A stretch of DNA of 62,077 bases from an uncultured Halieaceae bacterium (lineage in GTDB: Bacteria; Pseudomonadota; Gammaproteobacteria; Pseudomonadales; Halieaceae), in NCBI GenBank assembly GCA_913057135.1, contig CAJXNM010000015.1, positions 1 through 62,077 on the forward strand, in the 5' to 3' direction. The translations under genes and the position numbers were made by a program. This document shows positions 1 to 62,077 of this stretch, piece after piece (positions within the stretch are counted from its first letter, which is position 1; each line of letters starts with the position of its first letter). The notes under the pieces were generated by a model. It ran no database searches. It was not told where the DNA came from and saw only the letters and a program-made list of their open reading frames with translations.

Positions 1-680
1 TTACGACTTGCCACTTTGCAGAGAGACGCCATGAGTTCACCCATTTCCCGCTGCCAGTCGTTCATAGACCAGCCCTGAGCTGCGCGCCGGGCGTTCTCGA
101 TAAGCCCATGAAACAGCGAGGGCGTGGTTAAACCGTGGGCCAACTCCTGCGGAGAGAGCATAGAGAAGTCGGCACCGCGGTCATCCACAGGCGCATCTAA
201 CGTTTCTGACCAGTCTGCGGGCGTGCCTTGCTTGGCCAAATAGCGCGCCGTTGCAATGGCCTCGCCACCGCAAACTATCACTGCTTGAGACTGACCCAGC
301 TCAATTCTTTGGCAGGCTTCGGCAACAAGCTGCTGCGGTGTATCACCGCCGCTGGCCCCCCAGATCAAATGATCTGCAGATAGCCCTAAGCGCCTGGCAA
401 TAGAGGCTGGCATATTATTGCTGCGCCCAAAAGGAGACGCGAAGACAGGCGCAGAGTCTTCGAAGGTGCGCACCGCCATGAGCGTGTCGATGGCAGCTAC
501 AAGCGCAGCCCCACACGCGCCGGGTACTGCATTATCAATAGCTGCGCACGCCGCTTTGGCGGTGATGTCTGCTGGCGATAACGCTTCAAAGCTTTGGGAG
601 TCTACTCGTTCGGTAAACTGTGCCGCTGAAATGATGACAGGCACGGAGTCATGCGAACGCGACGTCTTATTCGTTGCCAT
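1..680 (-). CDS. Thiolase-like acetyl-CoA acetyltransferase, N-terminal part (cut by window edge)
   Basis: The reverse-strand frame opens with ATG at 678-680 and runs without a stop to the left edge, giving about 226 residues of a longer protein. The first residues (PVIISAAQFTERV) and the later stretch ending in VIVCGGEA resemble the thiolase superfamily of acetyl-CoA acetyltransferases, which condense or cleave acyl-CoA thioesters. The expected nucleophilic region around residue 90 reads LIWGASGGDTPQQ, with no Cys visible there. This fits the thiolase-like subgroup often annotated as acetyl-CoA acetyltransferase rather than a classical biosynthetic thiolase. It is transcribed divergently from the ATP-grasp gene and shares a 243-bp intergenic region containing a perfect inverted repeat. 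The C-terminal half is outside the window, so the catalytic His/Cys pair cannot be checked. Confidence 0.7.
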   Translation of the reverse strand, partial: MATNKTSRSHDSVPVIISAAQFTERVDSQSFEALSPADITAKAACAAIDNAVPGACGAALVAAIDTLMAVRTFEDSAPVFASPFGRSNNMPASIARRLGLSADHLIWGASGGDTPQQLVAEACQRIELGQSQAVIVCGGEAIATARYLAKQGTPADWSETLDAPVDDRGADFSMLSPQELAHGLTTPSLFHGLIENARRAAQGWSMNDWQREMGELMASLCKVASR

Positions 681-845
681 GTAACGATGTCCCTGTAGCC
701 ACTGCTCAAATACAGCACAAGGCTGCTAGTTAGTAAGCGCAACAGGAGCCTACAACGCTCCTGCAAAGGGTCAAGATGTGCTGCCACCTATTTCTCCTAA
801 TGCTCCCGCAATCATCTGTCAGCGACTACTACATAACTTTTATTA

Positions 846-869
846 CAAATAAATCGTCAGATTTATTTG
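846..869. promoter_or_regulatory. Perfect 10-bp inverted repeat between divergent thiolase and ATP-grasp genes
   Basis: Arms 846-855 and 860-869 (CAAATAAATC / GATTTATTTG) are exact reverse complements around a 4-base spacer. The element is AT-rich, unlike its surroundings, and lies 54 bp upstream of the ATP-grasp start and 166 bp upstream of the thiolase start. It has the look of an operator for a dimeric regulator. It does not match the TGT-N12-ACA pattern seen elsewhere in the window. The regulator is unknown. Confidence 0.5.
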
Positions 870-923
870 ACGTTATGATCCATAACCCAGATCATCGGCG
901 TAACTACCAATTACCGGTGATTC

Positions 924-2327
924 ATGGCACCTACCGTCCTGCTGACACTAGGCCGCCTACCGAAGGCGCTCACTTTAGCCCGCTGCTTAAAAGCACAGGG
1001 CTGTAGGGTGGTCGTTGCCGAGCCTTTCAACTGGCATTTGTCGAAGCCCTCAAACGCCATTGATGCATGCTGGATCACCCCATCTCCCAATCTTAATCCT
1101 GCCATTTATCGAGATCGGTTGCGCAACATCGTTGAAGCAGAATCGATCGACGTTGTAATCCCTATCTCTGAAGAGAGCCAGTATGTGCTGGCCTTGAGTA
1201 CCGGTGACACGAACGAGCTTGGTGCCCCTGTGCTTGGCCCATCGGCAGAGCTATACAGCCAACTGCAAGACAAATGGTTATTTGTGCAACGCGCGAAACA
1301 GCGCCAGGTTTCTGTACCCTACTCTGCCCTCGCGGAACATAGCAGTGGTGCTGACTTTGACGGGCCAACTGTTAGCAAACCCCGGCGAGGTTGCTCGGGC
1401 CTTGGTGTCACCATTCACCAGCAGTGCCCGAACCCTGCTGGACTTCCTGAAGGCAGCTTACTGCAGCAATACGTGTCAGGTGCCAGTTGCTGCAGCCTAA
1501 GTCTTCTCGAGAACGGCGTGCCGATTGCTACCGCTTTGTATCGATCCAAAGTAAATACCGGCACAGTGGCCGTGTGCTTTGAATCCATTACAACACCCGA
1601 TGCGGTGAATGACTGGATAAGCGCCTTTTGTGCCGGGCTCGACCACACCGGGTTCATTGCTTTCGATTTCATCATTGATGCAGAGGGCGTGCCTTGGGGT
1701 ATCGAATGTAACCCTCGGCTTACCAGCGGCATCCACTTTTTTAATGAAGAGTTTCTGGCTAGGTGGGTGCTCGATACTGCCGCTGTATCGCAAACGTCGC
1801 TTGTCAAAGGCTATTCGAAGAGCTATCCGACGGGCTGCTCGAAGAGCTATCCGACACTGAGTTACAACGCTCCCTCACTCCATGAGGAGGCTTTAAAACC
1901 AACGGGCCGCCGATATCAGTGGGGTTACAGTACCCTTACCGAGGCATGGGCGTCCCTGTTCCAAGGCAAACCTAGAAAGGCCTTACAGCACCTGAATGAA
2001 CTGCGCAGCGCCCGAGATGTGGTGTGGAGCTGGCGAGACCCGCTGCCCTTTCTGCTCATGACACCCATGTCATGGCCCGTCTTATGGCCGGCCATCAGCG
2101 GCCGCATGTCGATGGCAGAAGCCAGCCAACGGGATATTGCGCCGCTTTTTAGTCAGCAGCCTTTAGTGAGCGAACACCATGGATTAAGCAATAACCATGG
2201 GTTACGCGATCATCAGTTGGTCAAAGGGAGCCACCCAGGTAGAGAAAGCCATTTAGCCAAAGAGAGCCATTTGGTCAACGAGAGCCCCAATGCTCACGAT
2301 GCACCCTGGGAACAACAGGCCACGTGA
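924..2327 (+). CDS. ATP-grasp domain protein (carbamoyl-phosphate-synthase-like ligase)
   Basis: This 467-residue protein resembles soluble ATP-grasp ligases. It has an N-terminal pre-ATP-grasp nucleotide-like fold (VLLTLGRLPKALTLARCLKAQ), a segment DVVIPISEESQYVLAL, and an ATP-grasp core with VSKPRRGCSGLGV. The metal-site region reads IAFDFIID...GIECNPRLTSGIHF, where the E-x-N-P-R motif ligates Mg-ATP. Such enzymes join a carboxylate to an amine or thiol through an acyl phosphate; the substrate cannot be read from the sequence. Two parts look recently expanded: a 24-bp tandem duplication (1815-1855) and a hydrophilic His/Ser/Glu-rich tail after about residue 415 with repeated ESHL-like units. 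The last 34 bp overlap the convergent P450 gene. Family is fairly sure, function unknown. Confidence 0.75.
   Translation: MAPTVLLTLGRLPKALTLARCLKAQGCRVVVAEPFNWHLSKPSNAIDACWITPSPNLNPAIYRDRLRNIVEAESIDVVIPISEESQYVLALSTGDTNELGAPVLGPSAELYSQLQDKWLFVQRAKQRQVSVPYSALAEHSSGADFDGPTVSKPRRGCSGLGVTIHQQCPNPAGLPEGSLLQQYVSGASCCSLSLLENGVPIATALYRSKVNTGTVAVCFESITTPDAVNDWISAFCAGLDHTGFIAFDFIIDAEGVPWGIECNPRLTSGIHFFNEEFLARWVLDTAAVSQTSLVKGYSKSYPTGCSKSYPTLSYNAPSLHEEALKPTGRRYQWGYSTLTEAWASLFQGKPRKALQHLNELRSARDVVWSWRDPLPFLLMTPMSWPVLWPAISGRMSMAEASQRDIAPLFSQQPLVSEHHGLSNNHGLRDHQLVKGSHPGRESHLAKESHLVNESPNAHDAPWEQQAT
1815..1855 (+). repeat. Tandem duplication (24-bp unit) inside the ATP-grasp gene
   Basis: A 17-bp sequence (TCGAAGAGCTATCCGAC) occurs at 1815-1831 and again at 1839-1855, a 24-bp period that keeps the reading frame and adds eight residues (SKSYPT twice). 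The copies are identical, which suggests a recent slippage or duplication event just after the ATP-grasp catalytic core. Confidence 0.8.
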
Positions 2328-3703
2328 AGCTGAATCTGCTGTGCCGGGCGAGTAGTGAGACGCGCCGCGGGGCGCACAGGCCCGGTATCGGCCCGTTTAA
2401 AATCGAAGGCGCGTACCAGGCTGGCAATGATCAGGATGGCCTCGGTCTGTGCGAAGCCCGCCCCAACGCAAACATGGGGACCACCCCCAAACGGAATATA
2501 AGCCCCGGGGTGCAACGCCGCCTCGTTAGCGGCAAGAAAGCGCTCGGGCTGAAAAGTGTGAGGCGACTGCCAGTAATCGCTGTGCCGATGAAGGGTCCAC
2601 GGGGAGATCATCACCAACGCGCCGCGCTTCAGTTTACGAGGGCCTATAGTGGTAGCCTCAAGAGCCACTCGGGGCATGAACGTGATGGGCGGATACAAAC
2701 GCAGGGTCTCGCGGAAAAAGGCTTTTACCAGGGGCAGTTTGCGGGTGTGCTCAAAGCCAATAGTGTCTTGACCAACTACCGCATCCACCTCGTCGCGCAA
2801 ACGAGCTGCCCACTGGGGCTGCTCGGCAAGCAAGTAAAAGACCCAGGTCAGTACACTGGCCGATGTCTCGTGGCCAGCCAGGAAGAACACCCCCAACTGG
2901 TCAATAAGCTCGTCGCGGGTGAAAGGCTCGCCGCTCGCGTCATCCCGTGCGGCAATGACCGCACTGGCGATGTCGTTGAACTGGGCATCGGGGGCCAGAT
3001 GGCTATCAACCAGCGTCCCCAAGTGGCCTCGAATACGTTCGCAGGCGGCCAGTACCGAGGCCGGCTGCTCTACCTCCGCCCATGCACGCTGAAAAATAAG
3101 CCGGAATATATCTACTTGGGCCACCGAGCGCTCGAACTCGGTGAAGTCCTCGAATACGTCATGGGCGACACCGCTATCGAGGGATGTGGAAAACGTGGTT
3201 CGGCAAATAATGTCGGCGGTCAAGTGACTCATGGCCAAGTCAATAGAGAAGCTCTGACCTGTTTCGGCATGGCTGCGCAGAGTGGCTATGTGATCCGCAA
3301 CCGCCGCCTGCATAGCGGGAAACGCCAGACCAATGCGCAGTTGGCTAAACGCCGGATCAATCATGGCTCGCTGACGGCGCCAGCGCTCCCCGTCGGTTAC
3401 AAAGATCGAACTGCCAATAAGCGGCTCAAGGGCATTGACCATCAGGTCACTTTTGGGAAATACCCCGTCGGCATCTCGCAGAATTTGCTGCACCAAGATC
3501 GGATCATTAAACAGCACCGTCGAGCGCCGGGAGTAACCCAAATTACCGACCGCAAATTGGTAGGCCTCGGCGGGCAACAGCTCCAACAGATTGCCATCAC
3601 CGTGGCGCAATACCCGCAGCAACGAGGGCAAGGCGCCCATGGGCCTGGGGTGCGGCGGTGTGTACAAGGGGGGAACGGCAGGGCTTGGGGTCATGACCAA
3701 CAT
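2294..3703 (-). CDS. Cytochrome P450
   Basis: A 469-residue soluble P450 monooxygenase. Family landmarks in order: WRRQRAMIDPAFS (helix C region, W-R-x-x-R), the I-helix oxygen-activation motif FLAGHETSAS near residue 270, the K-helix E-x-x-R as ETLRLYPP, and the haem loop FGGGPHVCVGAGFAQTEA near residue 420 with the thiolate Cys. It has no membrane anchor, so redox partners must come from elsewhere; none is adjacent. The substrate is unknown. Its position beside crtD and at the edge of the carotenoid genes suggests oxidation of a carotenoid or other isoprenoid, but this is inference from neighbourhood only. It is convergent with the ATP-grasp gene (34-bp 3-prime overlap) and divergent from the membrane-protein gene at 3774. 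Confidence 0.9.
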   Translation of the reverse strand: MLVMTPSPAVPPLYTPPHPRPMGALPSLLRVLRHGDGNLLELLPAEAYQFAVGNLGYSRRSTVLFNDPILVQQILRDADGVFPKSDLMVNALEPLIGSSIFVTDGERWRRQRAMIDPAFSQLRIGLAFPAMQAAVADHIATLRSHAETGQSFSIDLAMSHLTADIICRTTFSTSLDSGVAHDVFEDFTEFERSVAQVDIFRLIFQRAWAEVEQPASVLAACERIRGHLGTLVDSHLAPDAQFNDIASAVIAARDDASGEPFTRDELIDQLGVFFLAGHETSASVLTWVFYLLAEQPQWAARLRDEVDAVVGQDTIGFEHTRKLPLVKAFFRETLRLYPPITFMPRVALEATTIGPRKLKRGALVMISPWTLHRHSDYWQSPHTFQPERFLAANEAALHPGAYIPFGGGPHVCVGAGFAQTEAILIIASLVRAFDFKRADTGPVRPAARLTTRPAQQIQLHVACCSQGAS

Positions 3704-3773
3704 CTCTCGCTAGCAGCGGTTGCAAAGCACAAGCCAGCGCTGGCCCGTTGCAGCAGTATGAGCAGGAGGACGC

Positions 3774-4565
3774 ATGCTGTCGACCTTGACACTTTTTAAA
3801 GTCTTAGTGGCATTACACATTTGCAGCGGCAGTGTTGGCCTGGTGAGCTTTTGGATACCCATTGCAGGCAAGAAAGGGGCAGTGGCGCACCGCCGATTTG
3901 GCACTCTGTTTATTAACACTATGCTAGTAACGGGTATTGTGGCAGTGGCTATTGCGCTCACCACCCTTAGCGACCCCATAGGCACTCATCCCCACTTGGT
4001 AGACCATGAGCTCTTTAACGACAGGCGTTTAATTGGGGGCATCTTTGGCTGGATGATGCTGTACTTGGCAACGCTTACCGTGAATTTGGCGTGGCAAGGC
4101 AAGCTCTGCATTCAGAATCGCAATGATCATTTTAAAAACCGCGCTTGGCACAACTTGCTGCTGCAGCTTTTACTCACCATCGCAGCCGCCAACTGTGTAT
4201 GGCAGGGTTGGCGGCTGAACCAACCCATGATGATGGGTATTGCCATGGTGGGTTTTGCCACTGTGGCCACCAATCTGTGGTTTATCTACAAACCCAGACC
4301 CACAGCTCTCGATCGGGTTAAAGAGCATATCAAGAGCTTGGTGGGCGCAGGTATTTCGGTTTACACCGCGTTTTTTGCCTTTGGCGCGGTACGGCTTATG
4401 CCTGAGCTTGCGTTAACGCCTGGGCTTTGGGCTGTGCCCCTAGTGACTGGTCTTGGGCTAATTATTTGGCATCAGCGGGTAGTGACGTTACAAACGAGGG
4501 CTCGCAGTGGGCGAGCAAGTGCTGGTCATCCAGTAGTACAAAGTCGGCAGCAACGCACTGCATGA
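3774..4565 (+). CDS. Polytopic membrane protein, DUF2306-like
   Basis: The 263-residue product has about seven hydrophobic segments. It starts with LFKVLVALHICSGSVGLVSFWIP, then a basic loop KKGAVAHRRFG, and ends in a polar basic tail. The pattern of an early His helix followed by G-x-x-H-R-x-x-G is typical of DUF2306-type membrane proteins of unknown role. It starts 70 bp from the divergent P450 and its TGA overlaps the ATG proposed for crtD (ATGA at 4562-4565), so the two are probably translationally coupled. No enzymatic motif is visible. Confidence 0.65.
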   Translation: MLSTLTLFKVLVALHICSGSVGLVSFWIPIAGKKGAVAHRRFGTLFINTMLVTGIVAVAIALTTLSDPIGTHPHLVDHELFNDRRLIGGIFGWMMLYLATLTVNLAWQGKLCIQNRNDHFKNRAWHNLLLQLLLTIAAANCVWQGWRLNQPMMMGIAMVGFATVATNLWFIYKPRPTALDRVKEHIKSLVGAGISVYTAFFAFGAVRLMPELALTPGLWAVPLVTGLGLIIWHQRVVTLQTRARSGRASAGHPVVQSRQQRTA

Positions 4566-6289
4566 GTGTTTCTGATACGGGCAACTCGGGTGAGAGTCCC
4601 GGCGTCACAGGCCAAGACTTGGATCAGACCGGTCGTGGTCTGAATCCCACGCATCAGGACTCGAGTATCAGTAATCATTGCTCGAATGCCAAGGATCAGG
4701 GCTCAGGTGCCATCGACCGCAGCGTGGGTCACAGTAAAGACCATCAAACAAACCTCAAAAAACCCGGCCAAAAAAACACAGTGGTTATTGGCGCCGGAGC
4801 TGGTGGTTTAGCTGCGGCTATTGAACTGGCACTTGCAGGATTTTCTGTCACCGTATTAGAGGCACACGAACAACCCGGTGGCAAAATGCGCCAATTAGCG
4901 GTGCCCGGCGCCAGTGCCACCGACACTACTACCCAAGGCATCGACGCAGGCCCAACGGTATTCACCATGGACTGGGTATTTCGCAATCTATTCGAGCGGG
5001 CTGGCCAATGCTTCGAAGAGCAGCTACCCGCCGAGTGCGCCAATGTGCTCGCGCGCCACGGCTGGACCGATGGCAGCCGGTTAGATTTGCATGCAAGCAT
5101 TGAAGCCAGCGCAGAGGCTATTGAGACCTTTTCCGACCGCAAGAATGCCGACGGATTCATGGCGTTTTGTGACCGCTCGGCAGCCATCTACAGAACACTG
5201 CGCGACACGTTCATGGCCGCACAGCAACCGAACCCCTTAAGTTTGAGTTGGCGCGTCGGACTCCACCGCCTACCCGCGCTTTGGCAAACCGCGCCCCATC
5301 GCTCTTTGTGGGGCGCGCTGGGCGATCACTTTACCGACCCTAGGCTTCAGCAACTCTTTGGTCGCTACGCAACGTACGTAGGGTCATCGCCACTGCAATG
5401 CCCTGCAACCCTCATGCTGATTGCCCATGTGGAGCAAAGTGGTGTGTGGTTATTACCCGGTGGTATGCGCTCCCTGGCCGATGCGCTGTGCCGCGTGGGT
5501 CGCAATGTAGGCGTCGACTTTCATTTCTCGACACCTGCCACTGCCATTAACACCGATGCTGCAGGTCGTGTCTGCGGGGTGCACTCGGCCGATAACTACT
5601 GGGCAGCCGATGCGGTGGTCTTTGCCGGCGACCACGCCGCACTGGCTCAGGGTGTCCTCGGAGAAGACGTGAAGCGGGCAGTACCGCCCGTCAAGCCCAA
5701 GCAACGGGGTTTATCGGCGCTGACCTGGTGTCTGAGCGGACAAATGAGCAAGTTCCCTCTGCACTACCACACGGTGTTTTTCGACAAGCACTACCCACAA
5801 GAATTTGATGCGGTATTCAATCAGCGGCAAGTACCCGTAAAGCCGACCGTGTATTTGTGTGCCCAAGATCGAGTGGGTGGCAATGGCGACACCGAATTAA
5901 CCGGCGATGAGCGCTTCTTGATGCTCATTAATGCGCCGGCCGATGGCGACACCGCCACCTGGCATGGCGATCAAATTGATGACGTGCGCCATCGAGCATT
6001 GGCTGTGATGACGGAATGCGGCGCCGAGCTCAGCTTTGATGACGCGCACTGCATGGCCACCTCCCCCTCTGACTTTCATCGGCTGTTTCCCGCCAGCGGC
6101 GGCTCTCTGTATGGGCGTGCATCCCACGGCATGATGGCCAGCTTCCAGCGCCCGGGGGCGCGCAGCAAAGTTCGTGGGCTGTATTTGGCGGGGGGAACAG
6201 TGCATCCGGGGCCCGGGGTACCCATGGCGACGCTGTCGGGGCAGCTGGCGGCTTGGGCGGTGGTGGAGGATGTGAAAACGAAAGGCTGA
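4562..6289 (+). CDS. crtD: CrtD, 1-hydroxy-carotenoid 3,4-desaturase (methoxyneurosporene dehydrogenase)
   Basis: An FAD-dependent carotenoid desaturase of the CrtI/CrtD family that introduces the 3,4 double bond after CrtC hydration in the spirilloxanthin route. The dinucleotide-binding motif is VVIGAGAGGLAAAIELALAG followed by E-x-x-x-x-P-G-G-K-M, and the C-terminal FAD signature is LYLAGGTVHPGPGVPMATLSG. The start is placed at 4562 because it overlaps the upstream stop. This leaves an unusual 73-residue polar, low-complexity extension before the FAD fold. A GTG at 4781 directly in front of the Rossmann motif would remove it but lacks a ribosome-binding sequence. It lies apart from the other crt genes, separated by the accessory insert and bchIDO. 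The identity is well supported by the CrtD-like carboxy terminus and the presence of a separate crtI. Confidence 0.9.
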   Translation: MSVSDTGNSGESPGVTGQDLDQTGRGLNPTHQDSSISNHCSNAKDQGSGAIDRSVGHSKDHQTNLKKPGQKNTVVIGAGAGGLAAAIELALAGFSVTVLEAHEQPGGKMRQLAVPGASATDTTTQGIDAGPTVFTMDWVFRNLFERAGQCFEEQLPAECANVLARHGWTDGSRLDLHASIEASAEAIETFSDRKNADGFMAFCDRSAAIYRTLRDTFMAAQQPNPLSLSWRVGLHRLPALWQTAPHRSLWGALGDHFTDPRLQQLFGRYATYVGSSPLQCPATLMLIAHVEQSGVWLLPGGMRSLADALCRVGRNVGVDFHFSTPATAINTDAAGRVCGVHSADNYWAADAVVFAGDHAALAQGVLGEDVKRAVPPVKPKQRGLSALTWCLSGQMSKFPLHYHTVFFDKHYPQEFDAVFNQRQVPVKPTVYLCAQDRVGGNGDTELTGDERFLMLINAPADGDTATWHGDQIDDVRHRALAVMTECGAELSFDDAHCMATSPSDFHRLFPASGGSLYGRASHGMMASFQRPGARSKVRGLYLAGGTVHPGPGVPMATLSGQLAAWAVVEDVKTKG

Positions 6290-6404
6290 TGTCTAAGGTA
6301 ACCGTTTAATACAGTCGAGCAAAACTACTTGATCTCAGATCAACACAATGCTGCGCGCGGCCATTTATGCTTTCAACCTAAACAGACCATTGATAACCCC
6401 CAAA

Positions 6405-6433
6405 AAAGGACCTAAAGTACCCGAAAAGGGTCC
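6405..6433 (+). promoter_or_regulatory. Phased repeats upstream of the MNT/HEPN pair, likely autoregulatory operator
   Basis: Three related units follow each other at about 9-10 bp steps: AAAGGACC (6405-6412), AAAGTACC (6414-6421) and AAAAGGGTCC (6424-6433). The first and third also form an inverted GGACC/GGTCC pair. They lie immediately upstream of the preferred start of the HTH-containing nucleotidyltransferase (6450), where an autorepressor operator would be expected. If translation instead begins at 6348 this stretch would be coding, and it would give a basic low-complexity leader. Confidence 0.45.
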
Positions 6434-6449
6434 TTCTTTGGCGTATCTA

Positions 6450-7076
6450 ATGAACAACTATCCGTCTGCCATAGGTGATGTGCTATTCACTAAAACTCAA
6501 CAGCGCGTATTGGCACTTTTGTATTCAAGACCAGAGCGCAGTTTCTATCTTAATGAGATAGTTCGCCTAGCAGATATGGGTAAGGGCACCATTGGGCGGG
6601 AACTACAGAAGCTTGCTTCCGTGGATTTGATCACCGTCAACAAGCAAGGTAATCAGACTCACTATCAAGCCAATTCGAACAACCCCGTTTTCAATGAACT
6701 GAAAGGGCTCGTCGACAAAACTTTTGGTGTTGTAGGGGTGCTTACCACTGCTATAGAACCACTGTTACCTGATATCGAATTCGCCTTTGTGTACGGTTCA
6801 ATAGCTCAAGGAACAGAGAACGCGGAAAGCGATATTGACCTGATGATGGTCGCAGATCGCATGAGCTACAGCGATTTAATGAGCCGGCTTTTGGAAGCTG
6901 AACAGAGGTTAAACCGAAAAATAAATCCAACGATTTACTCGACAAAGGAATTTAACGACAGAATCGTCAATCAGCAGAGTTTCGTAGCCAGGGTTCTGGA
7001 GAAAAACATTCTGTGGCTGCATGGTAAGTCAAGCTTTGAACTTAAGCGCTACAACGGTCACGCAGAAGCGAGCTAA
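6450..7076 (+). CDS. MNT-type nucleotidyltransferase with N-terminal winged HTH (antitoxin of a HEPN/MNT module)
   Basis: The protein combines an N-terminal ArsR-like winged-helix domain (TKTQQRVLALLYSRPERSFYLNEI) with a minimal nucleotidyltransferase domain. The catalytic signature is FAFVYGSIAQGTENAESDIDLMMV, i.e. G-S-x(n)-D-x-D. In HEPN/MNT modules the nucleotidyltransferase neutralises the HEPN RNase by AMPylation or complex formation, and the HTH would give autoregulation. I prefer ATG 6450 (208 residues) over the longer frame from 6348, because the extra 34 residues are translated from repeats that look like an operator. The HEPN gene follows 2 bp downstream. Base composition is visibly more AT-rich than the flanking bch/crt genes, consistent with an acquired module. 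Confidence 0.75.
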   Translation: MNNYPSAIGDVLFTKTQQRVLALLYSRPERSFYLNEIVRLADMGKGTIGRELQKLASVDLITVNKQGNQTHYQANSNNPVFNELKGLVDKTFGVVGVLTTAIEPLLPDIEFAFVYGSIAQGTENAESDIDLMMVADRMSYSDLMSRLLEAEQRLNRKINPTIYSTKEFNDRIVNQQSFVARVLEKNILWLHGKSSFELKRYNGHAEAS

Positions 7077-7078
7077 CC

Positions 7079-7489
7079 ATGGACGCCTTGGACAACCTAG
7101 TAAGAATCAACCAATTGAAAGCGGAGCCACCAGATCCAGCAGAATTTCAGGGAATGTTAAGAGCGGCCTCATTGAAATTGCAGGATGCGCAACTAAGCGG
7201 CCTCTCGAAAGATAGCCAGTTCACCCTGGCCTACGGCGCTGCTCATGCGTTAGCTTTAGCAGCTCTACGTTGGCACGGTTATCGCTCAGATAAACGCTAC
7301 ATTGTGTTCCAGTGCCTACAGCACACCCTAAATTTACCTGCAGAGGAGTGGCGTGTATTCGATTTGTGCCACAACCGCAGAAACTTGGCAGAATACGAAG
7401 GGCATCTTGAAATCGAAGACAGCCTGTTAAAAGATTTACTGCGGTTGACCAATAAGCTAGTTGAAAAAGTTAATTCATTGAACAAATAA
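7079..7489 (+). CDS. HEPN-domain protein, putative RNase toxin partner of the MNT protein
   Basis: The 136-residue protein is alpha-helical throughout, with a central segment AYGAAHALALAALRWHGYRS and a later CHNRRNLAEYEG. This resembles the HEPN/nucleotidyltransferase-substrate-binding family, in which a helix-borne R-x(4-6)-H motif forms an RNase centre. The canonical His is not evident here: the R-N stretch is followed by Y-E-G. Its RNase activity is therefore uncertain and it may be of the R-x4-Y variant class. It starts 2 bp after the MNT stop, as expected for a co-translated pair. Assignment to HEPN rests on motif shape and on the partner gene. Confidence 0.65.
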   Translation: MDALDNLVRINQLKAEPPDPAEFQGMLRAASLKLQDAQLSGLSKDSQFTLAYGAAHALALAALRWHGYRSDKRYIVFQCLQHTLNLPAEEWRVFDLCHNRRNLAEYEGHLEIEDSLLKDLLRLTNKLVEKVNSLNK

Positions 7490-7626
7490 AGCGCTCGCAA
7501 CAGCTCAACTCCGGGGCTAACCTCTGCCCTGTTGGCCAAGGGACAAGTACGAACTTCACGCAACCTTTTTTATCGCTGCAGTGAAGCAAGACTTAGTACC
7601 ATACTCGAATAAGTAAGGAGTATTTC

Positions 7627-7875
7627 ATGCCGCACCCAACAAAAGTCGAAACCTGCGTCACCATATCGGAATTTAAAAAGAACCCCAGTGCCACTGTTGC
7701 GCGAGGCGACGGCTTTCCTGTCGCTGTACTGAATCGAAATAAGCCCGATTTCTACTGTATTCCCGCCGCCGCGTGGGAAAAGATATTGGAGCTAATTGAA
7801 GACGTAGAGTTAAATATCACTGCGGATTCTCGGCAAAACCAGGCAGTGATCGGGCTGGAGTTAGATGACCTATGA
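7627..7875 (+). CDS. Orphan Phd/YefM-type antitoxin
   Basis: The 82-residue product shows the Phd/YefM N-terminal DNA-binding pattern ISEFKKNPSATVARGDGFPVAVLNRNKPDFYCIPAAAWE, in which promoter-binding and dimerisation occur, followed by a short acidic toxin-binding tail. A good ribosome-binding sequence (AAGGAG) precedes ATG 7627. Its stop overlaps a reading frame starting at 7865 that begins like a RelE-type toxin but is cut short, so this antitoxin probably no longer has an intact partner here. Confidence 0.8.
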   Translation: MPHPTKVETCVTISEFKKNPSATVARGDGFPVAVLNRNKPDFYCIPAAAWEKILELIEDVELNITADSRQNQAVIGLELDDL

Positions 7876-7971
7876 GCGAGCGTTTGGAGAGCCCGTAACA
7901 GCCACGACCCAAACCAGTGCAGGGGCGACGACCGTCCTAGGCACCACGATGCCGCAGTTACATAACAGTAC
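7865..7971 (+). pseudogene. Remnant of a RelE-like toxin start downstream of the Phd antitoxin
   Basis: A frame overlapping the antitoxin stop opens MTYERAFGEP, which resembles the usual beginning of RelE-family toxins (M-T-Y-x-x-x-F). It then loses all similarity and turns into a Thr/Ala-rich sequence that runs antisense into the LysE gene. The simplest reading is a toxin gene truncated when the DNA next to lysE was joined. The match covers only the first seven or so residues, so confidence is low. Confidence 0.35.
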
Positions 7972-8580
7972 TCAAACAACCACCAGTCCTGCCACAGCCA
8001 CCATCAAAACTGCTGCCACACGGTTTAACAGAACCAGGTTCGCATCATTCTTAAGCACCCGCCCCAGCCACTTTCCCCCGCCCGCGTATAGAGACATCGA
8101 CAGGAATTCGGTGGTTAACATCACCGCCAAGAACGCCACCAGCTGCTGACCTTTGCTGGCCTCGGGATCCATGAAACCCGGTAAGAGGGCAATCATGAAA
8201 GCCCAGCCCTTGGGATTCATTACCGCGGTGCTAAAGCCCAGAAGGACCAGCGCCACAGGCGCAAGCTGATTACTCCGAGTCCTAACACCAAAGTGCTCGT
8301 GGGAGTGCCACAACTGCCATGCAATCCAGAGCAGGTACGCTGCGCCAACCAGCGCTAATGCATTGAAATACAGCGTATCCAGGGTCAGTAGCCAGCTGAG
8401 CAGCAGTACCGTCAGCGTCACCACCAGGGCCACACCCGCCAGCTCACCGAGCATCATCCACAAGGTGCGTCGGTAACCGAGAGTAAGACCCAGAGTAAAC
8501 GCCAAGGTCATGCACATGCCTAGCGTCAATGACACCGCCGCAATGGTGGGAATAAACAACAGCAACAAATCTGGCGTCAT
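7972..8580 (-). CDS. LysE/RhtB-family amino-acid exporter
   Basis: A 202-residue inner-membrane protein with about six hydrophobic helices and the LysE/RhtB hallmark G-x-x-x-A-x-x-N-P-K-x-x-x-F, visible as STAVMNPKGWAFMIALLPGF near residue 115. Members export amino acids or homoserine-lactone-like metabolites; the substrate cannot be predicted. It has its own direction between two toxin-antitoxin remnants and no operon partner. The length is normal for the family, and ATG 8580 gives an N-terminus entering the first helix directly. Confidence 0.85.
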   Translation of the reverse strand: MTPDLLLLFIPTIAAVSLTLGMCMTLAFTLGLTLGYRRTLWMMLGELAGVALVVTLTVLLLSWLLTLDTLYFNALALVGAAYLLWIAWQLWHSHEHFGVRTRSNQLAPVALVLLGFSTAVMNPKGWAFMIALLPGFMDPEASKGQQLVAFLAVMLTTEFLSMSLYAGGGKWLGRVLKNDANLVLLNRVAAVLMVAVAGLVVV

Positions 8581-8606
8581 AAACTTACAGCGGCGTGCAG
8601 CGGTAC

Positions 8607-8807
8607 CTATTCACAGGACGGCCACAAAGGACACTGCGCAGTGTTACCAGAACAAAGCATTTGCTTTGCAATGTCACTGATTCGCGATTCAACCAGCGCT
8701 CCACCTTCCACCTGTGCCACGCGCTCAGTCAGAAGGGCTTTCAGTTCATCTATTGCCTTATCGCTGGATTCCGCCTGCAAGGAATAAGCCCCCTTCTTAT
8801 AAGTCAT
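8607..8807 (-). CDS. Small hypothetical protein in the toxin position behind a ParD-like antitoxin
   Basis: A 66-residue reading frame whose ATG overlaps the stop of the ParD-like gene (ATGA at 8804-8807), so it is likely translationally coupled. It is mostly charged helix in the first 50 residues (SSDKAIDELKALLTERVAQV) and ends with two Cys in a Pro/Trp-rich tail. It does not look like ParE, RelE or any toxin I recognise. It may be a diverged partner, a second regulatory subunit or a truncated gene. Confidence 0.4.
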   Translation of the reverse strand: MTYKKGAYSLQAESSDKAIDELKALLTERVAQVEGGALVESRISDIAKQMLCSGNTAQCPLWPSCE

Positions 8808-9037
8808 TCCATGTCCATTTCTTTTTGCAGGCGATCCATATCGAAGTCCTCGGCGATACCACTTTCAAGGCCCTGAATAATAGCGGCTTGTATCGCTGTC
8901 ACCTTCTTGGCTCGAAGCTGATCTTTACGGATAAGGTCGCGTACGTAATCGCTGCTATTAAAATACAGCCCACTCTCGGTTTGTGATTCCACCCAATCGC
9001 GGATGGAATCGGGGAGCGAAATATTCATTGTCGCCAT
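8804..9037 (-). CDS. ParD-like ribbon-helix-helix antitoxin
   Basis: The 77-residue protein begins with a ribbon-helix-helix pattern, MNISLPDSIRDWVESQT, followed by FNSSDYVRDLIRKD, and ends in an acidic helix (AEDFDMDRLQKEMDME). This is the layout of ParD/CC2985-type antitoxins that bind DNA through the strand and toxin through the C-terminal helix. The following 66-residue frame does not look like ParE. It is the third antitoxin-like gene within 3 kb. Confidence 0.8.
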   Translation of the reverse strand: MATMNISLPDSIRDWVESQTESGLYFNSSDYVRDLIRKDQLRAKKVTAIQAAIIQGLESGIAEDFDMDRLQKEMDME

Positions 9038-9177
9038 AGCTGAAATCCGGTTTTTGCTCCTTTGCTCTGGAATAGCTTAGCAAGGTTTGCCAACCGCAGG
9101 CGGACTAGATCGTGACGTTCCTACTTTTCGTATGTCGTCGGCTTAAACGGACTGTCGCCTCTCAAAGGCCCTGCAGT

Positions 9178-10086
9178 TCACTGCTGACTGGATAAAGTTC
9201 TCTGCCAAAAAGCATCCAGCGCAGCTACCGTCTCGGGCAGTAACTCCCAATGAGGCAAACCCAAACTGGGTGCTACATGACCCACTTGAACGTTACTGTG
9301 CTTCCCTGCAAAGGCGGGCAGCTGAGTAAAATCTACATTCGGGTCACGGTCGTGGAGCACCAAAAACGGCTGTGACACCTTTGAGTAAAGTGTAGATGGC
9401 GCACTGGGCGTGAACAAACGCATAGAGAGAAACGCAAAAGGCCCATAGTGGGCATCGGCTACCCGCGCTGTTTTTTGCGCATAATCGAGAAGCGGTTTGG
9501 GGATTGGCCCGACGAAGGCTTTACTCAGAAAAAAGCGAATACTGGGCCCCGACGTCAACAGACGAAATAACCCGCGACCCAGCACCGGCGTGCCCACAAC
9601 CTTGTCGACCTTGCGCGATACCGACTCACCGGGTGGCTGACGCCGACTAAACCCTGTGGGCGAGATACCTACTAGAGAATTTGCGGGTGCGTTCAGCTCG
9701 CCCAGAGCACGCGCGGCGAATTCGGTGGTTAAGGACAAGGCCACAATATCGGCGGGCTCTCCCTCTAACGCTACCAAGAAATCATGTAAGCACTGGGCGA
9801 AAAATGACGGTGAGTAAGCTAAGGGGCCGCGCTGGGATTGGCCAAAACCCGGTAAATCGACGGCATATACTGGCCGCTTGCCACGATAGGCCGTGAACAA
9901 GGGCGACACTTCCATGGCGCTGGGCGCTGCGTTCACGCTGTGTAACAACACCAAGGGTCGGGCGGTGGCGCCCTGCTTGTCAGCATCGAAATGCGTATCG
10001 GCGTAGTAACGCAAAGTCACACCACCACTGACCGTCAGGCTGTGTAGGTCAGCATCGATCGCGTTAGGTAATACCGAGTTTTGCAT
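9178..10086 (-). CDS. Alpha/beta hydrolase-fold protein divergent from bchI
   Basis: With ATG 10086 the product has 302 residues and an alpha/beta-hydrolase core. It shows VLLHSVNAAPSAMEVSPLF (oxyanion region), VYAVDLPGFGQSQRG, a late acid region LVLHDRDPNVDF, and a final GHVAPSLGLPHWELLPE. The nucleophile elbow reads IVALSLTTE rather than the usual G-x-S-x-G, so either Ser is still catalytic in a relaxed turn or the enzyme is altered. It is not BchO, which lies downstream of bchD. The longer frame to 10221 adds 45 residues without hydrolase similarity. Divergent arrangement with bchI (146 bp apart) suggests shared control, but no partner function is evident. Confidence 0.7.
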   Translation of the reverse strand: MQNSVLPNAIDADLHSLTVSGGVTLRYYADTHFDADKQGATARPLVLLHSVNAAPSAMEVSPLFTAYRGKRPVYAVDLPGFGQSQRGPLAYSPSFFAQCLHDFLVALEGEPADIVALSLTTEFAARALGELNAPANSLVGISPTGFSRRQPPGESVSRKVDKVVGTPVLGRGLFRLLTSGPSIRFFLSKAFVGPIPKPLLDYAQKTARVADAHYGPFAFLSMRLFTPSAPSTLYSKVSQPFLVLHDRDPNVDFTQLPAFAGKHSNVQVGHVAPSLGLPHWELLPETVAALDAFWQRTLSSQQ

Positions 10087-10154
10087 CAGGGAACGCTTCC
10101 AAGTCGTCGGCGAATAATCAGAGGTCGATGACACAAGCTTCCTGCAAAAATAAG

Positions 10155-10172
10155 TGTCAACGAGATGATACG
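10155..10172 (+). promoter_or_regulatory. Weak PpsR-like site (one mismatch) upstream of bchI
   Basis: TGTC-N10-TACG matches the TGT-N12-ACA pattern except for the last base, and sits 61 bp before the bchI start in the hydrolase/bchI intergenic region. No second site at 25 bp is visible. A single imperfect match of a short pattern can occur by chance, so this is only a candidate. Confidence 0.3.
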
Positions 10173-10232
10173 TACAAATAGCCACGACTGGTTTACACTG
10201 ACCACCGAAATACACAGGCAACAGGTGATGAT

Positions 10233-11267
10233 GTGGCAGTAGCCTACCCCTTTACCGCCATTGTGGCGCAGGAAGACATGAAACGGGCGCTCATGATAGC
10301 GGCGGTCGATCAGGATGTTGGCGGCGTGCTGGTCATGGGCGATCGCGGTACCGGCAAATCCACCGCAATCCGCGCACTGGCGGCCCTGCTGCCAAAAATG
10401 GACGTAGTAGAGGGATGCAGCTACAACTGTGATCCCGCGCAGCCCCCGGCGAATCGCTGCCCCCAGTGTCAAAGCCGCAAGGACAAAGCCGCCGCTAAAA
10501 CCATCAAACGTCCCCTACCCGTCGTTGATTTGCCACTCGGCGCCACCGAAGACCGGGTCATTGGCTCGCTCGATATCGAAAAGGCCCTGCACGCAGGGGA
10601 AAAAGCCTTCGAACCGGGCTTACTGGCACGGGCACACCGGGGATTTTTGTACATCGATGAAGTGAATCTGCTGGAAGACCACATTGTGGATGCCCTTTTA
10701 GACGTGGCTGCATCCGGTGAAAACGTAGTGGAGCGCGAAGGCTTGAGTATTCGCCACCCCGCTAAGTTTGTACTGGTTGGTAGCGGCAACCCCGAGGAAG
10801 GTGAACTTAGGCCGCAACTGCTCGATCGATTCGGTATGTCCGTCGAGGTGACTACCCCGAAAGACATTCAAACCCGTGTCGAGATCATCCGTCAGCGCGA
10901 TACTTTCGAGCGCGATCGCGAGGCATTTCTTAAAAAATGGCAACGTAAAGAAGGGGCACTGCGCCGGAAAATCGAGGGCGCCCGTGGTCGGGTCAACGAC
11001 ATCGATACCCCCACCGACATCCTAGAACTGGCAGCCACGTTGTGTACCGCATTAGGCACCGATGGTTTGCGCGGTGAACTCACCCTAATTCGCGCTGCAC
11101 GGGCAAAGGCTGCGTTGGAGAATGCCGATCACGTCAGTCCTGAGCATTTAAAATCTGTGGCGCCGCTAGTGCTAAAACACCGGCTGCGCCGCGATCCCTT
11201 GGATGACGCGGGCAGCGCGGTTCGTGTGCAACGGGCCATGCAGGATGTCTTCGGCGAAGAATGCTAA
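10233..11267 (+). CDS. bchI: BchI, magnesium chelatase AAA+ ATPase subunit
   Basis: BchI forms the ATPase ring that, with BchD, drives Mg insertion into protoporphyrin IX by BchH. Visible features are the start AYPFTAIVAQEDMKRAL, Walker A GDRGTGKST near residue 33, VVDLPLGATEDRVIGSLDIE, Walker B LYIDEVNLLEDHIVD, and SGNPEEGELRPQLLDRFG (sensor and Arg finger). A four-Cys insert (C-x3-C-x9-C-x2-C around residue 65) may bind a metal; this should be compared with relatives. The start is GTG 10233, preceded by AGGTGAT. The stop overlaps the bchD ATG (11261-11267). At 344 residues the length is normal. Confidence 0.97.
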   Translation: MAVAYPFTAIVAQEDMKRALMIAAVDQDVGGVLVMGDRGTGKSTAIRALAALLPKMDVVEGCSYNCDPAQPPANRCPQCQSRKDKAAAKTIKRPLPVVDLPLGATEDRVIGSLDIEKALHAGEKAFEPGLLARAHRGFLYIDEVNLLEDHIVDALLDVAASGENVVEREGLSIRHPAKFVLVGSGNPEEGELRPQLLDRFGMSVEVTTPKDIQTRVEIIRQRDTFERDREAFLKKWQRKEGALRRKIEGARGRVNDIDTPTDILELAATLCTALGTDGLRGELTLIRAARAKAALENADHVSPEHLKSVAPLVLKHRLRRDPLDDAGSAVRVQRAMQDVFGEEC

Positions 11268-13084
11268 ACCCTGCCGATCAAGGTACTAGCAGTCTCCCCC
11301 TTGACGGAGGCGCATCGGCGCTGCTGTGGCAGCAAGCCGATACCGTCGCTACCCTTCTGGCCATGGCGCCCGACCTATTCGGTGGCGTATGTCTGCGGGC
11401 GGCGCCCGGCCCCATCCGCGATCACTGGTTAGCCCAATTAAAAACCCGGCTAGGTGACAAGCCTTTTCGGCGCATTCCCAGCCACGTAACTGAGGCGCAT
11501 TTGTTGGGCGGCCTCAATTTAGCGGCAACCTTGCGCAGCGGGCATGCGGTTGCCGAGCGGGGTCTCTTGGCCCATTGCCATGAGGGTATAGGAGTATTAG
11601 CCATGGCTGAGCGCTGCCAGGCGCAAACCATCGCCCATATTTGCCAAGCCCTCGATCAAGGTGAAATTACCGTGCAGCGCGATGGTGTGCACTGCAAACA
11701 CCCCGCTCAGTTCAGTGTTATCGCCCTCGATGAAGGGCTAGAGGACGAGCACCCCGCCACAGCACTTACCGAGCGATTAGCGTTTCATATCGACCTGTAC
11801 AGCATCAGCATTCGTGATATCGACGATAGCGATAGCCACCACATAACACGTGCAGCCAAGCACTATGACACCGTTACCTTGTCGGCGGATCATGATATGC
11901 ACATTGCCAGCGCCGCCGATGCGCTAGGGGTGGAGTCGCCGCGCGCATGGATTTTTGCCGTGCGCACCGCCCGGGCATTGGCGGCTCTTGCCGGCCGTGA
12001 CAGCACCACAGACGATGACATCGCCGGTGCTATTCACCTGTGCTTATTGCACCGGGCCACACGCTTGCCCCAGAGCACAGAGGAGCAGCCACCCGAACAA
12101 GCGCCCGAGGAGCAACAGACACCGGAGCCACCATCAGACCCGCCAGACGCCGAGCCCTCTGCCGACGAGTCCAACTCCTCGAATGACAAAACCCAGCAGC
12201 AGGCCATTCCCGATCAAGTATTGGAAGCCACGGTGGCGGCCATCCCCCATGCGCTGTTAGAGCAGTTGAAAACACAGCTTCGGGGTAAAACACGCACTCC
12301 GCACAGCGGGGTTGCTGGTGCCCTGCAGCGTCAGCTGAATCGCGGGCGGCCCGTGGGTGTCATGCCGGGGGACCCACGTCGTGGCGGTCGACTAAGTGTT
12401 ATCGATACATTGCGCGCTGCGGTGCCCTGGCAAAAACTGCGCCAGCAAACCAACCCTACTCACTCCGCTGCCATACACATTGAACGCGGGGATTTCCGCC
12501 TGACCCGCTTCCAGCAGCGTAGTCAAAGCACCACCGTATTTGTGGTCGATGCATCGGGTTCAGCGGCCCTGCACCGGCTGGCCGAGGCAAAGGGGGCTAT
12601 TGAGCTGTTATTGGCCGATTGCTATGTCAGGCGGGATGAAGTGGCGCTTATCGCTTTTCGAGGGGAATCGGCCGAACTGCTGCTACCCCCAACCCGCTCG
12701 CTGGTACGGGCCAAACGGGCACTAGCGGGACTCCCTGGTGGTGGCGGTACTCCCCTGGCTAGCGCCATCGTCATGGCCACCGAGCTTACCGAGCAAATAC
12801 AACGTCGGGGCGCCACGCCAGGTCTGGTGTTCTTAACCGACGGGGTTGCCAACATCGCCCGCGACGGTAGCAAGGGACGCGAGCAGGCCGGCAAAGATGC
12901 AAAAGCTGCGGCACAGCACTTGCGCCACAGCCAGTGTAAAAGCATCGTTATCGACACCTCACCTAGGGCACAACATCGCGCCAAAACCCTCGCAGCTGCC
13001 CTCAATGCCCGCTACGTGGCTCTCCCCCAAGCCGATGCCAATCGTCTGAAACAGGCGGTACAGCAGGCGGGTATTAGCGGCTAA
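11261..13084 (+). CDS. bchD: BchD, magnesium chelatase subunit D
   Basis: The 607-residue partner of BchI. It has a degenerate AAA+ domain at the N-terminus with no intact Walker A. This is followed by a Pro/Glu-rich acidic linker (residues about 270-310) and a C-terminal von Willebrand A domain whose metal-site motif is VFVVDASGSAAL, with the second element GGGGTPLASAI. The integrin-like domain contacts BchI and BchH. ATG 11261 overlaps bchI, and the stop shares one base with the bchO start (TAATG at 13082-13086), so bchIDO is a tight operon. Confidence 0.96.
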   Translation: MLNPADQGTSSLPLDGGASALLWQQADTVATLLAMAPDLFGGVCLRAAPGPIRDHWLAQLKTRLGDKPFRRIPSHVTEAHLLGGLNLAATLRSGHAVAERGLLAHCHEGIGVLAMAERCQAQTIAHICQALDQGEITVQRDGVHCKHPAQFSVIALDEGLEDEHPATALTERLAFHIDLYSISIRDIDDSDSHHITRAAKHYDTVTLSADHDMHIASAADALGVESPRAWIFAVRTARALAALAGRDSTTDDDIAGAIHLCLLHRATRLPQSTEEQPPEQAPEEQQTPEPPSDPPDAEPSADESNSSNDKTQQQAIPDQVLEATVAAIPHALLEQLKTQLRGKTRTPHSGVAGALQRQLNRGRPVGVMPGDPRRGGRLSVIDTLRAAVPWQKLRQQTNPTHSAAIHIERGDFRLTRFQQRSQSTTVFVVDASGSAALHRLAEAKGAIELLLADCYVRRDEVALIAFRGESAELLLPPTRSLVRAKRALAGLPGGGGTPLASAIVMATELTEQIQRRGATPGLVFLTDGVANIARDGSKGREQAGKDAKAAAQHLRHSQCKSIVIDTSPRAQHRAKTLAAALNARYVALPQADANRLKQAVQQAGISG

Positions 13085-13935
13085 TGATGGGGCCCCCGAA
13101 GAACTGGCCACTTGTCAGCCACGGGCAACGGGTGCGCACAGCGAGTATGGACTGGTATGTGGTTACCCTGGGTCAGGGGCCTGCTCTGTTGCTTCTACAC
13201 GGTACAGGTGCATCGGGGCACTCGTTCGCCGGTATTGCAGAGGCGCTAGCCGATGAGTTCACGCTAGTCATTCCCGATTTACCCGGCCAAGGCTTCAGTC
13301 AGTTACTGCCCGCCTCAGAGACGCATCTTGCGGGTTTTGCCCAGCGCTTGCAGGAACTCCTCAGGGCCCTGAACGTATCCCCCGAGTGGGTTATTGGGCA
13401 CTCGGCGGGGGCAGCCCTGGGCACCTATTGCGCACTGACACAGCGGCTGACGCCGAGAGGACTCATTGGCATCAACGGTGCTTACCTTCCCTTCGGTTCG
13501 GTGGCCGCGCCGGTTTTTAGCAGTGCCGCAAAACTGATGGCGCGGTCGAAGCTGCTAGCGTGGGTAACCGCCGCCCACGGCCTGTTCGAGCGCCCTATCC
13601 GTAACCTATTAAAAGAAACCGGATCAGAGCCCACCGATGATATGGTGTTTTGTTACAAAACCCTGCTCAGCAAACCCCAGCATATTACCGGCACCTTGCG
13701 CATGATGGCGGGCTGGCGCCTACAAGAGTTAAAAGCGCGACTACCGCAGCTGACTATCCCTCTAGAGCTAATGGTGTGCACCAACGATCAAACCGTGTCC
13801 CCATGGCAGTCAGAGCGCTTAGCTGAATTAGTGGCTAGCAGCCGACTTCATCATGTGCATACCCTGGGGCACCTGGGTCATGAGGAGCAGCCGGCTCAGT
13901 TTGCTAATGCTATTCGGGCTATAACAAGTATCTAA
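13084..13935 (+). CDS. bchO: BchO, alpha/beta hydrolase associated with Mg chelatase
   Basis: A 283-residue alpha/beta hydrolase with the oxyanion loop LLLHGTGASGHSF, the nucleophile elbow VIGHSAGAALG (G-x-S-x-G) and the terminal His in LGHLGHEEQP. It corresponds to BchO, which routinely follows bchD in purple-bacterial PGCs; its exact biochemical role in Mg-porphyrin formation is not established. The one-base overlap with bchD and the conserved gene order make the assignment firm. A 100-bp stretch without recognisable sites separates its end from the convergent fcl gene. Confidence 0.93.
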   Translation: MMGPPKNWPLVSHGQRVRTASMDWYVVTLGQGPALLLLHGTGASGHSFAGIAEALADEFTLVIPDLPGQGFSQLLPASETHLAGFAQRLQELLRALNVSPEWVIGHSAGAALGTYCALTQRLTPRGLIGINGAYLPFGSVAAPVFSSAAKLMARSKLLAWVTAAHGLFERPIRNLLKETGSEPTDDMVFCYKTLLSKPQHITGTLRMMAGWRLQELKARLPQLTIPLELMVCTNDQTVSPWQSERLAELVASSRLHHVHTLGHLGHEEQPAQFANAIRAITSI

Positions 13936-14035
13936 GCCGATGGGAGCGTTACGAGTCGCTATTTAAAATCCACACGTTGGATGGAACTCTCATCTCATCT
14001 CACAACAGCCAGTGGCTAACCATTTATAAGATCGG

Positions 14036-14995
14036 TTAACCCCTGAGGGCTTCCGGACTATCCAAAAACCAAGCATAAGTGGATTGAATTCCATCCTCCA
14101 GATTGATACTCGCTTCCCACCCCATCTTAGCTAGTCGACTGACATCCATAAGCTTACGGGGAGTCCCATCGGGTTTTGAAGGATCAGTGAGAATCTCACC
14201 TTGGAATCCGATTACCCTACCGACCAGTGCGGCAAGTTCGAGAATTGATATGTCGACGCCCGACCCGACATTGATGTGACTAAGCATGGGACTGGTGTTT
14301 GCGTCATAGACCGCTTTAGGCAGATCAAACACAAACAGTGATGCCTCCGCCATATCATCTACATGCAAAAACTCTCTCCGCGGCGTGCCTGAGCCCCATA
14401 TGGTTACACTCGGCGCTCCTTGCTGCTTCGCCTCATGAAATCGGCGTATTAGTGCGGGTAATACATGACTATTCTCTGGGTGAAAATTATCCCCCGGCCC
14501 ATATAAATTTGTAGGCATCACTGAGCGGTAATCAGTCCCATGCTGCCGGTTATAACTTTCACACAATTTTATCCCGGCAATCTTAGCTATCGCGTAGGGT
14601 TCATTTGTTGGCTCTAGGGTTCCGCTGAGAAGTGCAGCTTCCGACATTGGCTGTGCCACCGCTTTGGGGTAGATGCAGGATGAGCCAAGTTGTAACAATC
14701 GCGTGATCCCGGCCTCGAACGCCTGATGAATAACGTTACATTCGATCATCAAGTTTTCATAAATGAACTCGGCAGGGTACGTATTATTTGCATGAATTCC
14801 GCCAACTTTAGCCGCCGCGAGGATCACACTATCAGGCCTCTCCTCTTGCATGAACTGTCGAACAGCGTGTTGATCGGTAAGGTCTAACTCAGCACGAGTG
14901 CGAGTGATGACATCAACACCGCCACGGGATTTGAGCCGCCTCACAATTGCACCTCCCACCATGCCGCGGTGACCGGCAACGTAAATTCTCGTCAT
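14036..14995 (-). CDS. fcl: GDP-L-fucose synthase
   Basis: A 319-residue extended short-chain dehydrogenase that epimerises and reduces GDP-4-keto-6-deoxymannose to GDP-L-fucose. NADP-binding Rossmann start: [18 protein letters not shown]. Catalytic Ser/Tyr/Lys are in LGSSCIYPK and [10 protein letters not shown], and the substrate region shows [19 protein letters not shown]. It lies 2 bp downstream of gmd. Together they complete GDP-fucose synthesis from GDP-mannose, normally for surface polysaccharide; no glycosyltransferase is adjacent. Their place between bchO and crtI is foreign to usual PGC order. Confidence 0.94.
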
Positions 14996-14997
14996 GG

Positions 14998-16116
14998 TCA
15001 GCTTTCCACAGCCACGGGCACATCATAGCCGTGCGCTTTTAGCAACGCGTGGCGCTGCGCAGTGCGAAGGTCTTCAGCAACCATTTCGGCGCACATTTCT
15101 TGTGCGGTTATCTCTGGCTCCCAATCCAACTTGGCCTTTGCTTTACTGGCATCTCCCAGTAGCGTCTCCACCTCTGCGGGCCGGAAATAGCGTGGATCGA
15201 TACGGACTACAACATCGCCCAACTTTAAAGCGGGGGCAGAGCTGCCTTCAATCGAAACCACTGTGGCCACTTCATCAACCCCCGATCCCGAGAACTCGAG
15301 TGTCACACCCAATTCTTGCGCAGACCATTCAATAAATTGACGAACGGAATACTGTTTTCCGGTAGCGATAACAAAATCCTCAGCATGGTCTTGTTGCAAC
15401 ATCAGCCACTGCATGCGCACATAATCTTTAGCGTGTCCCCAGTCTCGCAAAGCATCAATGTTGCCCATGTAGAGACAAGGCTCCAACCCTTGTGCAATGT
15501 TGGCCATACCTCTAGTGATTTTTCGGGTTACAAACGTCTCACCACGACGTGGTGATTCATGATTAAACAAAATGCCATTACAGGCGTACATGCCGTACGA
15601 CTCTCTGTAGTTAACGGTAATCCAGTAGGAATAAAGTTTCGCCACAGCATAAGGTGAGCGAGGATAAAACGGTGTGGTCTCCCTCTGCGGCATCTCTTGC
15701 ACTAGGCCATACAACTCGGAGGTGGACGCCTGGTAGAACCGACAACTTTTCTCCATCCCGAGGAAACGAATAGCTTCCAGCAAGCGTAAAGTACCCAGAG
15801 CATCGACATCAGCGGTGTATTCGGGGCTATCAAAACTTACCGCAACGTGGGACTGAGCACCCAGGTTATAGACTTCATCAGGGCGAATTTCAGCCAACAA
15901 GCGCGTCAGGTTCGAGGTGTCAGACAGATCGCCGTAGTGCAGTTTAAATTTCGCATGGCTGACGTGGGGATCTTGATACAAGTGATCAACCCGCTGCGTA
16001 TTGAACAAGGAGGCTCTTCGCTTTATGCCATGCACCTCATAACCTTTCGCCAGAAGAAACTCTGCTAAGTAAGAACCATCTTGACCAGTCACTCCTGTTA
16101 TCAACGCTTTTTTCAC
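14998..16116 (-). CDS. gmd: GDP-mannose 4,6-dehydratase
   Basis: A 372-residue enzyme of the extended SDR family that converts GDP-mannose to GDP-4-keto-6-deoxy-D-mannose. Visible features are the Rossmann start [23 protein letters not shown], the catalytic STSELYG with downstream [12 protein letters not shown] (Tyr/Lys), and the sugar-nucleotide region [15 protein letters not shown]. It is the first gene of a gmd-fcl pair on the minus strand. Upstream (16117-16301) lies 185 bp without a recognised feature before an orphan YefM gene on the other strand. Confidence 0.95.
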
Positions 16117-16301
16117 TTATATGACTCCCCTGTTAATCCTAATATGTTAGCCCAATTATTTAGTCATCGCCCTAACTTGCGGACATTTCACCACACCCTC
16201 GCGGTTGTTATAAGCGCGAGTCATAACTCGGCATGGGACTCGGCTGGTGACCACAGAAACCTGCTTTCAACAAGGGACATCGATCTCAAGGTGACACAGT
16301 T

Positions 16302-16544
16302 GTGAAAAAAGTTATTGCCGCTTACGCCGAGGCCAATCTCGATAGATTGATCGAGCTTACGAAAGCCAGTCATGAACCGATTCTTATCACTGGCAAGCAT
16401 CGCAGCGCAGTACTTTTATCCGAGGATGATTGGAACGGGATCAACGAAACTCTGTATCTGTTATCAGGACCGAGCATACGCCAATCTATTGTCGAGGGCA
16501 TGCAAGAAAGCATTGATCAATGCGCTGAGACACTGAAATGGTGA
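16302..16544 (+). CDS. Orphan YefM/Phd-type antitoxin
   Basis: The 80-residue product (GTG start, AAGGTGA upstream) has the YefM-like pattern AYAEANLDRLIELTKASHEPILITGKHRSAVLLSEDDWNGINETLYLL. This is the full N-terminal DNA-binding/dimerisation fold and the conserved S-E-x-D-W segment, then a toxin-binding tail. A YoeB toxin should follow but only about 20 codons of unrecognisable sequence precede a stop, so the antitoxin appears solitary. It marks the right end of the gmd-fcl insert. Confidence 0.8.
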   Translation: MKKVIAAYAEANLDRLIELTKASHEPILITGKHRSAVLLSEDDWNGINETLYLLSGPSIRQSIVEGMQESIDQCAETLKW

Positions 16545-16734
16545 CGGAATTGCTTCGGCGGGAGGAGCGCATTCGCTGCTCAATCGCATCCCGTTAGCGT
16601 ATTTCAGCTCCGAATTCGTTGGCAGCGATTTACCTGATAATCATTCACCACACCGCTCCCGCACTGTAGCTCCAAGGATTGGCCATCACGCCTACCCCAC
16701 CAACGCTGGGCACAAGCCCCACAGCTTGCTATGC

Positions 16735-16777
16735 TGTACCAATCTTTTGACACCAAAGGTGTCGTACGAAATGAACA
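16735..16777 (+). promoter_or_regulatory. Tandem PpsR/CrtJ-type operators at the crtI start
   Basis: Two matches to TGT-N12-ACA occur: 16735-16752 (TGTA...TTGACA) and 16760-16777 (TGTC...TGAACA), with starts 25 bp apart and a 7-bp gap. The pattern is that known for PpsR/CrtJ, which bind paired palindromes cooperatively and repress under oxygen or light. The second site covers the proposed crtI ATG (16771-16773). The gap region also forms GACACC-AAA-GGTGTC (16749-16763), which contains the AGGTG that would act as ribosome-binding sequence. Confidence 0.8.
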
Positions 16778-18312
16778 TTGCCGCCGATATACCCACCACC
16801 CAGTACCTACCCACCCACGACGATTCACGTCCCCACGCTATTGTTATTGGCTCAGGCTTTGGGGGCTTGGCCGCCGCTATTCGCCTTGGGGCAAGGGGCT
16901 ACCGGGTAACCGTGTTAGAAAAGCTCGACGCCCCCGGGGGTCGAGCCTATGTATACAAGCAAGATGGCTACACCTTCGATGCGGGTCCAACAATCATTAC
17001 AGCCCCCTTTTTGCTTGAGGAGCTGTGGGGGCTCTGTGGTCGTGAATTAAGCGATGACATCGACCTGCGGCCCATGGATCCTTTCTTCCGTATTCGCTTC
17101 GATGATGGTCGTCACTTTGACTACTCGGGAGATCGCCAAAAAACCCTTGCACAAATTCGTGACTTCGATCCCAACGACGTCGAGGGCTACCTGCAGTATT
17201 TAAAAGCCAGTGAGCAGCGCTACCGCATTGGCTTTGAGCGCCTGGGTTTTAAGTCCTTCGATAGCCTGTGGGACTTGGTGAAGTTCCTACCCCAACTCAT
17301 TCGCCTGCGCAGCGATCGCAGCGTGTACTCACTGGTATCCCAGCACATCAAAGACCCTTATTTACGGCAGGTCATGAGCTTTCATCCGCTGCTTATCGGT
17401 GGTAACCCGTTTTCGGTCACAGGCATCTACTCGCTCATTAGCTACCTCGAGCAGCAGTTCGGGGTGTACTCAGCCATGGGCGGCACAGGCAGCATCGTCA
17501 CCGGCATGGTGAAGCTGATTGAAGGCCAAGGCAGCACCGTGCAGTGCAGTACCGAAGTGGACGAAATCACCATCCAGCGCGGGCGTGCCACAGGCGTAAA
17601 ATTGGCATCCGGGGAAGAGCTGAAGGCGGAGGTGGTAGTATCAAACGCCGACGCCGCTTGGACCTACCGTCACCTAGTACCCGAGCGCTGGCGTAAACGC
17701 TGGAGTAATCAGCGCATTGAGCGAGCCGCTTATTCCAATGGCTTGTTTGTATGGTATTTCGGGACCAACCGTCGCTATGACGATGTGCCCCACCACTCGG
17801 TACTATTGGGTCCGCGTTACAAAGGCCTGTTAGATGACATCTTCAAGCACAAAGCCCTCGCCGACGACTTTAGTTTGTACTTGCACCGCCCAACCGCTAC
17901 CGACTCGTCCATGGCCCCCGAGGGTTGTGATGCTTGGTATGCTCTGGTGCCAGTACCCCATTTAGACGCCAACATTAATTGGACCACCCACGCGGAGCCG
18001 TTCCGGCGTGCCATTGAGCAGCGACTGGCCAACACGGTGCTTCCAAACCTGCCCGATCATATTGCCAGCTCGCGCCTGCTCACGCCCCTCGATTTTCAAC
18101 ACCGGCTGAACTCCTTTAAGGGCGCAGGCTTTAGCCTTGAGCCACGCATTACCCAAAGCGCGTGGTTCAGGCCCCATAACCGAAGTGAAGATATTGAAAG
18201 GCTGTATTTGGTCGGTGCTGGCACGCATCCCGGAGCTGGTATCCCCGGGGTGATCTCCTCTGCTCGTGTGCTCGATGAAATCGTGCCCCACGCCGCCGCG
18301 GTTAAAGCCTGA
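16771..18312 (+). CDS. crtI: CrtI, phytoene desaturase
   Basis: A 513-residue FAD-dependent desaturase converting phytoene to lycopene/neurosporene at the membrane. N-terminal FAD motif IVIGSGFGGLAAAIRLGARG, then EKLDAPGGRAYVY and FDAGPTIITAPF; C-terminal signature LYLVGAGTHPGAGIPGVISSA. I chose ATG 16771 (MNIAADIP) over the 15-codon-longer frame because it leaves a short leader before the flavin fold. The TGA at 18310-18312 precedes crtB by 10 bp. It is probably transcribed from the PpsR-controlled promoter just upstream, together with crtB. Confidence 0.96.
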   Translation: MNIAADIPTTQYLPTHDDSRPHAIVIGSGFGGLAAAIRLGARGYRVTVLEKLDAPGGRAYVYKQDGYTFDAGPTIITAPFLLEELWGLCGRELSDDIDLRPMDPFFRIRFDDGRHFDYSGDRQKTLAQIRDFDPNDVEGYLQYLKASEQRYRIGFERLGFKSFDSLWDLVKFLPQLIRLRSDRSVYSLVSQHIKDPYLRQVMSFHPLLIGGNPFSVTGIYSLISYLEQQFGVYSAMGGTGSIVTGMVKLIEGQGSTVQCSTEVDEITIQRGRATGVKLASGEELKAEVVVSNADAAWTYRHLVPERWRKRWSNQRIERAAYSNGLFVWYFGTNRRYDDVPHHSVLLGPRYKGLLDDIFKHKALADDFSLYLHRPTATDSSMAPEGCDAWYALVPVPHLDANINWTTHAEPFRRAIEQRLANTVLPNLPDHIASSRLLTPLDFQHRLNSFKGAGFSLEPRITQSAWFRPHNRSEDIERLYLVGAGTHPGAGIPGVISSARVLDEIVPHAAAVKA

Positions 18313-18322
18313 ACGGCGCCTC

Positions 18323-19459
18323 GTGACCGAGCTGCCCACGCCCTATACCGATTTGGCCAGTTGCCGCCAAACCTTAAGCGGTGGCTCTCGCTCGTTTTGG
18401 GTAGCTTCCCAGTTATTGCCAGGCACCTTAAAAAACGCTGCCTGTGGGCTCTATGCGTTTTGCCGTGAGGCCGACGATGCCATCGACGAAGTTGCCCGCC
18501 ACGAGCAAGGTCAAGCCCTAGCCGAGTTGCATAGGCGGCTTGATCGTATTTACAACCCGCAACAAAACGTCCTTAACAGTGCTACCGATCGCGTACTGGC
18601 GGCCATCGTTAAAGAGCACCACTTGCCCCGCCCGCTCCTAGACGCACTGCTAGAGGGTTTTAGCTGGGATGCGGCAGGTCGTCGCTACCAGAGCCTCTCG
18701 GACGTATTCGATTACAGTGCGCGCGTTGCGGGCACCGTGGGTGTCATGATGGCTGTGCTTATGGGGGTGCGCGATGGTCACACCCTGGCCCGCGCCGCCG
18801 ATCTTGGGGTTGCCATGCAACTCACCAATATTGCGCGGGATGTGGGCGAAGATGCCCGTGCCGGCAGGCTGTACCTACCCACCGATCTGCTCCGCGCCGA
18901 GGGCATTTGCCCTGAAACATTCCTTGCGCAGCCCCGCTACAGCGATGGGCTGGGACGGGTGGTACAGAAACTGCTCGATACCGCCGACAGCCTGTATCAA
19001 CGCTCGGAGCATGGCGTGCCCTCGCTGCCCCTGGGTTGCCGACCCGGCATTCTGGCAGCACGCACATTGTATGCGGCCATCGGCGACAAACTGCGAACCC
19101 TGGGCTACAACTCGGTCGATACCCGCTCGATGTTGGGTATGTCACAGAAACTGGCACTGGTGATGCGCACGGTGCGCATACAGAACCTGCCCCAGAGCCA
19201 TTTAAAAGACGCGCCACTGCCCGAGGTGGCTTTTCTGATTGATGCGGTGAACGCCTACCCCTTGCCGGCCAGCCAGTCCATCAACTGCGACAAACCACCC
19301 AAGGGCTACTATGGCCGCATTTTGTGGATGCTCGACCTGTTTGCTGCGTTAGAACAGCGCCCTGCGGGTCATAGCCAGCAGGCTCGGCTCACCAGCCCGA
19401 GCGCCGGGGCATACGAAACGGTAGCAGGGTCTGTACCCAGCGGGAGCCAAAGCGCTTAA
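18323..19459 (+). CDS. crtB: CrtB, phytoene synthase
   Basis: Condenses two geranylgeranyl diphosphates head-to-head to phytoene. The two Asp-rich Mg-diphosphate sites are visible as YAFCREADDAIDE (around residue 45) and LTNIARDVGEDARAGRLYLP (around 165), with the family's GGSRSFWVASQLLP near the start. The frame opens upstream at 18266 inside crtI, but a GTG at 18323, just after the crtI stop, gives a family-like N-terminus and 378 residues. The tail (about 30 residues) is Gly/Ser-rich. Its last 71 bp overlap the convergent crtC, an unusually long antiparallel overlap of two real genes. Confidence 0.95.
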   Translation: MTELPTPYTDLASCRQTLSGGSRSFWVASQLLPGTLKNAACGLYAFCREADDAIDEVARHEQGQALAELHRRLDRIYNPQQNVLNSATDRVLAAIVKEHHLPRPLLDALLEGFSWDAAGRRYQSLSDVFDYSARVAGTVGVMMAVLMGVRDGHTLARAADLGVAMQLTNIARDVGEDARAGRLYLPTDLLRAEGICPETFLAQPRYSDGLGRVVQKLLDTADSLYQRSEHGVPSLPLGCRPGILAARTLYAAIGDKLRTLGYNSVDTRSMLGMSQKLALVMRTVRIQNLPQSHLKDAPLPEVAFLIDAVNAYPLPASQSINCDKPPKGYYGRILWMLDLFAALEQRPAGHSQQARLTSPSAGAYETVAGSVPSGSQSA

Positions 19460-20633
19460 GGTCAAGACTCTCGTGCATCACCTGTGCCGAACCCGTATCG
19501 GTGGGCATGGTCAGCTGGGAGCGGGTGTAGAACGGGGTGTCTTCATAGGTCTTCACCACTTGCAAGTCACTCAGCTCAGCGCGGGCGGGTCTGGGCATGC
19601 GCCATACAGGTGTCACCGGCAACTGTGCGGGCGGCCCTGGGTCTGCCCATGACCCATCGCTAATACGACCCTCGATATCGGACTGCACGGTTAGGCCGCG
19701 CCAGTTTGCGTTTCCGCCCTTATTAAGCCGATTGCCGCTTTTTTTGTCGTGGCGTTTGTCGCAGTTCGTGTCACAGGTCGCGTCGTCGTCCTGATCCCTG
19801 GTACTGCACAAGCCAGATGCATTGGCAATCGTCGGCAGCACATCGTAATAGATAATGCCGCTGCCATCGGCTGCCGTGCTGCGCATCCAATGCCACTGGG
19901 TAAACCCCTGCTCGACGGGCTCGCTGCCACCGTTACTGTCCATGTAACCCTCGCCGCGCCATTTGAGGTTTGGAGATGTCAGGGACACTTCCACATCGCA
20001 GCGTGGTGCAATAGGCCACCAGCGATGCCTACCTGCAGGGTCAAGGGCGAAACACTGGGTGTTGTGGTAGCGGGGGCGTACGATGACCTGGCCCTTAACG
20101 GCGCTGGGCCAGGGTACGCAGCGCTCATCGATGGTGATGCGGTAACCATCGGGCTCGCGACTAATCGCACTGGGACCCACCTGGAAATAATTGGCGCTAC
20201 GCGTTAGCTCCGTACGTCCACGCTCGGTAAGTGCCCAACGCTTACGGTCGGGTCCGTAAAAAATCACGTTCAAGCTGACGAAATGCTCGGGATCGGTGAG
20301 GCCCTTGCGTCGAGCGCGGGCGTAGTAAGGCGAAAAAACGCTGCCTACGAAGCCAATGATGGTAAGCCCAGCTTTGCCATCGGGGGTGAAGGCATCCACA
20401 TACCACCAGCGATAACCATTGCTCGAGACCGGCGCATCAAAGCGCAGCTGCTGCTCGGCTATTTTCTCTTGCTGGGAGGCTTTTGCATTCAGCGGGGGGG
20501 CTCTTTCTTCCTGCCGGGGGGCTCTTTCTTCCTGCCGAGGGGCTCGTTCATCCCGCCGGGGGGCTCTTTCTTCCTGCACGGGGGCTTGTGCACCCTGCCC
20601 AGGAGCATTCAGCTCTAGATCCGGGGCCCTCAC
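19389..20633 (-). CDS. crtC: CrtC, carotenoid 1,2-hydratase (hydroxyneurosporene synthase)
   Basis: CrtC hydrates the psi end of acyclic carotenoids, the first step after CrtI toward spirilloxanthin. The core carries SSNGYRWWYVDAFTPDGKAGLTIIGFVGSVFSPYY and GEGYMDSNGGSEPVEQGFTQWHW (conserved Trp/Asp/Glu region) and ends FYTRSQLT...HESLDLKRFGSRWVQTLLPFRMPR. Two oddities: a heptad-repeat N-terminal region (E-E-R-A-P-R-Q repeated) and a Cys/Asp-rich insert around residue 280. There is no ATG; GTG 20633 with AAGGG about 10 bp upstream is preferred, TTG 20642 is possible. It is divergent from crtE, sharing the paired PpsR sites. Confidence 0.93.
   Translation of the reverse strand: MRAPDLELNAPGQGAQAPVQEERAPRRDERAPRQEERAPRQEERAPPLNAKASQQEKIAEQQLRFDAPVSSNGYRWWYVDAFTPDGKAGLTIIGFVGSVFSPYYARARRKGLTDPEHFVSLNVIFYGPDRKRWALTERGRTELTRSANYFQVGPSAISREPDGYRITIDERCVPWPSAVKGQVIVRPRYHNTQCFALDPAGRHRWWPIAPRCDVEVSLTSPNLKWRGEGYMDSNGGSEPVEQGFTQWHWMRSTAADGSGIIYYDVLPTIANASGLCSTRDQDDDATCDTNCDKRHDKKSGNRLNKGGNANWRGLTVQSDIEGRISDGSWADPGPPAQLPVTPVWRMPRPARAELSDLQVVKTYEDTPFYTRSQLTMPTDTGSAQVMHESLDLKRFGSRWVQTLLPFRMPRRSGW
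20494..20599 (-). repeat. 21-bp tandem repeats encoding heptads at the CrtC N-terminus
   Basis: Units starting at about 20501, 20522, 20543, 20564 and, more diverged, 20585 repeat every 21 bp and translate on the minus strand into seven-residue units of the E-E-R-A-P-R-Q type. The period preserves the frame, so the array is expressed. It would form a charged, probably extended leader ahead of the hydratase fold and is a likely site of length variation between strains. Confidence 0.85.
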
Positions 20634-20649
20634 GACTCGCAACCCTTAA

Positions 20650-20692
20650 TGTAATGTTTATTGAACATTTTATATGTCTACTATAAATTACA
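20650..20692 (+). promoter_or_regulatory. Tandem PpsR/CrtJ-type operators between crtC and crtE
   Basis: Two exact TGT-N12-ACA sites, 20650-20667 and 20675-20692, start 25 bp apart with a 7-bp gap, the same spacing as the pair at crtI. They lie in the 94-bp region between divergent crtC and crtE, where PpsR could repress both. Because the second site covers an upstream in-frame ATG (20674), the crtE start is more likely at 20728. Confidence 0.85.
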
Positions 20693-20727
20693 TAGCCAAG
20701 GATAACCCGATACCGAAGGCCAGCACC

Positions 20728-21606
20728 ATGAATCATCAACTTCTGGATTGCGAGCACGCCTTACAAGGTGCCATCAGTGACGCCATCGGTCCCCAATGTC
20801 CGCCAAAACTGGCCGAAGCGCTGCAGTACGCAGTATTCCCCGGCGGCGCTCGGGTTCGCCCGCGCCTGTGTCTGGCGGTATCGCTGGCTAACGGTGGCGA
20901 TGACCTACGCCTAACCCTTGCCGCCGCCTGTGCCATTGAGCTGCTGCATTGCGCCTCACTGGTTCACGATGACCTGCCCTGCTTCGATGACGCCACTCTG
21001 CGCAGGGGCAAACCCACCGTCCACGCCGCTTTCGGTGAACGCCTTGCGGTGCTGTCTGGGGACGCACTGATCGTGGCAGCCTTTGAATGCTTAGCCCGAG
21101 CCACTGAGACCAGCGCCAATCCCCGCAGGGTCGGTGCCGTGTCACGGCTGGTGGCCAATGGTGTCGGTGCCCCGGCGGGTATCTGCGCAGGCCAAGCCTG
21201 GGAGTGCGAACAACAGGTCGATGTGTCGCTCTATCACCGAGCCAAGACCGGCGCGCTATTTGTGGCCTCGACCACCGCCGGCGCCGCAGCCGCAGGCATG
21301 GATCCCAGCCAATGGCAGGCACTGGGCAGCGCCATTGGCGAGGCCTATCAAGTGGCCGATGACATCCACGATGCCACCGCACAAAGCGAATCCCTAGGCA
21401 AACAAACGGGTATTGATGTAGCCCTCAACCGACCTAGCGCCGTGCGCGAACTGGGATTATCGGGCGCAGTTGCGCGGCTAGAAGACTGCATTAGCAAAGG
21501 TATCGATTCGATCCCCCCCTGTGAGGGCCGCAGTGCACTCATCAAAATCGTGCAGAAGCAATCGGAGCGCTTTTTCCCCGAGGGCATTCGCTGCCCGGCC
21601 GCTTAA
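20728..21606 (+). CDS. crtE: CrtE, geranylgeranyl diphosphate synthase
   Basis: A 292-residue trans-isoprenyl diphosphate synthase that elongates FPP to GGPP, feeding both carotenoids and the bacteriochlorophyll tail. First Asp-rich motif LVHDDLPCFDDATLRRGKPT (around residue 80), second VADDIHDATAQSESLGKQTG (around 210), and the early GGARVRPRLCLAVS. ATG 20728 is chosen over 20674 because the latter lies in an operator. It is the first gene of the superoperon: crtF follows after 2 bp. Confidence 0.95.
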   Translation: MNHQLLDCEHALQGAISDAIGPQCPPKLAEALQYAVFPGGARVRPRLCLAVSLANGGDDLRLTLAAACAIELLHCASLVHDDLPCFDDATLRRGKPTVHAAFGERLAVLSGDALIVAAFECLARATETSANPRRVGAVSRLVANGVGAPAGICAGQAWECEQQVDVSLYHRAKTGALFVASTTAGAAAAGMDPSQWQALGSAIGEAYQVADDIHDATAQSESLGKQTGIDVALNRPSAVRELGLSGAVARLEDCISKGIDSIPPCEGRSALIKIVQKQSERFFPEGIRCPAA

Positions 21607-21608
21607 AC

Positions 21609-22754
21609 ATGGATGCCCCCATTCTTGAGTCACGCCTACCGCCACAGAGCTCAGGCTGGCGTCAATGGAAAACCCAGCTGCTGCAACGACTACACCAGTG
21701 GCGTAACAAGCTGCTAATGAGCCCCGAGTTTCACCGGCGCATTGTGCACATCCCGTTCGGTGCGGCCATCGCTCGGCGCCGCGCCACCGAGCTGCACAAC
21801 ATCACCGCGGGCTTCGTGTATTCCCAAACCCTCTCCGCCTGCGTGTCTCTGCGCCTATTTCACCACTTGCGCTCGGGTCCGCTGGCGTTATCGACCCTGT
21901 CAGGACTGTGCCAACTACCCTGTGCTGGGCTCGAGCGGCTGTTACTGGCCGCGCGTTCACTGCGTCTTGTGGCGTATTACGATGATGGCCGCTGGGGCCT
22001 TGGAGAGCTTGGGGCGGCCATGGAAGCCAACCCCGGCATTGCCGCTATGGTTGAGCACCATCAGCACCTGTACCGCGACCTTATCGACCCGGTAGCACTG
22101 TTACAAAGCCGCGGCCCCACCCATCTATCGGCCTACTGGCCCTATGCTCGACAGCAGACCGACGGCGATACCCAAGCCTATAGCCAGCTGATGTCGGTCT
22201 CGCAACAGCTTATCGCCGATACCATTCTCAATGCCCTCACACTGCCCAAAAGCGGCCACTGGCTTGATGTTGCCGGTGGTGAGGGTGCCTTTGCCCAAGC
22301 GGTATTGACCCGTAACCCCGCCTTAACCGCAACCGTCTTCGACTTGATTCCCGAATCGGCCGACGTGCCAAACACACAAATCCACTTCGTCAACGGCAAC
22401 ATGTTCACCGATCCCCTGCCGACCAATGCCACGGTGATCTCCCTGGTGCGCATCCTCCATGACCATGACGATGATCGGGTTCGCGCACTCCTCAAGCGTA
22501 TCCACGACGCCCTCGACCCAAATGGCACCCTAGTGATTGCCGAACCCATGGCGCAAACCCCCGGGGCCGAGGCCATCGGCGATGCCTATTTCGGTATGTA
22601 TTTGTGGGCCATGGGGTCAGGGCGCCCCCGAACCGCCGCCGAAATTGCCGCTTTCCTTGAGGAGGCGGGCTTTTCCAGTGTCACCGAGCAACGTTCTGCC
22701 ATGCCTTGCTTGGTTCGTGTCATCACCGCAAGTCGATCTGAGAGTAATGTTTAG
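21609..22754 (+). CDS. crtF: CrtF, hydroxyneurosporene O-methyltransferase
   Basis: A 381-residue SAM-dependent O-methyltransferase that methylates the 1-hydroxyl group introduced by CrtC. The N-terminal third is a winged-helix dimerisation region. The SAM-binding motif I is HWLDVAGGEGAFAQAVL (around residue 218), followed by FVNGNMFTDPLP and the catalytic region LVRILHDHDDDRVRALL, typical of acetylserotonin/CrtF-type enzymes. It lies 2 bp after crtE. The combination crtC, D and F without crtA predicts spirilloxanthin-series carotenoids. Confidence 0.95.
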   Translation: MDAPILESRLPPQSSGWRQWKTQLLQRLHQWRNKLLMSPEFHRRIVHIPFGAAIARRRATELHNITAGFVYSQTLSACVSLRLFHHLRSGPLALSTLSGLCQLPCAGLERLLLAARSLRLVAYYDDGRWGLGELGAAMEANPGIAAMVEHHQHLYRDLIDPVALLQSRGPTHLSAYWPYARQQTDGDTQAYSQLMSVSQQLIADTILNALTLPKSGHWLDVAGGEGAFAQAVLTRNPALTATVFDLIPESADVPNTQIHFVNGNMFTDPLPTNATVISLVRILHDHDDDRVRALLKRIHDALDPNGTLVIAEPMAQTPGAEAIGDAYFGMYLWAMGSGRPRTAAEIAAFLEEAGFSSVTEQRSAMPCLVRVITASRSESNV

Positions 22755-22768
22755 TTGACAGTTAGATT

Positions 22769-22786
22769 TGTACGATTAAACTGACA
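22769..22786 (+). promoter_or_regulatory. PpsR/CrtJ-type operator upstream of bchC
   Basis: An exact TGT-N12-ACA site (TGTA...CTGACA) lies in the 124-bp crtF-bchC gap, 93 bp before the bchC ATG. A TTGACA hexamer at 22755-22760 could be a -35 element. A second, poor match (TGA-N12-ACC) begins exactly 25 bp downstream at 22794. This suggests an internal promoter for bchCXYZ-puf in addition to read-through from crtE. Confidence 0.7.
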
Positions 22787-22878
22787 CTAGTGCTGAACAC
22801 CTCATTTGACCGAAACGTCAGCACCCACAAAAGAAAGAAGGACTGCCACTCAGCAGCCACCCACAACAGGAGCGTGAG

Positions 22879-23823
22879 ATGCAAGAAACATCCACCGCCG
22901 TCGTCTTCGAAGCCCCGGGGTCACTTGCCCTGCGCGAGGTGCAGTTGCCGGCGTGCGGGACAGGCGATTGCATCGTTGACGTGGAATGGACCGGCATTAG
23001 CACCGGTACCGAGCGACTCCTGTGGGACGGCCAAATGCCACCTTTCCCAGGTCTTGGCTATCCCTTGGTGCCCGGTTACGAGACGGTCGGCCGGGTCTCT
23101 GACACCGGCGACAACACCTTTTTGAAAGCGGGCACCCGAGTGTTTGTCCCCGGGTCCCGCGGCTTTAAAGATGTTCAGGGCTTATTCGGTGGCGCCGCCA
23201 AGCATCTGGTGGTCGCCAGTGATCGCGTCGTACCCCTGCCCGAATCCATCACCGAAAACGCCATTTTGCTGGCCCTAGCCGCCACTGCGGTCCATGCACT
23301 CAATCGCCTGCAGTGGGTTGGCTTACCCGATCTCATCGTCGGTCACGGGGTGTTGGGTCGGCTACTGGCGCGCATCGCCATCGCCCGCGGCGTCAGCGAC
23401 CTTACCGTTTGGGAAACCGAGCCCCGCCGACAGGACAGCGATGGCAGCTATCGGGTGATAGATCCCCAGCAAGATGACGGCAGCTACAACATTATTTGTG
23501 ACGTCAGTGGCAACGCCCGCGGTCTCGATCAGTTCATTGGACAGCTTAATAAGCGGGGCACACTGCTGCTCGCTGGCTTCTATCACGAGCCCGTGAAATT
23601 CGACTTTGCACCCGCCTTTATGCGCGAGCTATCGCTGCTCATCGCCGCCGAGTGGCAACCGGGCGATATGCACGAAGCGCTGGAACTGGTGCGTAACGGC
23701 GTCTTATCCCTCGACGGACTCATTACCCACCGCTTCGCCGTCAGTGATGCCAGCGAGGCCTATAACACCGCATTCAGCGATCCCGGCTGTTTGAAACTTA
23801 TTCTCGATTGGAGGTCCGCATGA
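22879..23823 (+). CDS. bchC: BchC, 3-hydroxyethyl bacteriochlorophyllide a dehydrogenase
   Basis: A 314-residue medium-chain-dehydrogenase-like enzyme that oxidises the C3 hydroxyethyl group to acetyl. The N-terminal part shows GTGDCIVDVEWTGISTGTERLLWDG and GYPLVPGYETVGRVS, and the Rossmann segment begins DLIVGHGVLGRLLARIA. It lacks the Cys-rich structural zinc lobe of classical ADHs. Its TGA overlaps the bchX ATG (ATGA at 23820-23823). Confidence 0.95.
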   Translation: MQETSTAVVFEAPGSLALREVQLPACGTGDCIVDVEWTGISTGTERLLWDGQMPPFPGLGYPLVPGYETVGRVSDTGDNTFLKAGTRVFVPGSRGFKDVQGLFGGAAKHLVVASDRVVPLPESITENAILLALAATAVHALNRLQWVGLPDLIVGHGVLGRLLARIAIARGVSDLTVWETEPRRQDSDGSYRVIDPQQDDGSYNIICDVSGNARGLDQFIGQLNKRGTLLLAGFYHEPVKFDFAPAFMRELSLLIAAEWQPGDMHEALELVRNGVLSLDGLITHRFAVSDASEAYNTAFSDPGCLKLILDWRSA

Positions 23824-24815
23824 CCCTTACCGATGCCGCACAAGTTTACGACCCGGGTCTCGATAATCACGACAGCAGCGATCTGCTGGCCTCATCCAGC
23901 GATGCGGCACCCAAAACCCAAATTATTGCCATCTACGGCAAGGGCGGCATAGGCAAGAGCTTCACCCTGTCGAACCTGTCGTACATGATGGCCCAGCAGG
24001 GCAAAAAAGTCCTACTGATTGGCTGCGATCCGAAAAGCGACACCACGTCATTGCTGTTTGGCGGTAAAGCCTGCCCCACCATCATTGAAACCGCGTCAGC
24101 AAAGAAAGCCGCCGGTGACGAAGTGCGTGTTGAAGACGTATGCTTCAAACGCGATGGCGTCTTCGCCATGGAGCTCGGTGGCCCCGAAGTGGGTCGAGGC
24201 TGTGGCGGTCGCGGCATCATTCACGGTTTTGAAACCCTCGAAAAACTTGGCTTCCACGACTGGGATTTCGACTATGTGCTGCTCGATTTCTTAGGGGATG
24301 TGGTGTGTGGGGGCTTTGGCTTACCCATTGCACGGGACATGTGCCAAAAGGTCATTGTCGTGGCCTCTAACGATCTGCAGTCCCTTTATGTGGCTAACAA
24401 CGTCTGCTCCGCGGTGGAGTATTTCCGCAAGCTCGGTGGCAACGTGGGTGTGGCCGGTATGGTTACCAACAAAGACGATGGCACCGGTGAAGCCCAAGCC
24501 TTCTGCAAAGCGGCGGGCATTCCCGAGCTGGCCTCTATTCCGGCCCATGAAGACATCCGCCGCAAGAGCGCCAACTACGAAATTATCGGTCATCCAGACG
24601 GTGAGTGGGGCTCGCTGTTTGCAGGCTTGGCAACCAACGTCGCTGAGGCGCCACCTACCCAGCCAAAGCCCTTGTCGCAAGATGAATTACTCGGCCTGTT
24701 CGATAGCGACACTGTCGGTCGCAACGTGGTGTTAGAGCCCGCCAAATTAGCCGATATGTGCGATGTGTCTAAGCTCGACAAGCCCTCACTTGAAGTGATT
24801 TACGACGATGTCTGA
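23820..24815 (+). CDS. bchX: BchX, chlorophyllide reductase iron protein
   Basis: A NifH-like ATPase of 331 residues that delivers electrons to BchYZ for reduction of ring B. P-loop [20 protein letters not shown], switch-like IGCDPKSDTTSLLFGG, and the two 4Fe4S-bridging Cys regions GRGCGGRGI and DVVCGGFGLPIARDM. The start at 23820 is supported by GGAGG eight bases upstream and overlap with bchC. It overlaps bchY by 8 bp. Confidence 0.97.
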   Translation: MTLTDAAQVYDPGLDNHDSSDLLASSSDAAPKTQIIAIYGKGGIGKSFTLSNLSYMMAQQGKKVLLIGCDPKSDTTSLLFGGKACPTIIETASAKKAAGDEVRVEDVCFKRDGVFAMELGGPEVGRGCGGRGIIHGFETLEKLGFHDWDFDYVLLDFLGDVVCGGFGLPIARDMCQKVIVVASNDLQSLYVANNVCSAVEYFRKLGGNVGVAGMVTNKDDGTGEAQAFCKAAGIPELASIPAHEDIRRKSANYEIIGHPDGEWGSLFAGLATNVAEAPPTQPKPLSQDELLGLFDSDTVGRNVVLEPAKLADMCDVSKLDKPSLEVIYDDV

Positions 24816-26298
24816 GTCACCGAACACAGCCGAGGTCATCGCCTCGAGCGCCGCTACCGAGGGGGGCTGCCACGGCGGCAAAGACACCCTCAATGCTGCT
24901 GCCCGCGAAGCGGGTAAAAGCGCTCAGCTCGATACCTATGCCGCCGATTATCCGGTTGGTCCCCACGATCAACCTCAAAGCATGTGCCCTGCCTTCGGAT
25001 CGCTGCGGGTCGGCCTGCGTATGCGGCGCACCGCAACGGTACTCAGTGGTTCTGCTTGCTGTGTCTATGGCCTAACGTTTACCTCTCATTTTTACGGTGC
25101 CCGCCGTACCGTGGGCTATGTCCCATTTGATTCCGAAACCCTGGTAACGGGCAAATTATTTGAGGATATTCGTGAATCAGTTCACGATTTAGCCGACCCC
25201 GACGCCTACGACGCCATTGTTGTTATCAATCTGTGCGTTCCTACCGCGTCCGGTGTACCCCTCGACCTGCTGCCCAAAGACATCAATGGCGTGCGGGTCA
25301 TTGGCATTGATGTGCCGGGCTTTGGTGTACCGACCCACGCCGAGGCCAAAGATATTTTGGCGGCCGCCATGCTGCGCTACGCCCGCAACGAGATTAAGCA
25401 GGGTCCCGTGGCGCGACCCCAATCAGCCGCCGCCAAAGACAGTAAACCCAGCGTTGCTTTGGTTGGTGAGATCTTCCCAGTCGACGCCATTTCTATCGAT
25501 CGCCTGCTACAGCCCCTGGGCCTTAATACCGGACCTGTGGTACCTACACGGGAATGGCGCGAACTGTACGCTGCCCTCGATTGCTCGCTAATTGCCATGT
25601 TGCACCCGTTCTATGTGGCCACCCAGCGTGAATTCAAAGCCGCGGGTCGCCCAGCCATTGGCTCAGCCCCCGTGGGCGCCGAGGGCACCGCCGCGTGGAT
25701 TGCTGCGGTAGGCGAAGCCCTATACCTGAACCCCGCGGTCGTTGCGCGCCAGCAAGATGCGTTGCGTCGGGTGATTACCGAGAGCCTGCGCGCAAACCCC
25801 ATTAATGCTCGCATCACGTTATCGGGTTACGAGGGTTCCGAGCTGCTCGTGGCGCGTCTTCTGGTCGAGGCCGGCGCCGATTTACGCTACGTCGGCAGCG
25901 CTTGCCCCGCCACACCGTGGAATCGCGATGACCAGCAATGGCTTGAAGCGCGCGGTGTGCAGGTCAATTTCCGCGCCTCTCTCGAGCAAGATTTAGCGGC
26001 GGTCGACGCCTTTGAGCCCGACCTGGCCATTGGCACCACACCTGTCGTGCAATACGCCAAAGAGCGCACCCTTCCAGGGTTATACTTCACCAACCTGATA
26101 TCTGCGCGGCCTCTCATGGGCGCAGCAGGTCCGGTGGCACTGGCGCACATCATCAATACCACCATCGCCAACAAAGCCCGCTTCGACCGTATGGATGCGT
26201 TCTTCGGTGATGTGGGTCGCAAGGAACAAGCGGGCATCTGGACCCCAGGCACTGCGAAAGCGGCGGGTCTGATTACCGCGGGAGCGGCATCATGCTAG
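24808..26298 (+). CDS. bchY: BchY, chlorophyllide reductase subunit
   Basis: A NifD-like subunit of the chlorophyllide a reductase heterotetramer, 496 residues. Cys residues expected to ligate the FeS cluster are seen in [19 protein letters not shown] and [19 protein letters not shown] near residues 55-90. The C-terminal half includes [11 protein letters not shown]. The first 50 residues are polar and variable. It overlaps bchX (8 bp) and bchZ (7 bp). Confidence 0.96.
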
Positions 26299-27734
26299 TC
26301 CTCGATCACGATCGCGCGGGGGGCTACTGGGGCTCGGTTTACGTCTTCACCGCTGTGCGCGGTATGCAGGTCATTATTGATGGCCCTGTGGGTTGCGAGA
26401 ACTTACCGGTAACCTCGGTACTGCACTACACCGACGCCCTCCCCCCCCACGAGCTGCCCATTGTGGTGACCGGGCTTGCGGAAGAGGAGCTGGGCCAACA
26501 CGGTACCGAAGGCGCTCTGCGCCGCGCCCACCAGACCCTCGACCCGAAAAAACCCAGTGTGGTGGTCACCGGTTCTATCGCCGAAATGATCGGCGGTGGT
26601 GTTACCCCCGAGGGCACAGGTATTCAGCGCTTCCTACCGCGCACCATCGATGAAGATCAGTGGCAGAGCGCCGATCGCGCCATGGTCTGGCTGTGGGATA
26701 ACTACGGCGCGAAAAAGGCGGCGAAACGTAAGCGCCCCGATGACGCCGCCAAGCGGGTCAACATTATTGGGCCCTGCTACGGCAATTTTAATATGTGGTC
26801 GGACTTGGCCGAGCTTCAGCGCATGCTCGAAGGCATGGGCGTGATTGTGAACCGCGTCTACCCCTTAGGTTGTCATCTCGACGACATTCCAAGCTTGGCC
26901 GATGCGGACGTGAACATCTGCATGTACCGTGAGTTCGGTCGCAAGTTGTGCGAAGCCCTCGACAAACCCTACTTGCAAGCACCCATTGGTTTACACAGTA
27001 CCACCGCGTTCCTAAGAAGCTTAGGGGAACTAACCGGTGTCGACCCCGAACCGTTTATCGCTCAGGAAAAACTCACGACGGTGAAACCCATTTGGGATCT
27101 TTGGCGCTCGGTGACCCAAGACTTCTTCGGCACCGCCAGCTTCGGTGTGGCGGCCAACGAAACCTACACCCGCGGCCTTAAAAACTTTTTAGAGGAAGAG
27201 CTGGGTCTACCCTGCGCCTTTGCGGTTGCTCGCACCGCCGGCAGTAAAACCGACAACGCCGCGGTTCGCAGCGCTATCGCCGAGCAGGGGCCACTACTGG
27301 TGTTCGGCAGCTACAACGAACGCATGTACTTGGCGGAGCAGGGTAATCGCGGTGTGTTTATTCCCGCATCACTACCCGGTGCCATTGTCAGACGACACAC
27401 CGGCACACCATTTATGGGATTTGCGGGTGCCGCCTACCTCGTGCAGGAAGTGTGTAACGCCCTATTCGATGCCCTATTCAATATTCTGCCCTTGGCCACC
27501 GATCTCGATCGGGTCGATGCCACCCCAGTGCGCGCGCAATTGCCCTGGGATGAACAGGCCGAGAGCGCGCTCGAACGTCTGGTCGCGCGCCAACCGGTAT
27601 TGGTGCGCATTAGCGCCGCCAAGCGGCTGCGCGATACCGCCGAACAATTCGCCCGCAGTGACGGGTGTCAACGAGTCCAAACTGAGCACGTGGAACGCGC
27701 TGGCTTTGCCACCGCCTCCAGTAGTGCTGCGTGA
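26292..27734 (+). CDS. bchZ: BchZ, chlorophyllide reductase subunit
   Basis: A NifK-like partner of BchY, 480 residues. N-terminal [36 protein letters not shown] carries the cluster Cys, and the middle shows [22 protein letters not shown]. The C-terminus fits the light-independent-reductase helical domain. Its TGA at 27732-27734 is followed 23 bp later by a small pufQ-like gene, so bchXYZ runs directly into the puf genes. Confidence 0.96.
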
Positions 27735-27757
27735 ACGCCGTACAGGAGCACAAAACA

Positions 27758-27976
27758 ATGAGGACAAACAACAGCAACACCCAGCGCCGACGCGATCAGG
27801 ACACCCTGCAATTCCGTCTTTTGATGGTTATCGCTTTTGCCTGGTTTTTCATCACCGCCGTGACGTCCAAGTTAACGCTTGGGTTGCTCGATGGTTGCGA
27901 AAACGGAGAGAGCTGCTTTCGGGCAGCAATGAAGAACGCCTACAGCGTAGTGCCCTACGTCTTTATGCGGGTCTGA
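27758..27976 (+). CDS. pufQ: PufQ-like small membrane protein
   Basis: A 72-residue protein with a basic N-terminus (NTQRRRDQDTLQFR), one transmembrane helix (LLMVIAFAWFFITAV) and a C-terminal amphipathic part CFRAAMKNAYSVVPYVF. PufQ, implicated in bacteriochlorophyll supply to puf products, has this layout and this position between bchZ and the structural puf genes. Sequence identity to known PufQ is low by eye, so position weighs heavily. It is not an LH polypeptide: the helix has no His ligand. ATG 27758 is preceded by AGGAG; an upstream GTG (27731) is less likely. Confidence 0.65.
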   Translation: MRTNNSNTQRRRDQDTLQFRLLMVIAFAWFFITAVTSKLTLGLLDGCENGESCFRAAMKNAYSVVPYVFMRV

Positions 27977-27983
27977 AGTCATT

Positions 27984-28040
27984 CCGCCGACATAACGTCG
28001 GCGGCACGCAGAACAACACGCTGGCCAGCAGGGACTGCTG
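27984..28040 (+). other. Two mRNA hairpins between pufQ-like gene and pufL
   Basis: Stem 1 pairs 27984-27991 (CCGCCGAC) with 27997-28004 around a 5-base loop. Stem 2 pairs 28026-28031 (CAGCAG) with 28035-28040 around GGA. Neither is followed by a T-run, so they look like RNA processing or 5-prime stabilising structures rather than terminators. They would sit at the 5-prime end of a pufLMC mRNA if the transcript is cut here. Confidence 0.55.
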
Positions 28041-28064
28041 CTTGCTTGTAGAGAGGATGAAGCC

Positions 28065-28889
28065 ATGTCATTGCTGAGCTTTGAAAAGAAGTACCGGGTC
28101 CGAGGCGGTACGCTGATTGGTGGCGACCTATTTGATTTTTGGGTCGGCCCATTTTGGGTAGGATTCTTCGGAGTCACCACCGCCTTTTTTTCCATCTTGG
28201 GTACCCTGTTAATTCTTTACGGGGCATCGCTGGGAGATACCTGGAATGTGTGGCGCATCAACATTGCTCCCCCAGATCTTTCCTACGGTCTAGGGTTTGC
28301 TCCCTTAAAAGAGGGCGGACTCTGGCAACTCATCACCATGTGTGCCATCGGTGCATTCGGCTCTTGGGTGCTTCGCCAAGTTGAGATCTCACGCAAGCTG
28401 GGTATGGGGCTACATATCCCCTTCGCCTTTAGCGTTGCGGTCTTCGCCTACATCACATTGGTCGTTATTCGTCCACTGCTACTGGGCGCCTGGGGCCATG
28501 GCTTCCCCTACGGCATCCTGTCGCACCTCGATTGGGTGTCGAACGTGGGCTATCAGTTCCTGCATTTCCACTACAACCCAGCCCACATGATTGCGGTGAC
28601 CTTCTTCTTCACCAACGCCATGGCGCTGTCGATGCACGGCTCACTCATTCTGATGGCAACCGATCCCCGTGACGGGGAAAAAGTGAAGACCGGTGAGCAC
28701 GAAAACACCTTCTTCCGTGATGACATCGGCTATTCCATTGGCGCCTTGGGCATTCACCGTTTGGGTTTGTTTGTGGCACTGAGCGCGGGCTTCTGGAGCG
28801 CGATTTGTATTGTGATCAGCGGTCCGTTCTGGACTAAAGGCTGGCCCGAATGGTGGAACTGGTGGCTCGAGCTGCCGGTCCTGAACTGA
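28065..28889 (+). CDS. pufL: PufL, reaction centre L subunit
   Basis: A 274-residue, five-helix inner-membrane subunit binding the special pair, accessory bacteriochlorophyll, bacteriopheophytin, QB and Fe. It begins [32 protein letters not shown]. The His-rich helix D start [11 protein letters not shown], the following SMHGSLI and [13 protein letters not shown] supply pigment and iron ligands. GAGAGGA precedes the ATG. pufM starts 13 bp downstream. Confidence 0.98.
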
Positions 28890-28902
28890 GGAGACCCGAG
28901 TT

Positions 28903-29880
28903 ATGATTGAATATCAGAATATCTTTACCCAGGTGCAGGTTGATGCACCCGACTACCCGGGTGTGCCCATTGGCAAGGACGAGTACAACCGCGTCGGTGG
29001 TATCACCCACAGCTGGCTGGCGGGTAAGTTTGGTGACGCACAAATTGGTCCCATCTATCTCGGTCCCTTCGGCGTTCTGTCCCTGCTATTTGGCTTCCTG
29101 GCCTTTGAAATCATCGGTTTAAACATGTGGGCCTCGGTGAACTGGGATCCTATTGAGTTCATCCGACAGTTACCTTGGCTTGCGCTTGAACCCCCACCGC
29201 CACAGTACGGGCTCAGCATTCCACCCTTGAACGATGGTGGCTGGTGGCTACTGGCGGGCTTTTTCCTGACGGTTTCTATCCTGTTGTGGTGGTGGCGCAC
29301 CTTTAAGCTGTCCCAGAACCTGGGTATGAGCAACTACTTGGCATGGGCGTTCGCCGCTGCGATCTGGCTGTACCTGGTATTGGGTTTCATCCGCCCTATT
29401 TTGATGGGTAGTTGGAGTGAGGCGGTACCGTTTGGTCTGTTCCCTCACCTGGATTGGACCGCCGCGTTCTCACTGCGCTACGGCAACCTGTTCTACAACC
29501 CGTTCCACATGCTCTCCATCGTGTTCCTGTACGGCTCAGCCATTTTGTTCGCCATGCACGGCGCAACGATTCTGGCCACCTCACGCTACGGCGCCGATCG
29601 CGAGATCGATCAGATCACCGATCTGGGCACCGCCGGCGAGCGCGACATGCTGTTCTGGCGCTGGTGCATGGGCTTTAACGCCTCTATGGAATCGATTCAC
29701 CGCTGGGCCTGGTGGTTCGCTGTACTAACCGTCATTACCGGTGGTATCGGCATCTTGCTCACCGGTACTGTGGTTGAGAACTGGTATCTGTGGGGTGTTA
29801 AGCACGGCATTGCCCCTGCCTACCCTGCTCTGGATGCCGCACCTGTTGTGGATCCTCTTATCACGGAGACCCAGCCATGA
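28903..29880 (+). CDS. pufM: PufM, reaction centre M subunit
   Basis: A 325-residue partner of PufL with QA- and iron-binding helices. It starts [13 protein letters not shown] and contains [44 protein letters not shown] (iron and pigment His) and the iron-ligating Glu region. The C-terminal about 20 residues extend past the last helix. Overlaps pufC by 4 bp (ATGA). Confidence 0.98.
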
Positions 29881-30995
29881 GACAGATACGATTACGCGCT
29901 ACCGCCACCGCAGCTTTGCTGTCTGGCCTTATCCTGACTGGCTGTGACACACCTCCCGTCGAATCGGTACAACGGGGTTATCGCGGCACCGGCATGGAAC
30001 TGATTGCCAGCCCCGATGATCTAGCTGCTACGGTCGCCAATAACCAAGTGCCTGAGCCGCAGCCACCGGTACCTGCGGTGGGACCCAAAGCCGCTGATAT
30101 CTATCAGAACGTGCAAATCCTCGGGGATCTAAGCGTCGGTGAGTTCACACGTTTGATGGCCGCAATCACCCAGTGGGTGGCGCCCGAGGAAGGTTGTAAC
30201 TACTGCCACGTCGCGGAAGGTTTCCAGCTGGACACCAAGTACACCAAGAAAGTGGCTCGGGTCATGATTGCTATGACCCAGCGTGCCAATGCCGACTGGG
30301 GCGATCACGTGGGCAATGTGGGCGTGACCTGCTACACCTGCCACCGGGGTAACAACATTCCCGAGTATGTATGGGCCCAAGACCCCGGTCAGGCCCATGC
30401 CGCAGGCATCATGACCGCTTCACAGAACATTGCCTCTGAAGCCGGTGTGTACAGCTCACTGCCTTACGACCCCTTTACCGCCTATCTCGATGGCGCGAAG
30501 GAAGATGACGCGGCACTACCCTGGCGCGTTGCGGGCAACACTGCACTGCCTAACGGTAATCGTAGCTCCATCAAGCAAACTGAGTGGATCTACAGCCTAA
30601 TGATGCACTTCTCCGATTCCCTCGGCGTGAATTGCACCCACTGCCATAACTCCCGTGCGTTCTACGACTGGGAGCAGAGCTCACCCGAGCGGGTACGCGC
30701 TTGGTACGGCATTCGCATGGTGCGCGAGATGAACCACGAGTACATCAACCCCACCACCGAATGGTTACCCGAGCACCGTAAGGGCCCCTTGGGCGATGCC
30801 TTGAAAGTGAACTGTGCCACCTGCCACCAGGGCGCTTATCAGCCTCTGCTGGGAGCGAATATGGTGAAGGACTACCCCAACTTGGCGCGCTACACACTGG
30901 CCAAGAAAGCTCAACCGATGGATGACGCCGATGCCAGCGAGGCCGACCAGCCCGCTGCCAATAGCGCTCCTGCATCAGCTAGTGAGGCGTTCTAA
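29877..30995 (+). CDS. pufC: PufC, tetraheme cytochrome subunit of the reaction centre
   Basis: A 372-residue periplasmic lipoprotein that re-reduces the oxidised special pair. A signal peptide ends in the lipobox LSGLILTGC, so Cys around residue 23 is probably acylated. Four c-type haem sites are visible: CNYCH, CYTCH, CTHCH and CATCH. Met ligands are in [10 protein letters not shown]-like helices between them. A polar Ala/Glu tail follows. A 177-bp structured spacer separates it from pufB. Confidence 0.97.
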
Positions 30996-31008
30996 CAAGA
31001 ATGCCTCG

Positions 31009-31059
31009 GGTCAGCCCCCGGGCTGACCAACCGAATCTCAGTTCTGCTGCTAGCAGCAG
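31009..31059 (+). other. Two strong mRNA hairpins between pufC and pufB
   Basis: Hairpin 1 pairs 31009-31016 (GGTCAGCC) with 31021-31028. Hairpin 2 is the perfect 16-base palindrome 31044-31059 (CTGCTGCTAGCAGCAG). There is no T-run after either. The structures sit directly after the pufC stop and could protect the 3-prime end of a pufLMC transcript or mark a processing site that separates it from pufBA. Confidence 0.6.
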
Positions 31060-31172
31060 TAACCGGGATCGGCAGTGCTAACCCTTGGGGTTGCACCGCC
31101 GTGAAACCGTCGCACCGACGCCCCCGGGCCTCATTGCGGCATCTTGCTTGAAACAACATGGGAGGTAAAACC

Positions 31173-31319
31173 ATGAGTGAGCAGAGCGGTAGCCTAACTG
31201 GGCTGACCAGCAATGAAGCCAAGGAATTCCACAGTGCATACGTACAGGGATTCCTGGGTTTCACTGCCATTGCAGTGGTAGCACATATCCTCGTCTGGAT
31301 GTGGCGGCCCTGGTTCTAA
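31173..31319 (+). CDS. pufB: PufB, LH1 antenna beta polypeptide
   Basis: A 48-residue antenna protein starting [23 protein letters not shown], with a single helix [22 protein letters not shown]. The His in VVAHILVW is the bacteriochlorophyll ligand, and the W-R-P-W ending is the beta-subunit hallmark. GGGAGG lies upstream (31160-31165). It is placed after pufC, rather than before pufL as in Rhodobacter. Confidence 0.97.
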
Positions 31320-31398
31320 GAATCTGAGCCAATCACTGTTAACCCCGTGATGAAACTCCACTAGGGAGCAACATCACTCAACAGCATGGAGAGACACT

Positions 31399-31584
31399 AT
31401 GTACCGTATCTGGATGCTTTTTGATCCGAGACGAGTCTTGGTGGCTAATGCAGCGTTTTTGTTCGTTCTGGCGCTGTTTATCCACTTCGTTCTTCTCAGT
31501 TCCGCGAAGTACAACTGGATCGATGGTGCTCACAGCGCGCCCGCTGCGAGCCACATGGAAGCCCTACCCGCCTCACGTCAGTGA
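31399..31584 (+). CDS. pufA: PufA, LH1 antenna alpha polypeptide
   Basis: A 61-residue alpha chain: [35 protein letters not shown]. The His in LFIHFVLL is the pigment ligand and I-W-x-x-F-D-P-R-R is the typical cytoplasmic leader. A hydrophilic Ala/Ser/Glu tail follows the helix. It is preceded by GGAGAG 7 bp before ATG and followed at once by a terminator. No pucBA (LH2) genes are present in the window. Confidence 0.97.
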
Positions 31585-31598
31585 TGCGCTAGGTTTCC

Positions 31599-31626
31599 GG
31601 GCCCCCTGTGGGGGCCCCGATTTTTA
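31599..31626 (+). terminator. Rho-independent terminator of the crtE-to-pufA superoperon
   Basis: An 8-bp GC stem (GGGCCCCC / GGGGGCCC, 31599-31606 and 31610-31617) with a TGT loop is followed by a T5 run at 31621-31625. It lies 15 bp after the pufA stop. The region 31627-31784 up to idi shows no PpsR-like site. Confidence 0.9.
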
Positions 31627-31784
31627 CGACCCGGGTAGCGTCTTTCCCGATGCCACCGCTGTTTCAAACAGGCTGATGATCTATGCTGAAGAGGTCCCCC
31701 CCGAAACCAGCACCGATCACACAGGATCAGCCCCGCTTGTTGCGGTCCCCTCTGGGGCGGGTCATTTCTTAACAGGCAAGTACC

Positions 31785-32396
31785 ATGACATCAGTAAGCC
31801 CAGCACCCACTCCTGTTTCCTTCAATGATGAGCCATTGATTCTGGTCGATAGGCAAGACAATGAAGTCGGGTACGCCAGCAAGATCGACGCCCACAAGGG
31901 CCAAGGTCAATTGCACCGGGCATTTTCTCTGTTTCTTTTCGACGGACCCGAACGGGTACTGCTGCAACAGCGCGCCGATCTGAAACCCCTCTGGCCCTCG
32001 TTTTGGTCTAACAGCTGCTGTAGCCACCCACGCCAGGGTGAAAGCTACGCCAAAGCGACACACCGACGGCTACTGGAAGAGTTGGGGGTTGAAAGCCAAC
32101 TGTTTCGCCTCTACCAATTTGAATACCAAGCCAGCTTCGGCGATATCGGCAGTGAGCATGAGTTGTGCTCAGTGTATGTGGGCAACGTACAGCCGGGTGC
32201 GGTAATTACCCCCCACCCCAACGAAGTGAAAGCCTGGCAGTGGTTTGACTGCAGCGACGTCGATAAGTGGCTGGCGGATGAACCGGCAAGCTTCACGCCC
32301 TGGTTTAAGTTGGAATGGCAGGAACTGCGCTCAACCTACCAAACCACCCTACATCGGGTATTGGGCGATGCACCCGTGCGCCACAGCCAAGGCTAA
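31785..32396 (+). CDS. idi: Isopentenyl-diphosphate delta-isomerase, type I
   Basis: A 203-residue Nudix-fold isomerase interconverting IPP and DMAPP, which primes synthesis of GGPP. Active-site Cys is in FWSNSCCSHPRQGE, the metal-site His are in GQLHRAFSLFLF and CCSHP, the Nudix-like helix is ATHRRLLEELGV, and the later Glu pair is in GSEHELCSVYVG. It fits an isoprenoid supply role for the neighbouring crt and bch genes. It is convergent with the hemN-like gene across a tandem-repeat spacer. Confidence 0.95.
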   Translation: MTSVSPAPTPVSFNDEPLILVDRQDNEVGYASKIDAHKGQGQLHRAFSLFLFDGPERVLLQQRADLKPLWPSFWSNSCCSHPRQGESYAKATHRRLLEELGVESQLFRLYQFEYQASFGDIGSEHELCSVYVGNVQPGAVITPHPNEVKAWQWFDCSDVDKWLADEPASFTPWFKLEWQELRSTYQTTLHRVLGDAPVRHSQG

Positions 32397-32423
32397 TCGC
32401 CACGGCCGATTTGGCAGCAGGTA

Positions 32424-32488
32424 GGCAGCTCTGACAGGTAGTTCTGACAGGCAGCTTTTACAGGCAGCTTTTACAGGCAGTTCTGATT
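32424..32488. repeat. Five 13-bp tandem repeats between idi and the hemN-like gene
   Basis: Units start at 32424, 32437, 32450, 32463 and 32476 with the form GGCAGYTYTKACA; the third and fourth are identical, the fifth diverges at its end, and a partial copy begins near 32412. There is no spacer between units, so it is not CRISPR. It fills the 90-bp gap between two convergent genes and may be a length-variable sequence; no terminator is obvious. Confidence 0.85.
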
Positions 32489-33761
32489 AGGCGCAGCCCT
32501 TGTACCAACGCTGATACAACGATGAGTCCTGCCAGTACTGGTTAAGTACGTAGCGGCCCGTTGTGGTGACTTTCAGGGTATCGCCATCGGTTTCCAACAA
32601 ACCATCGGATGCCAACGCCGAGAAGATACGGCTATCGGCCGCTTCGGGCTCGTTGATATTCACCCGCAAACTCGCGCCCAAGCGCATAAACACATCGCGC
32701 TCACTGGCGGCGTCATTCGATAAGGTAACCCCCGTACGCTCCGGGGCTTGTCCCGCCGACAAGCGGGCCATCCAATCATCAAAGGCGGTCGTGTTCTGGG
32801 CCACGATACCGGGTAGCTCAGTCATGGCCCCCAGGCCAAATCCCATTAGCCATGGGCTGCTGGCCTTGCAATAGCCAAGCCAGCCTCTGAACAATTCCCC
32901 GTCGGCTTGGGCTGTCACCAGCTCATCGTCGGGACGCACGAAGCCGTTGATGCCAATCCAGACATAACCCGCCGCCTGGAATGCATCGGCGATGGTGGCA
33001 AACATAGACATCTTATCGGCCAGGGAGGGCATGCTATCGATGCCAATCAGTTGTTGATGCGGGAAGTCTTGCTCGCGCCGTGTGAACGGATGGCACAGCA
33101 CCCGATCGGGGCCAATGGCCACAAGTGCCTCAACAGCCGCGCGTAGTGAGGCACTATCCTGCTGGGGCAAACCGTAGACCAGGTCCACGTGCACTCGATC
33201 AAATCCAACGGCGCGGGCGTTAGTGACCACGTCGGCAAGTAATTCAGGTGCGCAGGCTCTGCCCAAATTGTAGTCTTTGGGTGGGCTCAATTCGCGAAGC
33301 TCGAAGCGGATATCGACGTAGCCCAAACCACGCAGCAACTCCAACTGGGTCAAGGTGCAGCGGCGAGGATCCGCGTCAATGGACACGCTGGCGTCCGCTA
33401 GCAAGGTGAAGTGTCGCTCGACCGTATCGGTGACCCTGGCCAGCTGAGCATGGCTGAGGGAATTGGGTGTGCCGCCACCAATATGCAGCTGGGACACGGG
33501 CCTACCCGTACCAATGCGCCGAGTCACCTGCTGCATTTCCGCATCGAGCAGCGATAAGTAGCGATCGATGGTGTCGGCACCGTGGTTCGTGGTGGTAATG
33601 CGATCACAGCTCAAGCAGCGGGAGACACAAAAGGGCAAATGTACATACACCGCTAAACCGCGCACATCGCTGCCAAGCAAGGCAAAGCGGTCCACGCTGG
33701 CATCGTATAGGTCAGTCGAAAGGGATTCGCAGCCTACGTCAAAGACTCGATCGGTGCTCAT
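32487..33761 (-). CDS. hemN: Radical-SAM coproporphyrinogen III dehydrogenase-like protein (HemN family)
   Basis: A 424-residue protein (ATG 33761) with a HemN-like TIM barrel: AVYVHLPFCVSRCLSCDRITT, LHIGGGTPNSLS, ASVSIDADPRR, DRVHVDLVYGLPQQ and a HemN C-terminal domain ending YQRWYKGCA. The FeS motif is C-x3-C-x2-C followed by Asp. True HemN usually has a further Cys at that position (C-x-C), while HemW-type proteins have Asp, so the activity assignment is provisional. Its role would be oxygen-independent oxidation of coproporphyrinogen III for haem/bacteriochlorophyll. It lies downstream of puhE on the same strand with 259 bp between, in which I see no FNR-type box or PpsR site. Confidence 0.75.
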   Translation of the reverse strand: MSTDRVFDVGCESLSTDLYDASVDRFALLGSDVRGLAVYVHLPFCVSRCLSCDRITTTNHGADTIDRYLSLLDAEMQQVTRRIGTGRPVSQLHIGGGTPNSLSHAQLARVTDTVERHFTLLADASVSIDADPRRCTLTQLELLRGLGYVDIRFELRELSPPKDYNLGRACAPELLADVVTNARAVGFDRVHVDLVYGLPQQDSASLRAAVEALVAIGPDRVLCHPFTRREQDFPHQQLIGIDSMPSLADKMSMFATIADAFQAAGYVWIGINGFVRPDDELVTAQADGELFRGWLGYCKASSPWLMGFGLGAMTELPGIVAQNTTAFDDWMARLSAGQAPERTGVTLSNDAASERDVFMRLGASLRVNINEPEAADSRIFSALASDGLLETDGDTLKVTTTGRYVLNQYWQDSSLYQRWYKGCA

Positions 33762-34020
33762 GGGCGCCACCCCACGGGCTTGTGTGTTACAGATACCGCC
33801 ATGACAAACTTCCTTTTGGCCTTCATTCCATGGCCAAGTTGGCTTACCGTTCGTACAGCGAGAGCACACAGCTCAATGACCCCGGCAAGTGACGATGTCG
33901 CAGTTGTTGCAGGCAGCGCCGTGGGTTTCATCCAACACACTAGACCTCGGCCGCATGCAGGTCAAGGAATGTTATAGGCTTTGTGAGCTCGCGCTTATAC
34001 CGTCTACTGCTAAAGAATCC

Positions 34021-34866
34021 TTAGGGATCAGCACCTTTTTGCCAGGTGGAATCCGCGTACTGGGGCACCATTTTAGGGTTGATGTCGGGCAGTACCGTGC
34101 GCCCTGCGGGGCGTAAATTAGGTAACGCCCACCGCCACAGGGCCGCATCATGAAGGGGCAGCATAAGAAAAATATGCTCTAGGGTGCCCAAGGCCATAAG
34201 CGTGCTGACGAGCAAAAGTGCAATGACCGAGGAACTGCTCTGGGCACTGGCCGCCAACTGAAACCCATACACCGTGGCCCAGGTACCGAGCCCCAGTGAG
34301 ATTGGAAATAAGCCGTTCATGGCCCGTCGGGGTATGTAGGAGTCGAGATAATCAAAATGGGAGGGTAACCAATCGCTGTTGTAGTTGCGCACGCCCAGCA
34401 CCAAGTTCAGTTTGGCGCTCCAACGCATCATCAACAGCGTGCCAAAGGCCCACAAAGCGGTGGGATTTGCTTGATTGGCACACAGCAGCACCAGGGCCAA
34501 CAACAAAAACAGTGCGGCTAATTCATGATACAAACAGGTCGCAAGACCGCGGCGCAAACGCTCTCTAAGACCTGCAAGGGGCGGACAAGGGGTTTGACGT
34601 GGACCGGTAATCCAGCCCGTCAGGTACGTTAGCTCAAGCCAACCCCAAAGCAATAGGGCGAGGGTGAATGCGGACACCGTGGTGCCTGCGGACATCGACT
34701 GGGCTGTGATGTAGACACCCACTAACCCCAGCGGTAGTACACCGGTCCATAGGGCCACCGCCATACGCCGCATACGCTGGCCTCGGTGCACCAACCACAA
34801 AATGAGTCCGGTAAAAAACCACCAACCGGTGATGGCGACAACCAAGGGTAGCGCCAACTCAAACAC
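34021..34866 (-). CDS. puhE: PuhE, photosynthetic complex assembly protein
   Basis: A 281-residue protein with about seven membrane helices that matches the PuhE (DUF3623) family: GWWFFTGLILWLVHRGQRMRRMA at the start, CLYHELAALFLLLALVLLC, and the conserved MRWSAKLNLVLGVRNYNSDWLPSHFDYLDSYI. PuhE limits or tunes reaction-centre assembly in Rhodobacter. It follows puhC by 18 bp as the last gene of the bchF-puh operon. Confidence 0.93.
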   Translation of the reverse strand: MFELALPLVVAITGWWFFTGLILWLVHRGQRMRRMAVALWTGVLPLGLVGVYITAQSMSAGTTVSAFTLALLLWGWLELTYLTGWITGPRQTPCPPLAGLRERLRRGLATCLYHELAALFLLLALVLLCANQANPTALWAFGTLLMMRWSAKLNLVLGVRNYNSDWLPSHFDYLDSYIPRRAMNGLFPISLGLGTWATVYGFQLAASAQSSSSVIALLLVSTLMALGTLEHIFLMLPLHDAALWRWALPNLRPAGRTVLPDINPKMVPQYADSTWQKGADP

Positions 34867-34884
34867 GACCTGCTCCCAGCATCT

Positions 34885-35397
34885 TCAGTGACCTGTAGCG
34901 GTCGCGGTACTACCGAAAAAACTGACAAACACACCCGCATTGGTGGTGCCAAAGGCATTGAGCTCAATACGCTCGCCCGTGCGCGGGTCACTGAGTATCA
35001 AGCGGCCACCGGGATACTGTTGCAACGTAAAGGGCTGCTCTGGAAGTACCGCCTGCTGGCTGCGTGCCCTTGTCAAACTGCGAATGACACCGCGGACAAA
35101 ACTGCCCTCACCCCGGGCAAAATGACCAACCGGTGCACCGGATGCCGCATCGACAACCCGGACATCGCCGTTTACACCATCGAGGAACAGTAGCTGGCGC
35201 TCGGCAACGGGCCTGACATCGGGCACCGGATGACGACTGACCTGCTCATTCCACCGGGCTAAACTAACGGCACCCACAACGAACAGCAGCCCCGCCATAA
35301 TCCACAGCATGAGGCGATCACTGACCCGGCGGGTTGACGCCGGGTGCAGGCCGCTATCAGTGGGCAGAGATTCAGAGGGCAGGGATTGGCTGCTCAT
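34885..35397 (-). CDS. puhC: PuhC, photosynthetic complex assembly protein
   Basis: A 170-residue protein with one N-terminal membrane helix (LMLWIMAGLLFVVGAVSLARW) and a periplasmic domain carrying RQLLFLDGVNGDVRVVDAASG and FVRGVIRSLTRAR. This is the pattern of the PuhC/TIGR03054 family needed for RC-LH1 assembly. The ATG lies within the end of puhB (26-bp overlap), which argues for coupled translation. Confidence 0.92.
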   Translation of the reverse strand: MSSQSLPSESLPTDSGLHPASTRRVSDRLMLWIMAGLLFVVGAVSLARWNEQVSRHPVPDVRPVAERQLLFLDGVNGDVRVVDAASGAPVGHFARGEGSFVRGVIRSLTRARSQQAVLPEQPFTLQQYPGGRLILSDPRTGERIELNAFGTTNAGVFVSFFGSTATATGH

Positions 35398-36034
35398 ACT
35401 CGCGGCTACCCTTAGCAGTGGTTTTGCTTGGTGCTGGGGTGGGCTTGGTATCGATTTCCCGCTCTTCAGCGATCACTTCGGCCAAGCGGCTGGCGACGGC
35501 CTGTGGCTCCTCTATACCGCGCAGAAGCGGCTGCACAGGACGGAAATGCCAAGGACGGACGTAGGGCCACAGCATGAAGTAAAACAGGCGACGATCATCG
35601 ACCGGTGTTAACAAAATATCACCAGTGCCATCGGTACACACCCGAAGCCCCGCCTGTTGCACGTTGCTCCATGGAATGTTCACGATCATGGGCAAGGCTA
35701 CCCCCGAGCGCATCACCAACCGCTTGTTGGTCATGGTCATGATACTGCCCCGGGCGTACAACTTCGCCAGGAAGGTGAGCATGCCCACCGCAATCGCCGA
35801 CAGCGCCGCCTGCCAGGCGGTATCGAGCAGGATATCCGCCATGACCGCGCCATCCATCAGCCGATACACAATATGCACCGCCACCAGCGCCACGAAATAC
35901 AAGGCAATGGTACGGGCATGAAATACCCGTGTAGCGACAGCTTTGGCGTTGGGGCGACCCTGCCAGACGATGTACTCACCCTCTGGCAGTTTTTCTGGGA
36001 GCCCGGGAATGGGCTCGTACTCGTGCTCTCTCAC
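35372..36034 (-). CDS. puhB: PuhB, reaction centre assembly protein
   Basis: A 220-residue membrane protein: EYEPIPGLPEKLPEGEYIVWQGRP, several hydrophobic segments, and a PH-like domain with NKRLVMRSGVALPMIVNIPWSNV. These are the standard features of PuhB, which stabilises the H subunit during assembly. It begins with an ATGA overlap at the puhA stop (36031-36034). Confidence 0.94.
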   Translation of the reverse strand: MREHEYEPIPGLPEKLPEGEYIVWQGRPNAKAVATRVFHARTIALYFVALVAVHIVYRLMDGAVMADILLDTAWQAALSAIAVGMLTFLAKLYARGSIMTMTNKRLVMRSGVALPMIVNIPWSNVQQAGLRVCTDGTGDILLTPVDDRRLFYFMLWPYVRPWHFRPVQPLLRGIEEPQAVASRLAEVIAEEREIDTKPTPAPSKTTAKGSREYEQPIPAL

Positions 36035-36807
36035 AGCCAGGGACCCAAACGATCGGGGGTCGCATAGAGGGTACCGCCACCGTAGAACGCGGTGATTTTA
36101 TCCTCTTCTTGCAAGGTAACCTGATCGGGATTCGCCAGCTGAGGTACCAGTTTGAACTGATCGCCCCGAATAGACTTCACCTTCACCGCACCGCTTGATG
36201 ACACCCGCGCCATGGTCATGGGTAACAACACATGATGGCCACCCACGTCCACTTCCGCGTAGCGGAAATGGGGCTCAGCCCGATCGACCCACAAGTCGAC
36301 AACGGTACCGCCAACCACACCGTCGCAGCCGGTCACTTCACAACCCCTAGGATCAGGGTCGCGACTGTTCACTTTATGAGCCTGGTCGACACGCAGCGGC
36401 ACAATACGTGGCTCACCGTCGACGGTAAGATCAGGTGCCTCGGGGCGAATAGCCCAAGCCGCTGGACCCACGCCATCGACCATCGGGTCACCGGTGGGAT
36501 GCAAAGGCGCACCACCGTGGCCACTAATCGGCGCAGCTTTTAGCTCGTAACCCGCAGGGGCTGGACCGGGCTTAACCCGCTCACCCTGGCCATTATCGAG
36601 GTAATAGGTCTTGGGATCTGGCATACCGCCATTGCCCTCAACCATCGATATCTCACCTTTGATACCGGTCACCGCCAGCGGCCAACCTTCCCGTTTGCCT
36701 TCTCGGTGCAAGTGACGCACCAGTAAAAAGAAAAAGATCCAGAACGCATATAGCGCTAACTGCGCTACATCGATGTAACCCGTAATCGCTCCCGTACCCA
36801 TGCCCAT
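36031..36807 (-). CDS. puhA: PuhA, reaction centre H subunit
   Basis: A 258-residue subunit with a single N-terminal helix (AQLALYAFWIFFFLLVRHLHREGKREG) and a cytoplasmic beta-rich domain. It shows DPKTYYLDNG, GPAAWAIRPEAPDLTVDG, GTVVDLWVDRAEPHFRYAEV and the late SIRGDQF region that shapes the QB proton path. It is 18 bp downstream of lhaA. Confidence 0.96.
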   Translation of the reverse strand: MGMGTGAITGYIDVAQLALYAFWIFFFLLVRHLHREGKREGWPLAVTGIKGEISMVEGNGGMPDPKTYYLDNGQGERVKPGPAPAGYELKAAPISGHGGAPLHPTGDPMVDGVGPAAWAIRPEAPDLTVDGEPRIVPLRVDQAHKVNSRDPDPRGCEVTGCDGVVGGTVVDLWVDRAEPHFRYAEVDVGGHHVLLPMTMARVSSSGAVKVKSIRGDQFKLVPQLANPDQVTLQEEDKITAFYGGGTLYATPDRLGPWL

Positions 36808-36825
36808 ACTCCTCGTTGTTGTCGC

Positions 36826-38256
36826 TTAGCCTGGAAAATCCACTAGCTGCGCGTTGCTTTGCTGATAAACCCGATCACCGGGCTGTCGCACTAGGGGCCC
36901 TAGCGCAATCAAACCAATGAACAGAATAAAAATTTCGATGTGATAAACCGCGCCGTAGGCTATTTCGGGGGCCGTCAGGGCAGGTCCCAGGGCCCCCGTC
37001 TCGGCGAAGCCGTGAAACAGGTCGCGAATAGCACCACCGGCGAAAATGGCAATACCGGTCGCCGCGGTTTGCACCGCGCCCCAGGCACCAATGGCAAGAC
37101 CGGCCATGCCCTCGGTGCCGAGTAACATGGCGTAAGTCAGCGTACCCACCGCAAACAAACCGTGACCCAGGCCGATACCCACCGTGCCAAGGCGAAACAG
37201 GGCACTCGATTCAAGGGGTGCAGAGAAAATGACCGTGGCAAAGGCGAATACACCCAAAACAGCACCGGTGCCGGCGATGCGAATGGGGTCACGGCCCTTG
37301 GCCAAACTGCGGGAGGACCAAGCAAAGGCCAGCAGCATACCGGTGGCAAATAAGGCGGTGAGCTGGGTGGTGGACGCCACCGATAAACCCAAGATTTGAG
37401 CGCCGTAGGGTTCCAATAAAACGTCTTGCATGGCAAAGCCCATGGTGCCCATGGCCAATGCCACTAACAGCCGGCGATTGCGTCCCTCGTTAATGAAGTC
37501 ACCCCAGGCGCTGGCGAACGCCGGTCGCGCACGGTCGTGGCGGGTGCGCTCTGGATCTCGGGGTTCCTGCTTCCAGAGAGCCACCACGTTCAAGATCAGG
37601 GACAGCATAGCGGCGCCCTGCAAAACCTTAATGAGCCGGATGTAATCGAAGGTTTGCAGCAGATGGGCAAATCCGACACTGGCAATGATCATACCCAGCA
37701 ACAACATGACATAGAGCAGGGCCACGACCCTGGGCCGGGTCTCGGAGGACGCCAAATCGGTGGCCAGTGCCAACCCCGCGGTTTGCACCATGTGCATGCC
37801 GGCGCCCACTAACACAAAAGCGAGCATGGCGGCTGCGGGTCCAAGCCAGAGGGGTCCGTTATGGGACTCGGTCATGACAATGAGTGCAAAGGGCATAATC
37901 GCCAGCCCCCCAAACTGCAACAGTGTGCCACCCCATAAATAGGGCACCCGTCGCCAGCCAAGGAACGACTTGTGGTAATCGGAGCGGAATCCGATGAGCG
38001 CTCGCGCTGGCGCCAGCAAAAGGGGAATGGCCACCATGAGCGACACAAGCCACGCGGCTTGTCCGAGCTCAACCACCATGACACGGTTGAGTGTGCCACT
38101 GAGCAGCACCGTGGACATTCCTACCGTAATTTGAAACAGCGACAGGCGCAGCAACCGAGACAGGGGTAAATGCTCGGTAGCGGCATCGGCAAAGGGTAAC
38201 CAGCGATCGCTCGCCCCCTGCACCGTTGCCATAAACTGTGCCTTGGTCAGCAACAT
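36826..38256 (-). CDS. lhaA: LhaA, PucC-family LH1 assembly protein
   Basis: A 476-residue MFS-like protein with 12 predicted helices of the PucC/LhaA group: LSRLLRLSLFQITVGMSTVLLSGTLNRVMVVEL, GFRSDYHKSFLGWRRVPYLW, and QTAGLALATDLASSETRPRVVAL. LhaA assists LH1 assembly and possibly pigment handling. Its position between bchM and puhA is the conserved one. It shares one base with bchM (38256). Confidence 0.95.
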   Translation of the reverse strand: MLLTKAQFMATVQGASDRWLPFADAATEHLPLSRLLRLSLFQITVGMSTVLLSGTLNRVMVVELGQAAWLVSLMVAIPLLLAPARALIGFRSDYHKSFLGWRRVPYLWGGTLLQFGGLAIMPFALIVMTESHNGPLWLGPAAAMLAFVLVGAGMHMVQTAGLALATDLASSETRPRVVALLYVMLLLGMIIASVGFAHLLQTFDYIRLIKVLQGAAMLSLILNVVALWKQEPRDPERTRHDRARPAFASAWGDFINEGRNRRLLVALAMGTMGFAMQDVLLEPYGAQILGLSVASTTQLTALFATGMLLAFAWSSRSLAKGRDPIRIAGTGAVLGVFAFATVIFSAPLESSALFRLGTVGIGLGHGLFAVGTLTYAMLLGTEGMAGLAIGAWGAVQTAATGIAIFAGGAIRDLFHGFAETGALGPALTAPEIAYGAVYHIEIFILFIGLIALGPLVRQPGDRVYQQSNAQLVDFPG

Positions 38257-38953
38257 CAGCGGCGCAACTCCAAACCATTAGAGATATAAAAACCGCTGTT
38301 GACTCGGTACTGACGACCCACCTGCCAATCAGCGAAGGCGGGACGCTGTGTGATATCACTGATCAGACCCCGTTCCGACAGGGGCACAATGGCCGGGGAT
38401 CGATTGTTGCGGGGGAATAACTGCCCCACCGCGTGCATGGTCGCGAGCAGTGGCGTCTTCGGGGCAAAGGTAAACAGAATGCTGTGGGATACCTGCTCTG
38501 CCATGGCTTCCAACGTGGTCAAGCCATCTTCCGGGGCGTAATGAATCAGGGAATCCATGGCCACCACGTGATGAAATCGCCCAAGATCCATATCGCGCAT
38601 ATCACCGACACGAAAATCTATACGCTCATGGCCTGGCTCGCCCCGATACCGCTCGCTCGCCAGCTCAACCAGCGTCGGTGATAAATCGATAGCCACCACA
38701 TCGGCGCCTCGTCTGCCCGCTTCCATGGCCAGAGCACCGGTACCGCAGCCCGCATCCAAAATACGACGGCCATGCAGGTCATCGGGTAGCCAACTGAGTA
38801 AGTTGGCGCGCATGGCATCGCGACCCGCGCGCACCGTCTGGCGAATGCGTCCTACCGGCTCGGTGGAGGTCAGACGAGCCCAGGTACTGGCCGCGGTGCG
38901 ATCAAAATAGTGCTCGATCTCGGCGCGGCGGGTTTCGTAGCGTACCGAGCTCA

Positions 38954-38954
<1 letters not shown>
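38256..38954 (-). CDS. bchM: BchM, Mg-protoporphyrin IX O-methyltransferase
   Basis: A 232-residue SAM methyltransferase acting after Mg chelatase. N-terminal YFDRTAASTWARLTS, SAM motif I RRILDAGCGTGALAMEAGRRG, later VAMDSLIHYAPED and HSILFTFAPKTPLLATMH, all typical of BchM. ATG 38954 overlaps the bchL stop (TGATG). Length is normal. Confidence 0.96.
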
Positions 38955-46991
<8,037 letters not shown>

Positions 46992-47049
46992 GGGGCCCCC
47001 GGCGAACCGCTATGAACTTGCCTCCGAGGGTAGTCCTCGACACTCACAG

Positions 47050-47093
47050 TGTCAATCTATTAAGACATTATGCGATGTACTGGAAAATAGACG
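47050..47093 (+). promoter_or_regulatory. PpsR/CrtJ-type sites on the bchF side
   Basis: TGTC-N10-GACA at 47050-47067 is an exact match to the full consensus form TGTcN10gACA. A second site, TGTA-N10-GACG (47076-47093), has one mismatch and starts 26 bp further on, so the pair resembles the 25-bp tandem arrangement at crtI and crtE. It lies 59 bp upstream of the bchF ATG. Confidence 0.8.
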
Positions 47094-47172
47094 TTTTGGC
47101 TCTGTAGAGTTCTCACCGCAAGATGCCTCTAGAGGCCAAGAACAAGCCCTCAAAAAGACCCCGAAACCAAAG

Positions 47173-47223
47173 TGTCCATTTTCTTGGACATTAGCGTACA
47201 CATTGTGTTGATTTTGTGAGACG
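47173..47223 (+). promoter_or_regulatory. PpsR/CrtJ-type sites on the ppsR side
   Basis: TGTCCATTTTCTTGGACA (47173-47190) is an exact and nearly perfectly palindromic match to TGTcN10gACA. A weaker match, TGTT-N10-GACG, begins at 47206. The sites are 92-142 bp upstream of the ppsR ATG and suggest autoregulation. Confidence 0.78.
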
Positions 47224-47314
47224 ATCACTCGCTTCTTAAGGGTCGCCACTCCCTCGGCGACGCCCGCGCACCGGTGATGCTGGTCTTGCTTTTCCGCTGC
47301 GCCCCAAACGAGGC

Positions 47315-48688
47315 ATGGTTTTGCTAACAGACACCGATAGCCGCGCGGTAGCTGCGGCCGTAGATGCCCTGTCGGACATCCAACTGACGCTCAATGGCAA
47401 CAACGCTGTGGTCAGCGTGAATGTCAGCAATGCTGAACGCCAAGATTTAAAACAGCTTCCCTGGCAGGGCCAGTTGTGGACAGAGCTAGCCGGTGACGCC
47501 CATCAGGCCAGCGCCGAGCGCGCCCTCACGAAAGCGCGCCAGACCCCGGGCGTGCCGGTTCGCCTCGATATCGAACACCCGTGGGCGGGCTTTGAACAGA
47601 CCCTCCCCATCAGCTATCGCCTGATCGCCGATGGCGACAACGATATCGTGTATGCCCTGGGTATCGACCTTCGTGCGGTGGCCAACCTGCGACAACAACT
47701 GGCCAATGCGCAACAAGCCATGGAGCACGACTACTGGTCAATGCGCCACATCGAGAATCGCTATCGTCGCCTGTTCCAAATGGCCAGCGATGGGTTTCTG
47801 GTGGTCGATGACGTCAGCACACGTATCCTCGAAGCCAACCCCAGGGCTACTGCACTGCTGTCACAGGATGAGCGGAGTATCGTGGGGCGGCCCTTTCCCC
47901 TGGGTCTCATCGCCGAAGGGGCCGAGCAAATCACCGATGCCATGGTCGAGAGTCGGGCCGCGGGCACCGGCTCGGTGACCCTCAATGTTGGCGAACATCG
48001 CTGCCGGTTCGAGGTGAACTACCTGCGCCAGGATCAGGAATCGCGACTGCTGATTAAAGTGACCGCCCTCAGCGAGCCCAAGGGCGCGAATGAGGCAGAA
48101 GCTAATAGCGGCTTATTGCAAGCCGCACCCGATGCGGTGGTAGTGGTTGATGAGCGGGGTATCTTGCTAGATTGCAACCGCACCTTCCTCGAATGGACAC
48201 AGACACCGAACGAGGAACAGATACGGGGCCGACACGCGGATCAGTGGATTGGCCGAACCAACGTCGACGCCAGCGTGCTCATGAGCAACCTGCGCCAGTA
48301 TGGAACCGTCCGCCTGTATGCGTCGGTCTTGCGCTGCAGGTTTGGCAGTTTGATGGAGGTGGAAATATCGGCGGTTAAATTACCCGGGAGCACCGCCCAG
48401 TACGCGCTGTTTATCCGCGATGTGGCGCGCCGCGTGACCGCCGATCACCCCATGTCGCAACAACTCCCCAGCTCGATTGAACAGATTACGCGTCGAGTGG
48501 GGCAAGTCCCCCTTCGGGAACTGGTGCGTGAATCCACCGATGTGATTGAGGCACTGTGTATTGAAGCGGCATTGGAGTTAACCCGGGATAATCGCGCATC
48601 GGCCGCTGAGCTGCTCGGTCTCAGTCGCCAGAGCCTGTACACAAAGCTGCGCCGCTACGGCATCGGTGACACCAGCGACGACGAGTAG
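47315..48688 (+). CDS. ppsR: PpsR/CrtJ, redox-responsive PAS-domain repressor of photosynthesis genes
   Basis: A 457-residue regulator with an N-terminal PAS-like region, a glutamine-rich linker helix (ANLRQQLANAQQAMEHDYWSMRHIENRYRRLFQ), a PAS domain (MASDGFLVVDDVSTRILEANPRA), a second PAS (LLQAAPDAVVVVDERGILLDCNRTFLEW) and a C-terminal Fis-type helix-turn-helix (AAELLGLSRQSLYTKLRRYGI). A Cys (VIEALCIEAALELT) precedes the HTH near where redox Cys occurs in PpsR/CrtJ. It represses crt, bch and puf promoters through TGT-N12-ACA sites, several of which are visible in this window, including in front of itself. Confidence 0.93.
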   Translation: MVLLTDTDSRAVAAAVDALSDIQLTLNGNNAVVSVNVSNAERQDLKQLPWQGQLWTELAGDAHQASAERALTKARQTPGVPVRLDIEHPWAGFEQTLPISYRLIADGDNDIVYALGIDLRAVANLRQQLANAQQAMEHDYWSMRHIENRYRRLFQMASDGFLVVDDVSTRILEANPRATALLSQDERSIVGRPFPLGLIAEGAEQITDAMVESRAAGTGSVTLNVGEHRCRFEVNYLRQDQESRLLIKVTALSEPKGANEAEANSGLLQAAPDAVVVVDERGILLDCNRTFLEWTQTPNEEQIRGRHADQWIGRTNVDASVLMSNLRQYGTVRLYASVLRCRFGSLMEVEISAVKLPGSTAQYALFIRDVARRVTADHPMSQQLPSSIEQITRRVGQVPLRELVRESTDVIEALCIEAALELTRDNRASAAELLGLSRQSLYTKLRRYGIGDTSDDE

Positions 48689-48723
48689 TCTAAAAAATCT
48701 AACAATTAAAAACTAAAGTTCAA

Positions 48724-48753
48724 TTGACACTTTTTGGCTCGACTGCCTATAGT
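48724..48753 (+). promoter_or_regulatory. bchG: Sigma-70-like promoter directly in front of bchG
   Basis: TTGACA (48724-48729) and TATAGT (48748-48753) are separated by 18 bp. A start point 6-7 bases after the -10 box falls at or next to the bchG ATG (48760), and no Shine-Dalgarno sequence is visible there. The transcript could therefore be leaderless, or bchG may mainly be read from ppsR. No PpsR palindrome is seen here. Confidence 0.55.
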
Positions 48754-48759
48754 CGTGCC

Positions 48760-49677
48760 ATGCAGCGTACCGGTATCTCTAGCGCCAGCAGCGCCCGGCT
48801 CTCCTTCACCGGCCTACTGGAACTGCTCAAACCCATCACATGGTTCCCACCTATGTGGGCATTTCTATGCGGTGCAATTTCTGCCGGCACCGGCATTACC
48901 GACCATCTGTGGCTTTTACTGGCGGGTATCGTACTCACTGGCCCCCTGGTTTGTGGCGCCAGTCAAATCATTAATGATTGGTGCGATCGGGACGTCGACG
49001 CACTGAATGAACCCCATCGACCGATACCATCCGGGCGCGTCCCAGCGATGACCGCCCTAGTGTTCGCGTGGCTGTGGAGCACCTTGGCAATGACCTGGGG
49101 CGCCGCCCTTGGTACCACAGTAGCAGTGGCCACCGGTGCCGCACTGATACTTGCCTGGGCCTACAGCGCACCGCCGCTTCGACTAAAACGCAATGGCTGG
49201 TGGGGCAATAGCGCCGTTGCCATCAGCTACGAGGGCCTGGCGTGGGTCACCGGCGCGGCCCTGTTCCTCGATGGTCAGCTGCCGGGGGCAGCCATTTTAA
49301 TCCTCGCCGCGCTCTACAGTGTTGGTGCCCACGGCATCATGACCTTGAACGATTTCAAATCCATTCAAGGTGATCGCGTGATGGGTTTGCGCTCTCTACC
49401 CGCAATGCTGGGGGCACTTCCCGCAGCTAAACTGGCCTGCGCCGTTATGCTGATACCGCAGTTAGTGGTCATTGCACTACTGTATCACTGGCAGGCCCCT
49501 TGGTTCGCCGCAGCCATTGTTGCCCTGGTGATTGCCCAGTGTCTGGCCATGATGCGATTGCTACAGGACCCCGAGCGCTTCGCGCCCTGGTATAACGGCA
49601 CCGGGGTCACCGCCTATGTCGCCGGCATGATGATCGCAGCAAGCGCTCTGGCCAGTATCGCAGGAACCACCCCGTGA
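48760..49677 (+). CDS. bchG: BchG, bacteriochlorophyll a synthase
   Basis: A 305-residue UbiA-type polyprenyltransferase that esterifies bacteriochlorophyllide with geranylgeranyl diphosphate. It has about nine helices. The prenyl-PP motif NDWCDRDVDALNEPHRPIPSGR (N-D-x-x-D-x-x-x-D) and the second Asp-rich NDFKSIQGDRVMG are present. ATG 48760 is chosen over an upstream TTG (48724), which falls on the -35 box. It overlaps bch2 by 4 bp. Confidence 0.95.
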   Translation: MQRTGISSASSARLSFTGLLELLKPITWFPPMWAFLCGAISAGTGITDHLWLLLAGIVLTGPLVCGASQIINDWCDRDVDALNEPHRPIPSGRVPAMTALVFAWLWSTLAMTWGAALGTTVAVATGAALILAWAYSAPPLRLKRNGWWGNSAVAISYEGLAWVTGAALFLDGQLPGAAILILAALYSVGAHGIMTLNDFKSIQGDRVMGLRSLPAMLGALPAAKLACAVMLIPQLVVIALLYHWQAPWFAAAIVALVIAQCLAMMRLLQDPERFAPWYNGTGVTAYVAGMMIAASALASIAGTTP

Positions 49678-51032
49678 ACACCTCGCTAAGCTGGCTAGGC
49701 ATTGTTCGACTGGGGCTCGTGCAGACCGCCCTTGGGGCCATCATTGTACTTACCACCTCCACCCTTAATCGCATCATGGTGGTGGAATTGGCGCTACCCG
49801 CCATGTTGCCGGGGTTTTTGGTGGCCGTGCACCATATCGTGCAATTGGCCCGTCCACGCATTGGTCACGGTTCCGATTTAGGTGGGCGCCGAACCCCCTG
49901 GATTATTGGCGGCATGCTGGTCTTGGCAAGCGGTGGCTTCCTGGCGGCCTTGGGCACCGCATTAATGACCGACAATGTCTGGCTAGGTACGGCTATTGGC
50001 TTTTTAGGTTTCTTCGGGATAGGACTAGGTTCCGGCGCCACGGGCACATCCCTTTTGGTGCTACTTGCTAAACAGGTGAGTCCCGAGCGCAAACCTGCCG
50101 CAGCGACTATCGTCTGGTTTATGATGATTGCGGGCTTCGCCGTCACCGCAGGGGTGGCGGGTCAATTCCTCGACCCCTACAGCCATGAACGATTGCTGAC
50201 CGTCACCGGCACTGTATCCGTTGGTGCTGTGCTGCTCACTCTACTCGCCATTCGGGGCGTTGAGCCACAGGCTCTGGCCACAAGCACCACCACCCAAGCC
50301 ACCGATTCCCCTGCCTTTGGCAAAGCCTTGGCTGCGGTCTGGGCGGAACCTGCCGCCCGTCGATTCACGGTATTTGTCTTCATCTCTATGTTGGCTTACA
50401 GCCTACAAGATCTCATCTTAGAGCCATTTGCAGGCCTCGCTTTTGGCATGACCCCCGGTCAATCCACGGCACTTGCAGGGACTCAACACGGCGGAGTCTT
50501 GGGGGGTATGTTGGCGGTAGCGATCACCGGCTCGTTGTTTAAAAAAGCCAGCGCCCTGTTACTGCGTCGCTGGCTGATTGTGGGTTGCGTTGCCAGTGCC
50601 GTGGCACTGATGGGTCTAGCCTGGGGCGGCCTCCACCCCGGCAACTGGCAGCTGTCTCTGAATGTCTTTGTTCTAGGGTTCGCCAATGGTGCGTTTGCAG
50701 TAGCGGCCATCGCCAGCATGATGATGCTGGCGAGCCAAGGTCGCTCGGGTAAAGAGGGCCTGCGCATGGGGCTCTGGGGCGCTGCGCAGGCTATTGCCTT
50801 TGCACTGGGTGGGTTCACCGGCACGGTAGCGGCCGATCTGGCGCGGCAATGGCTGACAGAGCCCGCTCTGGCCTACGGTGCTGTTTTTCTGTTTGAGGCG
50901 GCCTTGTTCATCGTATCAGCTCAGCTTGGGGCTGGTATTCGAGTACCTGCTACCACCGGCAGCGATGCCTCAAACCAACCCCGCTTTGGGGATATCGCCA
51001 TGCACGAAATGATGGATGGGGGAGTGTCATGA
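49674..51032 (+). CDS. PucC-family MFS protein between bchG and bchP (ORF428/bch2-like)
   Basis: A 452-residue, 12-helix major-facilitator protein of the same PucC family as lhaA: LVQTALGAIIVLTTSTLNRIMVVELALPAMLPG, RPRIGHGSDLGGRRTPWIIGG, and a central loop near residue 205. The bchG-ORF428-bchP arrangement is conserved in purple bacteria; a role in pigment or antenna assembly is assumed. GTG start overlaps the bchG stop (GTGA), and its TGA overlaps the bchP ATG. Confidence 0.92.
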   Translation: MNTSLSWLGIVRLGLVQTALGAIIVLTTSTLNRIMVVELALPAMLPGFLVAVHHIVQLARPRIGHGSDLGGRRTPWIIGGMLVLASGGFLAALGTALMTDNVWLGTAIGFLGFFGIGLGSGATGTSLLVLLAKQVSPERKPAAATIVWFMMIAGFAVTAGVAGQFLDPYSHERLLTVTGTVSVGAVLLTLLAIRGVEPQALATSTTTQATDSPAFGKALAAVWAEPAARRFTVFVFISMLAYSLQDLILEPFAGLAFGMTPGQSTALAGTQHGGVLGGMLAVAITGSLFKKASALLLRRWLIVGCVASAVALMGLAWGGLHPGNWQLSLNVFVLGFANGAFAVAAIASMMMLASQGRSGKEGLRMGLWGAAQAIAFALGGFTGTVAADLARQWLTEPALAYGAVFLFEAALFIVSAQLGAGIRVPATTGSDASNQPRFGDIAMHEMMDGGVS

Positions 51033-52219
51033 CCACAACCGACTTTGACGTTGTCGTCGTAGGGGGTGGGCCGTCCGGTGCCACTGCAGCCAATGAACTG
51101 GCCCTGGCGGGTGCTCGGGTACTGCTGCTCGAACGCAACTTCCGTATCAAGCCCTGTGGGGGCGCCATACCCCCTTGCCTGCTAGACGAGTTCGATATTC
51201 CCGAGTCATTACTGGTGGCACGGATTCGCGCCGCCCGCATGATTTCGCCGAGCTACCAAACGGTCGATATGCCGGTTGAGGGCACGTTCGTCGGCATGGT
51301 CAATCGCGATGAGTTCGACCCCTGGTTACGTGAGCGGGCACAACGTAATGGCGCCGACCTGCGTACAGGTGTGTTTAAACGGGCTGACTACCGGGACGAT
51401 GGCAGCCTTGAGCTAACCTACGAGGGCAAAGGGGACGGTGCCGGCACCGTCACTGTGTCGACCCGGTATTTGATTGGTGCCGACGGCGCTCGCTCGAAGG
51501 TCGCCAAACAACGCATTGCCTGTGCCGATAAGCTGAAGTGGGTATTCGCCTATCACGAGATTATCGATGCACCTGCCCGTGCCAGTGAGCACTATGACGC
51601 AGAGCGCTGCGACGTTTGGTACCAAGGGGATTTATCACCGGATTTCTACGCTTGGGTATTCCCCCACGGCAAACACGCCAGCATCGGCGTAGGCAGCGAG
51701 AGCAAACAGTTTTCCGCCACCGACGCGGTGACCTTGCTGCGGCAACGTACCGGACTCCATACCGCAGACACGGTGCGTCGAGAAGGCGCCCCCATCCCTA
51801 TGAAACCCCTGCCCCGCTGGGACGATGGTCGAGGTGTTCTGCTATCGGGGGATGCCGCTGGGGTTGTTGCTCCCGCTTCAGGGGAAGGTATTTACTACGC
51901 CATGCACTGCGGCCGCTTGTCAGCGCAAGCGGTGCTACAAAGCCTGGTTCACGGAGACTCGCGCCATTTACGCCAAGCGCGCAAACACTTTATGAAAGGT
52001 CACGGCAAAATCTTCTGGGCGCTGGGGCTGTTGCAGCGCTTCTGGTACGGCAATGACCGCCGGCGAGAGAAGTTCGTGGCCATGTGCCGAGACCCAGATG
52101 TGCAGTACCTCACTTGGCAGTCCTACACCACCAAAAAACCGGTGCGCCGACGCAAAGTGCAACACCTGCGGGTGGCCCTGAAAGACGTGGCGCAACTTAT
52201 GGGTCTGGCACGAGCCTAA
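51029..52219 (+). CDS. bchP: BchP, geranylgeranyl (bacterio)chlorophyll reductase
   Basis: A 396-residue FAD/NAD(P)H-dependent reductase that saturates the geranylgeranyl tail to phytyl. N-terminal flavin motif VVVVGGGPSGATAANELALAGARVLLLER, then NFRIKPCGGAIPP, YLIGADGARSKVAKQ and LSGDAAGVVAPASGEGIYYAM. It overlaps bch2 by 4 bp and is followed 6 bp later by a small membrane gene in the same direction. Confidence 0.95.
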   Translation: MTTTDFDVVVVGGGPSGATAANELALAGARVLLLERNFRIKPCGGAIPPCLLDEFDIPESLLVARIRAARMISPSYQTVDMPVEGTFVGMVNRDEFDPWLRERAQRNGADLRTGVFKRADYRDDGSLELTYEGKGDGAGTVTVSTRYLIGADGARSKVAKQRIACADKLKWVFAYHEIIDAPARASEHYDAERCDVWYQGDLSPDFYAWVFPHGKHASIGVGSESKQFSATDAVTLLRQRTGLHTADTVRREGAPIPMKPLPRWDDGRGVLLSGDAAGVVAPASGEGIYYAMHCGRLSAQAVLQSLVHGDSRHLRQARKHFMKGHGKIFWALGLLQRFWYGNDRRREKFVAMCRDPDVQYLTWQSYTTKKPVRRRKVQHLRVALKDVAQLMGLARA

Positions 52220-52225
52220 GCCGAC

Positions 52226-52522
52226 GTGGAACAGTGGTTATTGTCGGGGCGTCTTATTGACGCCATTGTGCTGCTGATTGCCCTAGAAGTCCTGCTGTTT
52301 TGGGGGCTAAGACAAACAGCCAGTGGGCGGCGATGGCTTCCGGCACTGGGAAGGTTGCTACCGAACCTACTATCGGGCGCCGTGCTAATGGTCACCCTGC
52401 GCTTCGCCCTTACCGATTCACCCTGGTGGTGGATCGCCGCGGGTTTAAGCGCGGCGCTGGTATGTCATTGCTGGGATCTGTGGGTACGCCTCAGCCCCGT
52501 GACCGAACCCTACAGAAATTAG
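52226..52522 (+). CDS. Small membrane protein downstream of bchP
   Basis: A 98-residue protein (GTG start) with three hydrophobic segments (LIDAIVLLIALEVLLFWGL, LLPNLLSGAVLMVTLRFAL, WWWIAAGLSAALVCHCWDLW). The tight spacing after bchP (6 bp) implies cotranscription with bchG-bch2-bchP. I recognise no family. Its stop overlaps the convergent SapC-type gene by 4 bp. Confidence 0.75.
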   Translation: MEQWLLSGRLIDAIVLLIALEVLLFWGLRQTASGRRWLPALGRLLPNLLSGAVLMVTLRFALTDSPWWWIAAGLSAALVCHCWDLWVRLSPVTEPYRN

Positions 52523-53238
52523 TCACTGCCCAAGCGCTGATAGCGGTGCACCAAACTGCGCAAATGGGCCATCGATGCTTTCATAAGGTACAAGGCTTCC
52601 AGCCAGCCTTTACTGTGCAACTCGCTGATAGTTGCCAAGTCCATGGCGCTGGATTTTTTCTGAGACACCGCAAACATGCCGGTAAGGGTCTTCTTTTCAC
52701 CCTGGTGGTCGTTGAAGCTCACCCGAGTTTCCTCGAGCAGTTCCTTCTCCATCAAGTAATCAATGAACGCAGTTACCTGCGCCTCACCATCGGCGAGTAG
52801 CGATAACACCTCCCCTTGCCGGCGCAGATAATCAGAGGGGCTGCCAGCATCGTCGAACAACACCTCGCCTTGGTCTTGGGACAGTCGAGGACTATCGGCA
52901 TCGACCATCACAAAGGGGTTGCTGTTGTTGGCATCGTCGGGGCGCCGCCCCATGCGGAACGGCCGCACCTGCAAGTTGAGGGGCACGTAGCTGGCATCCC
53001 ACTTACTACCCTGCAAAAACAGATTCTGCGCCGGGAACAGGCCCAATAACGCGGTGAGTCGATAGCGCCCACTGTCCTTCGATTGGATGACCACCACCGG
53101 AAAATCGGCCACCAGATGGGTCAGCTCCGGCAAGATAACCGGCACCGACGACACACTGTCACCCAACTCAGCCCCATAGCTTTGGCGCACCCGCAGCTGG
53201 GTGTGCTTAGACTTATCAAGCGCTACATAACGACTCAT
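52519..53238 (-). CDS. SapC-family protein
   Basis: A 239-residue soluble protein with the SapC-family pattern HTQLRVRQSYGAELGDSVSSVPVILPELTHLVADFPVVV and, later, ALLGLFPAQNLFL, GSPSDYLRRQGEVLSLLADGEAQVTAFIDYLMEKELLE. The family is named after an S-layer-associated protein, but its biochemical role is unknown. ATG 53238 with GGGGAGA upstream is preferred to the frame six codons longer. It lies between the bchP operon and acsF, on the acsF strand. Confidence 0.8.
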   Translation of the reverse strand: MSRYVALDKSKHTQLRVRQSYGAELGDSVSSVPVILPELTHLVADFPVVVIQSKDSGRYRLTALLGLFPAQNLFLQGSKWDASYVPLNLQVRPFRMGRRPDDANNSNPFVMVDADSPRLSQDQGEVLFDDAGSPSDYLRRQGEVLSLLADGEAQVTAFIDYLMEKELLEETRVSFNDHQGEKKTLTGMFAVSQKKSSAMDLATISELHSKGWLEALYLMKASMAHLRSLVHRYQRLGSD

Positions 53239-53371
53239 CGATTCTCCCCGCCCCACATCGACGCTGTGCGCTGCCTATGCAACACACGCGAAGGGTTACT
53301 TCATTTTTATCACACAGGGAAAATCTCACAAGCGCAAGGAAGTTTCCAGCGCCAATCGCACAATAATGTAT

Positions 53372-54433
53372 CTACCAAGCCGGTGCGACTCGGGTCTGCT
53401 CCGGCAATTCGTTGCTCTGAGTCGGTAATAAATACAGACCAGCAAAGGTCAGTGCGCTCTGCACCGCCACGGCGGCACGCCCCAAAGCCCCCATCACACC
53501 GCCTTTTGCCCGCAGCCGATCACTTTTTTGGCTCAGCTTCAACAGTCTATCCATACCCCGACGGAAGCGCGGATCATCGGTGTTGAGGGTGATTGGGAAG
53601 ACCTGCCGGGATATTTCAGTGGTGATATCAAATACCTTGTAGTCATACTCGGTGATATCCATACCAAACCCTTCATACAGGGCAGGTCGACTGTGGTCGC
53701 GTACGTACATAGTGGAATACACGGCCAAGAGGAAAAACCGAATCCACAGTTTGTTATGACCACGCAGGAGCTCGGGATTGGCGCGCATCAGTAACGCAAA
53801 GGCCTCACCGTGGGCGTACTCATCGTTACACCATTCTTCGAACCAATTGAAAATGGGGTGGAACTGGTATTCGGGATGGCGCTGTAGATGTCGGAAAATC
53901 GTGATGTAGCGCGCGTAACCAATTTTTTCGGACAAGTAGGTTGCGTAATAAATGAACTTGGGACGGAAGTAGTGGTACTCCTTTTTCTGCTTGAGCACAC
54001 TTAAATCCACAGCCACGCCCATTTGATTGAGCGCCAGGTTAATAAAGCCCGCATGACGGGACTCATCCCGCGCCATATAGCGCATAAGATCGGCGATGTC
54101 CTTGTTCTCAACGTGCTTCTCGATCTCCTGGTACAGCACACAGCCCGAATATTCAGAGGTAATCGAACTGACCAGTAGGTCAAGAAAATCCGCTTTTAAC
54201 GCTGGGCGTTCATCGAGACTGGTCTCATCGAATTGGAAGCGGCGTTTAAAGTGCTCACGATTCTTATCGAGGGCGAAGTCCGCCATCATTTCGTCCCACT
54301 CGGCGCGCACCGGGGTCACATCGAGCTTATTCAATGCGTCGTAATTGGTGCGGTAGAAACGCGGCGCCAACAGGCGGTTCTCCAAGGCCTGTTCGGTTGA
54401 GTCATTCATACTGCTAACAGCTAATCCTGTCAT
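53372..54433 (-). CDS. acsF: AcsF, aerobic Mg-protoporphyrin IX monomethyl ester oxidative cyclase
   Basis: A 353-residue diiron oxygenase that forms ring E using O2. The diiron ligands appear as SITSEYSGCVLYQEIEKH, ARDESRHAGFINLAL (D-E-x-R-H) and FEEWCNDEYAHGEAFALL. The N- and C-terminal sequences are normal for bacterial AcsF. No bchE (anaerobic cyclase) is present in the window, consistent with an aerobic phototroph. GGGGGAAG precedes ATG 54433. It is divergent from the BLUF gene across 234 bp containing a degenerate PpsR-like pair. Confidence 0.96.
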   Translation of the reverse strand: MTGLAVSSMNDSTEQALENRLLAPRFYRTNYDALNKLDVTPVRAEWDEMMADFALDKNREHFKRRFQFDETSLDERPALKADFLDLLVSSITSEYSGCVLYQEIEKHVENKDIADLMRYMARDESRHAGFINLALNQMGVAVDLSVLKQKKEYHYFRPKFIYYATYLSEKIGYARYITIFRHLQRHPEYQFHPIFNWFEEWCNDEYAHGEAFALLMRANPELLRGHNKLWIRFFLLAVYSTMYVRDHSRPALYEGFGMDITEYDYKVFDITTEISRQVFPITLNTDDPRFRRGMDRLLKLSQKSDRLRAKGGVMGALGRAAVAVQSALTFAGLYLLPTQSNELPEQTRVAPAW

Positions 54434-54503
54434 GGTGCTTCCCCCCCGCCCGCGGGCGGTTAATCAAACCACTAATACGTTGGGTCACTTCCTCACCCAA
54501 CAC

Positions 54504-54546
54504 TGTAAATTTTACTTTATTCTGTTAATGTCCAGCTTAGTTGACT
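54504..54546 (+). promoter_or_regulatory. Degenerate tandem PpsR-like sites between acsF and the BLUF gene
   Basis: TGTA-N11-ATT (54504-54521) and TGTC-N10-GACT (54529-54546) have intact left half-sites starting exactly 25 bp apart and altered right half-sites. The spacing equals that of the exact pairs at crtI and crtE. They are 71-113 bp from the acsF start and 122-164 bp from the BLUF start. Confidence 0.5.
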
Positions 54547-54667
54547 TGATTTTTAGGATCAAGAGGTTCGGAATAAACAAACATCGAAGCAGACCGCTGG
54601 GGGCGGGGTGTGCTGCGGTTGCCATAACGGCATAGCCATTCAAGAGAGCCACTCAAAGGAGCTCAGC

Positions 54668-55150
54668 GTGACCAATACACAAGCACCCGCCACTGATATT
54701 ACCGACGACAGGCCCGCCAATACCCCAGAGGCGCTTTTGCATTTGGCCTATGTCAGCACCCAAACTCGACTGATGAGCGGTGCAGACCTGCTAGCGCTGT
54801 TAGATGAAGCCCGCAACAATAACGGGCAGCGGGGCGTCACGGGCCTGCTACTGCACAAGGAGGATGCTTTCTTCCAAGTGCTCGAAGGCCCCGAGACGGC
54901 GGTGCGCGGCACGTTCCAAAGCATCCTGGCAGACGAGCGCCACAAGAATATCGAGGTGCTGTTAGAAGAGCCTTTGGACACTCGACAGTTCCCCGATTGG
55001 CAGATGGGCTTTTCCGACTTGGACAACATCGATCCGTCGCTGATCCCCGGCTATAGCCACTTTATGAGCGAAGAGCGTTGCCCTCGGCGCTTTTTAGAGG
55101 AACTCAGTGCCAGCAAACGGCTCGCCGTCATGTTCCGCGACCTTCAGTAA
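54668..55150 (+). CDS. BLUF-domain blue-light photoreceptor
   Basis: A 160-residue protein with one BLUF domain (about residues 20-115) and a short C-terminal helix. Flavin-site residues expected in the family are visible: Tyr in LLHLAYVST, Asn in DEARNNNGQRGVTGLLL, Gln in FFQVLEG and Trp/Met in DWQMGF. BLUF proteins sense blue light through FAD; in Rhodobacter sphaeroides AppA, a BLUF protein antagonises PpsR. A regulatory link to PpsR here is an inference from the PGC location and the PpsR-like sites upstream. GTG 54668 is chosen because AAGGAG precedes it by 6 bp; the frame opens earlier at 54608. Confidence 0.9.
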   Translation: MTNTQAPATDITDDRPANTPEALLHLAYVSTQTRLMSGADLLALLDEARNNNGQRGVTGLLLHKEDAFFQVLEGPETAVRGTFQSILADERHKNIEVLLEEPLDTRQFPDWQMGFSDLDNIDPSLIPGYSHFMSEERCPRRFLEELSASKRLAVMFRDLQ

Positions 55151-55199
55151 ACGATAACAACAGAGTAAGCTGGGGCCTCCTTGATTCGAGGCACCCGCC

Positions 55200-57476
55200 A
55201 TGATTGAGCGTCGTTTTGTGCTAAAAGCCTCCGCCGTCGGAACAGCCATGATGGCGACGGGCGCTGCTAGAGCCTGGACCGGTACGACCGAACCACCGAC
55301 CGCGCAACAGGGGGAGTCACTACTTGACTACCTGCAGCGCACAGGCGACGGCACCGACCAAGCCACCTATGCGCGGTGGCTTGGGGCGGCCAATGCCTTC
55401 AAAGAAGGGGATGACATCATTGGTGTTGCAGCCCCCAATGACACCGTGCGCCTACTGGCACGCACGCTCCTAAGTAATACCAGCCTCCGAGAAATCGATG
55501 ATATGGCAGGCCATCGTGATCACGTCTGGCGGTTCGCCAACGAGGCACGGGATCCCACCTTAGCCACTGAATTGGCAGACACAACCCTTGGGGCGCTCAA
55601 AAGCCAGTTGCTGGGTTCACCGGGGGCGCAGTGCGCCACACTGGGCACAGGTCTATCAAGCGATGCCATTGCCGCAGTGGTACGACTGATGAGCAACGAC
55701 GAGCTCGTGGCCGTGGCCGCCAAAGTCTTCAATCCACTGCCCGGCAGCAACATTGGCGCCAAAGGCTATATGGGGGCGCGGGTGCAGCCCAACTCCCCCA
55801 CCGACAACCCCGACGACATTCGCTGGCAGGTATTTGATGCCTTCGCCTACGGTGTGGGCGATGTGGTGCTGGGTACCAACCCGGTCTCGAGCGAGGTCGA
55901 ATCGGTAGCCGCCATCGAGGCAACCCTCGCGGATATCGCCACTACCTTCGGTGTACAGGAACATCTTCCCCACTGCGTGTTGGCCCATATCGATGTGCAA
56001 GCAGAAGCCGAGGCGCAAGCACCGAACACGACCGGCATTTGGTTTCAGAGCATCGCCGGCAATGATGAGGCCAACGCCACTTTTGATATCTCCGTGCAAT
56101 CCATGCGCGACCATGCCGCAAAGCGCAGCGGTCCATGGGGCCTCTATTTCGAGACGGGACAGGGCGCCGACTTCACCAACGGCCACGGCTACGGCGTCGA
56201 TATGGTGACCTGGGAAGCCCGCAAGTACGGGTTTGCCCGAGCCCTACAGCGGGATGTTGCCCAGGCAAAAGCCCAGACCGGTGATCCGCGGGAGCCCTGG
56301 GTACACCTGAATGATGTGGCAGGTTTCATTGGCCCAGAAGTCTTCAGAAGCAAAGAGCAGCTGGTGCGCTGCTGCTTGGAAGACATCGTCATGGGTAAAC
56401 TGCACGGTCTCTGTATCGGTCTCGATATCTGCGCCACGCTGCATATGAGCGTGTCACTGGATGATTTGGATTGGTGCATCGATCAGGTAATGCCCGCGAA
56501 TCCCGCCTATCTCATGGCCTTGCCCACAAAAATTGACCCCATGCTGGGTTATCTCACTACCGGCTATCAAGACCACGTACGCATACGCGAGCGCTTCGGC
56601 TACAGGGTGGAAGACCGAATGTGGCAGCTGTTCCAACGTCTTGAAGTCGTGAATGCCGATGGCAGCCCAGGCCCCAACTTTGGTGATCCCATTGCGGTAT
56701 ACATCGCCTACAGACGTGCTAAGGGCGACTTACGCAGCGCCGGGCAACTGCGGAACGAAGCTACCGAGCAGTTAGCGGGTGTTCGCGGCCGCGGTGTTTT
56801 CATTGCCGAGGGTTACGGGGCTGCACCTTCAGCGTTGGAGCCATCGCTGGCGGCACTGATCACCGGCATCACCGATGAGGCGCGCACCTGTATTTGGGAG
56901 CAATTCGACGATCGCTTTCTTAAGCAGTGGTCAACGGGGCTGCGTTTGACAACCCAATCAAAGGACCGGGAAGACTACATATTGCATCCAGACTCGGGGG
57001 AGCAACTCAGCACTGGGGCGCTGAAACGTCTGGGGCAGTGGCGGCAAACCGCAGCCGACTATAACGCCATCATTGTTATCTCAGACGGACTGAATGCGCG
57101 GGCGCTCAAACAGGGTGATCAGCTAGCGCGGCTCTATAGCAGCCTGCAGAAAGCGCTTACCGTGGATGGCTGGCGGGTGGCTGAGACGCCCCTCATCATT
57201 GAGTCTGGGCGGGTTCGGGCCGGTTATCAAACCGGCGAGCAGTTACTCAATCACCTAGCCGGCAACGGTTTGCTACTACACATTATCGGGGAACGGCCTG
57301 GCACAGGCCACAACACGCTATCGGTGTATATGACCCAAGCCAAAGGGGCGGTGTGGGCAAGCACTGGCACCGTCGATCATGACATCACTAAAGTGGTCTC
57401 GGGCATTGCCGACAGCGCCCTAAAACCCGAGCTGGCAGTGCAGCAGATTTCAAGGATCCTAGCCACGATTGCCTAG
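55200..57476 (+). CDS. eutBC: Fused ethanolamine ammonia-lyase (EutB-EutC) with Tat-like leader
   Basis: A 758-residue fusion. Residues about 35-480 match the large subunit EutB (GDDIIGVAAPNDTVRLLARTLLSNTSL, GTGLSSDAIAAVVRLMSNDELV, FNPLPGSNIGAKGYMGARVQPNSPTDNPDD, LHGLCIGLDICATLHMSVSLDDL). Residues about 520-755 match the small subunit EutC (IIVISDGLNARAL, ESGRVRAGYQTGEQLLNHL, GERPGTGHNTLSVYMTQ). The holoenzyme needs adenosylcobalamin and cleaves ethanolamine to acetaldehyde and ammonia. Oddly, the first 26 residues read MIERRFVLKASAVG...GAARA, a plausible twin-arginine signal with an A-R-A cleavage site. eutA, permease and aldehyde dehydrogenase genes are absent nearby. Confidence 0.88.
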   Translation: MIERRFVLKASAVGTAMMATGAARAWTGTTEPPTAQQGESLLDYLQRTGDGTDQATYARWLGAANAFKEGDDIIGVAAPNDTVRLLARTLLSNTSLREIDDMAGHRDHVWRFANEARDPTLATELADTTLGALKSQLLGSPGAQCATLGTGLSSDAIAAVVRLMSNDELVAVAAKVFNPLPGSNIGAKGYMGARVQPNSPTDNPDDIRWQVFDAFAYGVGDVVLGTNPVSSEVESVAAIEATLADIATTFGVQEHLPHCVLAHIDVQAEAEAQAPNTTGIWFQSIAGNDEANATFDISVQSMRDHAAKRSGPWGLYFETGQGADFTNGHGYGVDMVTWEARKYGFARALQRDVAQAKAQTGDPREPWVHLNDVAGFIGPEVFRSKEQLVRCCLEDIVMGKLHGLCIGLDICATLHMSVSLDDLDWCIDQVMPANPAYLMALPTKIDPMLGYLTTGYQDHVRIRERFGYRVEDRMWQLFQRLEVVNADGSPGPNFGDPIAVYIAYRRAKGDLRSAGQLRNEATEQLAGVRGRGVFIAEGYGAAPSALEPSLAALITGITDEARTCIWEQFDDRFLKQWSTGLRLTTQSKDREDYILHPDSGEQLSTGALKRLGQWRQTAADYNAIIVISDGLNARALKQGDQLARLYSSLQKALTVDGWRVAETPLIIESGRVRAGYQTGEQLLNHLAGNGLLLHIIGERPGTGHNTLSVYMTQAKGAVWASTGTVDHDITKVVSGIADSALKPELAVQQISRILATIA

Positions 57477-57492
57477 CGCGCCCAGCGTCCGC

Positions 57493-58026
57493 CTAGCGCC
57501 GGCGCTGGAACCGCGGGCGCCAAATGCCCACAGCAACATTCACCAGCGCCACGAAGCCAAGGACCAAAATACTGTTCCACTCGGCTGACAGGTTTGCGGC
57601 CAACTGCGCTGATGAGTCAGCCACGGCAGCAGGCGATGCCACACTCGCCGAAACATTCTCCGCCGACAAGGCAACCGCTAGTGCACGCTCAGCTTCCGCC
57701 TCCATGGGGCCCTGAATACCCAGCAGCGTTCCCTCGAACATGACAACCCCAGTGGCCAGCTTCAGCCACGCCCAGCCCGCGTTGTGAAAGCCTTTGACAA
57801 AGGCCATCGAAAACAAGCCCGCCACCAGGGTTAAGCCAAGGGACGGCAGCAACAACCACCGGGCAATATGGGCCATGGTCACCCGCTGGGCCACATAAAT
57901 ATCAAGCGCCTCGCCGGGCAGTGCCAAATCAGACAGCATCACCATTAGGGCCGCCATGGCACCGAGCAAACCAATGGCGCCCAGGGTGTGTAAAAACTTT
58001 AGTATGTAACGTGTGGTCATTAACAA
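57493..58026 (-). CDS. DUF2269-like membrane protein
   Basis: A 177-residue protein with four hydrophobic segments: YILKFLHTLGAIGLLGAMAALMVM, ARWLLLPSLGLTLVAGLFSMAFV, WLKLATGVVMFEGTLLG and WNSILVLGFVALVNVAVGIWRP. The early L-K-F-L-H-x-L-G and following small-residue helix resemble the DUF2269 family of predicted integral membrane proteins. Function is unknown. It is convergent with eutBC, 16 bp apart; a 12-bp GC palindrome (57495-57506) covers its stop. Upstream, 58027-58275 contains no recognised element. Confidence 0.65.
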   Translation of the reverse strand: MLMTTRYILKFLHTLGAIGLLGAMAALMVMLSDLALPGEALDIYVAQRVTMAHIARWLLLPSLGLTLVAGLFSMAFVKGFHNAGWAWLKLATGVVMFEGTLLGIQGPMEAEAERALAVALSAENVSASVASPAAVADSSAQLAANLSAEWNSILVLGFVALVNVAVGIWRPRFQRRR

Positions 58027-58275
58027 ATAGCCATTCTCAGCTAACCTTTATCAATTACGGAACGTTTAGGTGCACGGTTCTCAATTAACTGATTTCACAT
58101 ATCTATCCCGATCAAATGATTTTCGCGATGTTAACTGAGGGGGCCGACTGATTGCCTATTGATGACACGCAATATTCAACCACTCGAGCCACTAGCGAAT
58201 GGCCATGGTATGTGCTGTTAGTCTAGTATTATTTATATCGCGAGCAGCCACTCTTGATAAGCGGAGCATCTTTCA

Positions 58276-60144
58276 ATGCCACACTCTCGTCTGAATAGCA
58301 CTGGGTTACGCTCTATTTACACCATCGCGGGGCTTTTTGTGCTGGCAGTGATGCTGGGGGGTTGCACCCTGAGTACCGATGAAACGATATCCGTTGAGCA
58401 ACTACCATCGATTAGCAGCGATGATAAAGCCGAGATAGCACCTAAACTCGAGAGCGACGTGCCGAGGGTGATCGCTGTATTGCCGTTCACCAATGAAACA
58501 GATGACGCGGCGGCACCTGACATTCTCAGAACGACCATCCAAAACCACCTATCATCGAAAAATTTTCTTATTACCAGTTACTCGGAAGTAGAACAGCTCA
58601 TCGACTCATCGCCATCAATGAGTCCAGGGCAAGCGGCTCGCAGCCTGGGGATTGACGCCGTCATCACCGGCAACATTACCGATGTCGAACTACTGCATGC
58701 CGGGGTTTACGCGCAAATAGAGCTAGGTGTCACCTTGGCAATGGTCGACCGCAATGATCGGGTCATCTGGCAAGAACAACGCTCTGTCACATCCCGTGCC
58801 GGGGGTGTATCCACGAGTCCCTGGGGGCTACTACTGAACGCCGCTTTCGCCACGCTGCATTTAACCGAGAAGAATCTGCTCGCCGCAGCCGATGAGCTGG
58901 GTCGCGACTTTGCCGCGGTCATCCCCAGTCCACCTGCAGCTCCGGGTACACGATCTAAACCCTACATCAGAAATGTGTTACACGATGGGGCCAACAAAGT
59001 GCTGAACTATGGTGACACCCTAACCGTTGGCGTCAAAGGTGATCCTGGTTTGAGTGCAATGGTTGCCATTGAGGGGCTTGGAAGTTTTTCATTGCGAGAG
59101 CAAGAACCCGGGGTTTACATCCAGGAAATACCCGTAGACCGCAGCTGGAATGCCCAGAATGTGTCAGTCACGGGTCGACTCATCAAACCGGAAGGTACCG
59201 CTGCCTCGTGGTTAAGTCCTGCCGGCCTGCTCACCTTTGATAACAGTGCGCCACCAGCACCGGCCAAGCTGCGCATAACCACCCTCAATAACAAATCCAC
59301 GGTCGCCTGGGAGAGCAGCCAAGACGCCACCCACTATCGCATTGAGCTGTTGCAACGAGACGAGTCTAAGCTGTTAGGGGAGACCAACACCGACTCCCTC
59401 TCAATCAGTGATTTACCCCTGTTTTCACCCCTGACCCTTGCGGTGAGTGCATGCGATAATGCCGATAATTGGAGCGAGCCCGCGATACTGAAAACAACGC
59501 TGCTGCCTATTCCCGGGGCTAACGACGCGCCGCTGGCACCCAGTGTTATCAAATCGGACATCAGTGGTAGCCTTCTTTTCTCGAAACGCCACTCCCCCTT
59601 CAAAATTGAAGGCCGGGTTGTGATAGGTCCCGACGACATTCTGTTCGTGGAGCCGGGGGTAGATTTACAAATGGGGCCTCAAAGCGAGTTTGTGATTGAA
59701 GGGGAAACCTATTTCTGGGGCAACCCTGAACCCATCACTATATCTTCAGCGGTTGGGCAGGCCCCGGCCCAATACATCAGCCTAGCAACCACAAAGACCG
59801 CTGAGTTCAAAGGGGTTACCGTGCGCAACGGTAATCAGGCGGTGGTCATTACAAAGGGCCAGCCCACCTTCAACGACGTCCATTTCGAGCAAAATGCCTA
59901 CAGCGCTGTCGTTGTAAAAGATTCCGCTGCAGCGGTTTTCTCTGGCTGTCAATTCAGTGGCTCTATGGCAGCAGCACTGGTTGCCTCGGACTATGCCAAA
60001 GTTCGCATTGATGGCGGTGCATTCACCAACAATAGCCCGTTCCATATCCAATCAAGCTCGGTCTACCCCATCAGTACCCGTAACACCCAATGGCTGCCTG
60101 ACCATTCGCCCACCACCGTATTAGGAGATGTCACATATGATTAG
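58276..60144 (+). CDS. Outer-membrane lipoprotein with CsgG/GNA1162-like domain, FN3-like and beta-helix regions
   Basis: A 622-residue exported lipoprotein. The signal ends in the lipobox VLAVMLGGC. Residues about 60-215 (VIAVLPFTNETDDAAAPDILRTTIQNHLSS, SLGIDAVITGNITDVEL, DRNDRVIWQEQRSVTSRAGG) look like the CsgG/GNA1162 (DUF799) lipoprotein fold used in outer-membrane assemblies. A fibronectin-III-like segment follows around residue 330 (STVAWESSQDATHYRIELLQRD). The last 180 residues have short repeated strands with hydrophobic spacing (FKGVTVRNGNQAVVI, FNDVHFEQNAYSAVVV, FSGCQFSGSMAAALVA), typical of a right-handed beta-helix. It overlaps the next gene by 8 bp. Confidence 0.65.
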   Translation: MPHSRLNSTGLRSIYTIAGLFVLAVMLGGCTLSTDETISVEQLPSISSDDKAEIAPKLESDVPRVIAVLPFTNETDDAAAPDILRTTIQNHLSSKNFLITSYSEVEQLIDSSPSMSPGQAARSLGIDAVITGNITDVELLHAGVYAQIELGVTLAMVDRNDRVIWQEQRSVTSRAGGVSTSPWGLLLNAAFATLHLTEKNLLAAADELGRDFAAVIPSPPAAPGTRSKPYIRNVLHDGANKVLNYGDTLTVGVKGDPGLSAMVAIEGLGSFSLREQEPGVYIQEIPVDRSWNAQNVSVTGRLIKPEGTAASWLSPAGLLTFDNSAPPAPAKLRITTLNNKSTVAWESSQDATHYRIELLQRDESKLLGETNTDSLSISDLPLFSPLTLAVSACDNADNWSEPAILKTTLLPIPGANDAPLAPSVIKSDISGSLLFSKRHSPFKIEGRVVIGPDDILFVEPGVDLQMGPQSEFVIEGETYFWGNPEPITISSAVGQAPAQYISLATTKTAEFKGVTVRNGNQAVVITKGQPTFNDVHFEQNAYSAVVVKDSAAAVFSGCQFSGSMAAALVASDYAKVRIDGGAFTNNSPFHIQSSSVYPISTRNTQWLPDHSPTTVLGDVTYD

Positions 60145-61108
60145 ATCTAAATTGGGATTCATGGCGGTGTGTGCCTGGCTATCTACGCCGGCCCTTGCCG
60201 CAGGTGAATACACCGAACTCACTGCCTCGGGTGGCGTCATCAACTGGACCAAAGCCGCTGTCGAAGCGGGCGGTTTCGGCGCGGCACCGGAGGACAAGAA
60301 TCCCAGCTTGGCACCTATGTTGGCTTGTCGAGCTGCCATGGTTGATGCTCAGCGCAATTTGCTGGAAAGCACTAAAGGTGCCCGTGTTGATGCGGAGACA
60401 ACCATTGATAACTATGTCCTGGTGAGTGATCGGGTGAAGAGTGTCGTTCAAGGCACCATCAAGCAGGCAAAGCTGATTAAGCGGGAACCCCAAAGCGACG
60501 GCAAAACCTGCAAAGTGGTTCTGCAAGCGGCCCTGGAGGGTCCTGTCGTCAAAAGTATCTACGATGACAAAGGACGCCAAATAAGCTGGCTTCCCAGCAA
60601 TGTCATCGAATGGTTCAGTAACATCTCCGTGTCACTACTGCCGCAAGCCCATGCCCAATCTGAATCCGAGCCTGACAACTGGATGACGCGTATCGAGGTT
60701 AGACTTGATTCCCTAGAGAACATGCTTTATAGCGTAGGGTCACTCGATATCGTCGCTAGGGATCAGAAAGAACCCACTGGCTTGGTTATCGATGCTCGTG
60801 GCAGCCGATTCATACCATCCCTGTCACCCAGAGTTAGAGCGTCCGAGGGAGCCATTTTGTATCCCACAGCAAAGGACAATGGCGCGGAAAAAAGTAGTGG
60901 ACGCTTGGTATCACTGTTTGCAAGTGACGTGGATTTTGCCCTGAAACACCCACGTGTCGGCGAGCGCCCTCTTTTAGTGAAAGCAACGGGTACCTACCAA
61001 AATGTACCCACCGATATCGTCATCAGCGACGTCGCGGTTGCCGCCACACAGAAATTGGTTGCGAACGATAACTTTGCGACTGCCGGCGTTATTATTGTGC
61101 TCGACTAG
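60137..61108 (+). CDS. Exported LPP20/FlgP-like protein
   Basis: A 323-residue protein with a Sec signal (LGFMAVCAWLSTPALAAG). Residues about 55-130 carry the LPP20-family pattern ACRAAMVDAQRNLLESTKGARVDAETTIDNYVLVSDRVKSVVQGTIKQAKLIKRE. A C-terminal domain reads PTGLVIDARGSRFIPSLSPRVRASEGAILYP. LPP20-type proteins include FlgP, which forms outer-membrane rings around flagella, but no flagellar genes are present here. ATG 60137 is favoured by GGAG 9 bp upstream; ATG 60128 is three codons earlier. It starts within the end of the preceding lipoprotein gene. Confidence 0.75.
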   Translation: MIRSKLGFMAVCAWLSTPALAAGEYTELTASGGVINWTKAAVEAGGFGAAPEDKNPSLAPMLACRAAMVDAQRNLLESTKGARVDAETTIDNYVLVSDRVKSVVQGTIKQAKLIKREPQSDGKTCKVVLQAALEGPVVKSIYDDKGRQISWLPSNVIEWFSNISVSLLPQAHAQSESEPDNWMTRIEVRLDSLENMLYSVGSLDIVARDQKEPTGLVIDARGSRFIPSLSPRVRASEGAILYPTAKDNGAEKSSGRLVSLFASDVDFALKHPRVGERPLLVKATGTYQNVPTDIVISDVAVAATQKLVANDNFATAGVIIVLD

Positions 61109-62077
61109 CGTCGGGCATCATCCTCCTCGGCGCTGTCATCCCCGAAGGGATCATCATCGACATCGTCGTCGAGGAAGTCCTCGTCCCCTGTTGAATCCGT
61201 ATCCGCAGCGGTTCTGCCCGTCGCAATAGGACCAATTTCACCGTGCACACCCACATCATTGAGCGTCGCGATACCGTAAACGTATTCTTGATCGTCGAGT
61301 AACGCCAACTCATCAGACCCTTTGTCGAGGTACTCGTCCGCATCAACGTCATCGAGACGGGCCACTTCTTTCAAGACCCAATTGGTATCTCCTGGGCTGC
61401 GCAAAGCACGCATGATCACGTAGCCACTGGCCAGTGGATCGGTTGATGGTTCCCATTTGATTTTAATGGCACGGGTTAAGTTCGTTGACACTTGGCTGAT
61501 GACAGGACCATCGAGGCTTTTCTTGGTGATAACGCGTTCGGTTTGGGAGGGACCAGATTCACCCCGATCGTCGAATAGTGTCAGCCGATAGGCAACGGGT
61601 ACGCCATCTTCATCAAAATCATCATCGACATAAGTGCCTTCGTCGATATCATCAAGCTCGGCGATCTGACGCCAAGAGGTGCCGGAAAAACGTCGGTAAA
61701 CCCGTACACCCGTCACGTCAATGTCGTCTGGCATGTCCCAGGAGAGTGCCACTTGGCGGCTCTTATCAATACGGGCCTCGGTGATTGCCGGCCCCTTCAC
61801 GATAGCCAGTTTAACAGGGGCTGATGATACCGATGGCAGATTGGCCGACCGGATATGTGACACCGCATAGGAGACGTATTCGGCGCGACGGGGGAGGTCC
61901 TCGTCGGTAAAACTAGAGGTTAGCCCCTTCTCGTCCGCATCCGCTTTTGCGAGTAACGTATGTTTTTCATCATCCACCGCCCGGTACACGTAACAGCCCT
62001 CATCGCGGTTCTCCGCCCCCAAGCTAGGCACGCAGGTGAAAGTAATGCCCCCCACCGAGCGCTTGACACGAATAATG
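61105..62077 (-). CDS. Fibronectin-III-like protein with acidic tail (C-terminal part, cut by window edge)
   Basis: The frame enters from the right edge without a start, giving about 323 residues of a larger protein. It has two or three FN3-like modules (ARIDKSRQVALSWDMPDDIDVTGVRVYRRF; LTRAIKIKWEPSTDPLASGYVIMRA) and ends in a strongly acidic Asp/Glu tail. A GTG at 62055 could be an internal start but similarity-like sequence continues before it. It converges on the LPP20-like gene with a 4-bp overlap. The FN3-like pattern resembles that in the nearby lipoprotein, which suggests a shared envelope function. Confidence 0.6.
   Translation of the reverse strand, partial: IIRVKRSVGGITFTCVPSLGAENRDEGCYVYRAVDDEKHTLLAKADADEKGLTSSFTDEDLPRRAEYVSYAVSHIRSANLPSVSSAPVKLAIVKGPAITEARIDKSRQVALSWDMPDDIDVTGVRVYRRFSGTSWRQIAELDDIDEGTYVDDDFDEDGVPVAYRLTLFDDRGESGPSQTERVITKKSLDGPVISQVSTNLTRAIKIKWEPSTDPLASGYVIMRALRSPGDTNWVLKEVARLDDVDADEYLDKGSDELALLDDQEYVYGIATLNDVGVHGEIGPIATGRTAADTDSTGDEDFLDDDVDDDPFGDDSAEEDDARR

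Follow-up and report, generated by a model that had tools for sequence, protein, structure and literature searches.

A fused EutB-EutC protein with a Tat-type leader belongs to a multiphylum clade of probable exported ethanolamine ammonia-lyases

Results

A fused EutB-EutC gene at the edge of a photosynthesis gene cluster

The window, that is, the whole stretch of 62,077 nucleotides analyzed here, comes from an uncultured Halieaceae bacterium (assembly GCA_913057135.1, contig CAJXNM010000015.1). On its forward strand, positions 55200 to 57476 (stop codon included) hold an open reading frame (ORF) of 758 amino acids. In this protein, a EutB domain placed by Pfam and by a residue map (residues 60 to 489, positions 55377 to 56666; E = 1.9e-127, 426 bits against a cutoff of 25) is joined to a EutC domain (residues 559 to 756, positions 56874 to 57467; E = 7.5e-31, 107.7 bits against a cutoff of 25.8) by a linker without a Pfam domain (residues 490 to 558, positions 56667 to 56873). 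An earlier note on this DNA had proposed that both subunits of ethanolamine ammonia-lyase are present in one chain, and the single frame with its two Pfam domains bears this out. Two separate subunits in an (alpha-beta)6 assembly are the usual, not the defining, trait of the enzyme; the window protein departs from this in being a single chain. The EutC motifs SDGL, GRV, and GERPG are retained, and the sequences of solved structures that match the protein are ethanolamine ammonia-lyase chains, both large (2qez and 3abo) and small (3any and others). The full-length NCBIfam models were missed, just barely for EutB (549 against 554) and by far for EutC (84 against 230). The host genome (2.86 Mb, 97.7% complete) contains a single EutB.

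The frame opens with an ATG at 55200, five in-frame codons after the preceding stop, and a putative Shine-Dalgarno sequence, GAGG, can be read 8 bases 5′ of it (positions 55188 to 55191, forward strand). A start codon downstream of the leader had been named in the earlier note as evidence against export; later starts are indeed present in frame (GTG at 55218, ATG at 55248 and 55251), yet it is the ATG at 55200 that aligns with the relatives.

The first 25 residues (MIERRFVLKASAVGTAMMATGAARA, positions 55200 to 55274, forward strand), followed by W, make up a Tat-type leader in which a twin arginine (encoded at 55209 to 55214) precedes a run of uncharged residues and an AxA-like end; the motif ERRFVLK..ARA agrees with the Tat criteria, and cleavage would occur after residue 25, at the AxA-type site. 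When residues 1 to 45 are searched alone, the Tat model TIGR01409 scores 20.8 bits against a cutoff of 16.7 (E = 3.4e-4); on the whole chain, the curated Tat models remain below their cutoffs (13 against 22.7 bits in Pfam, 10.9 against 16.7 in NCBIfam). The Tat-like character that had been noticed in the N terminus is thus upheld by the twin arginine, the hydrophobic stretch, the AxA-type site, and the TIGR01409 match. TatC is encoded in the host genome (G000:C43:18960-19589, E = 2.5e-72).

The rest of the window is, judging from its ORF list, presumably a photosynthesis gene cluster; Pfam confirms an acsF-like Rubrerythrin-domain protein and a BLUF protein. The BLUF blue-light sensor gene (positions 54608 to 55150, forward strand) lies at the edge of this cluster, on the same strand as the fused gene, which begins 49 bp downstream; cotranscription of the two is possible. 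Adenosylcobalamin (AdoCbl) is light sensitive; light-linked cotranscription was rejected as a general explanation because the closest relatives (L002 and L003) carry other genes at this place. Two adjacent ORFs within the cluster (positions 6348 to 7489) resemble, by sequence impression, an MNT nucleotidyltransferase and a HEPN-type partner.

A patchily distributed clade and two other groups of fused enzymes

A genome scan yielded 28 further loci beside the window, and whole-genome searches added more. These relatives, named here as in the titles of their genome records, form one clade that spans Gammaproteobacteria, Planctomycetota, Bacteroidota, and Bryobacterales-, delta-, and Rhizobiales-titled genomes. 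Matches at the level of the clade (47 to 59% identity to the window protein) were counted in samples that each include the bearer genome chosen as the center: 16 of 392 genomes in the phylum of a planctomycete (G152), 2 of 395 in the phylum of Echinicola, and 9 of 347, two of the nine being incomplete, in that of a Bryobacterales-titled metagenome-assembled genome (MAG). In the gammaproteobacterial sample, the window's own genome was the sole bearer (1/369, and 1/57 within its genus). Given this patchy distribution, the fused gene probably moves horizontally. Two genomes hold more than one frame: G160 encodes two paralogs of the clade (L016 and L027), one of them cut by a contig end, and G170 has two partial frames, the second of which was considered as another kind of EutB and rejected because its identity to the window protein, 56%, is at clade level.

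In a midpoint-rooted tree of the EutB part (124 sequences, after removal of 18 short fragments and of duplicate genes, with the fragment L160 also left out), the clade is recovered with SH support of 1.0, next to a sister group of fused enzymes (0.999). A second fused group forms a separate branch by the split enzymes. The same groups were obtained from 36 sequences with 1,000 ultrafast bootstraps, where support was 98 for the clade, 100 for the sister group, 100 for both together, 100 for the second fused group, 99 for the split enzymes, 100 for the pair L107 and L108, and 94 for the pair with Sec-type leaders described below. The sister group (L064, L155 to L159, and L161) comprises the nearest relatives, at 31 to 40% identity, and all of its members but L161 are fused in one frame; the frame of L161, at 518 aa, stops short of most of EutC. 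The second group (L059/L061, L077/L179, L109/L177, and L112/L178) shares the EutB-EutC fusion.

The leader is conserved within the clade

A single rule was applied to all groups: a leader was called where a start codon lies 25 to 100 residues before the EutB core and is followed by a basic pair and then by a stretch of 11 residues that lacks D, E, K, and R and has a mean hydropathy of 0.6 or more. It was called in 46 of the 52 clade members scored (the window protein included; L154, with a missing N terminus, excluded), in none of the sister group (0/7) or the second fused group (0/4), and in none of the 57 split EutB proteins that could be scored out of 64 (the anchor motif was not found in seven), for which the rule mostly scores sequence upstream of the usual start. 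The counts did not change at a hydropathy threshold of 0.9; at 1.2, 44 of the 52 clade members were called, the window protein and L002 dropping out. By eye, four of the six misses (L016, L027, L149, and L151) do contain RR, with a charged stretch behind it. Thus, to the question raised in the earlier note of whether the leader is conserved, the answer is in favor, with 46 of 52 members plus RR in four more against 0/11 other fused and 0/57 scored split proteins.

The remaining two misses, L107 and L108 (52 to 53% identical), are truly leaderless. They count against the proposal, but they are sisters nested within the leader-bearing clade, for which secondary loss is the simplest account; read from the tree, the leader was most simply gained once and lost once.

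Of the 50 members listed, 40 have RR at the position of the motif, whose consensus reads (R/N)RRx(F/L)(L/V)(K/Q). Two members have strongly hydrophobic leaders that we assign to the Sec type (L024, hydropathy 2.93; L153, 2.43), and in three others (L021 to L023), the leader ends in LLLxSC, a lipobox. Export itself seems to be under selection, since the leaders are mostly of the Tat type but Sec type in two members and lipobox bearing in three. Among 11 pairs of close relatives, some of which share a member and one of which shows no change, uncorrected counts over the leader codons alone gave a pS of 0.316, a pN of 0.112, and a pN/pS of 0.35. The curated Tat models detected few of these leaders: among 26 whole chains, Pfam and NCBIfam each matched 2, all weakly, with the window protein below both cutoffs, and of 10 leader pieces searched, 2 passed the cutoff. 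We would attribute these misses to short models failing on divergent leaders, rather than to a weak claim, and let the comparative evidence decide.

The gene stands alone in its bearer genomes

None of the genes that would mark a eut locus (EutA, permease, aldehyde dehydrogenase, or shell genes) was found alongside the fused gene. Searches of the window with tblastn returned no match to E. coli EutA, EutH, EutG, EutJ, EutE, EutD, EutT, EutQ, EutP, EutM, or EutS at an E value of 1e-5; at 1e-4, three permeases and two EutAs taken from leaderless relatives were likewise without a match. The reported absence of reactivase and transporter genes nearby is thereby confirmed. With the permease and EutA queries from leaderless relatives, neither gene was detected at 28 loci of the clade, although in 11 of these the flank on one side is shorter than 1 kb. 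By comparison, EutA and/or a permease is present in 5 of 10 neighborhoods of the two leaderless fused groups (L061, L172 to L179, and L182; L173 with less than 500 bases on one side): EutA adjoins L061, L177, and L179, amounting to three of four in the second fused group, and a permease adjoins L061, L172, and L174, the latter two representing an APC permease directly upstream in two of the six neighborhoods fetched for the sister group. The 12-kb regions around L107 and L108 contain neither EutA nor permease; the lack of these genes thus does not track the leader alone.

Accessory genes were counted in 28 bearer genomes, namely, G000 and the genomes of L002 to L026, L028, and L029 (L016 and L027 lie in the same one). 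Most of these are MAGs, and genes missing from them may simply fall in gaps. One of them, G152, also encodes a EutB that does not belong to the clade; none was found in the other 27. In G152, a leaderless 738-aa EutBC (L061, 465-5747) is followed by EutA and AA_permease_2 in one operon-like run; the same genome also holds a stand-alone EutBC of the leader-bearing clade, a natural pair of both versions. Full-length EutA occurs in 2 of the 28 genomes, in one of them beside the leaderless copy. A separate observation concerns G171, the home of L028, which encodes two full-length EutA homologs (L062 and L063) while its only detected EutB is the leader-bearing one on another contig; these EutAs may serve another B12 enzyme. 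An apparently wide occurrence of EutA (12/28 genomes with a match) was rejected: in ten genomes, only short stretches match, in frames of 412 to 451 aa that we take to be FtsA-like proteins, not reactivases. TatC was found in 26 of the 28 genomes, the host genome of the window included, one of the 26 being a fragment. Adenosyltransferases of the CobA type were matched in 7 genomes (one weakly) and those of the PduO type in 19; 24 of the 28, the host genome again among them, had one or more strong matches.

No shared partner emerged from the surroundings of the gene. When 270 predicted ORFs from the 28 loci and part of the window were clustered, no neighbor family was common to more than four loci, and Pfam annotation of 30 neighbors (25 from relatives, 5 from the window) returned nothing eut-like; alpha/beta hydrolase, SDR, GGDEF, and FtsX hits near some copies were set aside as lineage specific. 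Rfam gave no match, and hence no B12 riboswitch, in the window, in ten loci of the leader-bearing clade, or in eight further loci (five leaderless, three leader bearing).

Active-site positions are invariant and a clade-specific cysteine is present

Residues R194, Q196, N227, E318, F376, and D409 of the window protein correspond to R160, Q162, N193, E287, F329, and D362 of E. coli EutB, which we take to be its substrate contacts; a role of Arg160 is reportedly also named in the title of one paper. Together with S247, F258, V326, L402, and Y404, they make up the eleven E. coli positions checked, all presumed to contact substrate or B12. All eleven, first seen as identical in 29 of 29 members, are identical in 51 of 51 (L160 being left out here as well).

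Five changes at EutB positions that are conserved elsewhere, A175W, I192T, D197S, N367L, and L379C, are nearly constant in the clade and absent from the sister group; others are wholly or partly common to the two (A369M, 6/7 in the sister group; G345C, 6/7; Q405L, 4/7). A344C is found in 48 of 51 clade members, and clade and sister group have two constant EutC histidines (H694 and H727 of the window protein) at the positions of E. coli Leu224 and Ala254. The five clade-specific changes, with A369M and Q405L, would suit an exported AdoCbl-dependent ammonia-lyase for another amino alcohol, such as 2-amino-1-propanol or a modified ethanolamine; we consider this unlikely, as the six presumed substrate contacts named above are invariant in all 51 members.

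At E. coli position 379 (C426 of the window protein), all 51 clade members have Cys, whereas Leu is present in 7 of 7 sister group proteins and 61 of 62 split enzymes. This cysteine would be consistent with a periplasmic disulfide, in which C391/C392 may be its partners.

In the second fused group, the substrate-binding Asp362 is replaced by Ala in all four (L059, L077, L109, and L112), and EutA is located beside three of these; the substrate there is perhaps another one.

Discussion

The window protein is a EutB-EutC fusion with a conserved leader and intact active-site positions, and its gene stands alone, with no adjacent reactivase or permease. On balance, and with some reservation, we favor the interpretation that it is an exported, self-contained, AdoCbl-dependent lyase of ethanolamine, or of a similar amino alcohol, that would act on its own in the periplasm. 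Since the chain has an export tag and relatives from several phyla have one too, the reaction is probably extracytoplasmic.

With both subunits in one chain, they could be exported together, and a single leader would suffice. In this organism, Tat would deliver the protein to the periplasm in a folded and probably cofactor-loaded form; as Tat passes folded proteins, the cofactor could be loaded first. Sec-exported chains pass unfolded and would carry no bound cofactor, so that the Sec-type members would take up AdoCbl in the periplasm, after export. Once there, the enzyme would convert periplasmic ethanolamine, derived, for example, from phosphatidylethanolamine turnover, to ammonia and acetaldehyde by 5′-deoxyadenosyl radical chemistry. 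An inner membrane permease would be unnecessary for such a reaction, the toxic acetaldehyde would arise outside the cytoplasm, and the products could diffuse inward.

We give little credence to the idea, raised in the earlier note, that the leader is vestigial, or to mistranslation of the start, such that a cytoplasmic enzyme would be made from the ATG at 55248 or 55251. Those codons, the subthreshold Tat scores on the whole protein, and the leaderless L107 and L108 would be in keeping with it. However, the leader is retained across phyla with constrained codons (pN/pS of 0.35) and, in some lineages, is of the Sec or lipoprotein type instead of being lost; a plausible ribosome site precedes 55200; and no EutA or permease adjoins the gene, unlike in half of the ten leaderless fused neighborhoods. 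Finally, corrinoids arrive in the periplasm after outer membrane uptake, both B12-binding parts are retained, and full-length EutA is found in just 2 of the 28 bearer genomes, but loss of lyase function in favor of exported corrinoid binding or scavenging is hardly credible when the substrate-binding residues, unneeded for B12 binding, are as invariant as the rest, no B12 riboswitch was detected by Rfam in the window and 18 fetched loci, and no neighbor is common beyond a few loci.

A periplasmic ethanolamine lyase, the reading that we prefer, can be set beside several known systems. The E. coli and Salmonella EutB and EutC proteins (PDB 3abo and 2qez) resemble the window protein in both domains and in the eleven active-site and B12 positions; the E. 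coli enzyme is cytoplasmic, whereas the window protein is one chain with an export leader and no eut gene found nearby. Among cobamide enzymes, the dehalogenase PceA has a different fold and catalyzes reductive dehalogenation, not an AdoCbl radical lyase reaction; in Tat-exported cobamide dehalogenases, the cofactor is presumably loaded before export. PceA is nonetheless a precedent for a cobamide enzyme bearing a Tat signal, as this reductive dehalogenase is made with a Tat signal peptide, according to an excerpt of PMC5500849. Ethanolamine ammonia-lyase is described in an excerpt of PMC5821096 as producing acetaldehyde and ammonia by means of AdoCbl, with EutA removing the damaged cofactor, and microcompartments as holding acetaldehyde away from the cytoplasm; at neutral pH, ethanolamine can diffuse across the membrane. 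The short eut operon of P. aeruginosa is given there as aldehyde dehydrogenase, permease, EutB, and EutC (PMC5821096); with no EutA described for that operon in the excerpt, the absence of EutA is not special by itself. Titles and abstract openings in the open-license literature revealed no exported or fused ethanolamine ammonia-lyase, although one may be in print elsewhere.

We know of no AdoCbl radical enzyme that has been shown to work outside the cytoplasm. Somewhat more tentatively than for the window protein itself, the comparison of sequences suggests that a widespread clade may perform coenzyme B12 radical chemistry there, with periplasmic AdoCbl as a working pool and with the periplasm in the role that microcompartments play against acetaldehyde; we regard this as possible, if short of an even bet. 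If it is true, one question is by what route the periplasm obtains and replenishes a cofactor that is costly and sensitive to light, and another is whether export can replace microcompartments in dealing with acetaldehyde. These questions are made testable by the named strain Echinicola pacifica DSM 19836 (L017) and by the dual-version genome G152.
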